From the NCBI RefSeq assembly GCF_900155395.1, contig NZ_LT699728.1, positions 186,001-250,000 on the forward strand: a stretch of 64,000 nt of DNA, written 5' to 3'. Positions 1 to 64,000 of the stretch are shown here, piece after piece (positions within the stretch are counted from its first letter, which is position 1; each line of letters opens with the position of its first letter). This stretch comes from Merdibacter massiliensis. Its GTDB lineage: Bacteria > Bacillota_I > Bacilli_A > Erysipelotrichales > Erysipelotrichaceae. The notes under the pieces are model-generated. The model had not been told where the DNA came from and made no database searches. It saw only the letters and a list, made by a program, of their open reading frames with translations. The translations under genes were made by a program, and so were the position numbers.

Positions 1-912
1 TATACCGGAAACAGAACCACTGGAAGAATACTGCCAGCCTTGTGGACCGCTGTAATTGTTGTTGGTGAATTTCAAATCTGGTCCGTATTCTGCTGCCCAT
101 GACACATAAGGATAGATAATGTTAGGGCTATTTAATACTCCGGTCAAATAACTGCGGTAACTATATACATGAATTTTCCTGCTCAAACGGCTGTCCTTTT
201 TTGCTAGTGTCGTGATGAAAGTGGAGATGATGCTTTCGTATGCTTTGATCGTGGTAGGCGGTCTGCGTGTCGTTCCATCATCATCCCATGCATCAAATTT
301 TTCGATGTCATAGTAGAATGGATAAGATAGATTGAGGTCGACCCCTTCTAACATCTCTGCAGCTCCGTTCGCTTCTGAATAAGCAAAGTTGGCATCATAT
401 GCATAACTGTATAAATATAATCCATAAGGAATACCCAATCGGTTACATTCAGAGATATTATAATCAAAATAGTTATCTTTTCCTAAATATCCCCAACCAA
501 GACGAATAATGACGCCATCCACCCCGCTGGCTTTGACTTTCTCCCAATTGATCTTTCCGTTATGTTCCGATACATCGATGACTTTTTTTGAACCTTTGCT
601 GTAAACTAAGTTTCCATACCCATCGTAAAATGATTTGATTCCATTATCTTCCTGCCAGTAAGGTTCCCCGCTTGACATCAGCATCGGTTGAGAAGCCATG
701 GATGAACCCATCGCTACATTTTCCATCAGCTGAGAAACTTCTGGATCTACTGGAACATATGTATCTTCTGTGACGATTTCAACTTCTTCAATGCTGTCGC
801 TTGCTTCTCCATATCCATTTTCTGTTGCTGTATCTTTGGCTTCCAACAAAAAATTGCCGCCAAGCGAAATGATCATGAAAAAAGCAAGCAAACTGACACC
901 TATTTTTTTCAA
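1..912 (-). CDS. Secreted GH25 muramidase, 3' end outside window
   Basis: Exported lysozyme-type enzyme that would cut the peptidoglycan glycan chain. It starts at TTG (912-910) with GGAGG eight bases upstream; no better ATG precedes the signal peptide. Residues 1-25 form a signal sequence, followed by an acidic linker to about residue 105. The GH25 domain begins with DVSEHNG (Asp113) and carries the acidic pair YYDIE (Asp202, Glu204), the usual GH25 active-site positions. The 304 codons seen stay open to base 1, so the end of the catalytic domain and anything beyond is missing. It could act in cell-wall turnover or on neighbouring bacteria; the sequence does not decide which. Confidence 0.9.
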   Translation of the reverse strand, partial: MKKIGVSLLAFFMIISLGGNFLLEAKDTATENGYGEASDSIEEVEIVTEDTYVPVDPEVSQLMENVAMGSSMASQPMLMSSGEPYWQEDNGIKSFYDGYGNLVYSKGSKKVIDVSEHNGKINWEKVKASGVDGVIIRLGWGYLGKDNYFDYNISECNRLGIPYGLYLYSYAYDANFAYSEANGAAEMLEGVDLNLSYPFYYDIEKFDAWDDDGTTRRPPTTIKAYESIISTFITTLAKKDSRLSRKIHVYSYRSYLTGVLNSPNIIYPYVSWAAEYGPDLKFTNNNYSGPQGWQYSSSGSVSGI

Positions 913-945
913 ATCGTACACCTCCCTATCTTTTAGACATTCAAA

Positions 946-974
946 ATGATACCATAATTCCCTTCTCTCATCAA
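946..974 (-). promoter_or_regulatory. Promoter of the GH25 gene
   Basis: TTGATG (-35) and TATCAT (-10) are separated by 17 bases, and a TG precedes the -10 as in extended -10 promoters. It lies just upstream of the TTG start. The rest of 975-1128 shows only an imperfect hairpin (about 980-1010) followed by T residues on the plus strand, with no gene. Confidence 0.6.
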
Positions 975-1128
975 CAAAGGCGATGTTTCCTTTTTCTGTG
1001 AAAACATTGCTTTTTTTATATTCCATGATAAAAAAGAACTACACCGACATTGAGAGGAGGAAAAGTGTGAATAAAAATGCGCAAAAAGGGCCGACTTAAA
1101 AACAGGAGGTAAAAGATATCGAAAAAAT

Positions 1129-2385
1129 TTATAAGTTGACTGGAATAGAAGAAATATCAATGCCAGATTGTTTTAAAAAGTTCAATGCTTTTTCAACTGT
1201 AAGTGAAGGATTGGCGTTTGGTTTTGGATCCATAAAGGATTCATGGTCACATGGATTAAATTCTTCTCCTGTAAGGATCATGCGGTAGATGCTGACCATC
1301 ATCATGCGTGCGATCGCAATGATTGCTTTCTTATGACCTCGTCGTTTCTTGATATTGGAATACTTTCTTCCAAAATAAGATGTCTTATCTTTGATGGCCG
1401 ATAAAGCACATTGGACAAGCAGAGGTTTGAGATACTGTCCAGCTTTTGAGATGCGGACTGACTTTTTCTTGCCGGCACTCTCGTTGTTGGCAGGAGAAAG
1501 TCCGGCCCAACTGACAAGCTGTTTGTCGGATTCGAACTGAGACATATCAATTCCTATTTCAGAGATGATAAGAATAGCAGATAAAGCACTGATTCCTTTT
1601 ATTTGTGTGATGTGCTGAAAAGATCTGCGAAAAGGATACGCACGCTTAATCAATTCCACTTCGCATGAATCAATGAGCTGATCTAAATATTCCATATGAT
1701 CCAAAGATTTTTCCATCTTGAATCGTTGATCCGATTCAATGTGATAGCCATGAAGAGAGTCCAGTATCTTATCTTTGTTCTTACAGTTTTTGTGAACGAG
1801 CTTTAGGATCTTGTCATCATCGATCACATTGGATTTCATGACTTCTTTCATAATGTTGGAAGCCGTCTTGCCAAAAGGATCTGAAACAACAGAAGCCAGA
1901 CCGACATTAGAAACGGTCATACAGTTTTGATAACGATTCCGTTCTGAAGAACGCATGCAGACCAGTTTGTATCTGTAACGTGCGATCTCACGCATCTCCC
2001 GAATTTCTTTGGGAGGGATAAACGAAAACTTGATCAGATCATGTTTGAAGAGATCACAGATCCATTTGGAATCTTTCTTATCTGTCTTCTTGCCTTTGAT
2101 GGCTTTGACATACTTGGGGTGAGTTAAATGGACATTGGTCTCATCTTCAAGAATGTTAAAGATCGGGATCCAGTATTTACCGGTAGACTCCATACAGACA
2201 TCAGAACAGTGATGAGATCGCAGCCAATCCTTTAAACGGTATAGGTCGGAGTTTAAAGTGGAGAAGGATCGTTGGAAGTATTCTGTAATGTTGCTCTTTC
2301 TATCGGTGATCCCAATAGTAGCGACAACCAGGTTTTTGTGAACATCCATGCCACAACAGTTGAAACGAACGATTTTCATTACCAT
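1129..2385 (-). CDS. IS110-family transposase (DEDD recombinase)
   Basis: Transposase of 418 residues. The N-terminal DEDD RuvC-like domain shows GMDVHK (Asp14) and CMESTGKYW near residue 66. The C-terminal Transposase_20 part shows the ITQIKGISALSA and SWAGLSPANNESAGKKK stretches that carry the family's catalytic serine region. The start at 2385 is chosen because AAAGGA lies eight bases upstream; in-frame codons further up have no site. IS110 elements lack classical inverted repeats, so exact ends cannot be placed. The gene looks intact. It lies between the GH25 gene and a XerC-like gene. Confidence 0.93.
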   Translation of the reverse strand: MVMKIVRFNCCGMDVHKNLVVATIGITDRKSNITEYFQRSFSTLNSDLYRLKDWLRSHHCSDVCMESTGKYWIPIFNILEDETNVHLTHPKYVKAIKGKKTDKKDSKWICDLFKHDLIKFSFIPPKEIREMREIARYRYKLVCMRSSERNRYQNCMTVSNVGLASVVSDPFGKTASNIMKEVMKSNVIDDDKILKLVHKNCKNKDKILDSLHGYHIESDQRFKMEKSLDHMEYLDQLIDSCEVELIKRAYPFRRSFQHITQIKGISALSAILIISEIGIDMSQFESDKQLVSWAGLSPANNESAGKKKSVRISKAGQYLKPLLVQCALSAIKDKTSYFGRKYSNIKKRRGHKKAIIAIARMMMVSIYRMILTGEEFNPCDHESFMDPKPNANPSLTVEKALNFLKQSGIDISSIPVNL

Positions 2386-2560
2386 AAAAAAAATCCTTTC
2401 ATGCAAAAGGAGAGGTGGCATTGACTGTCATCAAAGCGAATCGACAACAGTTGATTGAACAATCATAAGTGTCCAGGCTCAAAGTCCTACTTATTTGTGC
2501 TTGAGATGATGACGGCAACTTATATATATACAGGATATTCAATTGAGTAGAATTCCTACT
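2386..2560 (-). ncRNA. Non-coding end of the IS110 element, candidate bridge RNA
   Basis: This gene-free stretch lies directly upstream of the transposase start, where IS110 elements encode the bridge RNA that pairs with donor and target DNA. On the minus strand it holds a clear hairpin with GAGTAG/CTACTC arms (about 2545-2561). No conserved core or loop pairing can be proved without related copies, so boundaries and RNA identity are inferred. Bases 2561-2686 hold an imperfect inverted repeat (GTGTACC/GGTAACAC, about 2580-2608) and the CCGCGC/GCGCGG hairpin. Confidence 0.4.
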
Positions 2561-2649
2561 CACCTCCACGTGCTCTGTAGTGTACCACCTCTCTTATATG
2601 GTAACACGAAAAAATGAGACGTGTGAGATATATTGATGAAATATTTGTG

Positions 2650-2670
2650 TCCGCGCGACCTTAGGCGCGG
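2650..2670 (+). other. GC-rich hairpin in the recombinase leader
   Basis: CCGCGC and GCGCGG form a six-pair GC stem around an eight-base loop, 16 bases before the recombinase start. It is not followed by a T-run, so it is not a terminator; it could influence translation or mRNA stability. Confidence 0.4.
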
Positions 2671-2686
2671 GAAAATGGAGGAATAT

Positions 2687-3592
2687 ATGATAACAGAAAA
2701 AATGTTGATGATGTATTTGAAAGATTGCGAGCAGCGAAGCCGTCTGGATTGGAAAACGATCAAGGCGTACCGCTGTGACTTGCAGCAATTTTATGAATTT
2801 TTAGATGCGCGTGAATTGGACCGCTTCATTTTGGAAGAATATCTGATTCACTTACATACTGTGTTTTCCGTCAAAAGCGTACAACGCAAACTGGCCAGCC
2901 TGCATGCGTTCTTCCAGTATCTCGTTTTTTATGAACAGATCGAAGAAAATCCATTGGATAAGATCCGTACCCATTTTCAAAAGCCTTTTTTATTGCCGCG
3001 TACGATCCCGCTAGCACAGATGCAGCGCTTTTTTCATTATTTATATGAACAGATTCCCTGTGCCACGACGCCTTATCAAAATAAATGTGCCTTGCGCAAT
3101 GTTGCCATCTTCGAATTGCTGTTTTCCACCGGTTTGCGCATTTCCGAACTGTGCGATCTGCGTTTAAAAGATATCGACCTGAATGAATACACCGTTCGGA
3201 TCTATGGGAAAGGAAAAAAAGAACGGATGCTGTCGATTGGTTCTTCTACTGTGCGAAATGCCTTAAGCGCTTATCATGCGATCGCACACTCGCATCTGGA
3301 AACAGATGCATATTTCTTTTTGAACCGCAACGGCACGCGGATCTCCGACCAGTCTATTCGCATCTTGCTGCATCGTTATTGCAAAGAACAGGGATCCTTA
3401 TGGATGACCCCGCATATGTTTCGGCATACGTTTGCTTCCATGTTATTGGAAGAGGAGGTCGATATCCGTTATATCCAGCATATCCTGGGACATAGTTCGA
3501 TCACGACGACACAGATCTACACCCATGTTTCCGATCACAAACAAAAAGAGATCCTTCAAATGAAGAATCCCCGTGATCGTCTGCTTATTTGA
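2687..3592 (+). CDS. XerC/XerD-like tyrosine recombinase
   Basis: Site-specific recombinase of 301 residues: an N-terminal SAM-like DNA-binding domain (about 1-85) and a C-terminal catalytic domain. The catalytic set is complete: Arg151 in TGLRISEL, a Lys near 176 in YGKGKKER, His243 and Arg246 in HMFRHTFA, His269 in LGHSS and Tyr278 in IYTHV. The start with GGAGG five bases upstream is preferred over two earlier in-frame ATGs. The length fits chromosomal Xer recombinases for dimer resolution, but it could also belong to a mobile element next to the IS110 copy. Its stop overlaps the convergent cyclo-ligase stop by eight bases. Confidence 0.88.
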   Translation: MITEKMLMMYLKDCEQRSRLDWKTIKAYRCDLQQFYEFLDARELDRFILEEYLIHLHTVFSVKSVQRKLASLHAFFQYLVFYEQIEENPLDKIRTHFQKPFLLPRTIPLAQMQRFFHYLYEQIPCATTPYQNKCALRNVAIFELLFSTGLRISELCDLRLKDIDLNEYTVRIYGKGKKERMLSIGSSTVRNALSAYHAIAHSHLETDAYFFLNRNGTRISDQSIRILLHRYCKEQGSLWMTPHMFRHTFASMLLEEEVDIRYIQHILGHSSITTTQIYTHVSDHKQKEILQMKNPRDRLLI

Positions 3593-4145
3593 CAGAGATC
3601 GAATAAATCTGTTCTTGGGTGATGATGACATCCATCATCACATCATGCGGCTGCGGCTGTATGTCTGTCGCTTGTTGACAGGCAAATGCCACACCAATCC
3701 GTAATGCACGGCTTTTTTTGAGATAGCGGTCATAGTAGCCCATCCCATGTCCCAGCCGGTTTCCTTTTGCATCAAAAGCGACCATGGGAACAATGATCAC
3801 ATCTAACTGCATGGGATCGATGATCTGTTTTGCTTTCGGTTCCAAGATCCCATAGCGATTTTCGATCATGTCTCCATTGGGATCCAGCTGGCACAGATCC
3901 ATTTCTCCTTTCGGCTTGCAGACAGGCAGATAGATTTCTTTCTCTTTCAATAAGGGCAGGAAGAGAAAATGCAGGTCCACTTCTTCTTCCATGGCCATAT
4001 ACAATGCGATCCGTTTGGCATCTGTCAGATACGGCTGCAGTTTTTCACAAATCGTTTTGCTGAAACGCCAGCGTTCTTCTTCGCTCAATGCCTTTCTGGC
4101 AACAAGCGCTTGAGCGCGCAATTGCTGATTATCCAATGGAATCAC
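3585..4145 (-). CDS. 5-formyltetrahydrofolate cyclo-ligase
   Basis: Cytosolic enzyme that converts 5-formyl-THF to 5,10-methenyl-THF with ATP. The protein has 186 residues, the normal length, and carries the family signature [15 protein letters not shown] near the C-terminus. It uses a GTG start that lies 17 bases inside the end of sufB, so it is translationally coupled as the last gene of the suf operon. Pairing of a folate-salvage gene with Fe-S assembly recurs in Firmicutes; the functional reason is not visible here. Confidence 0.92.
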
Positions 4146-5526
4146 TCATATCTAATTTTAAGAGCTGATTGAGCTCAACGGCATATTCCATCGGCAGCTC
4201 ACGCGTAAACGGCTCCAAGAAGCCCATGACGATCATTTCCATCGCCTGCTGGCGGCTGAGTCCGCGCGACATCAGATAGAACAGCTGTTCTTCGCTGACA
4301 TTGGAAACAGTCGCTTCATGTTCGATCTGACTGCTTTGGTTTTTGGACAAATTGGTCGGTATCGTATCGCTGCGCGACAGCTTGTCTAAGATCAGCGTAT
4401 CGCATTCGATCTTGCTTTTGGCACCATCCGCTTTTGGCGAATGATAGATATAGTCGCGGAAATTGGTTTCGCCGCCGTTACGCGCAACGGATTTGGAGAT
4501 GATGTTGCTGGTCGTATGCGGTGCCAGATGGATCATCTTTGCCCCCGCATCCTGGATCATGTTTTTGGAAGCGACCGCAATGGAGATCATCGTTCCTTTG
4601 GCTCCTTCTTCTGCCAAGATACAAGCCGGATATTTCATGTTCAGACGCGAACCGATATTGCCGTCGACCCACTCCATCGAACCATTGGCCATGACCTTGG
4701 CACGTTTGGTTACCAGGTTGATGATGTTGTCTGACCAGTTCTGCACCGTGGAATAACGGCAGCGGCCATTCTTATGTACATAGATCTCAACGATCGCGGC
4801 ATGCAGGGAATCTTTGGAATACTGCGGTGCTGTACAGCCTTCCACATAATGTACGTCCGCTCCTTCATCCACGATGATCAATGTCCGTTCAAATTGTCCC
4901 ATCTGCATGCTGTTGATACGAAAATACGACTGCAGCGGTTTTTCCAAAGTAACGCCTTTTGGCACATAGATAAAAGAACCGCCGCTCCATACTGCTGTGT
5001 TTAATGCAGCGTATTTATTATCCGTATACGGCACGAGCTTTCCAAAATATTTTTTGACCAGATCGGGATACTGGCGCAATGCGGAATCCGTATCCAGGAA
5101 AATGACTCCTTTTTCCTGGACTTCTTCCAGCATGTTATGATAGACAACTTCGGATTCATATTGTGTCGATACACCAGCCAGATATTTGGCTTCTGCTTCC
5201 GGGATGCCCAAGCGGTCAAATGTATTCTTGATCGTTTCCGGTACTTCATTCCAGTCTTTTCCCTGCTTTTCGCTTGGTTTGATGTAATAAGTATACTCGT
5301 CAAACTGGATCCCGCTAAGGTCTGGTCCCCAGCTTGGATTTTTTTGTTCTATAAAAGAATCATATGCTTTCAAACGGATTTCACGCATCCAGTCAGGTTC
5401 CTGCTTGATCTTTGAAATCGTTTCAACGACTTCGCGGCTCAAACCTTTTTCTGTTTTATAGACGCTGACATCTTCATCATGAAAGCCGTATGCATACTGT
5501 TCTTCCAGATGCAGCTCATTTTTCAT
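4129..5526 (-). CDS. sufB: Fe-S cluster scaffold SufB
   Basis: Scaffold subunit of the SufBCD complex on which Fe-S clusters are built. The start at 5526 gives 465 residues, matching Gram-positive SufB, and has AAGGA seven bases upstream; an in-frame GTG five codons earlier has no proper spacing. The C-terminal beta-helix core with [10 protein letters not shown] and DTIPT is typical of the family. The start lies inside the end of sufU, consistent with coupled translation. Confidence 0.96.
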
Positions 5527-5971
5527 CGTCGTTTCCTTCACTTTCCTCTATTAATTCTTCCAATGCTTTCCATCCGATCGTGGCGCATTTGATCCGGTTG
5601 GCTTGTTTTCCCACATTGGCAAATGCGACTGCTTCTTCCAGCAGATCACCATCGTATTCCTTTTGATCGATCATCGCAAAATAATTGCGGATGATCTCTT
5701 TTGCTTCTGCAATGCTTTTTCCTTGGACCAATTCGCTCATGATCGAAGTGCTGGCAGTCGAGATCGTACAGGCGACCCCGTCAAAGCGCACATCTTTGAC
5801 GATGCCGTCTTCGATCTTGGATTGTACATAAATATCATCGATGCAGGATTCCGAGGCCATGTGCTTTTGCGCATAGCCTGATTCCTGAGTAAGTGTATGA
5901 TTGCGCGGGTATTCATAGTGATCCATGATGATCTGACGCAAGACCATCGGATCTTTTAACAAATCTGCCAT
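5516..5971 (-). CDS. sufU: SufU zinc-dependent sulfurtransferase
   Basis: SufU receives the persulfide from SufS. The 151-residue protein has the three conserved cysteines in ESCIDD, VACTIS and IKCATIGW, plus the Asp two residues after the first Cys that completes the zinc site. An AGGAGGG site precedes the start. Gram-positive SUF operons use this IscU-like protein where enterobacteria use SufE. Confidence 0.95.
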
Positions 5972-5984
5972 CTTTCATCCCTCC

Positions 5985-7214
5985 TTAAAAGAAGATATCC
6001 AAACAGCGTTCCATCGTGCACTCCTGCAGTACCTGCAGGAAACGATTGGCTTCTTCTTTTGTATTATACAGATAAACACTGGCGCGCAGCGTTGCGCCTA
6101 CCCCTAAAAATTCGACTAACAATTTCGCACAATGCTGGCCGCTGCGCAATGCGATCCCATTGTTGTTGAAATAACTTGCCGCATCCTGGGCAAAGATATT
6201 CTTTACATTAAATGTGATGATCCCGCTTTGCGCCGTCTCATTATATAAAATGACATGGGGCATCTCTTTCATCTTTTCCACCATATACGTACGCAGTTCT
6301 AATTCATGATCATGGATCGACTGCATCGAAATATTTTCTAAATAATCGATCGCTGCACGCATTCCCAGTACGCCTTCGATAGCCGGTGTTCCGCTTTCAA
6401 AACGATACGGCACTTCTTTCAGCTGCAAATTGCCGCAGACATCAAAACGGGCATTGCTGCCGCCGCCCAGATACAACGGTTCACAGGCTTCCAACAGCTC
6501 TTTTTTGCCGTACAATACGCCAACACCGCTTGGTCCGCACAATTTATGTGCACTGAAGGCAAAGAAATCACAGTCCAGATCTTGCACATCGATCGGCATA
6601 TGCGGTGTCGATTGGGCACCGTCCACCACCACGATCACGCCTTGTTCATGCGCCAGTTTGCAGATTTCTTTGATCGGCGCCACTTGTCCCAAGACATTGC
6701 TGACCTGTGCCAGGACGATCATCTTTACTTTTTCATGCATGGCTTTTTTGACATTTTCCATCGTGATGCGCCCTTCTGCATCCAAAGCGATGTATTCCAC
6801 ATCTGCTTTGCATTCATGTGCTGCACGCTGAAACGGCAAAATACTGGAAGCATGCTCCGCCATGGTGCTGAGCACGACATCTCCTTGTTTTAAGATTTTC
6901 TTTGCATAACCGATCGCAATCTGATTGAGCGATGAACTTGTCCCTGCAGTAAACACGATCTGTTCTTTGCTTGGCGCATGCAGAAACTGTGCCACTCTTT
7001 CTCTGGCCGACTCGTAGGCTTCATCCACCTTTGCACTCAGTTCATAATCGCCGCGGTGGGCATTCGCTCCCAATGTCGTATAGTAATTGGTTACTGCATC
7101 AATGACGCAGGTCGGTTTCAATGTCGTAGCGCCATTGTCAAAATAGATGAGCGGATGTCCCATCATGGTCTGTGATAACAACGGAAAATCTTTACGAATG
7201 TTCGCGATGTCCAT
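5985..7214 (-). CDS. sufS: Cysteine desulfurase SufS
   Basis: PLP-dependent group II cysteine desulfurase that takes sulfur from cysteine for Fe-S assembly. The 409-residue protein has the PLP-lysine motif SAHKLCGPSGVG and the catalytic cysteine in RSGQHCAK. AAAGGTGG lies upstream of the ATG. The first 23 bases overlap the end of sufD. Nothing is missing. Confidence 0.96.
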   Translation of the reverse strand: MDIANIRKDFPLLSQTMMGHPLIYFDNGATTLKPTCVIDAVTNYYTTLGANAHRGDYELSAKVDEAYESARERVAQFLHAPSKEQIVFTAGTSSSLNQIAIGYAKKILKQGDVVLSTMAEHASSILPFQRAAHECKADVEYIALDAEGRITMENVKKAMHEKVKMIVLAQVSNVLGQVAPIKEICKLAHEQGVIVVVDGAQSTPHMPIDVQDLDCDFFAFSAHKLCGPSGVGVLYGKKELLEACEPLYLGGGSNARFDVCGNLQLKEVPYRFESGTPAIEGVLGMRAAIDYLENISMQSIHDHELELRTYMVEKMKEMPHVILYNETAQSGIITFNVKNIFAQDAASYFNNNGIALRSGQHCAKLLVEFLGVGATLRASVYLYNTKEEANRFLQVLQECTMERCLDIFF

Positions 7215-7986
7215 ACAATCCCACCTTTTCTTCCACTCTACATTTTACTTCTTCTCTAAGCTCACTATTCGTGATTCGCTCGATGATCGGCAAGAAATAT
7301 CCGATCGATAACAATCCCAATGCCATTTCTTTGTTCAGCCCTCTGGTCTGTAAATAATACAGCTGATCTCCATCCGGCTGGCCCAAGGTCATGGCATGCG
7401 ATGCTTTTACTTCATTTTCATCAATATATAAGATCGGTGTCACTTGTGCCTGATGCCGCTCGCTCATCGTCAATACACGCGTTTTCTGATGGCTGACACT
7501 GTCATGTGCCCCGCTCTTGATATTGCCGATGGCTTCTACTTCACAACGCACGTCATCTTCGACGACGCAATAATTTTCCATGATTCCATAAGTATACGGA
7601 TAACGGTGCAGGATCTCCATGTTCCATTTTTTATCGGCCGCCGCCAATGTTGCGCTATGGATCTCGATATGGGCCTCACTGCCGAAATGCTCGCCTTGAA
7701 TCTTATACGTTGCCGGAATCTTTTCCACATCTAAGACAACGACATGGATCCAGGCACCTTCCTGTGCCTGTACCTGGATCTTGCTTTGCAGCGCTTGTTT
7801 GCTTTGGATATCCAGAAATACGGTCGTCTCGCTGTAAGCAGATGCCAACAATTCCATATCCAGCAGCCCGCTGCTGACGCGCACATACACGCTGCCTGTG
7901 CTGTGTGGTGCAAATGTCAGGGCATAGGCTTGTGTATCTTCTATCTGCAGCTGTGCATCAAAGTGATCTTGAAATACTTGTTTCAT
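7192..7986 (-). CDS. sufD: SufD-like Fe-S assembly protein, short form
   Basis: Beta-helix partner of SufB in the SufBCD complex. It is only 264 residues, against about 430 for classical SufD, and lacks most of the N-terminal part while keeping the C-terminal half (SHQKTRVLTMSERHQ, ENEVKASHAMTLGQPDGDQLYYLQTRGL). The start at 7986 has GGGGAG seven bases upstream; an earlier in-frame GTG lies within sufC and has no site. Short forms of this kind occur in some Firmicutes. Confidence 0.88.
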   Translation of the reverse strand: MKQVFQDHFDAQLQIEDTQAYALTFAPHSTGSVYVRVSSGLLDMELLASAYSETTVFLDIQSKQALQSKIQVQAQEGAWIHVVVLDVEKIPATYKIQGEHFGSEAHIEIHSATLAAADKKWNMEILHRYPYTYGIMENYCVVEDDVRCEVEAIGNIKSGAHDSVSHQKTRVLTMSERHQAQVTPILYIDENEVKASHAMTLGQPDGDQLYYLQTRGLNKEMALGLLSIGYFLPIIERITNSELREEVKCRVEEKVGLYGHREHS

Positions 7987-7990
7987 CTGC

Positions 7991-8806
7991 TTACTCCCCG
8001 CGGTGTGCACCACAGCTGCCTAATAATTCCACTTTCTTTTCCACTTGTTTGGCACTGCTGACATGATATGTCTCTTCGACCCACTCATATCCTTCCTGAT
8101 CGATCTTTTCGATCAATTCACTGCCGCCGCTGACAACGATCTTTCCATCCATCAGCACATGCGCATGGGTCGGTCTTACATATTCTAAGAAACGGGCATA
8201 ATGCGAAACGACGATCATGCCTAATTTTGTCTTTTCCTGCAGCTCCAATACAGCCTGTGCAACGATCTTCAAGGCATCCACATCTAAACCGGAATCGATC
8301 TCATCTAACATTGCAATGCTTGGTTCCAGCATCAGCATCTGAATGATCTCATTGCGTTTCTTTTCACCGCCGGAAAATCCTTCATTCAAAAAACGATGGG
8401 CCAGATCTTCTTTCATCTGCATCTTTTGAATCGTTTTTTCCATCTGGCGGATAAACTGGAACAAAGGAATCGGACGTTCTCTGCGCGCATTCATCGCTGT
8501 ACGCAGGAAATCCGAATTGGTCACGCCGCTGATCTCGCTTGGATACTGCATTCCTAAAAATAAACCGGCTTTGCTGCGCTCGTCTACTTCCATCGCCAAG
8601 ACATCTTTGCCATCCAACAAGATCTCTCCCTGTGTTACCGTATATTTGGGGTTTCCCATGATGGCAGCCAGCAATGTGCTTTTTCCATTGCCGTTTGGCC
8701 CCATCAAAGCATGGGTCTCGCCTTCCTGAACAGTCAAATTGACTCCTTTTAATATTTCTTTATCTTCCACCTGTACATGTAGGTCTTTTACAGTTAATGT
8801 ACTCAA
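7991..8806 (-). CDS. sufC: Fe-S assembly ATPase SufC
   Basis: ABC-type ATPase of the SufBCD complex, 271 residues. It has Walker A GPNGNGKST, the signature FSGGEKKRNE and Walker B LDEIDSGLD. The start is taken as TTG at 8806 with GGAAG seven bases upstream; longer readings cross the promoter at 8835-8863 and are excluded. It is the first gene of the operon. Confidence 0.95.
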   Translation of the reverse strand: MSTLTVKDLHVQVEDKEILKGVNLTVQEGETHALMGPNGNGKSTLLAAIMGNPKYTVTQGEILLDGKDVLAMEVDERSKAGLFLGMQYPSEISGVTNSDFLRTAMNARRERPIPLFQFIRQMEKTIQKMQMKEDLAHRFLNEGFSGGEKKRNEIIQMLMLEPSIAMLDEIDSGLDVDALKIVAQAVLELQEKTKLGMIVVSHYARFLEYVRPTHAHVLMDGKIVVSGGSELIEKIDQEGYEWVEETYHVSSAKQVEKKVELLGSCGAHRGE

Positions 8807-8834
8807 TGTGCATCTTCCTTTCATCAACGGACAT

Positions 8835-8863
8835 ATCATAGCAAAAAAGCGATAAAACCTCAA
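8835..8863 (-). promoter_or_regulatory. Promoter of the suf operon
   Basis: TTGAGG and TATGAT are separated by exactly 17 bases and end about 28 bases before the sufC start. No other promoter-like element is obvious in the operon, whose genes all overlap or nearly abut. Confidence 0.7.
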
Positions 8864-8930
8864 TTCAAACGTCTCAAGGAAAGCGCAGAAATTGTGGCTA
8901 TGTGAAAATTACGTGAATTGCTTTGAAAAA

Positions 8931-8959
8931 TTGCTTTTTCATCTAGAATCGCATATAAT
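8931..8959 (+). promoter_or_regulatory. Promoter of the foldase pair
   Basis: TTGCTT and a perfect TATAAT are 17 bases apart, 28 bases before the start at 8987. It diverges from the suf promoter about 70 bases away. Confidence 0.7.
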
Positions 8960-8986
8960 GAAAAAGCAACTGAAAGGATGAAATTT

Positions 8987-9991
8987 ATGGTGGAAATACT
9001 AAAGAAAAACTGGTTTGTCGTATTGATCGCGATCCTGCTGTGCGGCTTTTCGATCTACTACGTATGGGATACGACAAAAGACTTTGTCAAAGGAAAAAGT
9101 GTGGATGGCAAAGAATTGATTGCGTCCATCGACGGCTATGATCTGACAGCCGATGATCTCTACGATGAGATGAGCCGTTTCTCTGTTTCACAGCTGTATT
9201 ACCGTTTCCGTAATGCAGTCATCGAACAAAGCGTAACTGAAGAAACAGACGAGATGAAAGAAGCTGCGAAAACACTGCGTTCGAATTTGGAAGCACAGGC
9301 ACAGTCAAGCACGAGTTCTTCCGGCAGCAGTGCGGATGATCTGATCGCCGACATGTTGAAAAACGTCGGTTTAGGAGAAGATGAACTGGATCGTTTCTGC
9401 ATGCTGGCGCAAAAAGAAGCTGTGTTACAGCGCAATTATGTCAAAGAACATTTCGATGATCTGATGAAAGATGTAAAGAATCCGCATGTGATCTCGATCA
9501 TCGAGCTGGCAGTCAATGATGCAAGCTCACTCACTGACGATGAAAAAGCTTCACAGGAAAAGATCGATCAGGCACTAGAAGATGGCAGTGCATTTGCCGA
9601 TGTGGCGAAAGAGCAGTCACAGTCAACGATCAGCGATGAAAACGGCTTCTATGGTTATATCGATGAGAAGACATCCAGCTCTACGACATTTACGGATGAT
9701 ATGCTCAAAGCTGCATTGGCTTTGAAAGAGGGAGAAACCAGTGCCTGGGTCAAAGTGGACAGTGACAGCGGAGACAAGCTGGTATTGATCCATGCCGATA
9801 CCGTTGGCAAAGATGCAGTGAAAGAAAGCGATAATAATGATGTTTGGAGCTCACTTGTTTCTACTCTGGTCAATCGTAATTCCACATTGGCAAGCGAGAT
9901 CTTATTCAATGCTGCTGATCAGCTAGATATCAAGTTCACTGATGAAAATATGGAAAGCCGTTTGCGTATCTACGCTGGCTTAGATGAGTAA
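8987..9991 (+). CDS. Membrane-anchored parvulin-type foldase
   Basis: Predicted peptidyl-prolyl isomerase-like chaperone of 334 residues acting outside the membrane. An uncleaved membrane segment (about 7-25) is followed by a SurA/PrsA-like N-terminal domain, a Ser-rich linker and a parvulin-like region (about 165-275, with the GFYGYIDEKTSSS stretch). The second ATG (8987) is chosen because AAAGG is nine bases away, whereas the ATG at 8978 abuts it. It stands 14 bases before a PrsA-like lipoprotein gene, so the two probably form an operon for folding exported proteins. Isomerase activity is not certain. Confidence 0.75.
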   Translation: MVEILKKNWFVVLIAILLCGFSIYYVWDTTKDFVKGKSVDGKELIASIDGYDLTADDLYDEMSRFSVSQLYYRFRNAVIEQSVTEETDEMKEAAKTLRSNLEAQAQSSTSSSGSSADDLIADMLKNVGLGEDELDRFCMLAQKEAVLQRNYVKEHFDDLMKDVKNPHVISIIELAVNDASSLTDDEKASQEKIDQALEDGSAFADVAKEQSQSTISDENGFYGYIDEKTSSSTTFTDDMLKAALALKEGETSAWVKVDSDSGDKLVLIHADTVGKDAVKESDNNDVWSSLVSTLVNRNSTLASEILFNAADQLDIKFTDENMESRLRIYAGLDE

Positions 9992-10005
9992 AGGAGGGCG
10001 TACAA

Positions 10006-10941
10006 ATGAAAAAAACAAAAATGATCTGTATGCTGGGTGCTGCACTCATGCTTGCCGGCTGTGGAAATGCCTATGCCAACATCTCTCATGGAAATGATGT
10101 GGTAGTAACTGTTGGCGATACAAAGATCACCGACGGCGATCTGTATCCGCAGATGAAAGCAGGCAGCGGTACCGATTACACACTTTCGCTGATCCGTGAA
10201 AAAATCTACGAAAACGAAGTAGAAGTAACGGATGATATGAATAAAAAAGCACAAGATGATTATGACAGCTATGCTGAACAGGCACAATCTTATTACGGCA
10301 TGACGATGGAAGAATATGTACAGCGTCTAGGTTATACAGACAAAGAAGAATACATCAAAAAAGTGATCTTGCCGACGTATGAACAAACGGAATTAAATAA
10401 GAAATACTTTGAGGAAGACAATGAAGAATTCATGGAAAAATACCAGCCTGTCAAAGCACGTATCTTTGCGACAAGCGAGCAGGATCAGGCAAGTCAGGCC
10501 TTGGATGCACTCAAAGATGGAGAAGATTTTCAAACAGTCGTAGACAAATACGGCGATACTTCCACTTATAAAGGCAATGAACAGCTGTATTATACTGACA
10601 GCGGATTGCCAAGCGTCGTGATGAATAAATTAAAAGATGCAAAAGAAGAAAACAAAGTGATCAATGAAGTGATCGTGGACTCTACAACAGGTACTTACTA
10701 TATTGCCTACTTCGTATCCAATGACTACGATACGATCAAAGACGATATCATCTCTACCTTGGCTGAAAAAGATTCCGTCACAAGCGATTGCATGGTTTAT
10801 TTCTTAAAGAAATATAACTTCACCGTTTATGATACAGATATCTTCAATTCGATCAAGACAAGCTATCCGCAATATTTGGTACAGCGTCCGGATATTGCAG
10901 AATCAGCTTCTTCTACCTCTTCTACTAGCAGCCTTTCATAA
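10006..10941 (+). CDS. prsA: PrsA-like foldase lipoprotein
   Basis: Exported lipoprotein of 311 residues with lipobox LAGC (Cys20), a SurA-like N-terminal domain (VVTVGDTKITDGDLYPQM) and a parvulin-like domain (about 145-245). PrsA proteins help secreted proteins fold at the membrane-wall interface. GGAGGG precedes the start. The C-terminus is Ser/Thr-rich. It is the second gene behind the promoter at 8931. Confidence 0.85.
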   Translation: MKKTKMICMLGAALMLAGCGNAYANISHGNDVVVTVGDTKITDGDLYPQMKAGSGTDYTLSLIREKIYENEVEVTDDMNKKAQDDYDSYAEQAQSYYGMTMEEYVQRLGYTDKEEYIKKVILPTYEQTELNKKYFEEDNEEFMEKYQPVKARIFATSEQDQASQALDALKDGEDFQTVVDKYGDTSTYKGNEQLYYTDSGLPSVVMNKLKDAKEENKVINEVIVDSTTGTYYIAYFVSNDYDTIKDDIISTLAEKDSVTSDCMVYFLKKYNFTVYDTDIFNSIKTSYPQYLVQRPDIAESASSTSSTSSLS

Positions 10942-10950
10942 AAAAAGAAT

Positions 10951-10985
10951 GCGTATGATGCACCGTGCACATACGCTTTTTTTTC
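10951..10985 (+). terminator. Terminator after the PrsA-like gene
   Basis: GCGTATG and CATACGC arms, extended by TGCAC/GTGCA pairs, are followed by a long T-run. Confidence 0.85.
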
Positions 10986-11029
10986 TGTCTGATTTCTGCT
11001 ACAATAGCCATGATAGGAGGTAGTCAAAT

Positions 11030-11422
11030 ATGTGTATATTTTGCGATATCGCAGAAGGAAAGATTCCTTCCAGCAAGATTTATGAGGATGACAAAGTGAT
11101 TGCTTTCCTCGATCTGTCACAAGTGACCAAAGGACATACCCTGGTCGTGCCAAAACAACATTTTGATAATTTCTTGACTTGCGATCCAGAGATCTTGGCA
11201 CATTTGATGCAGGTAGCACAAACGCTGGGAAAACACATCATGGAAAAAACCGGGGCGAAGGGCATGAATATCTTAAGCAATCTAAATGAAGTTGCCGGAC
11301 AAAGCATCATGCATTTCCATGTCCATCTCATTCCGCGTTATAGCGAAGAGGATGCCGTTCAGATCGTATTTCACGAATCAGAAAAACAAGATCTGGATGC
11401 ATTGAAAGAACAATTGCAATAG
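11030..11422 (+). CDS. HIT-family nucleotide hydrolase
   Basis: Histidine-triad protein of 130 residues, likely a purine nucleoside phosphoramidase or dinucleoside polyphosphate hydrolase. The triad is HFHVHL (His95, His97, His99), with the N-terminal CIFCDIAEGKIP motif typical of Hint-like proteins. TAGGAGG lies upstream of the ATG, and a TACAAT -10 lies at about 11000. Its stop codon is two bases from the 3' end of the group II intron, so the terminator that presumably served it is now about 1.9 kb away. Confidence 0.92.
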   Translation: MCIFCDIAEGKIPSSKIYEDDKVIAFLDLSQVTKGHTLVVPKQHFDNFLTCDPEILAHLMQVAQTLGKHIMEKTGAKGMNILSNLNEVAGQSIMHFHVHLIPRYSEEDAVQIVFHESEKQDLDALKEQLQ

Positions 11423-11423
11423 A

Positions 11424-13343
11424 GTAGAGGGAAGAAATTAATCTTCGCCCCTCTCATTGCACCGTACGTACGGGTCTCGTATACGGCGCTACATTTATAT
11501 GTTAATACAACCTATCTTAGATAGTATGCTAGAGGATTGACCAATCCAGGTCTTTCCTCTTTTCTTATGGCTAGAATATCCGCATTAAGTAAGAAATTAA
11601 TTACATTCCCATTTGCTTGTTTATATAGGCCAAGCCTTGTATTCGCTACCGAGTAGAGTTGTTCATCACTGAAGTGATATGGCAATTTCTCATTCAACTT
11701 TTGTAGATTTTTATATATCCTCGGTGGTACTTTCCACTGTTTTAAGATGATGACCCTTATTTTGTGCCTTAACCATTGTCCAAATTCATCGATGAAGTTC
11801 TTCATCCTTCCGATTCGAAAGTAGTTTATCCATCCTTTGACGATTTGGTTTATCCTGGTGAATGTTTTAGCGTTGGTCTGTGCTACACATTTCTTTCGAA
11901 TGAGTTCCTTTCGACATTTATCATACAGGCTTTTCTTACTCTTCTTTGTAGGAATACATTCCCATTTTGATGAGTTCTTCCAGTATGCAAAACCTAGAAA
12001 ATTACTATTCGTTGGTCGTACTACCTTTGTTTTGGTTGCACTGACTTTTAGGAATAATTTTCTCTCCAGCCATGATGTGACGGACTTCATCACTCGATTT
12101 GCTGCCATCTCGCTTTTAACGAAGATATTACTATCATCTGCATATCTCACAAAGCATAGTCCCCTTTCTTCCAGTTCCTTATCAAATTTATCTAAGTAAA
12201 TATTTGATAGAATTGGACTTAGAGGTCCTCCTTGTGGCATTCCTATGGCATTTGCTTTGACAAAACCATTTTCCATGATTCCTGCCTGCAGGAATTTACG
12301 AATCAAATGCAATGTTGTCGAATCATTCACATGCTCTCTAAGTATTGAAATTAATTTATCGTGATTTACTGTATCGAAGTATGCTTCTATATCTAAATCG
12401 ATGACCCATTCGTATCCTTCATTTAAGTAGTCCAGTGTTCGCAGGATGGCATCATGTGCACTCCTGTTTGGTCGGAATCCAAAACTATTCTCACTGAATT
12501 TACTATCATAAATATCTGATAACACTTGAGCTATCGCCTGTTGGATGACCCTGTCTACTACTGTCGGAATTCCCAGGGGTCTTTTCTTTCCATTTGATTT
12601 AGGAATATAGACTCTTCTTACAGGTTGAGGTTTGTATTTCTTCGCCAGTATCTGTTTCTTTATCTGTTCCCTATAGGCCTTGAAATACTCGTCAATTTCA
12701 TCCACTGTCATCTTATCAATGCCAGGTACACCTTTATTACTTTTGACTCTTTTGATTGCCTCTTCGAGATTTTCATCTCTTAAGATCACTTCGATCAATT
12801 TCATGTTGTTGCTTCTCCTTCCTTTTGTAAATATATTTGGAACCATTCCCTCTACCTTCATTCCCATGGGATTACGATTCCCACTTATGGAACTATCCTC
12901 GATTTCGAACTATCCAAACATTGCGCATGGTGAGCTGCACCATATAAACATTAGGTCCTTGGGTATAGATGTCTCTACCTACTACGACCTCAGCTGACTT
13001 CTTGTGGTAAACCTTTTTCGACCGATGTTACCATCACTGATTTTAAAGATATTGGATTTCATCGTCCACAAGACCTCCCGGGGTAATTCACGAATCCTGT
13101 TTCTTTCACAACGTCCTGATTTACTGTCTTGGTTTTACGTTTACCTTTTGGACTTCGGTTTGATATGCAACCTTATCCACCATTTAGCCTTATATCCGGT
13201 TTCTGTTCGTACGCTCGAAAGAATCGCTACACCACTTCCTCCATCCTCAACATCACTGTTAACGACTTGTGGTTCGCTACACTTGGCGGTAACTACCTGT
13301 GGTTGGTTTATCTCCAACTGAATTCGTGCCATGCCCGGCACAC
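11424..13343 (-). mobile_element. Group II intron, probably class C
   Basis: The 5' end is GTGTGCCGGG at 13343, matching the GUGYG start of group II introns. The 3' end lies at about 11424, where a domain V hairpin (AGCGCCGT ... ACGGTGC, about 11450-11485) and a domain VI stem (GAGGG/CCCTC with an unpaired A near the end) are visible. Domain IV holds the maturase ORF; domains I-III occupy about 12805-13343, which otherwise contains no gene. The 5' exon is a rho-independent terminator hairpin, the usual target of class C introns. The 3' junction is uncertain by a few bases. Confidence 0.85.
11512..12804 (-). CDS. ltrA: Group II intron reverse transcriptase/maturase
   Basis: Multifunctional protein of 430 residues that splices the intron and copies it into DNA. 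It has the N-terminal RT0 region, fingers and palm domain (NSFGFRPNRSAHDA, DLDIEAYFD, GMPQGGPLSPILSN) and the active site YADD (221-224). A maturase X domain follows (GWINYFRIGRMK). No HNH endonuclease domain is seen at the C-terminus, which fits class C. The start with GGAG ten bases upstream is chosen over a longer in-frame reading. The frame is intact, so the intron may be mobile. Confidence 0.95.
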   Translation of the reverse strand: MKLIEVILRDENLEEAIKRVKSNKGVPGIDKMTVDEIDEYFKAYREQIKKQILAKKYKPQPVRRVYIPKSNGKKRPLGIPTVVDRVIQQAIAQVLSDIYDSKFSENSFGFRPNRSAHDAILRTLDYLNEGYEWVIDLDIEAYFDTVNHDKLISILREHVNDSTTLHLIRKFLQAGIMENGFVKANAIGMPQGGPLSPILSNIYLDKFDKELEERGLCFVRYADDSNIFVKSEMAANRVMKSVTSWLERKLFLKVSATKTKVVRPTNSNFLGFAYWKNSSKWECIPTKKSKKSLYDKCRKELIRKKCVAQTNAKTFTRINQIVKGWINYFRIGRMKNFIDEFGQWLRHKIRVIILKQWKVPPRIYKNLQKLNEKLPYHFSDEQLYSVANTRLGLYKQANGNVINFLLNADILAIRKEERPGLVNPLAYYLR

Positions 13344-13350
13344 ATATAAA

Positions 13351-13380
13351 TAAAAACGGCCTTATACAATGCCGTTTTTA
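13351..13380. terminator. Bidirectional terminator used as intron target
   Basis: AAAACGGC and GCCGTTTT enclose a ten-base loop and T-runs exist on both strands. On the minus strand it ends transcription of the membrane-protein gene whose stop codon touches it; on the plus strand it probably once served the HIT gene. The intron starts eight bases beyond it. Confidence 0.85.
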
Positions 13381-14265
13381 TTTGCTTGCGGTTGCTTCTC
13401 TTGACTCCGTATTGACCTGCTCGATCTGATAATTCTCTTTCCCTTTTCGCTGTAAATAGGATTCCAGCTGATCGATCCGTTCATCTTCGTCCTCTTTTTC
13501 GCTTAAAGAAACCAGCAGCTTTTCTCCATAAGCATTTGTTTCTGTGATGACGCCAGAATCATTGATGGATGGAAAGACGACCATGTAATAAATCGTACTT
13601 GTTAACTCTTGAAGATCTTTTTCCTCATCACTGCGATTGATCATGCCGTGTGCATCTAATTGATAAACGACGATCAAACGATCGCTGTTTTCATCATTGT
13701 TTGATTTCATAAATGCTTGATAAATAATCTTGGAAGCATCCAATTCCACATTTTCTGCTTCATAAAAATCGGTAAAATCATTTTCCAATATGGATGCAAG
13801 ATGCTTTTTCAGATAATTGTCGGCATGTGTGCTCAGCGTAGACAGCAAATCCTGTGGAATTGCCTGTGCATTTTCATAACGGTTCGGCAATCCTTCCACA
13901 GTGATGATCCGCACCTGGTTGACCGGTTCCAGATGGTATTGCTGCGCAAGGTCATGATCATATTCAGTCGTGATCGTGATCTGGTCCCCATTGGAAAGAT
14001 CCTCGTTGGGCGTCACCGTATAACGCAGCGAGTCATAAAAATCTTGTAACCGTTGATTGACACTGATTTCTTCATTTTTTACTTGCAGCGTTGCACTGCC
14101 GTTTTCCCCGCTGTACAACAATTGAATATGTTTGGTCACATCCACCTCACTGGTACGCAGGAAGAAAAAATATCCGATGAAAAAGAGAGAAAAGATCAAA
14201 CAAGCCATCCACACAAAGAAAAAACTCTTATCACGGATCTTTTTCTTATTTTTGCTGAATTCCAT
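13378..14265 (-). CDS. Single-pass membrane-anchored protein, function unknown
   Basis: Protein of 295 residues: a basic cytosolic start (KNKKKIRDK), one membrane segment (about 16-36) and a large extracytoplasmic part. The stretch VDVTKHIQLLYSGENGSA followed by LSNGDQITI resembles the beta domains found in zinc-ribbon, TcaA-like membrane proteins of Firmicutes, but the zinc ribbon itself is absent. The start at 14265 has GGGAGG five bases upstream. It lies between recG and the intron-carrying terminator. No biochemical role can be assigned. Confidence 0.7.
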   Translation of the reverse strand: MEFSKNKKKIRDKSFFFVWMACLIFSLFFIGYFFFLRTSEVDVTKHIQLLYSGENGSATLQVKNEEISVNQRLQDFYDSLRYTVTPNEDLSNGDQITITTEYDHDLAQQYHLEPVNQVRIITVEGLPNRYENAQAIPQDLLSTLSTHADNYLKKHLASILENDFTDFYEAENVELDASKIIYQAFMKSNNDENSDRLIVVYQLDAHGMINRSDEEKDLQELTSTIYYMVVFPSINDSGVITETNAYGEKLLVSLSEKEDEDERIDQLESYLQRKGKENYQIEQVNTESREATASK

Positions 14266-14309
14266 CCTATCCTCCCTTTCCATATGCTAAGCAGTATTAT
14301 AGCACAAAG

Positions 14310-16319
14310 CTAATCTATGTAGGCAGCCTTTTTCAATGCTTCCTGGATATATGAGTGTAAATAACGATACTCCGCATCTTCCAGATGCGATAAGACATAT
14401 GCTGCATCCGTTCGTGCTGCTTCCAGCATCTTGCCGTCACTGATGACATTGGCAAGAACAAAACCCGGTACGCCGCTCTGTCTGGTTCCTAATAAATCGC
14501 CGGGACCGCGCAATTGCAAGTCGTATTGTGAAATGGCAAAACCATCCTGCAGTTTTTCTAACATCTTCAAACGTTCGATTGCCTGAGGATCCTGCGTAGC
14601 GCTCAATAAGTAACAATACCCTTTGCGTTTGCCTCTGCCCACTCTTCCCCGCAGCTGATGGATCGTAGACAAGCCGAAACGATGGGCATCATAGATGACC
14701 ATAACATTGGCGCTTTTTACATCGATTCCGACTTCGATGACTGTGGTCGATATCAAAAACTGGATTTTTTTTGCTAGAAAAGCTTCCATGATCGCTTGTT
14801 TTTCTTCTCCGCTCATGCGTCCATGCAACAAAGCAATCGTATAGCGTTTTCCTAACAGACGCTGCATTCCTTCATAAATATCCAATACATTGCGCAAAGG
14901 CATCTCTTCATTTTTTTCAATGGCCGGACAGACGACATAACACTGGTCTCCTTGATCAACTAACTGCAGGACTTGTTCCAAGACAGGTCCCATGCTGGAA
15001 GAAGGGACAAAGTGCGTTTCGATCGGCATACGTCCTTTCGGCAGATGGGAGATGATCGATACATCCATATCGCCGAATAAGGATTGTGCCAGTGTACGGG
15101 GAATCGGCGTCGCGCTCATCAACAGGAAATCTACCTTCTCCCCTTTTTCTAACAGCTGTCTGCGCTGGGTCACGCCAAAACGGTGCTGTTCATCCGCAAC
15201 GACCATCCCCAGATCATAAAAGTGCACATCTTCTTGAAACAAGGCATGTGTACCTACGATAATATCAATTGTATTATTTGCTAATTCTTCCAATATGATT
15301 TTTTTCTGTGCCGGTTTCAATGAGGAACAAAGCAAAGCGACACGGACCTCATGGTCTTTGAACAGCTGCTGCAGGTTTTCGCAATGCTGTCTGGCCAATA
15401 TTTCCGTAGGAGCCAACAATGCGCCTTGTTTATGGGCAAGCACACAGGCATATAAGCCGAAAGCAGCCACCATCGTCTTGCCGCAACCCACATCTCCCTG
15501 CAACATTCGATACATCAGATGCTCGCCAGACAGATCATCTAAGATCTCCTGGATTGCTTGTTTCTGCCCATCCGTCAAAGTGAAAGGCAGGCTTTTCTCC
15601 AATGCGAGCACTTCTGCTTTCGAAAACTGTTTTGCGTTTCCTTTTACGATTTCTTTATTTTCCAGATGAATGGCCTGCATCACCAACTGAAAGCGAAAAA
15701 ATTCCTCATATTTCAAATGACGCAATGCCTGTTTGACTTCTTCCATGGAATGGGGGAAATGGATCCATGCGATGGCCTGACGACGGCTACAAAGCCGATA
15801 ACGATGCAGTAAAGCAGACGGCAGAAAGGTAGCGATATCTTGCCCGCATACGCTGTAAGCTTTCTGGATCAAACGCCGCAGTTCATTTTGCTTGATTCCT
15901 TCTTTCAGATTATAGACAGGATGGATCCCTGCCAACTCTGCCAAAGGCTTTAGATAATATTGTGAAGCCGTGATCCGGCTTTTTCCATTGTATTTGCCGA
16001 TCAGCGTGATGATTTTTCCCGGCTGAAACTGCGAGACCCAGGGACGATTGAACAGCGTTACCTGAAACTCTTGTGACTGACACAAGATAGAAAAAAGCGT
16101 CATCGTTCGATGATTCGCCAGACGAAGCAAAGTTCCCCGCCGAAGGATGGTTCCTTCACAGGTGATCGTATCATTGATGTTCCATTGTGCAACCGGTGTT
16201 TCCTGCATCACTTCATAACGAAACGGATAGTAGTCTAACAATGCTTCCACACTGGAGATTCCCATCGTTTCCAGCCTCTGGATCAAACGCTGGCTGTTTG
16301 TGATCTTCTTTAATTCCAT
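14310..16319 (-). CDS. recG: ATP-dependent DNA helicase RecG
   Basis: Branch-migration helicase of 669 residues that regresses stalled forks. It has the N-terminal wedge OB domain (about 45-130), Walker A GDVGCGKT (275-282), the DEQH box in ADEQHRFG, and the C-terminal RecG signature with QLRGRVGRG and LRGPGDLLGTRQSG. Length and order are those of normal RecG. The first ten bases overlap the upstream membrane-protein gene. Confidence 0.97.
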   Translation of the reverse strand: MELKKITNSQRLIQRLETMGISSVEALLDYYPFRYEVMQETPVAQWNINDTITCEGTILRRGTLLRLANHRTMTLFSILCQSQEFQVTLFNRPWVSQFQPGKIITLIGKYNGKSRITASQYYLKPLAELAGIHPVYNLKEGIKQNELRRLIQKAYSVCGQDIATFLPSALLHRYRLCSRRQAIAWIHFPHSMEEVKQALRHLKYEEFFRFQLVMQAIHLENKEIVKGNAKQFSKAEVLALEKSLPFTLTDGQKQAIQEILDDLSGEHLMYRMLQGDVGCGKTMVAAFGLYACVLAHKQGALLAPTEILARQHCENLQQLFKDHEVRVALLCSSLKPAQKKIILEELANNTIDIIVGTHALFQEDVHFYDLGMVVADEQHRFGVTQRRQLLEKGEKVDFLLMSATPIPRTLAQSLFGDMDVSIISHLPKGRMPIETHFVPSSSMGPVLEQVLQLVDQGDQCYVVCPAIEKNEEMPLRNVLDIYEGMQRLLGKRYTIALLHGRMSGEEKQAIMEAFLAKKIQFLISTTVIEVGIDVKSANVMVIYDAHRFGLSTIHQLRGRVGRGKRKGYCYLLSATQDPQAIERLKMLEKLQDGFAISQYDLQLRGPGDLLGTRQSGVPGFVLANVISDGKMLEAARTDAAYVLSHLEDAEYRYLHSYIQEALKKAAYID

Positions 16320-17101
16320 GATGATTCACATAAGCGAACGATCCATCCGATCCAATGGATGAAAAAATAGGAGAACAAAAGTGCCGCCACAACCTGATAC
16401 AGCAGGAAGATCCACATCGTCATATCAAAGACACCGGTCATGAACATCGTCAAGATCACCGTGATGACTTCCATCCAGCGATTCATCGTTACCCCAATAT
16501 TCAATATCAGCACATGCGGCAGCATCATGCTGAAAGTCAGCTGTACCCCCATGGAGCACACATACAATACGATATAACCGACAGCCAAACCTCCGCAAGC
16601 TGCCAAGATGTTTTTCCAAGAAGCAAGCATTCCCTGCAGCGCTCCGCTGACGATCTTTGGGATCGAGCGATTGCCGCGGTAAACTTGATAAAAACAAAAC
16701 AATTGGAAAGCAACACAGAAGAAACAATACAGATAGGCGATCACGGCAATCACCGTATACACGCTGACAAAAAGCACAAAGCTGTAATATACCGCAATCG
16801 TGAAGAAAAATAAGATGCTCTCCAGCACTAACATAGGGATACAATCGCGAAAATAGATCACCGTTTCTTCCTGACGCAATGCCGCTACTATATGAAAGAA
16901 AAAACGCATATAGACATAAGTGGACAATAGATTCAACAGCCAGAATCCGATGCAGGTCGCTATATCGGATACGATCATGCCCAGAACGATCGAAACGCCT
17001 GTATACACAACAAAATAAAGCAGGCTCAGGATGGAAAATACCAGCGTCTGCTTTTTCATATTTACAAATTCTTTCATTGTATGTAAACCATTTTTATTCA
17101 T
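16310..17101 (-). CDS. Polytopic membrane protein, function unknown
   Basis: Protein of 263 residues with about six hydrophobic segments and no charged catalytic motif. The start at 17101 has GAGG eight bases upstream; a GTG three codons earlier overlaps that site. A TATAAT box lies at 17125-17130. The stop overlaps the recG start by ten bases, so they are probably cotranscribed. No family is recognised. Confidence 0.65.
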   Translation of the reverse strand: MNKNGLHTMKEFVNMKKQTLVFSILSLLYFVVYTGVSIVLGMIVSDIATCIGFWLLNLLSTYVYMRFFFHIVAALRQEETVIYFRDCIPMLVLESILFFFTIAVYYSFVLFVSVYTVIAVIAYLYCFFCVAFQLFCFYQVYRGNRSIPKIVSGALQGMLASWKNILAACGGLAVGYIVLYVCSMGVQLTFSMMLPHVLILNIGVTMNRWMEVITVILTMFMTGVFDMTMWIFLLYQVVAALLFSYFFIHWIGWIVRLCESSWN

Positions 17102-17140
17102 GAATGACACCTCAATTCCTTCCTATTATAATCTATTTGC

Positions 17141-17169
17141 CAAAAAAACAAAAGCCCGTTCACACAGGC
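17141..17169 (-). terminator. Terminator of the PH-like membrane-protein gene
   Basis: GCCTGT and ACGGGC arms with a four-base loop, followed on the minus strand by a T-rich run. Confidence 0.7.
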
Positions 17170-17170
17170 T

Positions 17171-17623
17171 TCAGATATGCTGCTTTGTTATCGGCATTTC
17201 TACATCCGGAACATATTTGCGAAAGTAGCGTTCTATTTTTCGGCGGGATAAAGAACAAAAATCCATAGTGGTCCCATCTTTTAATATGACGTGCAGTTCA
17301 TCCTGCATCCATCCGCATCGATATTGCCATTTTGCAACATCCTGCCAAAATAAGATGAAACACTCATCCGGTTCCTGCGTTTTATAAAAAACGACATAGC
17401 GGTCATAAAACTCACAGAGCACTTGATTGTTGGCAAACCCGATCTGATAACACGCAAGCACGATGATTGCGATTCCAATGACTTTTTGATCAATGGAAAT
17501 CAAGGCAAGACCAATGAGCACGATCATGATCAAGATCGAATACGGTTTGCTTTTTACACAATCCAGTTTCTCTCCATAGGCAGGCAGATTCCATCTTTTC
17601 AGCTTCTTGCTCTTCATCCGCAT
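17171..17623 (-). CDS. Small membrane protein with possible PH-like domain
   Basis: Protein of 150 residues. After a short basic start come two closely spaced membrane segments (about 30-65), then a soluble tail with an alternating beta pattern (RYVVFYKTQEPDECFILFWQDVAKWQY) that resembles bacterial PH-like membrane proteins. The start at 17623 has AGAGGTG five bases upstream. Function unknown. Confidence 0.6.
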   Translation of the reverse strand: MRMKSKKLKRWNLPAYGEKLDCVKSKPYSILIMIVLIGLALISIDQKVIGIAIIVLACYQIGFANNQVLCEFYDRYVVFYKTQEPDECFILFWQDVAKWQYRCGWMQDELHVILKDGTTMDFCSLSRRKIERYFRKYVPDVEMPITKQHI

Positions 17624-17793
17624 AGAAACACCTCTTACTCTTGTAATTATTATAAAACATTCTAAAAGCGTTGCAATACAATCACATAATTCCACTTATT
17701 TTCAGGCTTTTTTCTTACTTTTCATTTGCTTTTTTTATCCTTTTTTGCTGTTTCTGCGATATAATACTTACTACAAAGGTGAGGTGATGCCCC

Positions 17794-18669
17794 ATGGATC
17801 TTCTAAAGCAGTTAAATGCGTGGGGAAATAACAGTTTTTTACGTTACGGACTGATCGATACGATTTTATTGATCCTGCTGATCTTGTTGTTTTCCGCTGC
17901 AATTTCTAAATATATCTCGCATGTGATCAAAAAGATCCATCCGCGCAATCAAAAAGTGATCTTAAAGATCAAAAAAGTAATTATCTGGATCATTGCTGCA
18001 TACGCGATCTTAAATCTGTTTGTTCCTGCCCAGGCCGTATTGAATCCGTTATTGGCCAGCGGCGGTATTCTTGCTGTCGTCTTAGGTCTTGCGGCACAGG
18101 AAACCGTCGGAAATCTGATCAGCGGCCTCATGATCTTGCTGTTTCGTCCTTTCCACATCCAGGATCTGGTTCGTGTCAACAACGGTCAATATATAGGGAC
18201 GGTCGTCGAGATCACAGTACGCCACACGGTGATTCAGACATTTGAAAATACACGCATCATCATTCCCAATGCACAAATGAATACGGCAGTCTTAGAAAAT
18301 ATTTCCGATATTCATTCTGCCAAGGCGGATTTTCTTTATATATCGATTGCTTATGACAGCGATCTAAAAAAAGCTATTCAGCTCATAGAAGAAGAAGTCG
18401 CAAAACACCCGAAGTATTGTGACCCGCGTACACCGCAAGAGATCAAAAACGGTGTGCCGAAAGTAATCGTACGGGTGACTGATTTTAAGGACAGCGGCAT
18501 TGAACTGCGGGCAACCGTCTATTCCAATGACAATTCTACTTGTTTTGTCATGTTATCGGATCTTCGTATCGCCATCAAACAGCGCTTTGACGAAGAAGGC
18601 ATTGAGCTGCCTTACCCAAAAAGAGATATCTATATCAAAGAAATCGTAAAAAAAGAAGATTTCCAGTAA
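17794..18669 (+). CDS. MscS-type mechanosensitive channel
   Basis: Small-conductance channel of 291 residues opened by membrane tension during hypo-osmotic shock. Three membrane segments lie at about 18-38, 60-80 and 88-110. The pore helix region reads LASGGILAVVLGLAAQETVGNLISG, shown here as consecutive parts of the family's TM3. The cytosolic beta domain begins with GQYIGTVVEITVRHT. A TATAAT box is at about 17760 and GGTGAGGTG precedes the start. Confidence 0.92.
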   Translation: MDLLKQLNAWGNNSFLRYGLIDTILLILLILLFSAAISKYISHVIKKIHPRNQKVILKIKKVIIWIIAAYAILNLFVPAQAVLNPLLASGGILAVVLGLAAQETVGNLISGLMILLFRPFHIQDLVRVNNGQYIGTVVEITVRHTVIQTFENTRIIIPNAQMNTAVLENISDIHSAKADFLYISIAYDSDLKKAIQLIEEEVAKHPKYCDPRTPQEIKNGVPKVIVRVTDFKDSGIELRATVYSNDNSTCFVMLSDLRIAIKQRFDEEGIELPYPKRDIYIKEIVKKEDFQ

Positions 18670-18707
18670 TTTCGACAAATTATTTCATCTGCCATGGGTA
18701 TACTAAC

Positions 18708-18771
18708 ATTGACAGATGAAAAAGATCTGTCGTACGCAAAACATCCCTAGAAAATCCCTATTTTGCGTATA
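18708..18771 (+). other. Two consecutive hairpins, possible small structured RNA
   Basis: GACAGAT/ATCTGTC (about 18711-18731) and a nine-pair stem TACGCAAAA/TTTTGCGTA (about 18734-18770) follow each other, with ATCCCTA present twice in the second loop. A TATACT box lies just upstream (about 18699) and a terminator follows at 18796. No coding frame is visible. It may be the 3' UTR of mscS or a separate RNA. Confidence 0.4.
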
Positions 18772-18795
18772 TCATTCTATCCCCTAATTCGGAAA

Positions 18796-18822
18796 GGCCT
18801 GTCAATGACAGGTCTTTCTATT
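18796..18822 (+). terminator. Terminator downstream of mscS
   Basis: GGCCTGTC and GACAGGTC arms (one G-T pair) with a three-base loop and a following T-rich run. Confidence 0.7.
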
Positions 18823-18826
18823 TCCA

Positions 18827-18870
18827 TAAAAAAAGATCTCTCTTTGTTTCGATCGTTAAAAGAGAGATCT
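18827..18870 (-). terminator. Terminator of the YehR-like lipoprotein gene
   Basis: AGATCTCTCTTT and AAAGAGAGATCT form a 12-pair stem; on the minus strand it ends in seven T residues. It lies eight bases beyond the gene's stop codon. Confidence 0.9.
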
Positions 18871-18878
18871 ATCTGCTA

Positions 18879-19316
18879 TTATTTACAAGTTGCGCCTTGG
18901 TTCTCCATTTCTTTGACCATTTCATCCAACGGCAGTTCTGGATCGCTGGAATCTACGCCGATTGCTTGCATAAACTGACTTTCTTTTGATGCATCAAACA
19001 CGACATCAGCACTTAATACACCGTCATTGCTTTCCAGGTTGACCTGCACATCATCGCCTTCTTCAAAACCTAAAGAAGACAAGATCATGGATTTCATTGC
19101 ATCTTTTTGATCTTCTGAGATATCCATTCCCAAATCGATATCTACACCGACCGTGATCGTTTGCAATACATTGTCTGTCCCCTCTAATGTAATATCGATT
19201 TTTTGTCCATCTTGTTCAATACTGCAAGTTTTCACTTCTTTTTCTTCCGGTGATCCGGAACCACAGCCCGCTAATAATAATAGAGCAGCAGCTGCTCCTA
19301 CCAATGTTTTTTTCAT
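18879..19316 (-). CDS. YehR-like lipoprotein (DUF1307 type)
   Basis: Exported lipoprotein of 145 residues with signal peptide and lipobox LLAGC (Cys19). The mature part matches the YehR/DUF1307 style: TCSIEQDGQKIDITLEGTDN near the start and a single late Cys at the C-terminus. An extended -10 (TGGTATAAT, about 19362) precedes it. Bases 19317-19464 hold only this promoter. The role of the family is not known. Confidence 0.75.
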   Translation of the reverse strand: MKKTLVGAAAALLLLAGCGSGSPEEKEVKTCSIEQDGQKIDITLEGTDNVLQTITVGVDIDLGMDISEDQKDAMKSMILSSLGFEEGDDVQVNLESNDGVLSADVVFDASKESQFMQAIGVDSSDPELPLDEMVKEMENQGATCK

Positions 19317-19464
19317 TCTAATCTCCTCCCAGCTACCGATCGATATAGCTCTTATTACCTATATTATACCATTAAATAAAAAGTGTGAAAAGTTAGGGTT
19401 TACATTTTCTTCACTTAACCTTCACACATTTATCATTATTCACATAGATCGAACCATATCCGCA

Positions 19465-19839
19465 TCATGCGGCGGGCTGGATCTTTTGCACGATCCACTT
19501 TAGAAACTCTTCATAAGGCTGAAAATGGATCTCTCCGCCTTCTTCCACTGCGACATAACAGTGTTTCTTTCCTTCATAAATTGTTGCATAGGGCGTCTGT
19601 TTTAAGAAAACAAGCCATATTTCTACTTTGACCCTTGTTTTATTGCCCTGGATCATGACTTCATGATACCCCAATGAAGTGCTGACATACAAAGTATCCG
19701 GCATTGCTTCACACTGATAGCTCCCGTCAGGACAATCTTTTAGAAACAAAGATCCGCTCTCTATTTGTACAAACAGCGGCTGAAACTGTTTCTCTGCTTC
19801 TTTCTGTACTTGTTCTTCGGAAATCCCTGTGATCTTCAA
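19465..19839 (-). CDS. Hypothetical protein
   Basis: Protein of 124 residues without signal peptide or membrane segment. TTG at 19839 is chosen because GAGG lies eight bases upstream; the in-frame GTG three codons earlier is part of that site. It shows alternating beta strands and a C-terminal helix (YEEFLKWIVQKI). No family recognised. Confidence 0.55.
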   Translation of the reverse strand: MKITGISEEQVQKEAEKQFQPLFVQIESGSLFLKDCPDGSYQCEAMPDTLYVSTSLGYHEVMIQGNKTRVKVEIWLVFLKQTPYATIYEGKKHCYVAVEEGGEIHFQPYEEFLKWIVQKIQPAA

Positions 19840-19895
19840 TTCTACCACCTCGTGTTACCAGTATAGCATCTCTGCACAAAAAGAAAAAGCAGCTT

Positions 19896-20207
19896 TTACA
19901 TAAACTGCTTTAAGAATGAGGCCAACTGTGGTTTTGGCTGATAACCGCTGATTTTCTGGATCAATTCACCATTTTTGAACAGCATCATCGTTGGTACAGA
20001 CATGATCTTGTATTGAGCTGCTAAAGAAGATTGCTGATCTACATCCACTTTTACGATTTCGATTTGTGAACCGAATTCTTCTGCCAGCTCTTCCAGTACA
20101 GGAGAAAGCATCTTACATGGTCCGCACCAAGTTGCGAAGAAATCGACTAATACGAATGGTTTTTCTTTTGTAATTTGATTAAATTCTGCTTCATTGATAA
20201 TTTTCAT
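19896..20207 (-). CDS. trxA: Thioredoxin
   Basis: Cytosolic disulfide reductase of 103 residues with the active site ATWCGPCK (Cys28, Cys31) and the cis-proline motif SVPTMMLF. GGAAGGAGA lies before the ATG. No thioredoxin reductase gene is in the window. It follows two HAD phosphatase genes with a 15-base gap and may share their transcript. Confidence 0.97.
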   Translation of the reverse strand: MKIINEAEFNQITKEKPFVLVDFFATWCGPCKMLSPVLEELAEEFGSQIEIVKVDVDQQSSLAAQYKIMSVPTMMLFKNGELIQKISGYQPKPQLASFLKQFM

Positions 20208-20222
20208 AGAAATATCTCCTTC

Positions 20223-21116
20223 CTACATCGTGTCCAGCATCTGTTCGATCACTTTTGCCGGACCTTCATTTCTATTATTGTCACATACATCATACGCGAT
20301 TCTTTTTACGCTGTCCAGCGCATTGCCCATCGCATATCCATAGCCGCAAACGCGCAGCATATCGATATCATTTTCGCCATCGCCAAAAGCCATTACCTGT
20401 TGGGGATCGATTCCCATCCGTTCACAACAATGACGGACTCCTTCTCCCTTATTGACCCCGATAGGCAAGATTTCCAACCAGCGCGGTGTTGTAGCGCCCC
20501 ACCATAATTTACCTTGATATTCCTGCAAGAGATCATTGACAAGAGGAAGCCGCTCTGGTTCATCTGTCACACACAATTTATTCATTGTTAATGGCAGTTC
20601 ACTCGCTTCTTGAATGAAGTACTGGTGCGGATACCCTTTTCGATTGTCATACACAAGGGCGAAGGCGCCTGCAGTCAATGGAACATCATCCGCCAGTCCA
20701 TGTGCTTTCACATAGGCCTGTTTGATCGGGATCAGGCGCTGGGGGATATAGCAATACAACGTATCATCCAACGACGCGCACATCTCAAATTCCATTGCTT
20801 TACATTTTTCAAACAGGTCCATGATCTCTTCTCTGTGCAATTGATGAAAGACCCTGCGCTGTTCTTTTTGCAGATCATAGACTGCTGTGCCGTTGATTTC
20901 CACCAGCCAGCCGCCATGCTGGTCCATCTGCAATTCTTTTGCGTAAGGCAGCAGCTTGGGATAGGCTCTGCCTGAAGCGAGGATCAAACGGATCCCGGCT
21001 TTCTGCGCACGCAGTAAAACTTCTTTCGTTTTTGATCCGATGCGATCTTCTCCATTTTCATCCCGGATCAGCAAAGTGCCGTCCATATCAAACGCAATGG
21101 CTTTCACCTCTTTCAT
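20223..21116 (-). CDS. Cof-type HAD-superfamily phosphatase
   Basis: Protein of 297 residues with HAD motif I FDMDGTLL, motif II LASGR and motif IV GDGENDIDML: a complete active site of the Cof subfamily, which removes phosphate from sugar phosphates, nucleotides or cofactors. It overlaps the preceding paralogue by ATGA and is probably translated together with it. The substrate cannot be told from sequence. Confidence 0.9.
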   Translation of the reverse strand: MKEVKAIAFDMDGTLLIRDENGEDRIGSKTKEVLLRAQKAGIRLILASGRAYPKLLPYAKELQMDQHGGWLVEINGTAVYDLQKEQRRVFHQLHREEIMDLFEKCKAMEFEMCASLDDTLYCYIPQRLIPIKQAYVKAHGLADDVPLTAGAFALVYDNRKGYPHQYFIQEASELPLTMNKLCVTDEPERLPLVNDLLQEYQGKLWWGATTPRWLEILPIGVNKGEGVRHCCERMGIDPQQVMAFGDGENDIDMLRVCGYGYAMGNALDSVKRIAYDVCDNNRNEGPAKVIEQMLDTM

Positions 21117-21976
21117 CCTGCATCCTCCTCACAAAAAACATAGCGGGACAATGCTTTGGCAATTCCTTGCCGCTCATTGGTATCCGTTTGGGCGTAAGCC
21201 ACATCCTTTACTTGCTGCATGGCATTGCCCATCGCAATTCCATAACCGCAGCGGCGGATCATCTCGATATCATTTTCCGCATCGCCAAAAGCGATCACTT
21301 CTTTTAAGGTAAAACCATTTTCTTTTGCAATCTGTTCCAAAGCACTCGCTTTGTTCACATTTTTCGGCATGATCTCGATCCATTGCGGTCCCACTTCCAA
21401 CAGGTCATATTCTTTCAATTCTGCACGAATTTCATCGAGATGCCGGCGAAAATAACGTTGTGTATGTACTAAAACAACTTTATTGATATCTTGTGTAAAA
21501 TGATCCTTCTCTTTGATCGTAATGAAATTGCGTTCCCCATGTCCCTGTGCCAGACCATAATCCATCGGTCTGCCATGAATCACCCTGGCAAGATGCTTTT
21601 TCATTTTCTGCCGCTTGGATATATAGTCATAAAAATCATACCCGCAGCAAAAGATTGCTTCTACATCATATTGTTTCACGACCTGCAAGATCTTTTGGGC
21701 ATCTGTATTGTCCAATACACGATCCAATTCATACTCTTTTTTAGCAAAGCTGTAGATCATCTGTCCATTCACCAGCGCTAGATAGTGGTTGCCTTTTTCC
21801 AGTTCCAATGGCTCATATACAAATTTGGTTCCATTTTTATCTCTGCCGCTGGCAATCGCAATAATGATTCCTTCCTCACTTGCGCGCTTCAATTGGCGCA
21901 AAGTCAAAGGATCGATGGTCTTATCGCTGCGCAGCAATGTACCATCCAGATCCAATGCTATCATTTTGATCGTCAT
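21113..21976 (-). CDS. Cof-type HAD-superfamily phosphatase
   Basis: Paralogue of the next gene downstream, 287 residues, with motif I LDLDGTLL, motif II IASGR and motif IV GDAENDIEMI. The sequence GYGIAMGNAM is shared by both, so they arose by duplication. The pair may have different sugar phosphate or cofactor substrates. Confidence 0.9.
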   Translation of the reverse strand: MTIKMIALDLDGTLLRSDKTIDPLTLRQLKRASEEGIIIAIASGRDKNGTKFVYEPLELEKGNHYLALVNGQMIYSFAKKEYELDRVLDNTDAQKILQVVKQYDVEAIFCCGYDFYDYISKRQKMKKHLARVIHGRPMDYGLAQGHGERNFITIKEKDHFTQDINKVVLVHTQRYFRRHLDEIRAELKEYDLLEVGPQWIEIMPKNVNKASALEQIAKENGFTLKEVIAFGDAENDIEMIRRCGYGIAMGNAMQQVKDVAYAQTDTNERQGIAKALSRYVFCEEDAG

Positions 21977-22077
21977 TCCCTTATCCTCCCACTCGTAATC
22001 ATTATAGCAAAGTTGTTTAGAAAAAAAAGTCTTCTATATCGTTTTGTGCTATACTGTTGCATATCGAGGTGAATACA

Positions 22078-22557
22078 ATGAAAACGACAAAAACAAACGC
22101 AATGCGTTTATTAGATCAAGCAAAGATCGATTATCAAGTACATGAATATCCGCATGGAAAAGATGCAGTAGATGGTGTAGAAGTCGCCCATTTGATGAAA
22201 GAAGATCCATCATGTGTCTTCAAGACACTGATCACGCAGGCAAATACAAAAGAATATCTTGTCTTTATGGTGCCTGTTGCAAAAGAACTGGATCTAAAAA
22301 AAGCGGCAAAAGCTGCCGGCGTCAAAAATACTGAAATGATCCATGTCAAAGACATCACGAAAGTCAGCGGTTATGTCCGCGGCGGATGTTCGCCGCTGGC
22401 AATGAAAAAACAATACCGTACCTTTATCGATGAAAGTGCCTTGTTGCAAGATCATATCTACTTTAGCGGCGGAAAGATCGGTCTGCAGATCGAAACGGAT
22501 CCTAACCAGTTGATCGGACTGCTGCAGATCCAGGCAACTGCGATCATAAAAGAATAA
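22078..22557 (+). CDS. YbaK/EbsC-type aminoacyl-tRNA deacylase
   Basis: Trans-editing protein of 159 residues related to YbaK, which hydrolyses Cys-tRNA(Pro). Family features: the N-terminal HEYPHG, CVFKTLI with the conserved Lys, and GYVRGGCSPLAMKK. The ATG at 22078 has GAGGTG six bases upstream; an in-frame ATG seven codons earlier does not. It has a -10-like TATACT upstream and its own terminator. Confidence 0.92.
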   Translation: MKTTKTNAMRLLDQAKIDYQVHEYPHGKDAVDGVEVAHLMKEDPSCVFKTLITQANTKEYLVFMVPVAKELDLKKAAKAAGVKNTEMIHVKDITKVSGYVRGGCSPLAMKKQYRTFIDESALLQDHIYFSGGKIGLQIETDPNQLIGLLQIQATAIIKE

Positions 22558-22558
22558 A

Positions 22559-22585
22559 GCAGTGTACTCAGGTACGCTGCTTTTT
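22559..22585 (+). terminator. Terminator of the YbaK-type gene
   Basis: GCAGTGTAC and GTACGCTGC arms, followed by T residues on the plus strand. It overlaps the last codons of the convergent gene. Confidence 0.8.
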
Positions 22586-23161
22586 AAAATGGGCATCTTT
22601 CAGTTCTTCCGGTGTATAGCCATGATCGACATACAAACGAATATGATTATAAAATTGAACGAACAAATTGCCGAATCGACCTAATTGTTCCTCCGGAATG
22701 CGGATATTGGCATTTAACAAATGGCGCATCTCTTCTTGCGGAGAGCTGCCACGACGAAGTTGCAATGCAATCTTTTCGACCAACGGACGTAAATTTCCAT
22801 AGGATGTCTGCTGCGCAAGAAAGTCCAATAATGCCTGTGATGACACATTCCATTCTATATAATTTGCGTCTGCATAGTGAAGAAACTCATCTTTCTTGGG
22901 AAAATACAATGGTTTGTTTGCACTTCTTTCCAAGATGGTTTCCCATTGTTGCCATGAGTCAAAGATTCCCTCTTGATACAAGAAACCATCTTTGAAACAG
23001 CATCCTGGAATTGCTGCAGTTTCTAAATAGTGAAGGATCTCTTTTCTTGTACAGTGCTCCCCGCTGTAGTGTTCGATGACTTCTTTTAAATGCCGGACAT
23101 GCAAGATGCCATACAATCCGACTGCACAGCGAAATAATGTATCTAACTCTTTTTGTTCCAT
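22568..23161 (-). CDS. Hypothetical protein
   Basis: Cytosolic protein of 197 residues, largely helical, with no signal or membrane segment. The C-terminal NHIRLYVDHGYTPEEL stretch resembles the part that precedes SEC-C zinc motifs in uncharacterised Firmicutes proteins, but no SEC-C cysteines follow. It stands alone between convergent and divergent neighbours. Confidence 0.6.
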   Translation of the reverse strand: MEQKELDTLFRCAVGLYGILHVRHLKEVIEHYSGEHCTRKEILHYLETAAIPGCCFKDGFLYQEGIFDSWQQWETILERSANKPLYFPKKDEFLHYADANYIEWNVSSQALLDFLAQQTSYGNLRPLVEKIALQLRRGSSPQEEMRHLLNANIRIPEEQLGRFGNLFVQFYNHIRLYVDHGYTPEELKDAHFKKQRT

Positions 23162-23273
23162 ATCTGCTCACCGCTATTAACTATAACAGAACTATAAGCC
23201 AATCGCAAACAAACTTTATCTTCAGAAATTGCGTATTTTTACAAAAAAAGTTATACTTAAGATGGTGATATAT

Positions 23274-23792
23274 GTGGAGAAAAAACTGATCATGGACGAA
23301 TTAGCAATCCAGCGCTCTTTAAAACGAATCACGCATGAGATCATTGAACGAAACAAAGGTGTGGACAACTTGATCTTAGTAGGTATCTTGACCAGAGGTT
23401 TTCATTTGGCACAGGAACTGGCGAATTTGATCGAAGCTTTCGAAGGTGTTCAGGTCCCGGCTTACAGCTTAAACATCGCACACTGGCGAGATGATCATAA
23501 ACGGATGGATCAAGTTTCTACCCAGCAGATCCCCGTACAGGAAAAAAAGGTCATCCTCGTAGATGATGTCTTATTCAAAGGAAGAACGATTCGTGCCGCA
23601 ATGGACGCGATCACAAGCTTTGGCCGTGCAAAAGAGATCCAGCTGGCAGTATTGATCGACCGCGGACATCGCGAATTGCCTATTCGTGCAGACTATATCG
23701 GCAAGAACATCCCTAGTTCATTAAATGAAAGCATTCAAGTCAAAGTGGAAAGCCTTGATCATGAAAATGCAGTCTATATCTGTCATTCCTAA
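23274..23792 (+). CDS. pyrR: PyrR pyrimidine regulator / uracil phosphoribosyltransferase
   Basis: Protein of 172 residues with the PRPP-binding motif VILVDDVLFKGRT and the conserved C-terminal RGHRELPIRADYIGKNIP. PyrR binds UMP and pyr mRNA to cause attenuation and also has weak uracil phosphoribosyltransferase activity. GTG at 23274 is taken as the start because it aligns with the usual PyrR N-terminus and has GGTGAT upstream. No pyr biosynthesis genes or anti-antiterminator loop are nearby, so it would act in trans. Confidence 0.93.
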   Translation: MEKKLIMDELAIQRSLKRITHEIIERNKGVDNLILVGILTRGFHLAQELANLIEAFEGVQVPAYSLNIAHWRDDHKRMDQVSTQQIPVQEKKVILVDDVLFKGRTIRAAMDAITSFGRAKEIQLAVLIDRGHRELPIRADYIGKNIPSSLNESIQVKVESLDHENAVYICHS

Positions 23793-23813
23793 GCTGTGCA
23801 AACAGCTTTTTTT
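23791..23813 (+). terminator. Terminator of pyrR
   Basis: AAGCTGT and ACAGCTT arms with a four-base loop, running into T residues; the stem starts at the stop codon. Confidence 0.8.
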
Positions 23814-23858
23814 CATATACCCGATGTTGACTGCATACATTTGAACAGAGGTGATACG

Positions 23859-24497
23859 ATGTTCTTTACTTCGTTCCTGCTTGTTTTTTTAGCAGAAATC
23901 GCAGATAAGACGCAATTTTTATTATTGGCATTTTCACAGCGCTATTCCCTTCGCTCGATCTTGTTTGGTATGGGATTTGCCTGTGTCTGGCTCAACTTTC
24001 TTTCCATCTTTGCGGCATCCTGGCTGCATCACTATCTCTCTGTTCAAGATATCCAATGGATCGCTGCTGTTGTCTTTCTTATCTTTGGTTTTCATTCTCT
24101 AAAGATAGCAAACAAAGAAGACAAAAAAGAACGAAAACTGCGTTTCATCTGGCTTTCTGTTGCCATTGCCTTTTTTATTGCCGAATTAGGCGACAAAACA
24201 CAGGTATCAACCATTACATTAGCGGCACAAAGCAATGAAAAAGCCGCGATCTTCTGCGGCTCTTTTCTCGGTTTATTTCTATCCAATCTGTTTGCCTTGA
24301 CGATTGGAAAAGTGCTGCTGTCGCATATTTCTGCATCTTCTTTGCGCCTGCTGTCTGCCGCGGTCTTTTTTGGATATGGATCGTGGTCATTATTCCGGCT
24401 TTATCCCATGAGCCAGCTGCAGATCGTTTGTTATTGTTTATTTCTTTTTACGGCAGCTTTTTTCTATTCTCTTTGGCAGGAACGAAAATCTTCTTAA
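23859..24497 (+). CDS. GDT1/TMEM165-like cation exporter (UPF0016)
   Basis: Membrane protein of 212 residues, six to seven segments, with the two family signatures EIADKT (from Glu13) and ELGDKT (about 117-122). Family members move Mn2+ or Ca2+ out of the cytosol in exchange for protons. GAGGTG before the ATG at 23859 fixes the start. No Mn riboswitch fits in the 45 bases before it. The stop overlaps the convergent kinase by four bases. Confidence 0.9.
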   Translation: MFFTSFLLVFLAEIADKTQFLLLAFSQRYSLRSILFGMGFACVWLNFLSIFAASWLHHYLSVQDIQWIAAVVFLIFGFHSLKIANKEDKKERKLRFIWLSVAIAFFIAELGDKTQVSTITLAAQSNEKAAIFCGSFLGLFLSNLFALTIGKVLLSHISASSLRLLSAAVFFGYGSWSLFRLYPMSQLQIVCYCLFLFTAAFFYSLWQERKSS

Positions 24498-26098
24498 AAG
24501 AATACGCTGTTTCCGACAAACTCCGCCAAGATGGAATGACTTGGGATATGCGTACTGTCTGCCTCATCGAAATACTGCAACAGCGACAATAGACGCCGAG
24601 CTTCCACATAGGCAGGTTCCTTTGGCGTGATTGCTTCTAACAAAGGCAGTGCGATCCTTTTTAAGATCATCATTTCATATACCATCGAAGTATTAAAAAT
24701 TACATCTGCTTCTTCCTGATATGGATAGATATAATGATCTTCCCCTTCACGAACATGTTTCCATCCTTCTAATGTTTGCTGAGCCAAAAAGTTGCGAAAC
24801 TGATAATCCCGTACCATGCGGCGAATCAAGCGATAATCACCTGTCGGTATCCGCGTATGAGCATCCAAATTTAAATGTGTCAATGCATTTACATAAATGC
24901 GGAATACCTCATCACTATGGAAACCTTCAATTACTTTTGGATTCAAGCCATGGATTCCCTCCATGATCAACAGGTCGCTTTCAGATAAACGAAGAAATTC
25001 CCCTCTCCATTCCCGGCGTCCTTTTTGAAAATTATAATGCGGAATCTCGCGTTCTTTTCCTTGCAACAGATCATGGATCGTCTCCTGAAGAAGTGCAAGA
25101 TCGATTGCCCGCAAGCCTTCAAAATCGGGAGTACGGTCAGGCAGTAATGGACATTGATCGCGATTGATAAAGAAATCATCCATTGCAATGGTATGCGGAT
25201 GGTAGCCCAGTACGGATAAATGCGTTTTTAAGCGGTGAGAGAAAGTTGTTTTCCCGGCAGAACTAGGACCGCTGATCAAGATAAAACGGCGAAAAGGATG
25301 CTGTGATGCAATGATATTGCTCAATTCAACCAGTTCTCTTTCGATCTTTGCTTCACTCATCAAGATCAATTCATCGATGCCATCTGTTTTTACTTTTTCA
25401 TTCAGCTGAGGAACATTGGTGATCGACAACATTTTCCCCCATTGTTCATACTCATCAAAAACAGAAAACAGTTTCTCTTGTTGTTTCGGATCTGGATGAA
25501 AACCAAACCAGTATCCTTGTTTCATGCTAGCCACATACACTTTCTGCAAATACCCGGTGTGCATGCATAAATGACCATAAAAATAATCATCCACCCCACA
25601 TAATGTATCAATTGCACATATTTCCTTATGGCGATGCAAGATATTTTCAGCTTTATCCGCCATTCCCGCTTGTTGAAATACAGCAACTGCCTCCTCTTTA
25701 TTGACATATCTTCTAGTGATTTCCTGTTTTGATGCAATCAATTCATCTATCTTATTTTGCAATATCTGCTGCTCATCCAGGGTCAAGCGATGATCATCCA
25801 GTTCGCAATACAATCCTTTATCAAGCCGATGCTCGATACGTACTTTCAAAGCAGGAAAACATTGTTTGATTGCAACAACGATGACAAAACATAAAGTCTT
25901 TTCCAGCATGACTTTTGCTATTTCACTGTCACGCTTGACCAGTTCATAACTTTTTTGAGGAGCGATCGATGTGCGCAGATCCAATAATTTTCCATCCGCA
26001 ATTGCTGCAAATACATCTTTTGTCTCTTGCAGACAATCCACGATACGAGCGTCATCCAGAACTTCTTTCCAGATACCATCTATCTGTACACAAGCCAT
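24494..26098 (-). CDS. Nucleoside kinase with threonyl-tRNA-synthetase-like N-terminal domain
   Basis: Protein of 534 residues. The C-terminal half is a uridine kinase/PRK-type P-loop kinase: Walker A GPSSAGKTT, MDDFFINRDQCP, and the HYNFQKGRREW and VMEGIHGLNP-type motifs. The N-terminal half resembles the SAD/TGS-like region of ThrRS and AlaRS, a known architecture in Firmicutes and Thermotoga. It probably phosphorylates uridine or cytidine; the tRNA-synthetase-like part has no established role. It is followed seven bases upstream by a small gene with which it may share a transcript. Confidence 0.87.
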   Translation of the reverse strand: MACVQIDGIWKEVLDDARIVDCLQETKDVFAAIADGKLLDLRTSIAPQKSYELVKRDSEIAKVMLEKTLCFVIVVAIKQCFPALKVRIEHRLDKGLYCELDDHRLTLDEQQILQNKIDELIASKQEITRRYVNKEEAVAVFQQAGMADKAENILHRHKEICAIDTLCGVDDYFYGHLCMHTGYLQKVYVASMKQGYWFGFHPDPKQQEKLFSVFDEYEQWGKMLSITNVPQLNEKVKTDGIDELILMSEAKIERELVELSNIIASQHPFRRFILISGPSSAGKTTFSHRLKTHLSVLGYHPHTIAMDDFFINRDQCPLLPDRTPDFEGLRAIDLALLQETIHDLLQGKEREIPHYNFQKGRREWRGEFLRLSESDLLIMEGIHGLNPKVIEGFHSDEVFRIYVNALTHLNLDAHTRIPTGDYRLIRRMVRDYQFRNFLAQQTLEGWKHVREGEDHYIYPYQEEADVIFNTSMVYEMMILKRIALPLLEAITPKEPAYVEARRLLSLLQYFDEADSTHIPSHSILAEFVGNSVFF

Positions 26099-26104
26099 CT
26101 TTTT

Positions 26105-26524
26105 CTATCCTTTCTCTTTATTTTCAGCAATTAACTTCTCGATCGTACTTTGCGGATATGACAACAACTCGCCAAAGCGATAAGCGATCGCCTGGCGAAC
26201 GGTCACATACTCATTGCGGCGGATCGATTCTGCCTTTACATTTTTTAAAGCAAGGTATTCTTCCAGTACTTTTTTATCTTTATAAAACAAGATCATATAT
26301 TTTCCTTTTTGTGCACTGGCCGCAAATAGATCACACACTAATAAACGATCTTCCAGATAATACATCGTATGATATTTTTCGCAGATTTCTTCCACAAACG
26401 GCAAAATTTCTTTTCTTTCCTCATCTGTATCAAAAGGATGGGACAATGCCAGTTTTTTTACTCCACACCCCACCATTTCATTAAACGCGTCAATCACGCC
26501 GCAATGGTATTCTTTCGTATTCAT
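26105..26524 (-). CDS. Hypothetical protein
   Basis: Soluble protein of 139 residues with alpha/beta pattern and several conserved-looking acidic stretches (HPFDTDEERKE, CDLFAAS). The start at 26524 has GAGGG upstream. It precedes the nucleoside kinase by six bases, suggesting a two-gene operon with a TATAAT box at about 26550. No family recognised. Confidence 0.6.
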   Translation of the reverse strand: MNTKEYHCGVIDAFNEMVGCGVKKLALSHPFDTDEERKEILPFVEEICEKYHTMYYLEDRLLVCDLFAASAQKGKYMILFYKDKKVLEEYLALKNVKAESIRRNEYVTVRQAIAYRFGELLSYPQSTIEKLIAENKEKG

Positions 26525-26564
26525 AAAATCCCTCATTTCTACTAATTCTATTATAATAAAATGC

Positions 26565-26599
26565 CAAAAAAAGAAAAGAGAACAGCTTTCACTGTTCTC
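26565..26599 (-). terminator. Terminator of surface protein A
   Basis: GAGAACAG and CTGTTCTC around a six-base loop, then a T-run on the minus strand. The same hairpin, with one changed arm base, follows the PPi-PFK gene at 36199-36227. Confidence 0.85.
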
Positions 26600-26610
26600 C
26601 TATGCTCTTA

Positions 26611-29586
26611 TTATTTAGAAAGTTCTCTTTTCTTCCATAAAACGACTGCAATTCCTGCACTTAATACAGCCATTGTTACAAACATTCCGCCAAACATCGC
26701 AGCTGAAGTTTCTGGAGTTTCTGTGTTTGGTTTCGTTGTTTCTGTATTTCCGCTAGTCGGTGGAGTTGTAACCGGTTTGATCGCAATAGATTCATTTCCT
26801 GTCAGATAGCTTTCTGTTGCACCATCCACATATACTAATGCATAAGTAGAGAATCGATCTGTCTTAAAGCTGTACGTTCCATCTGCATTCTTAGTTAACG
26901 GCAATCTTGTGATTTCATCACCATGTACACGAATTACATAGAACTGACGTCCTTCTGTCTGCAATTCTGTCGGAATAGCAATAGATACGGTAATTTCTTT
27001 GCTTAACTGATTCAATTCACCAACAGTTGTTCCATCCACTTTTACCAATACATTGATATCCAAGTACTGTGCTACTGTTCCACTTGTTGCGCCGGCTTTA
27101 TCTTGCAAGTAAGATAATGCTGTTTCTACTGCAGTTATATCTTCGCTTGCAACTTTGTTTTCTTCAACTTTATTGATTACAAGTTCTGTTGTGATATCTT
27201 TTCCTTCTGTTACAGCTGTACTAACCGCATTAACTACTGTTTGTTCATTACCTGCAACATCTTTGATCTGCTCAACTGTATCTTTGATCACTTCTTGTGC
27301 AGCTGTTTGATCACCTGCAGTCAATCCTGCCTGTACCTCATCTTTATTTGTCGTATCGATTGCTGGTGTTTCAACTGTTACTTCGCTTACTGCATTTACC
27401 GTTACTGTACAACTTGCTTCAAAAGTTCCAGCTTTTACTGTGATTGTTGCTTTGCCTGGTGCTACTGCAGTTACTTTTCCATTTTCATCCACTGTAGCAA
27501 CCTTTGCATTATCTGTTGTCCACTCTAATGTTTCCACAGCACCTTCTGGAGCTAATGTAGCCGTCAATGTAGTCGTTTCTTTTTCATTTAATGTAACACT
27601 TGTTTTATCTAAAGCAACGCCTGTTGTTACTGGTACGATTTGATAACCAGTATCTGTCTGGATCAATTTTGTTCCTTCAACAATATACTTCGTCACATCA
27701 CTAGAGAATGTACCTCCTGTAATAGTAATATTATCTAGCGATTCATCGTTTCCACCGCTCATTTTTGCAATTACTTCATATTTCTCTCCGGCTTTAAATG
27801 TACCGCCATTGATCTTAAGAACGCCTTTATCCATATAATCATCGATTTTTCCATTTAAAACAACATTTTGTCCTGATGTAAATGAACCACCATTAATCAC
27901 TGTTTCATTCCAGTTAAGAACTGCGGATTGTGCAATGTTTTCAAATGTACCATCGTTGATTGTCAAGTTTCCATAATCGTCGTTTTTGATTGTGTTTAAA
28001 CCGCCAGAAAATTGACCGCCATTAATAATTAATGTAGATGGAAGAGCATTTATATTTTCTTTTCCGTTATACCATCCGTTTTCAATCATACTGGAATATT
28101 TTCCATCTTGAGTAACACTAACATCTTTATTGATCACCATGTTTCCATGATTTAAAAGTACATAATAGGAATTACCACCATTTTCCGTAGCACTGCTTCC
28201 GTTTTCTAAACTTCTTGTATAAGTTCCACTATCTAAAGTAGCAGTTGCTCCAACTTCATTATAAACAGCAGCTTTTCCATGAGTGATGTTATCTACTGTT
28301 CCTTCACCAATGATCTGCAAATCCCCTTGGTTATAAATCGTGTGATTAGATACATTTGTAATGGTATGACCATTTAAATCAATTACTACATTTGCATTAT
28401 TAGGTATGATAACATCTTCTGTTACATCATCTAGGAGAACTATAATACTTCCATCACCAGCATGATTAATTGCATCTTGTAATGTTACAAAGTCATATCC
28501 GGAAATTTCTGCGTTAAAATCCAACACTGTGCCTTTACCTGCCGCAGTATTTCCATCATAAAATAAAGCAGTTGAAGTGGCGTTTAACTCTCCTTCCCAA
28601 TATTCTGCTTGATTTTTTGAATCAAAAGTATAGGATGAAGAAGATTGCTCAACAACTTGTATTGTGTTATTCTCTAGTTTAATTCCTCCATTCACAACTT
28701 GACTACTTTTACCATAGCTTGCAATTGGTGCTACCATGAAATATCCGCTAAATGTACTATTTGTGATAGAGCAATTTTCATAAGAAAGCGTTGATTCTCC
28801 TAACAGGTTTCCAACAAAAGCGGAAGCTTTCTGCATGGCTAGTACATTAGCATTATCAATATTTACATTTTTTAATGTTAAAGATCCTCCATTCTGTGCA
28901 CCTACAATAACGGCAATCATACTGCTACCATATGTATTCACTACTTCGTCAAAAGGATTACAAATCGCTATACGAGCCCCATTAAAATTTAAATTTTGAA
29001 AAGTAATATCACAACAGTTATATCCAATGAAAGCTGAATCGTAATAACAATTTTGTCCATCTCCAGGCTTGCTGTCTTGATTTGGTCCTCTTACCCCCGT
29101 AGATGTTGTAAGTCCATTAATAGAATAACCATTTCCATCAAATACTGTACTTTGAAGAACTTTATTATTAGCAATCGAATATTTACCATCACTAGAGTAA
29201 GAAACAGTACCAGTGCAAATTGGTGTCCAATAATGTGCTGATAAATCTATATTAGAAGTTAAACAAACTGTATATCCAGAAAAATTTTTTCCTGCATTAA
29301 CTTCTTTTTCCCACCAAACCAATGCATCTGCACTACCAATTTCTACTTTTTTATTATTTTCATCTATAACATAATCAGTAGGTGTTTCAGTAATCACATC
29401 ATTCCAAAAGCTATCTAATGTATTAAATTTTTTTGTTTCATCTGAGTACCATGTTTCTGTATCTTGAATTCTAACTACAGAAGAACTGGAATTTTTTGCT
29501 TTTACATCAATTACATAACCCGAAGTAATTGAAAACAGCGAAAACACCATAAAAACTGATAGAAATAAACTCAATATTTTCTTCAT
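26611..29586 (-). CDS. Large surface protein A: beta-helix, Ig-like domain, C-terminal anchor
   Basis: Exported protein of 991 residues. A signal peptide (1-30) is followed by a long right-handed beta-helix-like part with repeated NGG-type turns (about 90-650), a bacterial Ig-like Big_2 domain (about 655-735, with VATVDENGKVTAVAPGKATI), a helical region and another beta domain. It ends in a PET motif, a hydrophobic segment and KKRELSK, which looks like a variant sortase or membrane anchor. The beta-helix suggests adhesion or glycan binding. Its paralogue lies 2.4 kb upstream. GGAGAGG precedes the ATG. Confidence 0.88.
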   Translation of the reverse strand: MKKILSLFLSVFMVFSLFSITSGYVIDVKAKNSSSSVVRIQDTETWYSDETKKFNTLDSFWNDVITETPTDYVIDENNKKVEIGSADALVWWEKEVNAGKNFSGYTVCLTSNIDLSAHYWTPICTGTVSYSSDGKYSIANNKVLQSTVFDGNGYSINGLTTSTGVRGPNQDSKPGDGQNCYYDSAFIGYNCCDITFQNLNFNGARIAICNPFDEVVNTYGSSMIAVIVGAQNGGSLTLKNVNIDNANVLAMQKASAFVGNLLGESTLSYENCSITNSTFSGYFMVAPIASYGKSSQVVNGGIKLENNTIQVVEQSSSSYTFDSKNQAEYWEGELNATSTALFYDGNTAAGKGTVLDFNAEISGYDFVTLQDAINHAGDGSIIVLLDDVTEDVIIPNNANVVIDLNGHTITNVSNHTIYNQGDLQIIGEGTVDNITHGKAAVYNEVGATATLDSGTYTRSLENGSSATENGGNSYYVLLNHGNMVINKDVSVTQDGKYSSMIENGWYNGKENINALPSTLIINGGQFSGGLNTIKNDDYGNLTINDGTFENIAQSAVLNWNETVINGGSFTSGQNVVLNGKIDDYMDKGVLKINGGTFKAGEKYEVIAKMSGGNDESLDNITITGGTFSSDVTKYIVEGTKLIQTDTGYQIVPVTTGVALDKTSVTLNEKETTTLTATLAPEGAVETLEWTTDNAKVATVDENGKVTAVAPGKATITVKAGTFEASCTVTVNAVSEVTVETPAIDTTNKDEVQAGLTAGDQTAAQEVIKDTVEQIKDVAGNEQTVVNAVSTAVTEGKDITTELVINKVEENKVASEDITAVETALSYLQDKAGATSGTVAQYLDINVLVKVDGTTVGELNQLSKEITVSIAIPTELQTEGRQFYVIRVHGDEITRLPLTKNADGTYSFKTDRFSTYALVYVDGATESYLTGNESIAIKPVTTPPTSGNTETTKPNTETPETSAAMFGGMFVTMAVLSAGIAVVLWKKRELSK

Positions 29587-29627
29587 CCTATTTCATCCTC
29601 TCCATATTGTTTACTTTATCTGAAAAT

Positions 29628-29656
29628 ATTATACCACCATCCCGTTCTTTTTACAA
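29628..29656 (-). promoter_or_regulatory. Promoter of surface protein A
   Basis: TTGTAA and TATAAT are 17 bases apart, with TG before the -10. The same arrangement stands before surface protein B. It lies after the leader terminator, so this gene can be transcribed independently of the leader. Confidence 0.8.
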
Positions 29657-30128
29657 TCACCATCTTCCTACGTTACATGAGCTTTTTTATTTTTTATACA
29701 GAAGAAAAGAGATGCCGGTCGGCATCCCTTCTCTTCTATAACCCTGAAGCTTTGTACCTTCTTCTGAACTTCCTGATCTTTTCGTATCTTTCACCTGCTA
29801 ATCAGTCTCATTCATTTCCTTTGCTTCAGAACCAATATCGTTCTTTTTTACTTTCTGCTTGAGGGAATCTCCTTCATCATCCTGTATTATGATCCCAGAT
29901 GAGCTCCTTTCCTCTCTTGCTTACTTGTTTCACGATATTGATTTTTAACAACTTCTCTCCTGCTTCTTTCTGTTTTTTTTTATAGTTTCCTTATTTTCCT
30001 TTTTCTCTAAGCATTCTTTGAGAAGCTGTGTTATAAGCTCTTTCTTTTGACACTTATACTATAGCACACTTCTTTTCTTTTTCGATCATTGTGGCAAATA
30101 TGGTCGCTTTACTGGTAAAAAAAGAAAA
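29651..30128 (-). repeat. 478-bp direct repeat, copy A (leader module)
   Basis: Almost identical to 35729-36206, with only scattered substitutions and compensating one-base indels. On the minus strand it starts with an extended -10 (TGCTATAGT, -10 at 30058-30063), then about 340 bases without a full gene, and ends with a terminator. Short open stretches exist, such as a TTG-started peptide of 24 codons with GGAGAG upstream, followed by two further frames interrupted by stops, which looks like decayed coding sequence. It explains the gene-free stretch upstream of surface gene A. Confidence 0.9.
29700..29733 (-). terminator. Terminator at the end of leader module A
   Basis: GATGCCG and CGGCATC arms with a two-base centre, flanked by AGAGAAG/CTTTTCT; T-rich on the minus strand. 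It lies between the leader's -10 and the surface gene, an attenuator-like position. Confidence 0.75.
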
Positions 30129-31961
30129 GAGGCTGTAACGAAATAGAAGATTTTAATTAAACGAATCTGTCTATTGAGGTTACGACCTCTTTTTTCTTTT
30201 CTTTACTTTGAAATTGTTTCAATTCTCCCAATTATCCCTGTTTTTTGGCATTATGAAAACACCTATTGTGGAAAACCCATCAACATTATTTATGCTTGTG
30301 CTTTTTTTCTTGTTTTTTTGTTATGATATTTCATCAGATTAAAGCCTACGCACACCAACAGGAACTCCATTTCTACATTTTTGATGCTTCTCCTATGTAA
30401 TCTGTCATAAGCATAATCTTCTTTTATCACTCCAAATGCTCCTTCGCTTTGTATGGATCTTTGCACTCGATGATGGATTCCTTCTTCGCTATTTAGTTTT
30501 TTTCTCGCTGTTCTTTCAAACTCCTCAAGTATCGGATTCACGCTTATCGTTCGATCTCCCTTGGCTTTCGTACATTGAGATTTGAGTGGGCAATCCGTGC
30601 ATTTGCCACAGCTGTGCGTTTGATTGATTCGATAATATTTGCTTCTCTTATCAACCGTTTCATTGATACAGCTAAATTCATGTCCTGCCGGGCAGATATA
30701 TCTTCCATTTCCATTTCTGTTCCAGTTTGATTTGATGAATGTTTTTTTCTTGTAGCTCGTTTCTTTTTCTTTTGAATACATCGTATATTTGATATAGGCT
30801 TCCATATCATTTTCTAAACAGAAGAAATAATTATCATAGGATCCATATCCTGCATCCGCTACTACTGTTTTAGGCATCCTGTTATAAAGTGCTCTGAATG
30901 TTTCAAGAAATTTGATAAATGTCTTTTGATCGGTTCTATCCTGATAGATACAAGCCAATTGGATATATTCGCTGCTTACTGCTATCTGTGCATTGTATCC
31001 TGCCTTGAAGATTCCTGTCTTCATGTAATGGTCCTCTTTCATGTGCATCATCGTTGCATCGTGGTCTGTTTTCGAACAGCTGTTTCTGTCAGGTCCGCAT
31101 AGTTCAATTCTTTCCAAACAGTTTTGCAGTGTTTCTTTGTATTTCATCAATTCATCATAATAACGCTGAATCTGGCTTTTTCGCTTACCTTTTCCATAAA
31201 TGAAAGTGATTCCCTCTTGTTCAACGATATGAAAAATTTGGTTAGCCATATTCTCTATGTCTTTTATTGTCCACTCCTCTTTTTGAGATGCTTCAATACG
31301 ATCACCCAGTTTCTTGACCCATTCGTTTAATCGAGTGAATATTTTATCTCTTGTTTTGATTGCGGTCTTTTTCCAGATGAAAGTAAACTTGTTGGCATTG
31401 GCCTCAAGCTTGGTTCCATCAATATAAACCGTATCATGATCAATTGACGGATCTAATATCTCAATTGATTCAAATATATCTCTAAAAATGAATTGGATGT
31501 CATATTTTAAATACTTTTGGATGAAACGATGAAATGCCATGTGACTTGGCGTTTCCTCCTGCATCAAGAACATGAAACGGATGTCCGTTCTACAGCTTTT
31601 TTCAATATCTCTTAGACTATAAATATGATTCATGAACGCAAACAGGATGACTTTGATCATCTTGAAGGGATTATATTCTTCACGCCCTCTGTGAGCAGGG
31701 TGATCAAGATATTTGTTCCAGTTGACTCCTTCCATCACTTCAAGAAAACTGTACACCGGATCAGAAGAATCGATCTTTTTTTCACAATCCAGTGGTAAAA
31801 TCATCTGAAATGCGGTATAATTCCTATTGCTCAAATAGGAATGATTTAGCTCTAACACTTCGATGTTTTTCATAGCTAAATTATACCAAAAAATGCATCC
31901 TTTCTCTTTCGAGATTAGATGCATTTTTTATTTTTGGCTATTCCTTATTCGTTACAGCCTC
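30129..31961 (-). mobile_element. IS1182-family insertion sequence
   Basis: Terminal inverted repeats GAGGCTGTAACGAA occur at 30129-30142 and, inverted, at 31948-31961. The element is 1,833 bp with one transposase gene. A plus-strand terminator (GAGGT/ACCTC plus T-run, about 30173-30195) sits inside the left end. It occupies the place where the terminator of surface gene B would be expected; no clear target duplication is seen. Confidence 0.85.
30290..31873 (-). CDS. IS1182-family transposase
   Basis: DDE transposase of 527 residues. The N-terminal DUF772-like domain (NPFKMIKVILFAFMNHIYSLRDIE) is followed by the catalytic core with YIDGTKLEANANK, VADAGYGSYDN and the zinc-binding CGKCTDCPLKSQC cluster, then RVQRSIQSEGAFGVIKED carrying the last acidic residue. 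The ATG at 31873 lies eight bases after a TGGTATAAT extended -10, so the message may be nearly leaderless. The frame is intact. Confidence 0.92.
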   Translation of the reverse strand: MKNIEVLELNHSYLSNRNYTAFQMILPLDCEKKIDSSDPVYSFLEVMEGVNWNKYLDHPAHRGREEYNPFKMIKVILFAFMNHIYSLRDIEKSCRTDIRFMFLMQEETPSHMAFHRFIQKYLKYDIQFIFRDIFESIEILDPSIDHDTVYIDGTKLEANANKFTFIWKKTAIKTRDKIFTRLNEWVKKLGDRIEASQKEEWTIKDIENMANQIFHIVEQEGITFIYGKGKRKSQIQRYYDELMKYKETLQNCLERIELCGPDRNSCSKTDHDATMMHMKEDHYMKTGIFKAGYNAQIAVSSEYIQLACIYQDRTDQKTFIKFLETFRALYNRMPKTVVADAGYGSYDNYFFCLENDMEAYIKYTMYSKEKETSYKKKTFIKSNWNRNGNGRYICPAGHEFSCINETVDKRSKYYRINQTHSCGKCTDCPLKSQCTKAKGDRTISVNPILEEFERTARKKLNSEEGIHHRVQRSIQSEGAFGVIKEDYAYDRLHRRSIKNVEMEFLLVCVGFNLMKYHNKKTRKKAQA

Positions 31962-33770
31962 TTCTTCCTTTGTTATTTAGAAAGTTCTCTTTTCTTCCAC
32001 AAAACAACTGCAATTCCTGCACTTAATACAGCCATCGTTGCAAACATTCCGCCAAACATTGCAGCAGCTGTTTCTGGACTTTCAGTGTTTGGTTTCGTTG
32101 TTTCTGTAGAAGATTGTGTTTCATTATTTGTTTTTGTACTAATAGTAAATTTCGTATCAGCACTGCCATTTGTTGAAACAATACTTAAAGTATGTGTACC
32201 TGCGCTTAATGTATTTAAGTATTCGATCTTTAAGGTAACAATTGTACTACCTTCTTTAACTGAATAATTTTGAGCATCAACTACTTTACCATCCACTAAG
32301 ACATTTTTAAAATCCTTAAATTCAGCATTTGATGTAAATGATAAACCATTTGTAGATCCTTGATTCCAAACAGCATTATTTCCGCTTATAATAATTGGAG
32401 CTTTTTCTTCTGGTGCTAATTTATCTAATATCACAGTCTTTGTATCTGTATACTCTTTTCCTTCAAATACTACTTTTGCAACATATGTAATGCTTCCTTC
32501 TTTTTCTACAGTTGGCTCAACTCTTGTTGAAGTAATCACAGCATCCATTCTAACTGTACTATCGCCATCCACGCAATCAAAAGAAGCAGTTGCTTTACTG
32601 TAATTATCAGTATTCCAATTGAAAGTAGGTTCTCCATATACACATACATGAACTGTTAACGTATCATCTTTTCCCACCGTTTCATTGTTGATGATCACTT
32701 CACCATCGCTATTATTTGTTACAACCACACCATTTGGAATATTAGAAAGAGTAATAGATCCATTTAATACTTGAATTTCTTTCATATCATTAGTTTTAGC
32801 AACGGTCTCTGCTAAAACATCTTGGTTTCCAACATAGTATGCAGTAGTATCTCCTGACAGCATGATCTGTGAAACGTCTGATGCAAGCATATCAGTAGGT
32901 ACAGCTACTGTTGATGTACAGTTTTTTATAGCCACTGAATATACAGTTGGATTACCGAAAGAACCGTCAAATGATCCGCCTTCAACAGTTAAAGATCCAC
33001 CTGTGCTACTGCCTTCACCAAAACCTAATATCACAGCTTTCGCAGCATTCTCATCAACAATAAAGTTACCACCGGTAATTACTGCATTGCCTTTGGCATA
33101 ATTTCCCCATGTTCCATTTGAAATCACAGCAGTATTTTCTTTAGTAGCAGTAAATGTACCACCGTTAATTTCCACTTTATTCCAGTTTTGAATAACTGAT
33201 CCGCTAGCTCTCTGTGATGTAAAGGATCCACCGTTTATAATCAATGAACCTCCTTCATCATTTTTTACAGAATTATAGCCTGCAGTATTAAACGTACCAC
33301 CATTGACCGTAAGGACTGGTTCCGCTTCATTTGTACCTTCTACATAATTATTTCTCTCATTATTTCCGCTATAACTATAGTATCCATTTTCTACTAAACT
33401 TGAAACATCAGCAGTATTTAAATTTTCTACAGCAACCCCATCGTATAAAGTCATTGTTCCATGATTGACAATTGTATACCAATTGGTTGCTCCATCTCTT
33501 GTATATTTTCCACCATTCAATACTGTATTTCCATTATTGAAAACAGAAGCACATCCTGCTTTACCAGCAATCACTTCTCCATCGCCATTAATGGTCAATG
33601 ATGCACCTTTTGCAACATAAATTGCATCTGCATCATTTGCAGTAATAGCATTGCCATTTAGATCAATAGTAACAGCTTTATCACTACTAATAACAATGCT
33701 CTCATTTACATTGATCTGGTCCCTGTCAAGTGGACATGTTTAATAAGTAAAAAGTCTTGCCCAATTAGTA

Positions 33771-34670
33771 TCATGCTGATTGGGCTTTGTTTTTTAGGGT
33801 CTCTTTATATTTTGCTATTTTTGGATTATATGCAATTGGATATTTTTTAGGTGCCTTATTATTGAACGCCTCCTCTCTTACTTCCATAGGAGCTTTGGAA
33901 TCGAATCTAGCTTGATAACGTCGATTGTTATAAAAATCAATGTATTTGCTAATTGCTTGAATTAAATCTTCCTTTGTATGGATCTCATACATTCGGTACA
34001 TCTCTGTTTTAATGATACCCCATAATCCTTCTGTTGGACCATTGTCTAAACAACAGGCTACCCTGGACATCGATTGTACCATTCCATAATTTTTCAATTT
34101 GTTCTGGAATAATGGACTGGTATATTGATATCCCCGGTCCGAATGAAATAGAGGATGTGTGTCAGGATATTTCTCAATTGCCTTATTAAGCGTATCGAAT
34201 ACAAGCGCATTATCATTTCGCTTACTGATTGACCAAGCTATGATCGAACGGTCATACAGATCTAAAAATGCACTAAGATATATTTTCTCTGTTGAATGCG
34301 GGACCTTGAATTCCGTTACATCCGTTGTCCATTTTTCATTCGGCTTTGACGCTTCAAATTCGCGGTGAAGTACATTCTCTACTGTTTGGTTTGCTTTGTT
34401 TGCCACTGTGCAGCACGTTCTTGTTCTCCTGATGGATGAATGTACATCCATGATTTTCATGATTCGATGGATCCGTTTTGTATTGTAGTGCCTGTCATAA
34501 TCGCGATTGATGTATAGGCGCATTCTGCGATATCCTAAGATACCACCGTATCTTTTATGGTAGCCTATGATGATTTCTGCCAATTCCATATCTTCCTGTT
34601 CATTGCTGGGTATGGAACGTTTCAGCCACTTATAGTATGCGGAACGCCTCGTATTCAAACGTTTGCACAT
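33771..34670 (-). CDS. IS3-family OrfB, integrase part
   Basis: Catalytic rve integrase domain, normally made as an OrfAB fusion by -1 frameshifting at 34775-34781; the open frame extends upstream to that site. From the first ATG it has 299 residues. The DDE triad is seen in WTTDVTEF, HSDRGYQY and DNGPTEGLWG. It starts with the HTH_21-like RRSAYYKWL motif. The frame is intact. Confidence 0.93.
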   Translation of the reverse strand: MCKRLNTRRSAYYKWLKRSIPSNEQEDMELAEIIIGYHKRYGGILGYRRMRLYINRDYDRHYNTKRIHRIMKIMDVHSSIRRTRTCCTVANKANQTVENVLHREFEASKPNEKWTTDVTEFKVPHSTEKIYLSAFLDLYDRSIIAWSISKRNDNALVFDTLNKAIEKYPDTHPLFHSDRGYQYTSPLFQNKLKNYGMVQSMSRVACCLDNGPTEGLWGIIKTEMYRMYEIHTKEDLIQAISKYIDFYNNRRYQARFDSKAPMEVREEAFNNKAPKKYPIAYNPKIAKYKETLKNKAQSA

Positions 34671-34714
34671 CCATTGAATACTGTAATCCTTCTTCTTGTG
34701 AAGTTCCTTGACTG

Positions 34715-35431
34715 CTAGGTATTTTGCTTCGTTTTTCGTCTTAGAGAAGATCGCCTCCTTTCGATTTCTTGTACTTTTTTTAATAGATCGATCTCCATCT
34801 CCTTTTCTCTAAGCAGACGTTCAAGTATCCTGACCTTACGCTTTAATATTTCGTTATCGCTGAGCTCCTCATTCCTCTTGTGCTGTCCACGACGATCGAC
34901 AAGTCCGTCTTCTCCATATGACTGATATTTCTTGACCCACTGATAGACCTGCGTATAAGAGACATCGAATACCTCGGCTGTTTGTTTATAGTTGTTCCCG
35001 TGTTCCAGACAATGATTTACGATTTCCATGCGTTCTGCCAGCGTTGTCTTTCTAGTGCGATCTTTCATATATACCTCCGGCTTAGGATCATAATCCTTAA
35101 GCTCTTCGAGGTCATTATACTTCTTGATCCATTTTCTTAGGGTAGTAGATGAAGGAATTTTATATTTAATTATCAGATCATTAATGGTACCTTCTTTGTT
35201 GAAATAAGCTTCCACCACTTGTTGCTTAAACTCTTTCGTATAGGTTGCATTATGTAAACTTGTCTGTAAACCACTTACACCATTTGCCTGATACATCTTT
35301 GACCATAGTCGTATAACGGTTACACCAACATCAAATTCTTGAGACAGTTCTCTTACACTTTTCTTTCCACCTAAATACTGTTCACAAATATTCGCTTTTT
35401 GTTCAACTGATAATTTTGGTTTTCTCCCCAT
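34715..35431 (-). CDS. IS3-family OrfA, DNA-binding part
   Basis: Protein of 238 residues with two or three helix-turn-helix units (RELSQEFDVGVTVIRLW, TAEVFDVSYTQVYQWVKKY) that bind the IS ends, and a C-terminal leucine-zipper-like helix (ILKRKVRILERLLREKEME) for multimer formation. This long OrfA is the IS150-type arrangement. The ATG at 35431 follows GGAGGTGGG. Confidence 0.92.
   Translation of the reverse strand: MGRKPKLSVEQKANICEQYLGGKKSVRELSQEFDVGVTVIRLWSKMYQANGVSGLQTSLHNATYTKEFKQQVVEAYFNKEGTINDLIIKYKIPSSTTLRKWIKKYNDLEELKDYDPKPEVYMKDRTRKTTLAERMEIVNHCLEHGNNYKQTAEVFDVSYTQVYQWVKKYQSYGEDGLVDRRGQHKRNEELSDNEILKRKVRILERLLREKEMEIDLLKKVQEIERRRSSLRRKTKQNT
34775..34781 (-). promoter_or_regulatory. 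Programmed -1 frameshift site of the IS3 transposase
   Basis: Seven A residues (A AAA AAA in the OrfA frame) followed by G. OrfB lies in the -1 frame, which stays open from here through the integrase domain. This is the standard slippery heptamer of IS3 elements. Confidence 0.8.
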
Positions 35432-35705
35432 AGAAAAATCCCACCTCCATAGAACCACGTTTATTTATTTCGTGTGTCCACTTTAGTGGGATCATATCAC
35501 ATCTTTTAATAACTTAATTTTAGTAGCATTTGAATCAATAGCTGATTGCAAGGTATCAAATTCTTGTTCACCATCACTTGCTACTGGTTCATTTGCCGCC
35601 AGTACAGGTGACATTAAAGTGAATATCATAAAACCCGATACTAATAAACTTAACAACTTCTTCATTTTTTTCATCCTTTCTGTATTACTTACTGTATCTA
35701 AAATC

Positions 35706-35734
35706 ATTATACCCCTACCTCATTTTTTTTACAA
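35706..35734 (-). promoter_or_regulatory. Promoter of surface protein B
   Basis: TTGTAA and TATAAT, 17 bases apart, in the same relative place as before surface protein A although the spacer and flanks differ; conservation of only the two boxes supports function. Confidence 0.8.
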
Positions 35735-36206
35735 TCACTATCTTCCTATGTTATATGAGCTTTTTTCTTTTTTTATAGACAAAAGAAAAGAGATGCCGAT
35801 CGGCATCCCTTCTCTTCTATAACCCTGAAGCTTTGTACCTTCTTCTGAACTTCCTGATCTTTTCGTATCTTTCACCTGCTGATCAGTCTCATTCATTTCC
35901 TTTGCTTCAGAACCAATATCGTTCTTTTTTACTTTCTGCTTGAGGGAATCTCCTTCATCATCCTGTATTATGATCCCAGATGAACTCCTTTCCTCTCTTG
36001 CTTACTTGTTTCACGATATTGATTTTTTAACAACTTCTCTCCTGCTTCTTTCTGTTTTTTTTTACAGTTTCCTTATTTTCCTTTTTCTCTAAGCATTCTT
36101 TGAGAAGCTGTGTTATAAGCTCTTTCTTTTGACACTTATACTATAGCACACTTCTTTTCTTTTTCGATCATTGTGGCAAATATGGTCGCTTTATTGGTAA
36201 AAAAAG
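35729..36206 (-). repeat. 478-bp direct repeat, copy B (leader module)
   Basis: Second copy of the module at 29651-30128, in the same orientation before surface gene B. One substitution changes a TAG to CAG inside the longest open stretch, so the decayed frames differ between copies. The -10 TATAGT is kept, as is the terminator. It accounts for the gene-free stretch between surface gene B and the PPi-PFK gene. Confidence 0.9.
35781..35812 (-). terminator. Terminator at the end of leader module B
   Basis: GATGCCG and CGGCATC arms (two-base centre AT instead of GT), T-rich on the minus strand. The one changed base is in the loop, leaving the stem intact. Confidence 0.75.
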
Positions 36207-36227
36207 AGAACAGCTTTCACTGTTCCC
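36199..36227 (-). terminator. Terminator of the PPi-PFK gene
   Basis: GGGAACAG and CTGTTCTC arms, six-base loop, seven T residues on the minus strand. The hairpin matches the one after surface protein A, so it belongs to the duplicated unit. Confidence 0.85.
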
Positions 36228-36239
36228 TATTTTTCTTTA

Positions 36240-37898
36240 TTATTCATGTTCCAAAGCTAAAGTTTTTGTAGTGATATCACAAACTTCTTCTGGTCCATAG
36301 TACTGGATTGCACCTGGATATACGAAGCTAGTTTCTACTGACCATTCATCTCTGTGTGCTTCAAAATACTTGAATGGTTTGCCGTCCAGTTCAACCAATG
36401 CTTTCTTGATAACTGGTTTGTCTTCACCGTGACGTCTTTCGATGTTCATCATTTTTGTGATTGGCATACCGCCAGCTACCCATTCTGAAGCAGGTTTTGA
36501 CAAGTTAGAGATTTTTGACAGATATCCATTATATCCGTATTGGATCAGCATGCATGCATTGTAACCCAAAGAATAGCAGTAATCAGAATCAAAGTTAGAA
36601 GGGAATGCACATCTTCCTTCGTATCCTAAGAAATGATGCAATGCGCTGAACTTGCCATTGTATGTACCAGCTTTTCTTCTTTCTTCCAATTTGTCTTTTA
36701 CTAATGCAGAGAACAATTTCTCTGATTCGATCAAGGATACTTGCACGTTGCCATGTGGATCACGTTCCAAGAACAATTGCTGCTGAATGCTTTCTGGAAG
36801 AATAGCGAATACTTCCATAGACTCTTTTGTCAGACCGTTTTCGATGAATTCATATTTGTCTTTCCATGTTGGCAGTGCATTAAATGCATCAGCTTTGCTG
36901 CCTGCAAGCAATTCGTTGATTTCCTGGATCAGTACGGAGAATTCCGGAACGAATTCAACAACACCTTCAGGAATGATGGCAACACCGAAGTTCATGCCTT
37001 TTGCAGCACGTTTTTCTACTGAATCGGCAATGTAATCGGCGATCTGTGAAAGAGACATCTTTTTAGCTGCCACTTCTTCAGAGATCAAGCAGATGTTTGG
37101 CTGTGTTTCAAGAGCACATTCCAATGCAACATGAGAAGCACTGCGTCCCATGACTTTGATGAAGTGCCAATATTTTTTAGCTGAGTTTGCATCACGCTCA
37201 ATGTTGCCGATGATCTCGCTGTATGTTTTTGTTGCTGTATCGAAACCGAAAGAACATTCGATGTCTTCATTTTTCAGGTCACCGTCAATTGTTTTAGGGC
37301 ATCCGATTACCTGTACACCTGTGTTGTGTGCTGCAAAGTATTCTGCAAGTACAGCTGCATTGGTATTGGAATCATCGCCACCGATGATAACGATTGCTGT
37401 AATGCCATGTTTCTTGCATACTTCTGCAACGATTGCAAACTGTTCGTTTGTCTCTAATTTTGTTCTTCCTGAACCGATGATATCAAAACCACCTGTATTT
37501 CTGTATTGATCGATGTATTCATCATCAAAGATCACATAGTTGTCCTCGATCAAACCGATTGGTCCATTTTTGAAACCGTACAATACGTTTTCTTTATTCG
37601 TTGCTTTTAAAGCATCATACAGACCGCAAATTACGTTATGTCCGCCTGGCGCCTGTCCACCGGAAAGAATAACACCAACGACCTGTTTTTTAGCTGGTGC
37701 TGTATTTGTTCCTTTCGCGAAAGTGATTTCTTTTTCACCATACGTATTTGGGAACAAAGCTTTGATCTTTTCTTGATCTGCCACGCTTTGTGTAGCTTCC
37801 CCTTCTTTAACGCAGATATCTGCAATGCCGTGTCTCAGCATTCCTGGAAGTTTTGGAGAATACGCATATCTAGCTTTTTGTAGTGATGAAATTTTCAT
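36240..37898 (-). CDS. pfp: PPi-dependent 6-phosphofructokinase
   Basis: Glycolytic enzyme of 552 residues that phosphorylates fructose 6-phosphate with pyrophosphate, reversibly. Long-form group: [11 protein letters not shown] near residue 80, GGDDSNTNA (173-181) with the Asp that favours PPi over [13 protein letters not shown] (201-210) and [17 protein letters not shown] is before the ATG. Use of PPi saves ATP and is common in anaerobes. It lies next to ptsI, so sugar uptake and early glycolysis are adjacent, but each has its own terminator. Confidence 0.95.
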
Positions 37899-37932
37899 AG
37901 TTTCCTCCTCATTGTATTTTACGTACTATTAA

Positions 37933-37961
37933 ATTTTAAGATATTTTGAGCAAAAAGTAAA
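37933..37961 (-). promoter_or_regulatory. Promoter of pfp
   Basis: TTTACT and TAAAAT, 17 bases apart, about 35 bases upstream of the ATG. Confidence 0.6.
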
Positions 37962-38003
37962 CCGGTTGAATAAGGTTTCAGGGAAGATTTCCTCTTATTT
38001 CAT

Positions 38004-38034
38004 AAAAAAGGTGCGTTCAAAATGAACACACCTC
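38004..38034 (-). terminator. Terminator of ptsI
   Basis: AGGTGTGTTC and GAACGCACCT arms around a short loop, then six T residues on the minus strand. Confidence 0.85.
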
Positions 38035-38045
38035 TGATCAGATGA

Positions 38046-39749
38046 TTATTTTCCTAATTTTTCCTTTACGTAAGCAAGTACTTCATCTGCTGTCTGTTTG
38101 TTCAATGCTTCTTGAGCGACAGCTTCCATTTCTTTCTTGCTGAGACCATTGATGATCTGGCGAGCTTTCAAGATCTGTGTTGCTGACATAGAGAATTCAT
38201 CCAGACCTAAACCTAACAAGATCGGTGCTGCATATTCTTCACCAGCCATGGCACCGCACATACCTGCCCATTTGCCTTCTTTATGTGCGCCGTCGATCGT
38301 CATCTTGATCAAACGCAATACAGATGGATTGTATGGCTGATACAAATAAGATACATGTTCGCTCATACGGTCAGCTGCCATAGAGTACTGGATCAAATCA
38401 TTTGTACCAATAGAGAAGAAGTCGGCATATTTTGCGAACTGATCTGCCAATACTGCAGCTGCAGGAATCTCTACCATCATACCTACTTGGATGTCATCTG
38501 CAACCTGTACTCCTTCTTTGATCAAGTTTGCTTTTTCTTCTTCGTAAATTGCTTTTGCATCACAGAATTCTTTGACCGTAGCGATCATTGGGAACATGAT
38601 GCACAGTTTGCCATATACAGATGCACGGATCAGCGCACGTAACTGCGTACGGAAGATATCTGTACGATCCAGGCATAAACGAATTGCACGATAACCTAAG
38701 AATGGGTTCATTTCTTCAGGGAAAGTAAAGTATTTCAGTTTCTTGTCACCGCCGATATCTAGTGTACGAACAACGACTTTCTTTCCGCCCATGCCTTCCA
38801 ATACAGCTTTATATGCTTCAAACTGCTCATCTTCTGTTGGGAAGTGATCACTGTCCATATACAGGAATTCCGTACGGAACAGACCAACGCCTTCACCGCC
38901 GTTTTTCAATACGCCTTCTACATCTTTCACACCGCCGATGTTACCGGCTAATTCTACTTCATGTCCATCCGTCGTAACAGATTTTGCATTGATCAATACT
39001 TTTAGTGCTTCTTTTTCTTCTTTGTAAGCTTTTGCTTTTGCTTCATATTCTTTTACAGTTGCTTCATCTGGATTGATGATGACTTTTCCTTCAATGGCAT
39101 CCAATACTAACAGATCGCCCTGATTTACTGCTGACAAGACATCGCCACAACCAACAACTGCAGGAATTTCCAATGAGTTTGCCATGATGGCAGAATGGCT
39201 TGTCTTTCCACCGATGCTGGTCGCAAAACCTTTGACATATTCATTCAACTGTGCTGTATCGGATGGTGTCAAATCATAAGCAACGATGATGCTGTCTTCG
39301 TCGATTGCTGTCAGATCCGGAATCGTCAGACCTAATAAATTACATTTTAAACGGAAAGTAACGTCTTTGATATCTGCAGCTCTTTCTCTGAAATAGTCAT
39401 TGTCCATCGATTCAAACATCGTGATCATCTGATTTGCTACTGTATCTGCAGCATATTCTGCATTAACTTTTTCACTTTCGATCATAGAAACGATCTGACC
39501 AGCAAATTCTGGATCGCCTGCCATCATCAAATGGGCATCGAATACTGCTAATTCTTCTTCTGACAAACGTTTCGCAGCACGTTCTTTGACCCCTTCAATA
39601 TCTTTCTTTGTTTTTTCTAATGCCGCATTGAATTTTTCAACCTCTGCAGCAGGATCTCCTTCTTTTTTTACGATCTCAACTTTTGGAGATTCCAGCTTAT
39701 ACGCTTTTGCGATTGAAATACCGGCAGATGCCGCAATACCTTTTAACAT
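38046..39749 (-). CDS. ptsI: PTS enzyme I
   Basis: Phosphoenolpyruvate-protein phosphotransferase of 567 residues, the first step of all PTS sugar uptake. The phosphorylated histidine is His185 in [11 protein letters not shown]; the C-terminal PEP-binding domain has [24 protein letters not shown] and the MCGAMAGE loop. The ATG at 39749 has GAGGAGG upstream; a longer reading has none. ptsH is not next to it, unlike in many Firmicutes. Confidence 0.97.
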
Positions 39750-39846
39750 ACAAAATCCTCCTCTACTGATACAATCTTTATATGCTTTGCAACAGATCAA
39801 GCAGTAAATCGCTTACATGCTTCTCTAACGTTTATAATAACATTTT

Positions 39847-40140
39847 TCACATATTTAAGCAATCAAAGAATTGTTTCAGTCCGGCTTTTTTCTTTTTGGC
39901 TTGTCTTTCCTGGCTCATTCCCTTTAAAGAGCGTCTTTCGATATATACCTTGCGCAGCAGCACTTCATTTTCATAATCACACTTTGCAAATGCGGCTTCG
40001 ATCAGGTTCTGCAATTGTTCTGCCATCACTTTTTGTAAAAAATTCTGTCCTTGTTCATCCCTTTTTTTACATTGTCGCAATAATGCATGCATACAATGCT
40101 CCATGTGCACCAAGGAATCATTGATCTTTTCACCTTTCAC
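39847..40140 (-). CDS. Hypothetical protein
   Basis: Small, basic, helical protein of 97 residues with many Lys and Arg near the C-terminus (RQAKKKKAGLKQ). Its start overlaps the preceding small gene by 11 bases, so they are coupled. No family recognised. Confidence 0.5.
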   Translation of the reverse strand: MKGEKINDSLVHMEHCMHALLRQCKKRDEQGQNFLQKVMAEQLQNLIEAAFAKCDYENEVLLRKVYIERRSLKGMSQERQAKKKKAGLKQFFDCLNM

Positions 40141-40312
40141 AAGTTCTCTCCCTGAGATCCGATAAGATTCCTTCTAAGCAATACAAATAGCAGCGCAGCA
40201 GCCCCTGCAGTTCTTCTGTAGAAATAGTGAATATGTCCGCCTCATTTCCCATCATTGCATGGATCTTTACCATATGATAAAAATCCTGGATCTTCATTTT
40301 TGCTTCTTCCAT
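40130..40312 (-). CDS. Hypothetical small protein
   Basis: Helical protein of 60 residues. The start is placed at the ATG following GGGGGAAACAG; earlier in-frame ATGs lack a site. A TATACA box lies just upstream (about 40343). It overlaps the next small gene and both probably form a short operon of unknown role. Confidence 0.5.
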   Translation of the reverse strand: MEEAKMKIQDFYHMVKIHAMMGNEADIFTISTEELQGLLRCYLYCLEGILSDLRERTCER

Positions 40313-40368
40313 CTGTTTCCCCCGCTTCATTGATACTGTATGTATACGCAAACAAAAAAAGAAGCACT

Positions 40369-40399
40369 AAAAAACCGAACAATTTTTAGTTGTCCGGTC
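40369..40399 (-). terminator. Terminator of the ABC-F gene
   Basis: ACCGGACAA and TTGTTCGGT arms with a seven-base loop, then T residues on the minus strand. Confidence 0.8.
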
Positions 40400-40404
40400 G
40401 TTGT

Positions 40405-42255
40405 TTAAGTCAAATGTTCACTATATTCTTCCCATTGTTCCATCATGTGATCAATTTCCAGATGGACTTGATCAATCTGTTCATCCAGTGCGTTCATCTT
40501 TTTAAAATCATGGTAATACTCTGGTTCAAAACGCAGCTGACGCAGCGATTCCAATTCCTCTTCTTTTTTTGCAATCTTTTCTTCCAGCTGTTTGACCGCT
40601 TTGGCATAATTGAAATTTCGGACATAGCCTTTTTTTGCAGGCTCCTGTTCCTTCTCGATGATGGAGGGCTGCTGTTGATCTTTTTGCATGTATTCATCAT
40701 ATGTCAATGCATAATACACTGCTTTTCCATCTTTGATCTCCAAGATCGATGTTGCTAATTTTGAGATAAAATAGCGATCGTGTGATACGAACAGCATCGT
40801 TCCTTCATAGTTTTCCAAGGATTCTTCTAATGCTTCTTTTCCCAATAAATCTAAATGGTTGGTCGGCTCATCCAGCATCAGGAAGTTTGGCTGTGACAAA
40901 AGCAGTTTCACAAAACTCAATCGCACCTTTTCTCCTCCGGATAAGCAGTCGATCGTCTTAAATACTTCATCCTGGGTAAACAGGAAGCTGCCTAATGCGG
41001 TACGCACCTGCGTACGGTCCAATTGCGGAAAACTGTCCCATACTTCTTCTAACACCGTCTTTGTTGAATCAAACTGGGCAAGTTCCTGATCAAAATAGCC
41101 AATGTCGATCTGATGTCCGAATAAGAAGGTGCCCGCCAACGGTCTCACTTGTCCCATCAATGTCTTCATCAACGTCGACTTTCCATGCCCGTTGGGTCCG
41201 ATCACTGCTACACGCTGTCCCTGCAAGATCTGTAAGTTGACATTGCATAAAGGATGATCATACCCGATCTGCAGATTTTCGATATCCAGCACACGGTTGC
41301 CGCCGCGTCTGGCAACATGAAATTTTGCATGAAACGTCACATCGTCGCTTTGCGGATCTTCGATCTTGTCCATGCGCTGCAGATACTTGATCTTCGATTG
41401 GGCGAATGCCGCTTTATTCTTCTTATATCGGAATTTCTCGATCAATTCTTCCATATGCGCAATTTCTTTTTGTTGTCGGGCATAAGCGCTTTTCTGAATT
41501 TCCAGGTCTTGTTTTTTCGTTTCTACATAGTGCGTATAGTTGCCCGGATAGCGGCGCATGACGCCAAACTCGATCTCATAGACGACATCGCAGACATGAT
41601 CTAAGAAGGTGCGGTCATGGGATACCAGCACGACAGCTTTGGGATAATGTGCCACGTAGCCTTCCAGCCATTCGATCGTTTCAATATCCAGATGATTGGT
41701 CGGCTCATCCAGCAGCAAGATATCCGGTTTGGACAAAAGCAGTTTCACAAATGCCAAACGGGTACGCTGTCCTCCGCTGAATTCCTTGATCTTGCGCTGC
41801 AGATCTTCTTTGGTGAAGCCAAAACGGGTAACGATATTCATCATTTCGCTTTCCCACTGATAGCCGCCGGCCTCTTCAAATGCCTCTTGTATCCGTGCAT
41901 AGTTTTCCAATTGTTTTTCATCTGCACTCGCTTCTAACTGTTTGGCCGCTGCATTTAATTCTTTTTCCAACTGTTTGACGCGCTCAAATGCTCTCTCCAT
42001 CTCGCTTCGAACGCTTTGTTCTTCATCTTTGAATGTCGTCTGTGCCAAGTAACCGATCTGTATCCCATTTTCTTTATGGATCGAACCGCTGTCTAATTCT
42101 TCTTCTTGGGCAATGATCTTTAATAAAGTGGTCTTGCCGCACCCATTGCGGCCGACCACGGCAATTTTCTCATTATTTCTGATCTCAAACTGTATATCCT
42201 GGAAGATCGTAGATGCACCATATGCTTTTGTTCCTTTATTGATCTGATAGCGCAT
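40405..42255 (-). CDS. ABC-F family ATPase
   Basis: Soluble ribosome-associated ATPase of 616 residues with two ABC domains (Walker A GRNGCGKTT and GPNGHGKST; two signatures FSGGQRTRLAF and LSGGEKVRLSF; DEPTNHLD twice). They are joined by a charged linker of about 70 residues, and a C-terminal coiled coil (about 555-610) follows. It belongs to the Uup/YdiF-like housekeeping group, which helps ribosomes in translation, rather than to a clear antibiotic-resistance clade. The start at 42255 has GGGGG nine bases upstream. Confidence 0.92.
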   Translation of the reverse strand: MRYQINKGTKAYGASTIFQDIQFEIRNNEKIAVVGRNGCGKTTLLKIIAQEEELDSGSIHKENGIQIGYLAQTTFKDEEQSVRSEMERAFERVKQLEKELNAAAKQLEASADEKQLENYARIQEAFEEAGGYQWESEMMNIVTRFGFTKEDLQRKIKEFSGGQRTRLAFVKLLLSKPDILLLDEPTNHLDIETIEWLEGYVAHYPKAVVLVSHDRTFLDHVCDVVYEIEFGVMRRYPGNYTHYVETKKQDLEIQKSAYARQQKEIAHMEELIEKFRYKKNKAAFAQSKIKYLQRMDKIEDPQSDDVTFHAKFHVARRGGNRVLDIENLQIGYDHPLCNVNLQILQGQRVAVIGPNGHGKSTLMKTLMGQVRPLAGTFLFGHQIDIGYFDQELAQFDSTKTVLEEVWDSFPQLDRTQVRTALGSFLFTQDEVFKTIDCLSGGEKVRLSFVKLLLSQPNFLMLDEPTNHLDLLGKEALEESLENYEGTMLFVSHDRYFISKLATSILEIKDGKAVYYALTYDEYMQKDQQQPSIIEKEQEPAKKGYVRNFNYAKAVKQLEEKIAKKEEELESLRQLRFEPEYYHDFKKMNALDEQIDQVHLEIDHMMEQWEEYSEHLT

Positions 42256-42273
42256 GTTTCTCATCCCCCTTTA

Positions 42274-43569
42274 TTATGAATTTGCCTGAACGTCGATACC
42301 TAATGTGGAAAGAAAACCTTCACACAATCCTTTGATGATCGTTTCTTTGTTTTTCTTGTAGTTTTGTACATCGTCCTCATCGCTCAAACAAGCAAGATCC
42401 AGTTCAATGCCCTGCATGCCGTTCTCGTCAGCATACATTGCATTCTGCTTGCTGTTTTCATTGTACTGTCCGGTCAAAGTAGCTTTTCCGCCGCTTTCTC
42501 TGAATACCGGCATCGCATCATATACACTTCTTCCATCTTCCCCCTGTGTTGCTGAAGAGGAAAAGATCCCTGCTACATTGGTCAATGAAGTATATGTCGT
42601 GCTTCCCTTGATCCCATATGTCTGCAATAAATAATACATGATCCCGTTGGTCAGACGTGAGGAAGACTGAATGCCGTGATATGTCTCAATTCCCGCATGG
42701 CCGCTGCCATAGGTAAAACCGACACTGATCAAATAATTGGCGTCGTTTTGATACCCTTTGGATGCACGTGAATTTTCACCATAATATTCGACTACCTCTT
42801 GTTCGCCGCGGGCAAGCAGGACCTTTAATCCATAACTTTCTAGATATTCCTGCATCTTCAACGCTACTTGATAGCTCTCTTCATATTCGACGATGCCGTT
42901 TCCGCTATATCCCTGATCGACACCGCCCCAGATCGTCGTATATAATCCAAACGGATCGATCAGGACATCCGCTTTCTCTGCACTTGGGGTCACTGTTTCA
43001 ACGGTAAGAAAAGCATAATTTGCTGTCAAAGAACCGCCGTATATATCCAGTGCATCTTGTGAAGCGGTCAGCGTAGCCTGTTTCACTTTTCCATCGCGGC
43101 GCATCGTTTGAAAGGGATCGCTGCTAATCGCACTTGAAAAGACGACACGCTTCTTTTCAAAACTGTCGATCAAATAAATTTCATAGGTTCCATCGCTCAG
43201 ATCCGGAAGGTAGATCTGGCGGTCTGCCGTATTTCCGATCGTAAAGCTGTACTGTTCTCCGCTGCAGATATTGACCAGCTCCATCATCTTTCCATAAATC
43301 GGATCCTGTTCCCCGTCATATGGATCCATATACAATGACAAGGTTTCTCCATAAAACAGATAGTCTTCCAGCTCAATGACATTTGTCGACTGATCTTGGA
43401 GATCTTTCATTTCGCTATTGCTGAAATTACAGGCATGAAAACTTCCCCGTATTTCTGGCTGACGTAAAAAATGAATCAGCAGAAAGGAGATCAATACCGC
43501 AACACAAACAAATAAAACTCCTAATTTCCATGTCATGCGAAAACTTCTTTTCCGAGGTTCATATCGCAT
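42274..43569 (-). CDS. Membrane-anchored amidase_3-like protein with altered zinc site
   Basis: Protein of 431 residues with one N-terminal membrane segment (about 14-36), a beta domain and a C-terminal part that follows the N-acetylmuramoyl-L-alanine amidase (Amidase_3) plan: VLIDPF...GGVDQG, YLESYGLKVLLAR and YLISVGF. The first zinc His of the usual DPGHGG motif is replaced (DPFGLYTTIWGG), and the usual SIHAN-type His is also missing. A Glu is kept in IVEYEES. It may bind the cell wall without cutting it. GGAGG precedes the ATG. It is 18 bases from the ABC-F gene. Confidence 0.7.
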   Translation of the reverse strand: MRYEPRKRSFRMTWKLGVLFVCVAVLISFLLIHFLRQPEIRGSFHACNFSNSEMKDLQDQSTNVIELEDYLFYGETLSLYMDPYDGEQDPIYGKMMELVNICSGEQYSFTIGNTADRQIYLPDLSDGTYEIYLIDSFEKKRVVFSSAISSDPFQTMRRDGKVKQATLTASQDALDIYGGSLTANYAFLTVETVTPSAEKADVLIDPFGLYTTIWGGVDQGYSGNGIVEYEESYQVALKMQEYLESYGLKVLLARGEQEVVEYYGENSRASKGYQNDANYLISVGFTYGSGHAGIETYHGIQSSSRLTNGIMYYLLQTYGIKGSTTYTSLTNVAGIFSSSATQGEDGRSVYDAMPVFRESGGKATLTGQYNENSKQNAMYADENGMQGIELDLACLSDEDDVQNYKKNKETIIKGLCEGFLSTLGIDVQANS

Positions 43570-43660
43570 ATCGATCCTCCTTTCTGCTTCTTTGCCAATC
43601 GTATAAATAGTATAGCAGAAACCGTAAAAATTACAATGTATTCCCCGTGTGAAACGCAGG

Positions 43661-43688
43661 AAAAAAACAGCGATGAATTTCGCTGTTT
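43661..43688 (-). terminator. Terminator of asnS
   Basis: AACAGCGA and TCGCTGTT arms, six-base loop, T-run on the minus strand, two bases after the stop. Confidence 0.85.
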
Positions 43689-43689
43689 C

Positions 43690-45075
43690 TTAAAATACCA
43701 AATTTTTTGGCGTACGCGGGAATGGTTCAACATCGCGGATATTTTGCATGCCGCTCATATACATCAGCATGCGGTCAAAGCCAAGTCCAAATCCGGCATG
43801 TTTGCATCCGCCATAACGGCGCAGATCCATATACCATTGCAAGCTTTCACACTCCATGCCCATCTCCTTCATGCGCGCTTCCAAGACATCGTAACGCTCT
43901 TCACGCTGGCTGCCGCCGACCAATTCGCCGACACCAGGCACTAACAAGTCGCAAGCTGCTACGGTCTTTCCATCATCATTCAAACGCATATAGAATGCCT
44001 TGATATCTTTTGGATAATCTGTCAAGAAGACAGGACCATTTACGACTTTTTCGCACAAATAACGCTCATGTTCGCTTTGCAGATCCATGCCCCATTCGAT
44101 CTTATTATTTTCAAACTTGACATCGGCTTTTTTCAACAATTCGATTGCCTCCGAATAAGTCATGCGTTTAAATTCACTGTCTCGTACGCTCGTGATCCGT
44201 TTGATGCAATCCTTATCGATCATCTTCTCAAAGAACTTCATTTCTTCCGGTGCATTTTCCAGACAGTAGTTGATGCAGTATTTCACCATATCTTCGATCA
44301 GGTCCATGTCATCTTCCAGATCAGCAAATGCAATCTCCGGTTCGATCATCCAGAATTCAGAAGCATGGCGTGTCGTATTGGAATTCTCAGCACGGAAAGT
44401 TGGTCCAAATGTATACACATCACGGAAAGCCATCGCGAATGCTTCCACATGCAGCTGTCCTGAAACAGTCAGGGAAGCATGTTTGCCAAAGAAGTCTTCT
44501 TCATAATTGGCATCATCCCGCGTCGTTACAGTAAAGGTCTCTCCGGCACCTTCTGCATCATTTCCAGTAATCAACGGCGTATGCACATACACAAAGCCCT
44601 GATTTTGGAAAAATTCATGAATCGCCATCGACAAAACAGAGCGCAGACGAAAAATAGCATAGAAACTGTTTGCCCGCGGACGCAGATGCGGGATCTCGCG
44701 CATAAATTCGAAGCTGTGGCGTTTCTTCTGCAGCGGATAATCGTGATCGCAAGCCCCTTCCAAAGTCACTTCTTTCACTTGAATTTCAAAAGGCTGTTTC
44801 CCCTGCGGGGTATATACGAATTTTCCCATCACGGTCAAAGCGGAACCTGTCGTATATTTTTCTACCTGTTCAAAATCTTTCAGATCAGAATCATAGACCA
44901 ATTGGGCATTGCGGAAATACGTTCCATCATTCAATTCAATAAAACCGATCTTTCCGCTTGAACGGTTGGTACGGATCCACCCTTGCAAAGATACATATTC
45001 GATCGAATCGATTTCTACATGTGATCCTGCCAAGACGATTTCATACAATTCGCGAATCGTCATAAATTCAAACAT
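43690..45075 (-). CDS. asnS: Asparaginyl-tRNA synthetase
   Basis: Class IIb synthetase of 461 residues charging tRNA-Asn. It has the N-terminal OB-fold anticodon domain ([20 protein letters not shown] region), class II motif 2 (TFRAENSNT) and motif 3 ([10 protein letters not shown]). AAGGAGG lies seven bases before the ATG. Expression is controlled by the T-box leader directly upstream. Confidence 0.97.
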
Positions 45076-45093
45076 AACATTTCCTCCTTATAT

Positions 45094-45310
45094 AAAAAAA
45101 GTTCCTGTATAACAGGAACGTAAATAACCTACGCGGTGCCATCCTGATTCACATGCTGCCATGTGCATCTCTTTTGATTAACGCTCTTCCACGGGACCGT
45201 CTACTTGTTTTCTCCGATCCAACTCCACAGCTGTTCATCGTACAGACTGCCGCATTTCTGTCTTCCACCCACACAGAATCGCTTGATCGGGCATATCTGC
45301 CATGTTCTGT
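45094..45310 (-). promoter_or_regulatory. T-box leader of asnS
   Basis: The T-box AGGATGGCACCGCG lies at complement(45132-45145), followed by a terminator with GTTCCTG/CAGGAAC arms and seven T residues (45094-45119), ending ten bases before the ribosome site. The variable base of the TGGN bulge is C, which pairs with discriminator G73, as in bacterial tRNA-Asn. A candidate specifier AAC (Asn) occurs in GAAAACAAGTAG of the stem I region. Uncharged tRNA-Asn would stabilise the antiterminator. Confidence 0.92.
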
Positions 45311-45311
45311 T

Positions 45312-45941
45312 TCATCGTCTTTCATTTAAAGAATTTGTTTCAAAAACAAGTTCTTGAATAGATGATACCACATCCACGGTCTTTAAGACAACCCCTTTTG
45401 GAACTTGAATGTGCTCATGCGTAAAATCGACCAGACCAATGATCCCGCAAGCAATCAGCCGATCGACCGTTGCTTGAATATCCATAGAAATAGCCAAGAT
45501 AGCAATACGGCATCCTTCCGGGATCTTCTCTTCCAATTCATCCATCGAATACACAGGGATACCGAATGTTTCTCCCCGTCTGGATGGATCGATATCAAAA
45601 GCACAAGTGATCTCGCCAACCACATAGTCCCAACGGTTGTATTTCATCAAGGCACGTCCCATGTTGCCGGCTCCGACCAAGATGATCTTTTCATCAAAAT
45701 CCATTCCCAGCTCTTGATTGAAAATGTCGATCAATAAGTTCACATCATAACCATAGCCTTGTTTCCCTAAATTGCCTAAAAAAGAAAAATCACGGCGTAT
45801 GGTCGTAGGTTCGATATTGACCACGCTGGCCAATTCCTTTGACATGATCCTCTCAACACCATTTCTTTTTAGCTTGCGCAGCGCCTTCAAATAAACTGGA
45901 TAACGCTGCAATGTAGCTTTGGGGACACTTTTTTGTACCAT
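45312..45941 (-). CDS. rex: Redox-sensing repressor Rex
   Basis: NADH/NAD+-sensing repressor of 209 residues. The N-terminal winged helix (about 1-75, with SKELASVVNIEPTTIRRDFS) binds DNA; the Rossmann domain has GAGNMG (90-95) and FDIDPSRRG. Rex controls fermentation and respiration genes in Firmicutes. Its stop lies directly before the asnS T-box leader. Confidence 0.96.
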   Translation of the reverse strand: MVQKSVPKATLQRYPVYLKALRKLKRNGVERIMSKELASVVNIEPTTIRRDFSFLGNLGKQGYGYDVNLLIDIFNQELGMDFDEKIILVGAGNMGRALMKYNRWDYVVGEITCAFDIDPSRRGETFGIPVYSMDELEEKIPEGCRIAILAISMDIQATVDRLIACGIIGLVDFTHEHIQVPKGVVLKTVDVVSSIQELVFETNSLNERR

Positions 45942-45958
45942 CCTTCATCACCATCCAA

Positions 45959-45998
45959 AGTATAGCACAATCCATCTAATTTGTGAACTTTTTAATAT
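45959..45998 (-). promoter_or_regulatory. rex promoter with candidate Rex operator
   Basis: TTCACA and TATACT are 17 bases apart (45959-45987). The -35 overlaps an imperfect inverted repeat, TTGTGAA-CTTT-TTAATAT (45981-45998), close to Rex operators of the TTGTGAA/TTGTTAA type. The right half is degenerate, so autoregulation is only a proposal. Confidence 0.5.
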
Positions 45999-46008
45999 AT
46001 TTAACTTA

Positions 46009-46035
46009 TGAAAAAAGCAAGGGGCTCCTTGCTTT
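46009..46035 (-). terminator. Terminator of the LRR-protein gene
   Basis: AAGCAAGG and CCTTGCTT arms with a four-base loop, followed by T residues on the minus strand. Confidence 0.85.
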
Positions 46036-46038
46036 CTT

Positions 46039-47484
46039 TTATTTCATTGAGAAACGATCATAAAATTCCATTTCTTCCAATACACTTGTATCTTCGATCG
46101 GATTGTCATCCAAGCGCAATTCCTGCAGCAACGTCAGATCTTTCAATGGCGAAACATCAGTAATGTAGTTTGCTTTTAAAGTTAAGGAACGCAGATACTT
46201 CAAAGAAGATAGAGGTTTCAGATCAACGATCGCATTGTGATCCAAACGCAAATAAGACAGATACTCCAGTTTAGATAATGGACGCAGATCCGTGATGATA
46301 TTGTTGTAAAGATCGATCTTGCATAGATCATGTAACTGCGATAAAGGAGAAATATCCGATACATTGTTATTTTCAAGACCTAAGATTTCCAATTGTTTCA
46401 TATTTTGTAAACATGTGATATCTTTGATTGCATTATTTCCTACATTTAATACCGTCATGCTTTTGCAAGACTGCAGCACTTCGATATCCTCTATCAGATT
46501 CGTATACAGATTTAGTTCTACTAAGTTCTTCGAATTTTTTAAGAACTCCACATTACGCAGCTGGCAATGACTTGCTTTAAAGAAAACCAGGTTTTCCAAA
46601 TGTTTCAATGTACCGCAGCGATCCAATTTATTTTCAGAAAGATCTACTTTGCAAAGCATTCGCAAATTGCTGAGCACGCTCACATCATGGATACCGGTCT
46701 GCACCATGCGCAGTTCTTTCAACGATGTTAGATCTCTCAAGAAAGAAAAACTGTCCGGATGATTATAAGATAAGTTTAAAACTTCCAGATGTTCCATATC
46801 CTTTAATAATGTATAATCTTTCAGATACGGACAATTCGATACATCTAAAGAGCGCAGATTTTTCATTGATGTGATCGGTGAAAGATCGCTGAACAAGTTT
46901 GTCGACAGATCCAAGACCTCCACACTTGTCAGATACGTCAGATCATCGATATTATACAACCACATCTTATTCATATGCAGTTCTTTCAAATTTTTCAGGG
47001 TACCTAAGATACTTACAGGGAAAGGGCCATTTTCAATACCGATATAAAGGACACGCAATTTTTTAGTGTTTTCCAAATAAATGATGTTATCAATCTTGCT
47101 GCGTTCCAGATTCAGTTCTTCCAGATCGATCATACCGGCAACAGCTGAAATATCCATTGTATATAAGTTATTGCGTGATATATCTAATTTTTTTAATTGA
47201 CGAAAGCCATGCAGTGCCTGAAGATCACGCAAACGGTTTTTGGACACATTTAAACGTTCGATATTACGTAAATTACGGATAGGATCCAAGATCTCGATAT
47301 CATTTCCGCATAGATCCAATGATTCTAGATTCTCTGCATATTCCAATCCTTCCAAAGAAGTAATACCTGAATAACGGACAGATAAGTTACGCAGTTCCAA
47401 CATTTTTTCTTCACTGATTTCATCTTCACGAATACGCAAGGTACGTGCGATGGCCTCACGAAGCATATCATCTTTAATGAGCAT
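46039..47484 (-). CDS. Cytosolic SDS22-type leucine-rich-repeat protein
   Basis: Protein of 481 residues made of about 19 LRRs of roughly 22 residues (pattern LxxLxxLxLxxNxIxDIxxL), starting near residue 45 after a short helical cap. The repeat type is that of internalins and SDS22, but there is no signal peptide, membrane segment or anchor, so it should stay in the cytosol as a protein-binding scaffold. It is a single-gene unit with a TATAAT box at about 47523. Partner unknown. Confidence 0.85.
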   Translation of the reverse strand: MLIKDDMLREAIARTLRIREDEISEEKMLELRNLSVRYSGITSLEGLEYAENLESLDLCGNDIEILDPIRNLRNIERLNVSKNRLRDLQALHGFRQLKKLDISRNNLYTMDISAVAGMIDLEELNLERSKIDNIIYLENTKKLRVLYIGIENGPFPVSILGTLKNLKELHMNKMWLYNIDDLTYLTSVEVLDLSTNLFSDLSPITSMKNLRSLDVSNCPYLKDYTLLKDMEHLEVLNLSYNHPDSFSFLRDLTSLKELRMVQTGIHDVSVLSNLRMLCKVDLSENKLDRCGTLKHLENLVFFKASHCQLRNVEFLKNSKNLVELNLYTNLIEDIEVLQSCKSMTVLNVGNNAIKDITCLQNMKQLEILGLENNNVSDISPLSQLHDLCKIDLYNNIITDLRPLSKLEYLSYLRLDHNAIVDLKPLSSLKYLRSLTLKANYITDVSPLKDLTLLQELRLDDNPIEDTSVLEEMEFYDRFSMK

Positions 47485-47642
47485 AATTCAAATCCTCCCA
47501 GCAGTCATTTCTGACATCCTTATTATACTCTAAATCTGAAAATAGGAAAATGAAAACATACATCTTGCTTCAAATCCAACCCTAAACATATATTTTCATA
47601 TCTGCTACTTTTTTCCAATACTTTTATTTCCAAAAGATTTGA

Positions 47643-47815
47643 TTGACTTTTTATATCACATTCGCTATGATAGTGATGAACATAAGCAACTTTAAGTATA
47701 ATTTCATGTGTTTTCTAGAAATCATTATAGCGAGTTGAATGTTTGATTTCTGGGAATGTACACATGAATTTTTTATTTACTATTACTTATTTCAGAAATA
47801 ACAGGAGGTATGATT
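47643..47815 (+). promoter_or_regulatory. Cold-shock gene promoter and long 5' UTR
   Basis: TTGACT and TATGAT are 17 bases apart (47643-47671). About 138 bases of untranslated leader follow, with a possible ten-pair stem CTAGAAATCA/TGATTTCTGG (about 47713-47752). Long leaders that refold with temperature are typical of csp genes. The rest of the gap from 47485 has nothing else visible. Confidence 0.65.
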
Positions 47816-48019
47816 ATGAACACTGGTAAAGTAAAATGGTTTAATGCAGAAAAAGGATATGGATTCATCACTACTGATGAAGGAAAAGATGTATTCGTAC
47901 ATTATTCTTCTATTCAGGCAGAAGGTTTCCGTTCTTTGGAAGAAGGACAGACCGTGACATTCGACGTTGTTGAAGGGGATCGCGGACAACAAGCTGCCAA
48001 CGTAAAAGTTGTTGCTTAA
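47816..48019 (+). CDS. csp: Cold-shock protein
   Basis: Single-stranded nucleic-acid chaperone of 67 residues with RNP1 KGYGFIT and RNP2 VFVHYS. The ATG at 47816 has AGGAGG seven bases upstream; the ATG two codons earlier is too close to it. A terminator follows directly. Confidence 0.96.
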
Positions 48020-48020
48020 A

Positions 48021-48043
48021 AAAACACGCACAGCGTGTTTTTT
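48021..48043 (+). terminator. Terminator of csp
   Basis: AAACACGC and GCGTGTTT arms with a three-base loop and a long T-run. Confidence 0.85.
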
Positions 48044-48072
48044 TCTGCTATGATCTTTATGGAGGTGCATGG

Positions 48073-48537
48073 ATGAAACGTTATCTTTCTTTGCGGACAA
48101 ACATCTTGTCGCAATTTACATCCATTCAATTACCCGCTCTGCGGGAAGAAGCAATCACTCACACGCTAGCCGTTTGTGATGCGTGCATCATATTGGCAAA
48201 GCACCGCCATCTAGATGGCGAATTGTGTGCAGTTGCTGCTTTGCTGCATGATATTGCAATCTTCATCTATAATTGTCCTCATTTAGGACATGCTGAAAAG
48301 AGTGCGAAATATGCAAAAGCTTATTTACAAAGCACTGATTTTTCAGCCAATGAATGCCAAACAATCTTAAAAGCGATCCAGTCTCACTCGGATAAGGAGA
48401 AAAAAGGAGATCCCATCAGCGAGTGTTTGAAAGATGCAGACATTCTGGCACGTTATTTACAAGACTTGCAGATTCCTGCAGAAGCAAACCGCCGGCACCG
48501 CTTGATTCAGATCTGCAAGGAATTATCCATCTTATAA
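48073..48537 (+). CDS. HD-domain phosphohydrolase
   Basis: Protein of 154 residues with the HD metal site: His near 30 (ITHTLAVC), the doublet HD in ALLHDIAIF, and a late Asp in KDADILARYL. Such small HD proteins hydrolyse nucleotides or other phosphate esters; the substrate is unknown. GGAGGTG precedes the ATG. Confidence 0.82.
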   Translation: MKRYLSLRTNILSQFTSIQLPALREEAITHTLAVCDACIILAKHRHLDGELCAVAALLHDIAIFIYNCPHLGHAEKSAKYAKAYLQSTDFSANECQTILKAIQSHSDKEKKGDPISECLKDADILARYLQDLQIPAEANRRHRLIQICKELSIL

Positions 48538-48542
48538 TAAGG

Positions 48543-48570
48543 AAAAGCAGTTGAGGATTCAACTGCTTTT
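48543..48570. terminator. Bidirectional terminator
   Basis: AAAAGCAGTTGA and TCAACTGCTTTT form a 12-pair stem with T-runs on both strands between two convergent genes. Confidence 0.9.
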
Positions 48571-48571
48571 C

Positions 48572-50140
48572 TTATGCACGACGACGAAGCCAAATACCGA
48601 TCAATCCAATACCGCCAAATGCAACAGCCAGTTCCCAGATGATCTGCATGTTTCCAGCTGCCGTTTCTACTTGTTCTTGTACAGTCGGCTTCTGATCTGT
48701 ACCATCATCTTTAGGTGGCGTTTGCGGATCCTGCGGCTGCTCCTGCGGATCTTGCGGTGTTTCGCTCTTCACTTCTCTACGATATTCGATCACGATATGA
48801 TTTGCCTGCGCATCATTGGTCAGTGTCAACGTACCGCCATTTGTTACACAAGCATAGGTATTGCCATTGTAGCTTAATAAGCGCTCGATCGTATCCAGAT
48901 CGATCTGATCACCAATCACTGCCTCTACTGGATCTAATGTGACAGAACCATCATATTCATATTCACCATCATCTGTTTTCGTATAGTACTGATGTTCGAT
49001 CGTATAAGTCGTATCGATCCTAGACAGCGTGATCGACAAATCAAATCCAAATGCATAATTCTGATATCCATTGCCCATGCCAGGTCCATCTAAAGTAAAT
49101 GCTGTACGGATTCCATCATCGCCAAGAGATTCACCCTTTGACAAACCATCAGCATTCTTTAATCCAGAAATGTAAGCATCCGCCTGCATGTATGGATCTG
49201 TTGAATGATCCAAATAATCACCTAATCCTAAAGTGCGGGTGAAATTGACACCTGTACCATTTGGATTCATCTGATCACATACTTCCGGAGAAAAACCAAG
49301 GGCAAAGAGATCTTTATAGAAATAAGCATAATGAGTAACCGCTAATGCTTCTTCCGGATAAACGATCTGAATTTCTACTTTTCCATTTGTTTCATCGCCC
49401 ATCCGTACAAACGGAGCCATTTTTGGATATTTTGCAAGCAAAGCATCCAACGTGGTTTTATCAACCGTATAGATGCCATTGTAACTTACGCCAAAATCAT
49501 TTGCATAAGATGGACCTTTCTGAGCCATGAAGTCATTCCAGTCAGTATAATTGACACCGTCTTTTTGACGATAATAATCCAATGTATACTCCGTCAGCGC
49601 TTCATCTCCGGTATAACCTTTTGCGGCCAATACATCATAGATCCCTAACAAATCTTCTACTGTAAAACTTTTCTTGCCATATAAATCACGCAACACCTTA
49701 TCATCCGGTGTCATCACGATCACAGAATCAAACGGTATCTGTTTTCCATCAAAACCAAAGAATGGAGATAAATGATCAGATGCCAAGGCTGGTGTATTGA
49801 CAGATAAGCCGCCGCTTTGATAGGCATATGTATGCGTAGAATCATTTTCGATATGGATGTCTGCCTGATATTTCCCTCCCGGAGATAAATACCTCTCATT
49901 TGCACTGACCAGACGCATCCAATCATCGCCGAAGTTCACTGTGACTGCATCTGCATCCGTGTTTTCATCGATGATATAATACATCTCATACCGTTTTGTT
50001 TCAGCGTTATAACCAGATCGTTCCGCATCGAAGCGTACTGGATCTTCGGATGGTTCTTTAGCAAAGACATTGCTTGCGACCATCGAGAATGCCATCATAC
50101 TTGCAGCTGCAACAGCTGCTAATTTCTTTGCTTTATGCAC
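48572..50140 (-). CDS. Secreted, C-terminally anchored surface protein
   Basis: Protein of 522 residues with a GTG start (AAGGAG seven bases upstream), a signal peptide ending near NVFAKEP, a large novel region, and a MucBP-like beta domain (about 370-450: TYTIEHQYYTKTDDGEYEY, then IVIEYRREV). A Pro/Gln/Asp-rich wall spanner, a VETAAGN stretch, a hydrophobic segment and LRRRA at the end follow. The spanner and tail are typical of wall-anchored proteins, although no LPXTG is present. Probably an adhesin; ligand unknown. Confidence 0.8.
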   Translation of the reverse strand: MHKAKKLAAVAAASMMAFSMVASNVFAKEPSEDPVRFDAERSGYNAETKRYEMYYIIDENTDADAVTVNFGDDWMRLVSANERYLSPGGKYQADIHIENDSTHTYAYQSGGLSVNTPALASDHLSPFFGFDGKQIPFDSVIVMTPDDKVLRDLYGKKSFTVEDLLGIYDVLAAKGYTGDEALTEYTLDYYRQKDGVNYTDWNDFMAQKGPSYANDFGVSYNGIYTVDKTTLDALLAKYPKMAPFVRMGDETNGKVEIQIVYPEEALAVTHYAYFYKDLFALGFSPEVCDQMNPNGTGVNFTRTLGLGDYLDHSTDPYMQADAYISGLKNADGLSKGESLGDDGIRTAFTLDGPGMGNGYQNYAFGFDLSITLSRIDTTYTIEHQYYTKTDDGEYEYDGSVTLDPVEAVIGDQIDLDTIERLLSYNGNTYACVTNGGTLTLTNDAQANHIVIEYRREVKSETPQDPQEQPQDPQTPPKDDGTDQKPTVQEQVETAAGNMQIIWELAVAFGGIGLIGIWLRRRA

Positions 50141-50221
50141 TTTTTCACTCCTTCATCCCAATAATAGGGAAAATGTCTTGTCAGGTTTTATCATTTTATG
50201 CGTTTAATACATATTTTTTGA

Positions 50222-50593
50222 TTACGCTTCCTGCAAGACTTTCGTGCGTGGACGCCCTCTTTTGCGTTCCACGACACGATCGCCGTTATTCTGATAATCT
50301 TTGACCCAATTCGTTAAGGCCGTTTTGCTGGAGAGACCGTATTTGATTGCAGTCTCTCCAATGCTTTTTTTATCATTTAATACTTCTAAGATTGCCTGTT
50401 CTTTCATTTCTTTTGTGTAATGACGGCAGTGTCCATCGCGAAGAATGCTGTATCCATGCATATTGATCAAGCGCAACAAATACTTGACACCTTCTTTACG
50501 CAACGCAAACTCCTTGGATAGTTCACTAATTGTTGCTCCTGCTAAACGCTTTTCGTATAATTCAATCTTTTGTTCTCTTGTCAGTTTTCTCAT
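50222..50593 (-). CDS. Solitary IS3 OrfA-like helix-turn-helix protein
   Basis: Protein of 123 residues with two HTH units (TISELSKEFALRKEGVKYLL, then SIGETAIKYGLSSKTALTNWV) and the RKRGRPRTK tail typical of OrfA of IS3/IS150 elements. No OrfB, slippery site or terminal repeats follow, so it is either a remnant of an insertion sequence or a domesticated DNA-binding protein. It is intact and lies between two surface-protein genes. AAGGAG-like upstream sequence is weak. Confidence 0.7.
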   Translation of the reverse strand: MRKLTREQKIELYEKRLAGATISELSKEFALRKEGVKYLLRLINMHGYSILRDGHCRHYTKEMKEQAILEVLNDKKSIGETAIKYGLSSKTALTNWVKDYQNNGDRVVERKRGRPRTKVLQEA

Positions 50594-50635
50594 GAATCCG
50601 CTTCATTCTCCTAATCTTTCACAAAAGAATTTCTT

Positions 50636-52327
50636 TTACTTGCTCATTCGGCGTTTCATATACAAAGCAGCGCTCAAAGCAGCACAAGAAGTAAACAATA
50701 CGAACCATAATGCAAGATTATTGGCTGTATCTGTGTCTGGAGTTGTCTCTGCCACAGGTTTTTCGTCACTTGGTGTTGCTGGTTCTTGTGGAGTTTCTGT
50801 TGGATCATCACTTGGTTGAACAGGACTTTCTACTGTATAAGAAACAGTAGGTCTGGCAAATGCTTCTTCTTTTCCCATATTGCCATTGGTATCTACCGGT
50901 GTTAAAACGGCTGATAAATTTGTATATAAACCATCCATGCCTTTGCTGCCGTCTGCATCATAGCTACCATAAGTGCCTGGCTGTGTGGATGGATTTGTCA
51001 ATACGACCTTATAAGTCAATTGAACCGGCGCAAAATTCGATACAGCTTCATTAATGTGCCATACGAAGTGTTCTTGTCCTCCTTCACCAGGTACATATTC
51101 CACTACATACGCATAATCCGCTGTGGATTTGGCAACAACAGATGGTTTGAATCCATAGGTATTTTCAGCTATTTCTACAGCTTCATATACTTCATCTCCC
51201 ACCATCAAGCGCAGTGTAGATGGATCATTGACAAAATCAAAATCATATTCCCCTTCTGCATATCCCATATAATCGGTTACCGTAGAACCGGCATCTAAGA
51301 GATAATAGATATCTTTTTGAATTTCACTGAAGGAAACTTCCTCATTTCCGCCATTCAAGTAATCCATAAAGCCTTTAGCCCACGCAGCCGAAGAGACTGT
51401 GTCTTTTGAATTTACCGCATAGCAGTGGTAACCTTCATTTTTGGCTTCGTTATATACCTGGTAGGTGTAATACAAAGCACGGTCGACATTCGTTGCATAT
51501 ACATTCTGCTGTAAGCCGTCAGCAGCTGTAGCTAAATTTTCTGGAATTTCTTCTTTAGAAGCTCGATACCCATTTAAGATATCTCTTGCTTCTCCTTCAT
51601 ATGGAATTTCGATCGCATTGCTGTTTTCAATAGCGGTTTGGACATTGCTCATCCATGCATTCCAGTCAGCTGGCGCATCATCGCTTCCATATTTAAAGCT
51701 CCATGCATAGTTATCAAAGGAGAAATAAGGCGATCCATCACTCATCCAGTAATAAGCCGTAACTGTTGGCTGTGCTCCATACATATAGGTATTTCCATCA
51801 CTGGCAAAAATGAGATATTTGCGACTTGCTTCCACGCTCTGATCTTCATCCAGCATTGCCTTGCCTGCTAACAGACCAGCATGCGTATTTGTACCGCTGC
51901 TGATTTCTGTTTTGATAGCAGTTTCAATAGCCGCCATGTTCTCGTCATTTAATTCGGTCAATTCCAAGACGCGGTTGGCTTGCTTATTGAAAATAACGAT
52001 ACCGACCTTGACTGTTGCATCTGTTGATTGAATCTGCGTATTCAATTCTTACAGCATTTCTAAGATCTGATTTTCGACCCTTGCACTAGAAGATTTATCC
52101 AGTACAAATACGACATCGCTTACTAATTCTTCCTGAGCAGAAGGCAAAGACAATGTCACTTCGGATGTGTAGTCAGCATCCAAATTGGTTGCTGTTTTTG
52201 ATTTTGAGATTTCCCAATCTGTAGACGATTCCCCTGTATTCTCTGCGTGTGCAGCAGACGGCGATAATGCAAAGAGCATACCAACGCTTACAACAAACGC
52301 CAGAAATTTTTTCAGCACTGATTTCAT
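50636..52327 (-). pseudogene. von Willebrand A surface protein with in-frame TAA
   Basis: The reading frame has a start with AAAGGAG upstream, a signal peptide (1-28), and a VWA domain whose metal-site motif DVVFVLDKSSSA is clear. TAA at 52048-52046 stops it about 94 codons in; reading continues in the same frame (ELNTQIQSTD, VKVGIVIFNKQ) for 470 codons to a Pro/Thr-rich spanner, a TPDTD stretch, a hydrophobic segment and KRRMSK. One base change explains the stop. The full protein would be about 563 residues. A downstream ATG two codons after the stop could give a fragment without signal peptide. Confidence 0.88.
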
Positions 52328-52355
52328 ACTTACACTCTCCTTTACGTGCTCTTTC

Positions 52356-52381
52356 CTATCAAAAGCTTTACATTTTGATAG
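52356..52381. promoter_or_regulatory. 26-bp palindromic operator candidate
   Basis: CTATCAAAA and TTTTGATAG are perfect nine-base arms separated by eight bases. It lies just downstream of the promoter of the VWA gene and 29 bases before its start. A second, imperfect copy (CTATCAAAAGC...TTTTAATTG) lies at 52503-52528. Bases 52529-52682 are very AT-rich and show nothing else. Confidence 0.6.
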
Positions 52382-52395
52382 TTTTTCTAATAATA

Positions 52396-52424
52396 ATTTT
52401 ATACCTGTAAAGTGATAATTGCAA
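52396..52424 (-). promoter_or_regulatory. Promoter of the VWA gene
   Basis: TTGCAA and TAAAAT with a 17-base spacer. The palindrome at 52356-52381 would overlap the start of the transcript, a position for repression. Confidence 0.6.
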
Positions 52425-52682
52425 GAAACATCCACCGCTTTTTTCGTGAACATTTTGCTTTTTTAGACAAGAAAAAGCTTTTTTTATGCTCTTTTTTGCC
52501 TACTATCAAAAGCTAAACATTTTAATTGATTATATTATTTTTAAAAAAATATTACATAATTGATTAATATCATGTTATTTTTTAATTGCTATTTTACATA
52601 TTTTTTACAATGGACACCTCTGTTCACATCACTTTACCCGACCTGTTTTTAAAATGATCTGCAAATTGCATATATTTTATAT

Positions 52683-52716
52683 ATATAAAAAAACGAACAT
52701 TCTTATGTTCGCTTTT
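52683..52716 (-). terminator. Terminator of the exported-protein operon
   Basis: CGAACAT and ATGTTCG arms with a four-base loop and T-runs on both strands; it follows the last gene of the sigma-factor operon. Confidence 0.85.
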
Positions 52717-52726
52717 TTCTTCTTAT

Positions 52727-53713
52727 TCAGGCTGATTTTTTTGCTCCACAGGCACATTGCCAACAATCGATGTATGTTTCATAATGACCATGATCTTCTG
52801 TATGCGAGCCTACTTTCTTTTTTTCGGTTTTGGTGCGGTTGACATAATTGCCGTAATAGACACCTTGGTAGAGCCCATTTTCATCCATATTGGCCAAACC
52901 GGTATAAATGATTGCTTTTAGATCATCCATCGTGAACCCGTCTTCAAACCAGTAGACTGGTCCATTGCTATAGTAGATCGGCTGTCCGGACGCATCATAA
53001 CCTCCTAATGTATAGAACTGAGCCCCGTAGATCGTTTGTGTTTCATAATCATCAACGCTCACGATATTCGATACCCACCGTTTGGCGTAATGAGGCTGGT
53101 AATCATGGACGTGGGAAGAAGAAATGGTTCCTTTGCCGGATGAGGAAGATGTCTTGCTTTGCGTGCCGGCCGTATTATTGGAGGAAGCAGCTGAAGTCTT
53201 GGACTGCGTGTTTGTTGTCTCCTTGTCCTTTTTAACTGCAGAAGTATTTTTCTTGTCCTCTTGTGTTACATTGACCTTGATATCGGCCTGCACTTTGCAA
53301 GTAGTGCCGCTCAGATCGAACGAAACTTTTTGTTCTTGCAGTTTTTCTTGCAATGCCGGTACGTTGATCGTAATGAGATAGCCAGCATCATACGTACCTG
53401 CTTGACTGGTATCGACATTCCCCTGTACCTGCAGATCTTGGACGATGTTCGCATCATATTGGACATCTTTCGATAAATTGATGTCTTCTCCCTGTTTCAC
53501 TTCCCGATCCTTTATCCCGCTCAAGATGTTCTCTTTTGAAAGCAGATCCAGATCTTCTTGTGTCAGCGTGGGATAAGCATCATCCGCTGTCTCTTTGACC
53601 ACTGTTTTGGGTTGAACAGCAGGTTCACTCTTCCCTTGTGCCAGAAGGCAGGATCCTGACACCAGCAACACCAAGACAGTTGCAACGGCCAGCTGTTTTT
53701 TCCTTATCTTCAT
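52727..53713 (-). CDS. Exported protein with Cys/His-rich C-terminus
   Basis: Protein of 328 residues: signal peptide (1-27), an Ig-like beta domain (about 45-150, with the DREVKQGEDINLSKDV style of bacterial cadherin- or Big-like domains), a long Ser/Thr/Asn linker, and a C-terminal domain. That domain starts with HVHDYQPHYAKRW and ends with HTEDHGHYETYIDCWQCACG, which could bind metal. LVSGSC near the signal end is a poor lipobox. Third gene of the sigma-factor operon, 34 bases after the lipoprotein gene. Confidence 0.75.
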   Translation of the reverse strand: MKIRKKQLAVATVLVLLVSGSCLLAQGKSEPAVQPKTVVKETADDAYPTLTQEDLDLLSKENILSGIKDREVKQGEDINLSKDVQYDANIVQDLQVQGNVDTSQAGTYDAGYLITINVPALQEKLQEQKVSFDLSGTTCKVQADIKVNVTQEDKKNTSAVKKDKETTNTQSKTSAASSNNTAGTQSKTSSSSGKGTISSSHVHDYQPHYAKRWVSNIVSVDDYETQTIYGAQFYTLGGYDASGQPIYYSNGPVYWFEDGFTMDDLKAIIYTGLANMDENGLYQGVYYGNYVNRTKTEKKKVGSHTEDHGHYETYIDCWQCACGAKKSA

Positions 53714-53747
53714 AAAATCCTTTCCTTATTTATGAATGCCGCAAGGT

Positions 53748-54569
53748 TTATTCATTTGCTTCTACACGAGTATATACGCATTTCACATTAAAATCTGATC
53801 CTTTGTAAAGTCTGGATGCAACAGTCTCTGTCGAAGAACCTTTATCGACTTCATCAAAATAGATTTCCTCAACTTTCTGCTCGCTGCCATCGTATGTGTA
53901 TCGTACCCATACGGCAGGATCCGTCCAGACATAATCACTGTTATTGCTCAGCTGGATCGTTAAGCTTCCCTGCTCTGCATCATAATTGAAGTTGACCTCA
54001 TAATCTTTTGGCATCACATACATGCTGCCGAATCCTCGATCAGGGTTTGCGGCCAGTTCATCACTGAAAGCATCGATAAACTTCAGCTGCGGTTGTGAAA
54101 TCAAAGCTGGATCTGGTCGAAGAGCTCCGAAATTTCCATTTTCGGACAGGGTCAAAGTAAATTGTTTTTCACTGTTTGCATCGATATCAGGAACTTCTTG
54201 TGCATTTCCTGAATCTGAGATAAAGTTGATGTCTTGCGGAGTGCTTCCGTCAATACTGCATTCTCCGCTTTCGATCTCATCTCCGGCATAGGCTACGGTT
54301 CCGCCTAATATCACGTAGTTGATATGCGTATCATTATCGTTTACGATCGTTCCCGTGATGGTCGCCGTATCAACGTCATAAGCAACATCCTTTAAGGATA
54401 ACTTTTCCATCAGTGAAGTTTCTGTCACTGGTTCGTTTTGTTCTTGTGTTTCTTCTTTTTGTGTATCTTCCTGTACAGTGCTTGTGTCACTGCTGCCGCA
54501 TCCTGTCAAGGAAAATGCCATCAACATGGCCATTCCCATAGTGATCATTTTCATTTTGCTTGTTTTCAT
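53748..54569 (-). CDS. Lipoprotein linked to the ECF sigma gene
   Basis: Lipoprotein of 273 residues with lipobox LTGC (Cys24), an acidic linker and two beta domains of FxLYD/DUF-like Ig style (DVDTATITGTIVNDNDTHINYV; SLTIQLSNNSDYVW). It follows the sigma-factor gene by 12 bases with AGGAGG before the ATG, so it is in the same operon. It may help sense or report envelope stress; this is inferred from context only. Confidence 0.78.
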   Translation of the reverse strand: MKTSKMKMITMGMAMLMAFSLTGCGSSDTSTVQEDTQKEETQEQNEPVTETSLMEKLSLKDVAYDVDTATITGTIVNDNDTHINYVILGGTVAYAGDEIESGECSIDGSTPQDINFISDSGNAQEVPDIDANSEKQFTLTLSENGNFGALRPDPALISQPQLKFIDAFSDELAANPDRGFGSMYVMPKDYEVNFNYDAEQGSLTIQLSNNSDYVWTDPAVWVRYTYDGSEQKVEEIYFDEVDKGSSTETVASRLYKGSDFNVKCVYTRVEANE

Positions 54570-54581
54570 TTTCTTGTCCTC

Positions 54582-56360
54582 CTAGTTTTCATTGGTTGCG
54601 ATCCATTCAAATCCATCTTCTGGCAGGGTCGTGTATGTATTGGTCGTTGGATCGAAGTCCAGCGGTTCTTTAAATATATCCTGCTGCGGATAGTAGAAGA
54701 AGCATCGAGTCAGGCTTTCATCTTCTGCACGCAACAGGTAAGCCGTTGCCCCTTGCGGTGCCGTGATCGTCGTGTCTTCCTGCATTTGATACAGTTTTGT
54801 CGTTGTCTCTGGAGAAGTTGACATGCCTTCGATCATGCGTACTTCACCGGAAGTGTCGATCTGCATAGTGCTTCTTGCACCGCCGGCAGGCGCTACATAG
54901 CTGTATTCCTTCGCCATGGAAGAAGGAATCGAGCCGGACTGTGTTTGTTCTTCCGGTTCCTCGACATTCTCAATCGTTTGAATGCGATAATAGCCCTCAT
55001 CATCCGGAAGCAATGTTGCTTTTTTGTTGACGGTATATTGTGTTCTGCCATCATTGCTGGTGTACTGATATGAGTAAACGACCTCCATTTGACCCTCCCG
55101 GATCATAGCAGATTGAATCTCTGCCTGCACCTGATAAGTAGAAGCCGGATACAGTGCAATCGTATCCTCACGGATCACAGCTCCTTCTTCCGATGTATCT
55201 TTGGAAAATAACTGGTCTGTGAAAGAGGAGAAATAGCGATTGACATCTTGCAATGCATACTCCTTTCGTCCACTGCTGTCTGTGCCCATTTCCCGGATAT
55301 GGCCATCCGCATTATTGCAAAGCGTAAATAATGTCTGGATCCTCTCTTCCTGTGTAAGGCCCTCTTCTTGCATTTCTTGCGGTCCATAGGCAAGGACAAA
55401 TGTGAATTCGTCTTTGGTCAATTGTCCTTCGATCAAAGAAGGATATTGTGCATCTTGTACCTCTTGCACCGTTTCTTGCTGTTTTCTTTCTGCCGGAGCC
55501 GGATCCATCCACATTTTTACAGCACCATACGTTGCGCCTCCTGCCACAGCCAGACTGACAATGACTGCAGTCGCTTTAGCGGCCGTCGTATGGAGGAAAC
55601 CGCTTTTTACCAGTGCTTTGCCGGCAGCTGCTGTTTTTCCGGCAGCAGCCGTTTTATGCATGCCCTGTAAGATTGCCTGTCCGATTTCTTTTCCAGCCAG
55701 CAGACATTGCCTGCTTTGTATAAAATTGGCTTCCTGCGTATGGAACAACGACAACAGCAGCGGAATAGGCGCCATTCCATAGAATGTATAACCCTTTTTT
55801 TGTAATGCCTCCACTTTTTCTTTTAATTTTTCTTTGCCATAACGCAATCTGGATTTCACTGTATTTTCAGAGCATTCCAGCGTCTGTGCGATCTCTTTGA
55901 TCGAAGCTTCTTCTATATAATATAGTAAGATGCACATTCGCTGTTCTTCTGATAGCGTATCGATCAATGCCCGCAGCAATTCGTTTGTTTCCTTTTGTGA
56001 AAAAGCTAACTGCGGCTGATGATCCCTGCGTTCATCTTCCAGCTGCAAAGGACATTCCTCATCTTTTTCCTTTGCAAGATCAGAAAATAGAACGGATGGA
56101 TTCTGTTTGGCCAAATGGTTTTTTGCTGTATTTGCCACGATCATGCCAAGCCAGGAAGAAAACGCTTCTGGTTTTTCCAATGTGGATATTTTAGCAAATG
56201 CACGGACATATGCTTCCTGTATGACATCCTTTGCTGTTTCTTCCTCTCTCATATATTGAAGAGCAAGATAATATTTGCTTTTATAAGTATTTTCGTAAAG
56301 GAAAACATATCCTTCTTCTTTCCCCTGCTTTGCTAATGCGACCGCCTCTGCCAGCTCCAT
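54582..56360 (-). CDS. ECF sigma factor fused to a membrane and extracytoplasmic domain
   Basis: Protein of 592 residues. The N-terminal part is a sigma-70 ECF factor: region 2 (about 15-85, with DVIQEAYVRAFAKI) and region 4 (about 125-185, with LYYIEEASIKEIAQTLECSENTVKSRL in consecutive pieces). A Lys/Ala-rich stretch leads to one membrane segment (about 262-282), followed by some 310 extracytoplasmic residues with beta-rich repeats. Sigma and sensor are thus one polypeptide instead of a sigma/anti-sigma pair. AAGGTG before the ATG at 56360 sets the start. It leads an operon with two exported proteins. Confidence 0.88.
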   Translation of the reverse strand: MELAEAVALAKQGKEEGYVFLYENTYKSKYYLALQYMREEETAKDVIQEAYVRAFAKISTLEKPEAFSSWLGMIVANTAKNHLAKQNPSVLFSDLAKEKDEECPLQLEDERRDHQPQLAFSQKETNELLRALIDTLSEEQRMCILLYYIEEASIKEIAQTLECSENTVKSRLRYGKEKLKEKVEALQKKGYTFYGMAPIPLLLSLFHTQEANFIQSRQCLLAGKEIGQAILQGMHKTAAAGKTAAAGKALVKSGFLHTTAAKATAVIVSLAVAGGATYGAVKMWMDPAPAERKQQETVQEVQDAQYPSLIEGQLTKDEFTFVLAYGPQEMQEEGLTQEERIQTLFTLCNNADGHIREMGTDSSGRKEYALQDVNRYFSSFTDQLFSKDTSEEGAVIREDTIALYPASTYQVQAEIQSAMIREGQMEVVYSYQYTSNDGRTQYTVNKKATLLPDDEGYYRIQTIENVEEPEEQTQSGSIPSSMAKEYSYVAPAGGARSTMQIDTSGEVRMIEGMSTSPETTTKLYQMQEDTTITAPQGATAYLLRAEDESLTRCFFYYPQQDIFKEPLDFDPTTNTYTTLPEDGFEWIATNEN

Positions 56361-56428
56361 TGATATCACCTTCCCGATTCCTATTAAAGTTCTTTCTCAT
56401 CATGCTCACTCTCCTCTCTTTTCACTAC

Positions 56429-56461
56429 TTAGACAGGGAAAAGAAAGAAAAGGTTTTAAAA
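56429..56461 (-). promoter_or_regulatory. Candidate ECF-type promoter of the sigma operon
   Basis: AAAACC, a 16-base spacer and TGTCTAA resemble ECF promoters (AAC near -35, CGTC near -10), and no ordinary TATAAT promoter is better placed. It would let the sigma factor control its own operon. Confidence 0.45.
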
Positions 56462-56569
56462 GTTTTAAAAAATTTTTATTTTTTTTGTTCAACTCTGATA
56501 TTATTGTATATCAAATAGATAAAAAAGGGACAGGAAACGATAAAATGTAGCAATTTCTGATGAAAATGA

Positions 56570-56598
56570 TTTTACTTATTCATTGAATATGCTAATAT
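56570..56598 (+). promoter_or_regulatory. Candidate promoter of the purine operon
   Basis: TTTTAC and TAATAT are 17 bases apart, eight bases before the riboswitch. The boxes are weak. The AT-rich stretch 56462-56569 shows nothing else. Confidence 0.4.
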
Positions 56599-56605
56599 GG
56601 TAAGG

Positions 56606-56728
56606 TGTTTCATATATGTCTGCAGATATGGTGCAGACGTTTCTACCTCAGACCGTAAAATTGAGACTATGAATCAACAGTATTTTTTATTATGCATTGT
56701 TGATTCTCGGCGGGGTCGAGAATTTTTT
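56606..56728 (+). promoter_or_regulatory. Guanine-type purine riboswitch with terminator platform
   Basis: P1 (TTTCATA/TATGAA), P2 arms GTCTGCA/TGCAGAC enclosing GATATGG, the core GTTTCTACC, P3 with CCGTAAA, and the closing GACTATGAA are all present (56607-56677). The ligand-pairing base in GACTATG is C, which selects guanine or hypoxanthine rather than adenine. The 3' part of P1 continues as GAATCAACA, which pairs with TGTTGATTC (56698-56706); that antiterminator overlaps the terminator TTCTCG/CGAGAA with six T residues (56704-56728). Ligand binding should turn the operon off. Confidence 0.93.
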
Positions 56729-56747
56729 ATTTGAAAGGGATGTCGTG

Positions 56748-58064
56748 ATGAAAAAAGAAAAGAAAGAATTGGAAACAGAAGCTTCTATTTATGAATTAGA
56801 CGGCAGAGTGCCTCTGCGCAAGGCGCTGCCGCTTGGAATTCAGCACATTTTGGCCATGTTCTTAGGCAACATTTCACCATTATTGATCGTATGCGGAATG
56901 TTGGCAATGGAAACAGGATTAAAAACCGTCTTGATCCAGAATGCGATGTTTGTTGCTGGTGTGGCTACGTTGATTCAATTGTATCCGTTTTGGAAGATCG
57001 GCAGCGGATTACCGATCGTCATGGGAACCAGTTCGGGTTTTATCGGTACAGCAAAAGCCATGGGCGCGTTGTTTGGTTATGGTGCCTTGATGGGTGCGAG
57101 CTTCATCGGCGGAATCTTCGAGATGGTGCTTGGTTATTTTATCAAACCGCTTCGTAAATTATTTCCGCCTGTCGTAACCAGCTTGGTGATCATTTCCATC
57201 GGTCTGTCTTTGCTGCCGGTAGGGATCAATTATTTCGGCGGCGGATCTGGAGCAGCTGATTTTGGTTCTCCTAACCATTTGATGGTGGGCAGCTTTGTCA
57301 TCTTGGTCATCCTGATTGCAAAACAATTCAAAGGATTTATCAGCAATGCTTCCATCCTGATCGGCATCGTTGCCGGTTATCTTTTGGCAATCCTGTTAGG
57401 AATGGTCGATTTTACCCAAGTACAACAGGCAGCCTGGTTCTCTTTGCCTGTCTTCATGCCGGTTGCTTTTGAATTTAATTTACAGGCAATCATCGCCATG
57501 GGCATCATGTTTATTGCGACAACCGTAGAAACGATCGGCGATGTCAGCGGCGTTGCCAACGGCGGACTGGACCGGGAAGCAAGTGACAGCGAATTACAAG
57601 GCGGCGTCATGGCGGATGGATTAGGAAGCTTATTGGGATCCTTGTTTGGCGTATTGCCGAATACCAGCTTTTCGCAGAATGTCGGTCTGGTTGCCGTAAC
57701 AAAAGTAGTCAACCGTTTTGTCATCTTTACCGGTGCGATCTTCTTGATCCTTTGCGGCTTCTGTCCTAAATTAAGTGCACTGTTCTCTGTTATGCCGCAA
57801 TCGGTCTTAGGCGGGGCAGCAGTCATCATGTTTTCCATGATCTTGGTCAGCGGTATTCAATCATTGACAAGAAAGCCGCTGACAGAACGTGATGGATTGA
57901 TCGTTGCATTAGCAATCGGTTTGGGAGTAGGAATCGGCAATGTACCAACCGTGCTTGCCCAAATGCCGCAATGGGTCGGCAATATCTTTGCCCAAAACGG
58001 GATCATCATGACCTTTGTGATCGCTACTGTATTGAATCTGATCCTGCCCAAAGAGAAAGAATAA
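56748..58064 (+). CDS. NCS2-family purine permease
   Basis: Membrane transporter of 438 residues with 12-14 segments, of the xanthine/urate type. The family signature is present as QNVGLVAVTK, preceded by ATTVETIGDVSGVANGG-type TM8 sequence with the acidic substrate residue. AAAGGG before the ATG at 56748 fixes the start; an ATG upstream lies inside the riboswitch platform. Control by guanine fits import of xanthine, hypoxanthine, guanine or urate. Its stop overlaps the NTPase start (TAATG). Confidence 0.93.
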   Translation: MKKEKKELETEASIYELDGRVPLRKALPLGIQHILAMFLGNISPLLIVCGMLAMETGLKTVLIQNAMFVAGVATLIQLYPFWKIGSGLPIVMGTSSGFIGTAKAMGALFGYGALMGASFIGGIFEMVLGYFIKPLRKLFPPVVTSLVIISIGLSLLPVGINYFGGGSGAADFGSPNHLMVGSFVILVILIAKQFKGFISNASILIGIVAGYLLAILLGMVDFTQVQQAAWFSLPVFMPVAFEFNLQAIIAMGIMFIATTVETIGDVSGVANGGLDREASDSELQGGVMADGLGSLLGSLFGVLPNTSFSQNVGLVAVTKVVNRFVIFTGAIFLILCGFCPKLSALFSVMPQSVLGGAAVIMFSMILVSGIQSLTRKPLTERDGLIVALAIGLGVGIGNVPTVLAQMPQWVGNIFAQNGIIMTFVIATVLNLILPKEKE

Positions 58065-58573
58065 TGAAAATATTCATCACTGGAGCCAAGGGAAGCGGTA
58101 AATCTACTTTGGTACAGACCATCATACAAGAACAGCAATTGCAAGTGAGCGGCTTCTTGACGCTTCCTTTATATGAAAATGGAAACCGGATCGGTTTCTA
58201 TTTTCATTCTTTAATACCTGTACAACAAAATGATCAGCGCTTTTCGATTCAAGAAACAACCAGCAACCGGACCATCGCCGGCATCTTTGATCATCTGGGC
58301 GTGGAGTGTTTAACAAACAGTCAGGGGAATGCTTATATCGTCATGGATGAAATCGGCTATCTTGAACATGATGAAAACAGCTATCTTTCATCCTTAACAC
58401 AAACCATTGATAAAAACCCAAATATCATTGGTGTTTTACGAAAATGCGATATACAATATATATGTCAGATACGGCAGCGGAAGGATATCCTTTTGATCGA
58501 TCTGGATACGATATCCTTTATGGATGCCAAAGCAATGATCAACAAACAGATAGAAGAGGAAAGAAAAAAATGA
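58064..58573 (+). CDS. THEP1-type P-loop NTPase
   Basis: Small protein of 169 residues with Walker A GAKGSGKS (7-14), the SGFLTLPLYENGNRIGFYF region and Walker B DEIGYLE (95-101), as in the NTPase_1/THEP1 family; the VLRK motif near 147 also fits. Known members hydrolyse ATP and GTP slowly, and their cellular task is unclear. It is coupled by overlaps to the permease (TAATG) and to the ABC lipoprotein (ATGA), so its job is linked to purine use or cofactor supply. Confidence 0.82.
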   Translation: MKIFITGAKGSGKSTLVQTIIQEQQLQVSGFLTLPLYENGNRIGFYFHSLIPVQQNDQRFSIQETTSNRTIAGIFDHLGVECLTNSQGNAYIVMDEIGYLEHDENSYLSSLTQTIDKNPNIIGVLRKCDIQYICQIRQRKDILLIDLDTISFMDAKAMINKQIEEERKK

Positions 58574-59568
58574 AGAAGATGATGAAATTTTTTTTGGCAC
58601 TTTGCATGTGCCTATCCCTTGTGGCTTGCGGATCGGCCACACAAGAAAACACAGGTAGTTTTACGATTGAAGATCAGGCAGGAAGAAGCGTAACTTTTGA
58701 TGAACCTGCCAAAACTGCAGCCAGCGGCTATTACATCGCGACGACAACTTTGATCGGATTAGGATGTGAAGATGCTTTGGTCGGTGTAGAAATGAAAGCA
58801 GACACGCGAAAGATCTACGCTGCTGCCGCTAAGCAAATACTAACACTGCCTGCATTAGGCAATAAGAAAAGCTTTAATGTAGAAGAGTGTGCCGCAGCAG
58901 ATCCAGATGTCGTTTTCCTGCCGGTCAGTTTAAAAGACTATGTTGAACAACTGGAAGATCTGGACATGAAAGTGATTTTATTGAACCCGGAAACAGAAGA
59001 GACCTATGATGAAGCAGTTGAGATCATCGCAAGAATCATGGGAAAAGAGGATATCAGCGAACAGTACTTCACCTATCGAAAAGATCTGTTTGAAAAATAT
59101 GTGAAAGAACAAGAAGAAAAGAAAACTGTCTATTTTGCCGGAAGCGATATTTTAGAAGCCTGCGGCAGCGATATGTTTCAAAATGAGCTGATTCAGGATG
59201 CCCAAGGAAGTTATGTGCTGAATGAGCAGTTAAAAGGGGTCAGCACTTGGCAAAAGATCAATGTTGAGGAATTGATACAAGCGGATCCTGACTATATCTT
59301 TATCGAACAGGGCGGCATTTCCGTAGACGATGTGCTCAACAACAGTGCTCTCAGCGATATCTCTGCAGTGAAGAATCATCACGTATATATCTTCCCTAGT
59401 GAATATGAAACTTGGGATACACCGAATCTGTCTTCTTGTTTAGGTGTGTTGTGGATGTATGCCATCTTGTATCCGGATGCGCTGTCCATGGAAGATGTCG
59501 CAAATGAAGCCAATGCCTTCTATCAAACATATTACGGTTTTGATGCGGACATGACCTTTGCATCATGA
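58570..59568 (+). CDS. ABC importer substrate-binding lipoprotein
   Basis: Class III (BtuF/FepB-like) binding protein of 332 residues with a lipobox LVAC (Cys20) and the periplasmic-binding fold (ADPDVVFLPVS; ADPDYIFIEQGG). The C-terminal WDTPNLSSCLGVLWM followed by YPDAL is like MolA-type molybdate/tungstate binders and other metal-chelate binders. The start at 58570 overlaps the NTPase gene; longer readings have no site. In this operon molybdate or tungstate is the likely cargo, but iron or cobalt complexes are not excluded. Confidence 0.88.
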   Translation: MKKMMKFFLALCMCLSLVACGSATQENTGSFTIEDQAGRSVTFDEPAKTAASGYYIATTTLIGLGCEDALVGVEMKADTRKIYAAAAKQILTLPALGNKKSFNVEECAAADPDVVFLPVSLKDYVEQLEDLDMKVILLNPETEETYDEAVEIIARIMGKEDISEQYFTYRKDLFEKYVKEQEEKKTVYFAGSDILEACGSDMFQNELIQDAQGSYVLNEQLKGVSTWQKINVEELIQADPDYIFIEQGGISVDDVLNNSALSDISAVKNHHVYIFPSEYETWDTPNLSSCLGVLWMYAILYPDALSMEDVANEANAFYQTYYGFDADMTFAS

Positions 59569-60533
59569 AAAAGCAATTGCTATTGGCGGGCAGTTTGCTG
59601 ATCCTATTACTGATCTCGCTGATTTGTGGAAGATACAGCGCTAGTGCCTGGGAAGCAGCTAGCGCTTTCGTGCATGGAAGCAGTTCTCCCCTTGGCAAGA
59701 TCTTATTTCAAATTCGCCTGCCGAGGATCTTGTTTGTGGTCTTGGCCGGTGCCGGTTTATCCGTATGCGGTTCCATTTTTCAAACGATCTTCAAAAATCC
59801 GCTTGCCAGCGGCGATATCATCGGTGCCAGCAGCGGATGTTCATTAGGTGCTGCAATTGCCATCTTATGTTTTGCAGATGCATGGGGAACCTGGTTCTCC
59901 GCTTTTCTTGGAGGAATGAGTGCGATCTTTGGCTGTCTGCTGCTTGCTCATCGAATGCATGGAAACCGTATCTTGAATTATGTAGTAAGCGGTTTGATCA
60001 TTCAGGCAATCGCAACTTCAGCCTTGATGATGATCAAGTTGACCGCTGATCCTTACCAGCAGCTTGGTTCGATCGAATTCTGGCTGATGGGCGGTTTTGC
60101 CAATATCAGCTGGAATAATGTCGCATTGTTAGCGCCTTGTGCGCTTATCCTGCTTTGGATCTTATACCGGCTGCGCTGGAAGATCCAGCTGCTGGCTTTT
60201 GGAAAAGACGGAGAAACGTTGGGGAATGCACCTGTCTTCCTGACTGTCAGCGTATTGACCCTGTCTTCGCTGCTGATCAGCGCCATCATTGCCTCTGCCG
60301 GGATTGTCAGCTGGGTTTCTCTGCTCGTTCCGCATATGGTCCGTATTGCTTTTCACCAGAATTTTATGCAAAGTTATGTTTATAATCTATTGGTTGGTGC
60401 CATCTTTCTGCTGATCGCGGACACGCTTGCACGCTGTCTGTTCACGATTGAAATTCCGATCAGCATCATTACCAGTTTGTTTGGCGCAGCATTTTTGGTT
60501 TTCTTATTTATCAAGGGAAAGATCAACATATGA
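59565..60533 (+). CDS. FecCD/BtuC-type ABC permease
   Basis: Membrane subunit of 322 residues with about ten hydrophobic segments. Family motifs: RLPRILFVVLAGAGLSVCG at the second segment, NPLASGDIIGASSG, and GIVSWVSLLVPHMVR near the cytosolic contact with the ATPase. It is coupled to its neighbours by ATGA overlaps on both sides. Together with the lipoprotein and ATPase it makes a type II importer. Confidence 0.93.
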   Translation: MKKQLLLAGSLLILLLISLICGRYSASAWEAASAFVHGSSSPLGKILFQIRLPRILFVVLAGAGLSVCGSIFQTIFKNPLASGDIIGASSGCSLGAAIAILCFADAWGTWFSAFLGGMSAIFGCLLLAHRMHGNRILNYVVSGLIIQAIATSALMMIKLTADPYQQLGSIEFWLMGGFANISWNNVALLAPCALILLWILYRLRWKIQLLAFGKDGETLGNAPVFLTVSVLTLSSLLISAIIASAGIVSWVSLLVPHMVRIAFHQNFMQSYVYNLLVGAIFLLIADTLARCLFTIEIPISIITSLFGAAFLVFLFIKGKINI

Positions 60534-61264
60534 TTACAGTAAATGATATCCGCATTACATTGGGTGATAAAACGATCGTACAGGATGTTTCTTTTCAGAT
60601 TCCGCAAGGAAAGATCCTCATGTTATTAGGTGAAAACGGCTGCGGCAAGACGACCTTGATCAAAGGCTTGTTACAGGAATATCCCCTTGCGAAAGGATCT
60701 GTCACATTCAACGGTAGCAATGTACAAACACTATCCTATAAACAGCGGGCTGCTATCTTCTCTTACATTCCGCAGATCAAGGAAATGGCCGATCAAATGA
60801 CATGCAAAGATGTGATCGTCAGCGGCTTGGATCGTTTCCTTCATTTCTTGCAGATCCCTGGTCCCCCTGAATATGCAAAAGCAAAACAGATCCTGCAACA
60901 ATTTCAGATCGAAGAAGTATTTGATCAGCGAATCGATCAGATCAGCGGCGGTCAATTGCAGCTTGTCTATCTTTGCCGGGCGTTTCTTCAAGATGCCTCT
61001 TGCATCTTGATGGATGAACCTTGTACTTATCTGGATTTCATCAAGCAGCATGCATTTTTGGAACATACCAGAAACTTGACAAAGCAAGGACACAGCGTTG
61101 TCATCAGCATACATGATCCAAACCTGGCGCTTGCTTACGGAGATGAGATCCTTTTCATGCACCAGGGAAAGCTTCTTGCCGATATAAAAAAAGAAGAAAC
61201 CGATATGCGGCAAGCATTGCGTGATCTGTATCAAAAAACCTATCAAAGGGAAATACTATTTTAG
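60530..61264 (+). CDS. ABC importer ATPase
   Basis: ATPase of 244 residues: Walker A GENGCGKTT, signature ISGGQLQLV, Walker B CILMDEPCTYLD and the switch His in ISIHDPN. It is of the FecE/BtuD type and powers the permease before it. DEPCTYLD, instead of the common DEPTSHLD, is a mild variant. Confidence 0.93.
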   Translation: MITVNDIRITLGDKTIVQDVSFQIPQGKILMLLGENGCGKTTLIKGLLQEYPLAKGSVTFNGSNVQTLSYKQRAAIFSYIPQIKEMADQMTCKDVIVSGLDRFLHFLQIPGPPEYAKAKQILQQFQIEEVFDQRIDQISGGQLQLVYLCRAFLQDASCILMDEPCTYLDFIKQHAFLEHTRNLTKQGHSVVISIHDPNLALAYGDEILFMHQGKLLADIKKEETDMRQALRDLYQKTYQREILF

Positions 61265-61273
61265 GAGGTTATC

Positions 61274-62041
61274 ATGCTCAATATCCAACAATTTGTGCAA
61301 CCAAAGTCATTACAAGAAGCTTATGAGCTGTTGCAAAAAAATCGAAATAACCAGATCATTGCAGGCATGCTGTGGTTAAAGATGGAAGATCGCAGCATCC
61401 CAACTGCCATCGATCTGCAGCACCTTGTATCCGACCAGATCGAAGAAAGCGATGATCGCTTTATAATCGGTGCCAATGTGACATTACGCATGTTTGAAAC
61501 ACATCCGGCATTGAATCAATGGATGCATCATGTATGCAGGGATAGTGTAAAAGATATCGTCGGTGTCCAATTTCGCAATCTAGCTACCGTCGGCGGCAGC
61601 GTTTATGCCCGTTTCGGGTTCTCTGATGTCATTTGTGCACTTCTGGCCTGTGATGCAACAATCATTTTATACAAAGGCGGAGAGATGCCGTTGGAAGAGT
61701 TTGTTCAAAGTCCTTATCAACGCGATATCCTCACCCATATCGTCATACCGAAACAATCTCTGCCGCGCAGTTTTGTCTGCATGCGCAAAAGCGCAACCGA
61801 CATTTCAACTTTAAATTTGAGCGTGGTCAAGAAAAAGGAGCAGTATCAATTTGCTGTCGGAGGACGTCCGCAGAAAGCTATTTGTATCCAGTTGCCTGTA
61901 GAAGAAGATACGATCGTTGCCAAAAAGCTGCGTTCTCTAGTCCCATGTGAAGGAAATATGCGTGCCAGCAAAGAATATAGAGAAGCTTTAGTAGAAGCTT
62001 TATGCAGAAAAGCATTGAAAAAATTGGAGGAAACCGCATGA
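61274..62041 (+). CDS. xdhB: Molybdenum hydroxylase FAD subunit
   Basis: FAD-binding subunit of a xanthine-dehydrogenase-type enzyme, 255 residues. The FAD domain shows IIAGML near residue 30 and ATVGGSVYARFGFSDV for the flavin contact. It is at the short end for the family (about 290). TAGGAGG precedes the ATG, ten bases after the transporter gene. The last bases overlap the 2Fe-2S subunit gene (ATGA). Confidence 0.92.
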   Translation: MLNIQQFVQPKSLQEAYELLQKNRNNQIIAGMLWLKMEDRSIPTAIDLQHLVSDQIEESDDRFIIGANVTLRMFETHPALNQWMHHVCRDSVKDIVGVQFRNLATVGGSVYARFGFSDVICALLACDATIILYKGGEMPLEEFVQSPYQRDILTHIVIPKQSLPRSFVCMRKSATDISTLNLSVVKKKEQYQFAVGGRPQKAICIQLPVEEDTIVAKKLRSLVPCEGNMRASKEYREALVEALCRKALKKLEETA

Positions 62042-62514
62042 AGATAACGATCACACTTAATGGAAAAAGGATTCAGGAAGAAATTGCAAATGATGTATTG
62101 TTGATCGACTTTTTACGGGCTCACGGCTGTTACAGCGTCAAACGCGGCTGCGAAACAAGCAACTGCGGGCTTTGTACGGTCTGGATGGATCAAAAGCCGG
62201 TATTATCCTGTTCCCTGTTATGTGCGAAATGTGATGGTCACAGCATCACGACCTTGGAAGGCGTACAAAAACAGGCAGAAGCATTTGCTTATTTCATGGC
62301 TCATGAAGGGGCTGAGCAATGCGGTTTTTGTTCACCGGGACTGATCATGAACGTATTAGCCATGGAACAAGAATTACAAGCACCTACCATGGATGAGATC
62401 CGCTCTTATTTAGCAGGCAATCTGTGCCGCTGCACAGGTTATATGGGACAGATGCGGGCCATTCAAAAATATCTGCATCGAAACAAGGAGGCCGCACATG
62501 AAACAGATCAATAA
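62038..62514 (+). CDS. xdhC: Molybdenum hydroxylase 2Fe-2S subunit
   Basis: Electron-transfer subunit of 158 residues with two 2Fe-2S clusters. The plant-ferredoxin-like one uses Cys38, Cys43, Cys46 and Cys58 (RGCETSNCGLC); the helical one uses Cys95, Cys98, Cys130 and Cys132 (QCGFCSPG, CRCTGY). All ligands are present. The ATG at 62038 overlaps the stop of the FAD subunit. Confidence 0.96.
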   Translation: MKITITLNGKRIQEEIANDVLLIDFLRAHGCYSVKRGCETSNCGLCTVWMDQKPVLSCSLLCAKCDGHSITTLEGVQKQAEAFAYFMAHEGAEQCGFCSPGLIMNVLAMEQELQAPTMDEIRSYLAGNLCRCTGYMGQMRAIQKYLHRNKEAAHETDQ

Positions 62515-64000
62515 AGCTGTCGTAAAAAAGGACGCCTACGCATTGCTCAGCGGAAAGCCGCTTTTTACAGACGATCTGGCAATGAAAGATTGCCTGATCA
62601 TCAAGATCCTGCACTCGCCCCATGCGTTTGCCAAGATTTTGTCCATCGATACCTCCATGGCAAAAAAGATTCCGGGAGTGGAAGCTGTCTTTACTTATGA
62701 AGATGTTCCTTCTTCCCGCTTCACCTTGGCTGGCCAAACCTATCCCGAACCTTCTCCTTATGATCGAAAGATCTTAGATCAGATCGTGCGCTATGTAGGA
62801 GACGAAGTTGCCTTGGTCGTGGCGGTTGATGAAGAAACCGCATTAAAAGCTATGAAGCTGATCAAAGTACAATATGAAGTATATCCGCCTGTCTTAGATT
62901 TTCGCAATGCATTAGATTCTTCCAGCATCATCCATCCGGAAGAAGACTATCGCACGCTATGCGATATCGGCAATGACCGCATGCGCAATCTGTGTGCACA
63001 TGATGAAAGCAATTATCAGGATGTGGATGCCGTATTCCCTGCTTGCGATGTCGTATTGGAAAGAACCTATCATACCAAAGCCAATGCACAGGCAATGATG
63101 GAAACCATGCGTTCTTATGCCTATATCGATGCTTATGGAAGATTAAACTGTGTCAGTTCCACACAAGTGCCTTTCCATATCCGGCGTATCTTGAGCAATG
63201 CACTGGAGATCCCCAAAAGCAAGATCCGGGTCGTCAAACCAAGGATCGGCGGAGGGTTTGGCGCCAAGCAAACCGGCTGTACCGAGATCTTCAGCGGTTT
63301 TGTCACATGGAAGCTAAAAAAGCCAAGCAAGATCGTCTATACCCGGGAAGAAACGCTCACTGCCAGCAATTCTAGGCACGAAATGCAGATGCGGGTAAAG
63401 ATCGGTGCCAGCAAAGAAGGCATCATCAAAGCAATCGATCTGTACACATTGTCGAATACGGGGGCCTATGGAGAGCATGGTTCAACGACTGTCGGTCTTT
63501 CCGGCCACAAGTCATTGCCATTATATAACCATGTAGAAGCCGCACGTTTTACCAGCGATGTTGTTTACAGCAATACCATGACTGCCGGTGCTTATCGCGG
63601 TTATGGAGCCACACAAGGTCTTTTTGCCGTTGAATCGATCGTGAATGAACTGGCGGATGCCCTGCATATGGATCCTTGTGAACTGCGTTTTAAAAATATG
63701 GTAAAAGAAAATGAAACTTTACATATGTATTATGGCGAATATCTCAACAGCTGCGCACTGGACCGCTGTCTGCGCAAAGCCATGGAAATGATCGATTATC
63801 AAAATAAACCGCTTTGTTTAGATCTAGGAGACAAAGTGCGCGGGCTTGGCGTCGCATTATCTATGCAAGGTTCCGGTATCGCCAATGTCGATCTTGCTGC
63901 TGTAGAGATCAAACTGCAGGATGACGGCTTTTATACACTATCGATCGGCGCAACCGATATGGGAACCGGCTGTGATACGATCTTGGCACAGATGGCAGCC
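62498..64000 (+). CDS. xdhA: Molybdenum hydroxylase catalytic subunit, 3' end outside window
   Basis: Catalytic subunit of a xanthine-dehydrogenase-like enzyme; 501 codons are visible and the frame is open to the window end. The aldehyde-oxidase a/b hammerhead domain (about 12-115) leads into the molybdopterin-binding domain with GGGFGAKQ (near residue 250) and YRGYGATQG. The conserved Glu of the C-terminal part lies beyond the window. AAGGAGG precedes the ATG, which overlaps the end of the 2Fe-2S gene by 17 bases. The riboswitch and permease favour xanthine or hypoxanthine as substrate over aldehydes. Confidence 0.93.
   Translation, partial: MKQINKAVVKKDAYALLSGKPLFTDDLAMKDCLIIKILHSPHAFAKILSIDTSMAKKIPGVEAVFTYEDVPSSRFTLAGQTYPEPSPYDRKILDQIVRYVGDEVALVVAVDEETALKAMKLIKVQYEVYPPVLDFRNALDSSSIIHPEEDYRTLCDIGNDRMRNLCAHDESNYQDVDAVFPACDVVLERTYHTKANAQAMMETMRSYAYIDAYGRLNCVSSTQVPFHIRRILSNALEIPKSKIRVVKPRIGGGFGAKQTGCTEIFSGFVTWKLKKPSKIVYTREETLTASNSRHEMQMRVKIGASKEGIIKAIDLYTLSNTGAYGEHGSTTVGLSGHKSLPLYNHVEAARFTSDVVYSNTMTAGAYRGYGATQGLFAVESIVNELADALHMDPCELRFKNMVKENETLHMYYGEYLNSCALDRCLRKAMEMIDYQNKPLCLDLGDKVRGLGVALSMQGSGIANVDLAAVEIKLQDDGFYTLSIGATDMGTGCDTILAQMAA

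Follow-up and report, generated by a model that had tools for sequence, protein, structure and literature searches.

Single-chain proteins that join a sigma factor to a membrane regulator have been little studied. The review literature names IutY of Pseudomonas putida (ECF243) as one such protein with experimentally characterized proteolytic activation; its sigma, transmembrane and anti-sigma parts lie in one chain, and its release by Prc and RseP has been proven (PMC5411451). The actinobacterial ECF48, ECF52 (SCO4117) and ECF53 proteins likewise consist of an ECF sigma factor, one or more C-terminal membrane helices and an extracytoplasmic part; their extension carries a zinc-finger anti-sigma domain, and a review expects them to be activated by the same kind of cuts as IutY (PMC8999054). 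The canonical SigW/RsiW and SigV/RsiV systems also combine an ECF sigma factor, a membrane regulator, intramembrane proteolysis and an ECF-type promoter, but in them the anti-sigma factor is a separate protein bearing its own anti-sigma domain. The SigI/RsgI systems of Clostridium thermocellum, which occur as many paralogous sets per genome with variable outside sensors and in which RseP cleaves the membrane regulator (PMC12203970), are two separate proteins as well, with sigma-I unfused. In ECF41 and ECF56, an NTF2/SnoaL-like extension follows region 4 and is cytoplasmic.

Here we analyze a gene in a 64-kb stretch of DNA (the window) from a member of the Erysipelotrichaceae. Like IutY, its product carries an ECF sigma factor inside, one membrane segment and an extracytoplasmic part in a single chain, according to its predicted topology, and the locus likewise has no separate anti-sigma gene. 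The outside part of IutY, from a Gram-negative host, is a cell-surface-signaling anti-sigma domain that works with an outer-membrane receptor; Pfam finds no FecR-type anti-sigma domain in the window protein, and no such receptor was found among the neighboring genes examined. Proteolysis is proven for IutY (PMC5411451), whereas for the window protein we infer it. The protein also differs from ECF48, ECF52 and ECF53 in that the Pfam search of its linker returned no zinc-finger anti-sigma domain, from SigI/RsgI in that the sigma gene is followed by lipoprotein and exported-protein genes and not by a separate RsgI gene, and from ECF41 and ECF56 in that it has no cytoplasmic SnoaL-like extension, its tentative NTF2-like domain lying beyond the membrane helix. 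Given that one-piece membrane ECF sigma factors are already known (PMC5411451; PMC8999054), the tone of novelty in the first-pass annotation of this DNA was too strong. Our literature search found no paper on such fused sigma factors in Erysipelotrichaceae; this speaks weakly for novelty, and these fusions may already figure as a Bacillota group in the published ECF classification.

Sigma factor, membrane helix and external part in one chain

The first-pass annotation placed the gene at 54582-56360 and read it as sigma regions 2 and 4, a membrane segment and about 310 external residues in one chain. The open reading frame, the Pfam matches and the hydropathy profile bear out this reading, and the features are collected in Table 1. 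The frame is uninterrupted, with 595 codons from GTG 56369, 604 codons from stop to stop and no internal stop. Translation likely starts at ATG 56360 (592 aa), in agreement with those coordinates, rather than at GTG 56369 (595 aa), since this GTG sits within a Shine-Dalgarno-like GGGAAGG (56375-56369) that resembles a ribosome-binding site for that ATG.

Table 1. Features of the sigma factor locus in the window and of the two-gene loci in genus g18
Feature	Position	Strand	Evidence and details
One-piece membrane-anchored ECF sigma factor gene	54582..56360	(-)	592 aa; ORF and Pfam; layout common to >30 relatives
Sigma region 2	56100..56297	(-)	PF04542 (Sigma70_r2), 41.7 bits; AF2 pLDDT mostly >90
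Sigma region 4	55824..55982	(-)	PF08281 (Sigma70_r4_2), 56.4 bits; AF2 block pLDDT 79-96
Cytoplasmic linker, region 4 to membrane helix (predicted)	55584..55814	(-)	~75 aa; low AF2 confidence
Single membrane helix (predicted)	55518..55574	(-)	Hydropathy, AF2, positive-inside pattern over 32 proteins
Extracytoplasmic part (predicted)	54582..55517	(-)	~311 aa; AF2 and Foldseek, low confidence
Lipoprotein, second gene of unit	53748..54569	(-)	273 aa; lipobox LTGC; weak lipoprotein-family matches
Exported protein, last gene of unit	52727..53713	(-)	328 aa; N-terminal hydrophobic signal; weak Ig-like match
Terminator-like stem-loop and T-run after third gene	52694..52711	(-)	CGAACAT-AAGA-ATGTTCG-TTTTTTT
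Predicted ECF-type promoter	56429..56457	(-)	AAAACCTTTTCTTTCTTTTCCCTGTCTAA; -35 AAACC, -10 TGTC; ~70-100 nt upstream of start codon
Two-gene loci	L013:1480-2779, L014:1480-2782, L016:767-2046		Sigma gene and membrane-ectodomain gene

Residues 1 to ~185 make up an entire ECF sigma factor that has regions 2 and 4 but not region 3, as in the ECF family of sigma-70 factors; both Pfam matches exceed their cutoffs (24 bits for Sigma70_r2, matched by residues 25-90, and 25.7 bits for Sigma70_r4_2, matched by residues 130-182), and the sigma70-ECF superfamily model TIGR02937 scores 91.1 bits against a cutoff of 42.9. The best solved-structure matches of this part are SigW, AlgU and E. coli sigma-E. 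The linker that follows has one cysteine, gave zero Pfam matches at E<1 and is not confidently packed against the sigma domains in the AF2 model; neither there nor in the ectodomain does Pfam recognize an anti-sigma domain.

The one hydrophobic segment, ATAVIVSLAVAGGATYGAV at residues 266-284, has a mean Kyte-Doolittle value of 1.64 over 19 residues, and the AF2 model places the membrane helix at residues 259-285. The 20 residues N-terminal of this helix hold three K/R and no D/E, and 311 residues with a net charge of -31 follow it. When 32 fused proteins were compared, the helix lay within residues 227-295, and in 31 of them the 20 residues preceding it carried a higher net charge than the 20 residues following it. 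Since this charge pattern fits a sigma domain inside and a C-terminus outside, we predict that topology.

The ectodomain can be read tentatively as an NTF2-like domain (~54966-55415) followed by a beta-rich domain (~54630-54878). The NTF2-like call is tentative because neither AF2 model is strong (mean pLDDT of 60.9 when the entire protein was modeled and 53.2 for the ectodomain alone) and because the ectodomain-only, single-sequence model has no PDB match at E<=0.001 that would confirm the fold. Relatives of the window ectodomain sequence were found in 0 of 395 genomes of the class. The ectodomains of fused relatives vary, with Ig-like stretches in L048 and L093 that score under the curated Pfam cutoffs. 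At the end of the outside part of the L093 protein (L093:5684-7471, on G424:C12) lies an NlpC/P60-like segment in which Cys and His are present, its match also below the Pfam cutoff; this fusion couples a sigma factor to what may be a wall enzyme, a cell-wall peptidase of this type. The L093 sigma gene adjoins ribosomal protein genes.

A three-gene unit preceded by its own promoter motif

As the first-pass annotation stated, no anti-sigma gene lies 3' of the sigma gene; the open reading frames, the lipobox and the N-terminal signal identify a lipoprotein and a second exported protein there, separated by gaps of 12 nt (sigma to lipoprotein) and 34 nt (lipoprotein to exported protein). The C-terminal region of the exported protein is rich in His and Cys (52727-53200 (-), HVHDYQPHY ... 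HTEDHGHYETYIDCWQCACGAKKS) and could bind metal. Relatives of the exported protein are present in other genomes, and at none of the three loci examined does a sigma gene stand alongside; the window unit thus looks like a local assembly.

The promoter motif [AG]AAC-N18-GTC was derived from the promoters downstream of relatives' sigma genes and then applied to the window. The 64 kb contain five copies of it, one of them 5' of the sigma start, where 0.006 occurrences would be expected per 150 nt, and its 25-nt span is identical to the span in the relatives. As the motif stands before the sigma gene itself, the sigma factor, lipoprotein and exported protein would form one autoregulated unit that ends at the terminator-like stem-loop. 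A scan of the whole genome produced no convincing second site, with control patterns hitting as often or more. One candidate target ~1 kb upstream of another ECF gene (C21:263401) was rejected since the site is inside another ORF. In the closest relatives, G424:C12 and G324:C35, the motif is absent within 300 nt on either side.

Elsewhere in the window, a VWA-type surface-protein gene (50636-52328 (-)) appears to be interrupted: a signal-peptide start at ~52328 (MKSVLKKFLAFVVSVGM...) is followed by a TAA at ~52050, and the VWA domain lies further downstream in the same frame. A gene at 46039-47484 (-) encodes a leucine-rich-repeat protein that has 13 repeat matches and lacks an obvious signal peptide.

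Fused relatives and a natural two-gene version

A whole-protein search of the family, followed by a wider search, recovered the same architecture in other genera. The first-pass annotation had proposed looking for the fusion in other genomes, and the layout is shared by more than 30 other Erysipelotrichaceae-type proteins; uninterrupted fusions occur in six genera of Erysipelotrichaceae and in one genus of a second family of the order. Two genomes hold many copies, 25 in G050 and 22 in G087 (47 ORFs of 332-387 aa); the search model included some of these copies, and those outside the model still scored below 1e-51, with the remaining ECF proteins above 1e-28. A peptide-pattern search of genome contigs found no close orthologs of the window protein, and none was found in two other genomes of the same genus, each ~85% complete. 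Some long sigma ORFs of other genera (G023, G072, G176 and G099) were rejected as fusions, there being no membrane helix after region 4.

One genus, g18, carries the protein as two genes in each of three genomes (L013, L014 and L016). The first encodes a soluble sigma factor of 188-191 aa, and the next, which overlaps or abuts it, a protein of ~240 aa in which a hydrophobic segment separates a short cytoplasmic stretch at the N-terminus from an ectodomain. This ectodomain matches the fused G418/G044 ectodomains with an hhalign probability of 96.2% (E 2e-9; each profile was built from only three sequences). A midpoint-rooted tree of the sigma domains separates the sampled fused proteins and the three split proteins from 20 other soluble ECF factors with a support of 0.857, and the split genus is nested within the fused group beside G044a (0.922). 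Homologs split at the fusion point had been named beforehand as evidence against a genuine fusion. Such homologs do exist in this one genus; however, given their position inside the fused group, they speak for, and not against, the view that a sigma factor has been linked to its own membrane regulator. The matching ectodomain and the tree position together indicate that the C-terminal half holds the place of a membrane anti-sigma factor. The simplest reading of the tree is that the split genus would have arisen by fission of a fused ancestor. Since one-piece and two-piece versions occur naturally in one family, it becomes directly testable whether a sigma factor can be silenced without a recognized anti-sigma domain.

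Proposed mode of activation

What the sequence itself shows is the architecture, the topology as predicted, its conservation, the arrangement of the genes, the promoter match and the M50 gene. We propose that the protein is an autoregulated fusion that unites a sigma factor with its membrane regulator, controls envelope proteins and is probably released by intramembrane proteolysis. At rest, the C-terminal helix and outside domain would keep the ECF sigma domain at the membrane, presumably inhibiting it in cis. An extracellular signal or an envelope state would act on the ectodomain, whereupon the chain would be cut outside and then within the membrane by an RseP/RasP-type protease. The freed sigma-linker fragment would guide RNA polymerase to the AAACC/TGTC promoter. 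Its own three-gene unit would be the main target, perhaps the only one found, so that envelope proteins would come under positive feedback. An RseP-like M50 protease gene is present in the genome (208 bits), but because M50 proteases are nearly universal (present in 14 of 14 control genomes), this gene is weak evidence for release. In favor of the model are the one-helix layout kept in the fused proteins, the two-gene counterpart in g18, the grouping of both versions in the tree, the pairing with exported-protein genes, the motif shared with the relatives and the precedent of IutY; against it stand the missing match to any anti-sigma domain, the linker that AF2 does not confidently pack on sigma, a promoter pattern not enriched in the genome beyond its own site, and the absence of the motif from the closest relatives. 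We rank release first, and transcription from the anchored protein second, on the precedent of IutY and on the review of ECF48, ECF52 and ECF53; both modes had been put forward in the first-pass annotation.

The second of these readings, which we consider unlikely, is that the anchored sigma factor is active as such in the manner of CadC or ToxR, with an outside ligand or dimerization altering the sigma factor and RNA polymerase being recruited at the membrane, beside the place where exported products are inserted. No anti-sigma domain was found, the linkers of ~50-75 aa might be long enough for a membrane-bound holoenzyme to contact DNA, and the neighboring genes nearly always encode exported proteins, all of which would suit such a scheme. 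However, we know of no sigma factor that initiates transcription while anchored, and the sigma factor of the split genus is soluble. In addition, IutY, the one-piece sigma factor studied experimentally, needs RseP (PMC5411451).

Less probable still is an ordinary sigma factor whose C-terminal extension just localizes or destabilizes it, with activity set by the level of transcription (through autoregulation or a housekeeping promoter) and an ectodomain that is no sensor. The lack of relatives of the window ectodomain is consistent with this, as are two features of the relatives in genus g50 (uncultured Erysipelotrichaceae, Bacterium c-19 and Erysipelotrichales MGBC isolates, the MGBC ones being of mouse-gut origin): their ectodomains are short, at 75-104 aa, and near-consensus TTGACA/TATGAT-like promoters lie 5' of most of their sigma genes. 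Against it, the one-helix topology persists over very diverse ectodomains, the Ig-like and NlpC/P60-like ones included, which suggests selection for the outside part.

It is scarcely credible that the gene is decayed or that an error artificially joined a sigma gene to a gene for a membrane protein; an artificial join was what the first-pass annotation had named as a refutation. A relative in G022 does close just past the helix with an apparent continuation in another frame (through either an assembly error or a real split), and genus g18 does carry two separate genes, but independent genomes carry uninterrupted fusions, in six genera of the family and one of a second family and as 47 ORFs in two genomes, and these exclude a join made by sequencing or assembly.

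Sigma-promoter-surface-protein modules in relatives

The most novel aspect of the group is the dedicated sets of sigma factor, promoter and surface protein in the relatives. An automatic test identified the gene after the sigma gene as encoding an exported protein, often a very large one, at 35 of 37 loci (one of the 37 from G038, the rest from g50); at the other two, the downstream gene begins MIRKACISILVLLFTVS... and has an exported N-terminus on inspection.

Between the sigma gene and the surface-protein gene, GAAC ranks first of all 256 tetramers, being present at 22 of 27 non-redundant loci, compared to a mean of 9.5 and a maximum of 16 loci over 200 shuffles. The fuller pattern GAAC-N16-18-GTC, which was picked after the sequences had been inspected, occurs at eight of the 27 loci versus a shuffle mean of 0.33, and at none on the opposite strand; the tetramer test is free of such a choice. 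The -10 part varies by locus and is common to pairs of closely related sigma factors: L045 and L088 share CTGTGTCAGAGTT, L046 and L135 share CGGCTCT, L138 and L145 share TTCT(C/T)AGAGCA, and L040 and L041 share CCGTC(A/T)GATTGATA. The -10 sequences group with sigma subclades. When the residues of sigma region 2 were compared with the -10 type, the lowest single-column p was 0.007, which is not significant over all columns.

The gene pairing and the motif together suggest that each sigma factor may drive its neighboring surface-protein gene. A broader version, which we hold tentatively, is that the 22-25 anchored sigma factors per genome would each drive a single neighboring large surface-protein gene through a separate promoter with a shared GAAC -35 and a subclade-specific -10; the window gene, present in single copy, would be a relative whose controlled unit includes the sigma gene. 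If true, this would be a many-channel switchboard with each surface protein under a private, self-sensing sigma factor. The presence in one gut genus of 22-25 copies per genome, each examined copy beside an exported-protein gene, could account for the way in which some gut Firmicutes select the proteins on their surface. In L040-L058, L131-L134 and L135-L147, all from g50, each membrane sigma gene is followed by a gene for a large exported protein, and some g50 exported proteins contain long runs of calcium-binding-like DGDGKPDxNIDT repeats.

Follow-up and report, generated by a model that had tools for sequence, protein, structure and literature searches.

A guanine-switched molybdenum hydroxylase operon of Merdibacter massiliensis with a putative importer of preformed molybdenum cofactor

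Anatomy of the operon and its leader RNA

The window, a stretch of 64,000 nucleotides from the genome of Merdibacter massiliensis, ends within an operon which starts with a purine riboswitch and continues beyond the last position of the window. The following features were recognized:

56590..56689, forward strand: purine riboswitch aptamer of the guanine type (RF00167, 74 bits, gathering cut-off 37)
56671..56706, forward strand: antiterminator, in which GAATCAACA (56671-56679) pairs with TGTTGATTC (56698-56706)
56702..56724, forward strand: intrinsic terminator, GATTCTCGGC-GGG-GTCGAGAATT, followed by the T run TTTTATTT
56748..58064, forward strand: NCS2 permease of the PbuX (xanthine permease) subfamily (PF00860, 3.9e-85; TIGR03173, 418.7 bits, cut-off 414)
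58064..58573, forward strand: THEP1-type P-loop NTPase (NTPase_1, PF03266, 1.9e-20)
58570..59568, forward strand: class III substrate-binding lipoprotein (Peripla_BP_2, PF01497, 5.9e-25)
59565..60533, forward strand: FecCD-family permease (PF01032, 3.2e-67)
60530..61264, forward strand: ABC ATPase of the importer (PF00005, 9.4e-29)
61274..62041, forward strand: FAD subunit of a molybdenum hydroxylase (PF00941, 8.1e-27)
62038..62514, forward strand: 2Fe-2S subunit of the hydroxylase (PF01799, 5.5e-22)
62498..64000, forward strand, continuing past the window to L003:9775: Mo subunit of the hydroxylase, 758 aa (PF20256, 4.3e-71; PF02738, 1.1e-69)
L003:9765-10310 (about 64764-65309 in window numbering): MocA-type cytidylyltransferase, the last gene of the operon (TIGR03310, 7.2e-40; its score of 137 bits lies under the cut-off of 186 bits)

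All eight genes in the window, from the NCS2 permease to the Mo subunit, are intact and match Pfam or NCBIfam families, as the initial annotation had named them. Most gene junctions are overlaps of 1-17 bases, and the sole gap (9 bases) lies between the ATPase and the FAD subunit. A separate promoter for the ABC genes, considered there as a possible objection, found no support, since promoter-like sites across these genes were not in excess (8 against 12.5 expected). The same gene order, for which a search had been suggested, recurs in many other genomes, far beyond chance.

The enzyme possesses the FAD, 2Fe-2S and Mo domains and the cofactor-site motifs of a xanthine oxidase-family hydroxylase, and the Mo-subunit motifs GGGFGAKQ, AGAYRGYG and PFGAKSIGE are intact. 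The Mo subunit missed the NCBIfam cut-off of the XdhA equivalog (655.9 bits against 780), and the FAD subunit stayed under that of the xanthine dehydrogenase family XdhB (70 bits against 287). The adjacent genes with PF01032, PF00005 and PF01497 domains encode a FecCD-type (type II) ABC importer. For the NTPase, the predicted fold (pLDDT 95) matched best with the THEP1 structures 2i3b and 1ye8.

The aptamer carries C74, U51 and C53 (xpt numbering), the first two of which are marks of the guanine type. With its three stems, C74 and U51, the aptamer belongs to the guanine-I class, in which U22, U51 and C74 contact the ligand (PMC9295807). A xanthine-II riboswitch was rejected, because the junctions GTTTCTACC and GACTA are canonical, and neither U51G nor junction insertions are present. 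The segment GAATCAACA is common to the antiterminator and the 3' strand of P1, and TGTTGATTC overlaps the 5' arm of the terminator, so that terminator and antiterminator exclude each other. The minimum-energy fold of the leader contains the antiterminator stem, and single-strand folding returned the antiterminator form alone. A comparable terminator hairpin was found in nine relatives, one of them an operon without importer genes. As the 3' strand of P1 takes part in the antiterminator, ligand binding is expected to end transcription, and this architecture of the leader sequence implies a predicted OFF expression platform. A guanine-class switch with terminator, as initially annotated, thus heads the operon, and this single switch precedes the genes for purine uptake, for a MolA-like FecCD importer and for a molybdenum hydroxylase. 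The other purine riboswitch of the genome is located upstream of a purine synthesis operon.

Occurrence of the importer and of cofactor synthesis genes

The source genome (completeness 99.85%) yielded in genome searches neither MoaA nor MoaC, MoeA_N or any PF00994 (MogA/MoeA) protein; control genomes gave matches to all four in the same searches. It nonetheless carries the intact hydroxylase and the MocA-type protein. The same absences were observed in the tested importer-bearing relatives, with the exception of G145. In this genome the moa cluster has as neighbours transporter genes of the mod type and the gene of an aldehyde ferredoxin oxidoreductase, an enzyme which the pathway may serve. 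Lone PF00994 matches in four importer-bearing genomes (G113, G201, G434 and G437) are CinA; a similar single match occurs in G202 (Robinsoniella).

Absence of MoeA_N was rejected as sole evidence, as some MoaA-positive siblings are also devoid of MoeA_N and carry a 344-aa PF00994 protein in its place; PF00994 was therefore searched as well. An incomplete assembly was likewise dismissed because of the high completeness of the source genome, the single contig of G006 and the concordance of the isolates. A metal-free enzyme was also rejected, since the three Mo-subunit motifs are identical in importer-bearing and cofactor-making genomes and MocA is part of the operon.

Within the bacterium's own family (196 genomes), the importer was detected in 16 genomes, 14 of which have a molybdenum hydroxylase; in the two exceptions the importers are distant homologues (25-31% identical). 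Among the hydroxylase-positive genomes of this family, 13 with importer had no MoaA and one had it, against one and 12, respectively, without importer (p=1e-5), and the counts for MoaC were identical. Both MoaA and MoaC were missing in 8/8 importer-bearing genomes of the family with a completeness of at least 93%. In 317 genomes of Lachnospiraceae, requested at a completeness of at least 90%, the importer profile gave a clean split, with scores of at least 331 bits in 20 genomes and a next score of 159. All 20 possess the hydroxylase. Here, hydroxylase-positive genomes with importer were 17 without and 3 with MoaA, and those without importer 7 and 101 (Fisher p=5e-13). A separate scan of GTDB contigs, partially overlapping with the two family sets, revealed 41 importer loci; of 35 genomes reached through them, 32 contain the hydroxylase and only seven MoaA.

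The co-occurrence in 20/20 and 14/16 genomes agrees with the initial annotation in that the importer most likely serves the cofactor of the hydroxylase. In the two family sets, importers in genomes without this enzyme, which would speak against such a role, were limited to the two distant homologues. MoaA-negative isolates with importer include Amedibacillus dolichus, Longicatena caecimuris, Faecalitalea cylindroides, Anaerotignum lactatifermentans, Robinsoniella peoriensis and [Clostridium] aminophilum, and the importer genomes are mostly gut-associated. MoaA is present despite the importer in G145, in the three Lachnospiraceae and in the 7/35 genomes of the GTDB scan. Hydroxylase with neither MoaA nor importer occurs in seven Lachnospiraceae and in G063. 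One of these, G255, which is without a close importer, holds a related XdhC-NTPase-FecCD-ATPase-SBP cluster (L171), possibly a sister importer; the exchange does not account for the remaining ones. The NTPase belongs to the cassette of importer-bearing relatives, but some importer operons have no NTPase gene.

The tree of 65 hydroxylase subunits requires at least 13 changes of importer state, and in seven independent pairs on well-supported branches MoaA moves opposite to the importer (sign test p=0.016); the importer-less rows of this tree were taken from MoaA-positive genomes, leaving out the seven Lachnospiraceae and G063 that lack both, which biases the test towards a swap. The other side of this exchange is represented by G052, a single contig, which has genes for MoaA, MoaC, a MogA-type protein and ModABC (L083). 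Its operon (L084) consists of switch, NCS2 permease, FAD, FeS and Mo subunits and MocA, without the importer cassette, and the five proteins are 83, 51, 70, 78 and 37% identical, respectively, to those of the operon described here. Three further genomes (G021, G071 and G088) show the same importer-less gene order. In both siblings inspected, G052 and G021, modABC-type genes lie beside moa. As the same operon is known without the cassette, the latter was inserted into, or lost from, an existing guanine-switched purine operon.

The neighbourhoods of importer relatives also contain genes related to molybdenum. XdhC adjoins importers at two loci (L089 and L171), a ModE-type HTH protein is encoded inside the importer operon of Faecalitalea (L048), and at L031 a ModE-type HTH is fused to MocA. 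At L034 a Moco riboswitch (RF01055) lies upstream of SBP-FecCD-ATPase genes, followed downstream by a lipoprotein with a weak match to a molybdopterin domain (just below the Pfam cut-off) and then by a THEP1 NTPase.

Candidate substrate of the importer

A profile search with the binding lipoprotein gave 4hn9, 4ovk and MolA (3psa) as the closest solved structures, and Foldseek with the AlphaFold model (pLDDT 91.6) returned the same order of structural relatives. The binding protein 4hn9 of Eubacterium eligens belongs to the same family (profile E 1.6e-106, 35-36% identity; rmsd of chain A to the model 1.8 Å); its 'iron' is a label given by the depositors. The nearest relative with a known ligand is MolA (profile E 8.4e-36, with BtuF and CeuE at about 1e-14; rank 4 in the fold search), which binds molybdate and tungstate (PMC4031551), and its sequence identity to the lipoprotein is about 21%. 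The models of BtuF, IsdE and other heme, cobalamin or siderophore families were all far under cut-off. The expected kinship with MolA in sequence and fold was thus confirmed; the role in metal supply that the initial annotation had attached to it was not.

The cassette of NTPase, binding protein, FecCD permease and ATPase probably takes up preformed molybdenum cofactor or something close to it, with Mo-molybdopterin or its nucleotide form as the most likely cargo. The lipoprotein would bind cofactor that other microbes have set free, and import would follow. MocA would then add CMP to give the dinucleotide with which enzymes of this family work, and this dinucleotide would be inserted into the hydroxylase; the THEP1-type NTPase might help in the release or hand-over of the cofactor. 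In this way, the cassette would enable a bacterium that cannot synthesize the cofactor to keep its only molybdenum hydroxylase working. Free molybdenum cofactor is oxygen-labile, so its supply outside of cells is uncertain; this speaks against the reading, as do the molybdate and tungstate bound by MolA, the importer-bearing genomes with MoaA, the hydroxylase-positive genomes with neither MoaA nor importer and the importer operons without NTPase.

It is unlikely that the importer is of the MolABC type and supplies molybdate or tungstate, with the cofactor derived from an unrecognized pathway, even if MolA is the nearest relative of known ligand and MolBC-A is an importer of molybdate (PMC4031551). 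The low identity to MolA speaks against it, and MoaA, MoaC and MogA/MoeA would all need unrecognized replacements in exactly those genomes which bear the importer. No known enzyme that makes the pterin or inserts the metal turned up there, and molybdate import can therefore not substitute for cofactor import. The siblings that can use molybdate are devoid of this importer, and where inspected they possess ModABC-type genes instead. The initial reading that the importer provides Mo or W was set aside as probably wrong for these reasons, as free molybdate would be useless to such a cell. An importer of a precursor, either cyclic pyranopterin monophosphate or metal-free molybdopterin, into which the metal is inserted in the cell, would account equally for the absence of MoaA and MoaC. 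It is improbable, since the source genome and the tested importer-bearing relatives, G145 apart, contain no MogA/MoeA-type protein and thus no known metal-inserting enzyme.

Slightly less probable still is an unrelated ligand, with nothing but the promoter shared and the MoaA pattern as a side effect of the genome reduction that goes with a host-associated life. Siderophores, heme and cobalamin are the usual cargo of FecCD importers, and the importer genomes are largely gut-associated. Against this, the importer tracks the molybdenum hydroxylase in both families, its exchange with MoaA recurs in independent pairs, and the neighbourhoods of the cassette or of its relatives hold XdhC, ModE-like and MocA genes and Moco-riboswitch elements; the scores of the BtuF, IsdE and related models point in the same direction.

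A survey described several hundred organisms with orphan molybdoproteins, mainly of the xanthine oxidase and DMSO reductase families, without a complete pathway, and left open whether unrecognized synthesis or metal-free enzymes are behind them (PMC6147048). The transport of Moco across membranes has been stated to be an open question, with uptake of exogenous cofactor seen only in Caenorhabditis elegans (PMC9793310), and a search of the open-access literature revealed no bacterial Moco importer or auxotroph. With somewhat more reserve than for the substrate itself, we consider it likely that the cassette represents the first bacterial system dedicated to the uptake of the finished, metal-loaded cofactor, repeatedly gained in exchange for the entire pathway, and that the cofactor acts like a vitamin which gut bacteria share. 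If so, the puzzle of the orphan molybdoproteins would be answered, working molybdenum enzymes in organisms without the pathway would be explained, and the purine metabolism of such gut bacteria would rely on their neighbours for the cofactor. A transporter family swapping with the pathway makes the questions of orphan enzymes and Moco transport directly testable in cultured gut isolates. It might also point to a way of delivering the cofactor in molybdenum cofactor deficiency.

Regulation by guanine and comparison with known systems

An OFF switch for guanine on a permease and a hydroxylase fits salvage rather than breakdown of purines. At low guanine the cell would produce the xanthine-type permease and the hydroxylase, and together with these the means of cofactor supply; the hydroxylase would, as we infer for the direction of the reaction, convert oxopurines suitable for salvage into one another. 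The switch would be present because the operon serves purine acquisition. Guanine-I OFF switches have indeed been suggested to permit the use of other purines, e.g. xanthine, at low guanine (PMC9295807). The initial idea that the switch adds a layer of metal control is weak: the same guanine switch precedes the importer-less operon of G052, and a riboswitch search of importer loci did not find it on many importer operons elsewhere.

The xanthine-II switches, which lie upstream of xanthine dehydrogenase, are also RNAs of the purine riboswitch type near the same type of enzyme; they carry U51G along with insertions in the junctions and are predicted to be ON switches for xanthine (PMC9295807), whereas the switch described here is of the canonical guanine type with OFF architecture. 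The NCS2/MocA operons of the xanthine dehydrogenase type, as in G052, share riboswitch, permease, the three subunits and MocA with the present operon. They differ in that the cassette is missing and that the genome of G052 encodes ModABC and its own cofactor synthesis. The dietary uptake of Moco by C. elegans (PMC9793310) is likewise a life on preformed cofactor, but in an animal. MolABC of Haemophilus influenzae (HI1470-1472) is also a FecCD-type system with a class III binding protein and is linked to molybdenum, taking up free molybdate alongside ModABC (PMC4031551). Unlike MolABC, the cassette of M. massiliensis belongs to a host without cofactor synthesis and is located inside a hydroxylase operon, together with a THEP1 NTPase.

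Other features of the window

Two further features were located on the minus strand of the window:
11419-13262, minus strand: group II intron RNA domains (RF00029, RF01998, RF02001)
50636-52453, minus strand: two adjacent ORFs resembling a single secreted vWA-type surface protein
The ORF pair looks like one gene that was broken by a frameshift or a stop codon.

Aptamer variants and genomes possessing MoaA

The aptamers of four other loci (L021, L022, L023 and L024) and of the importer-less operon L084 carry GTTTCTAGC at the junction in place of GTTTCTACC, which corresponds to a C to G exchange at position 53 (xpt numbering). This position is expected to be a pairing site in the aptamer core.

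MoeA_N was absent from some MoaA-positive siblings, and a protein with PF00994 as its sole domain was present in them:
L083:10247-11281 (genome G052): PF00994-only protein, 344 aa
This protein is possibly a divergent Mo insertase. In two MoaA-positive genomes (L064 and L069), a binding-protein gene is located immediately upstream of those for the hydroxylase, with neither a permease nor an ATPase match next to it. The pattern resembles gradual loss of the importer in genomes that keep the pathway.

Related putative import loci

In L031, a MocA-type cytidylyltransferase fused to a ModE-type DNA-binding domain (8922-9863) is encoded divergently from the importer genes. The cluster XdhC-NTPase_1-FecCD-ATPase-SBP (L171:4145-9751), found in the hydroxylase-positive, MoaA-negative genome G255, possibly represents a sister importer family. 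In genome G195 (78% complete), in which neither MoaA nor a hydroxylase was found, a Moco riboswitch precedes a distant SBP-FecCD-ATPase set, which is followed by a lipoprotein weakly matching Oxidored_molyb and a THEP1 NTPase (L034:329-4826 for the whole arrangement). Such a layout hints at another type of operon for cofactor import.
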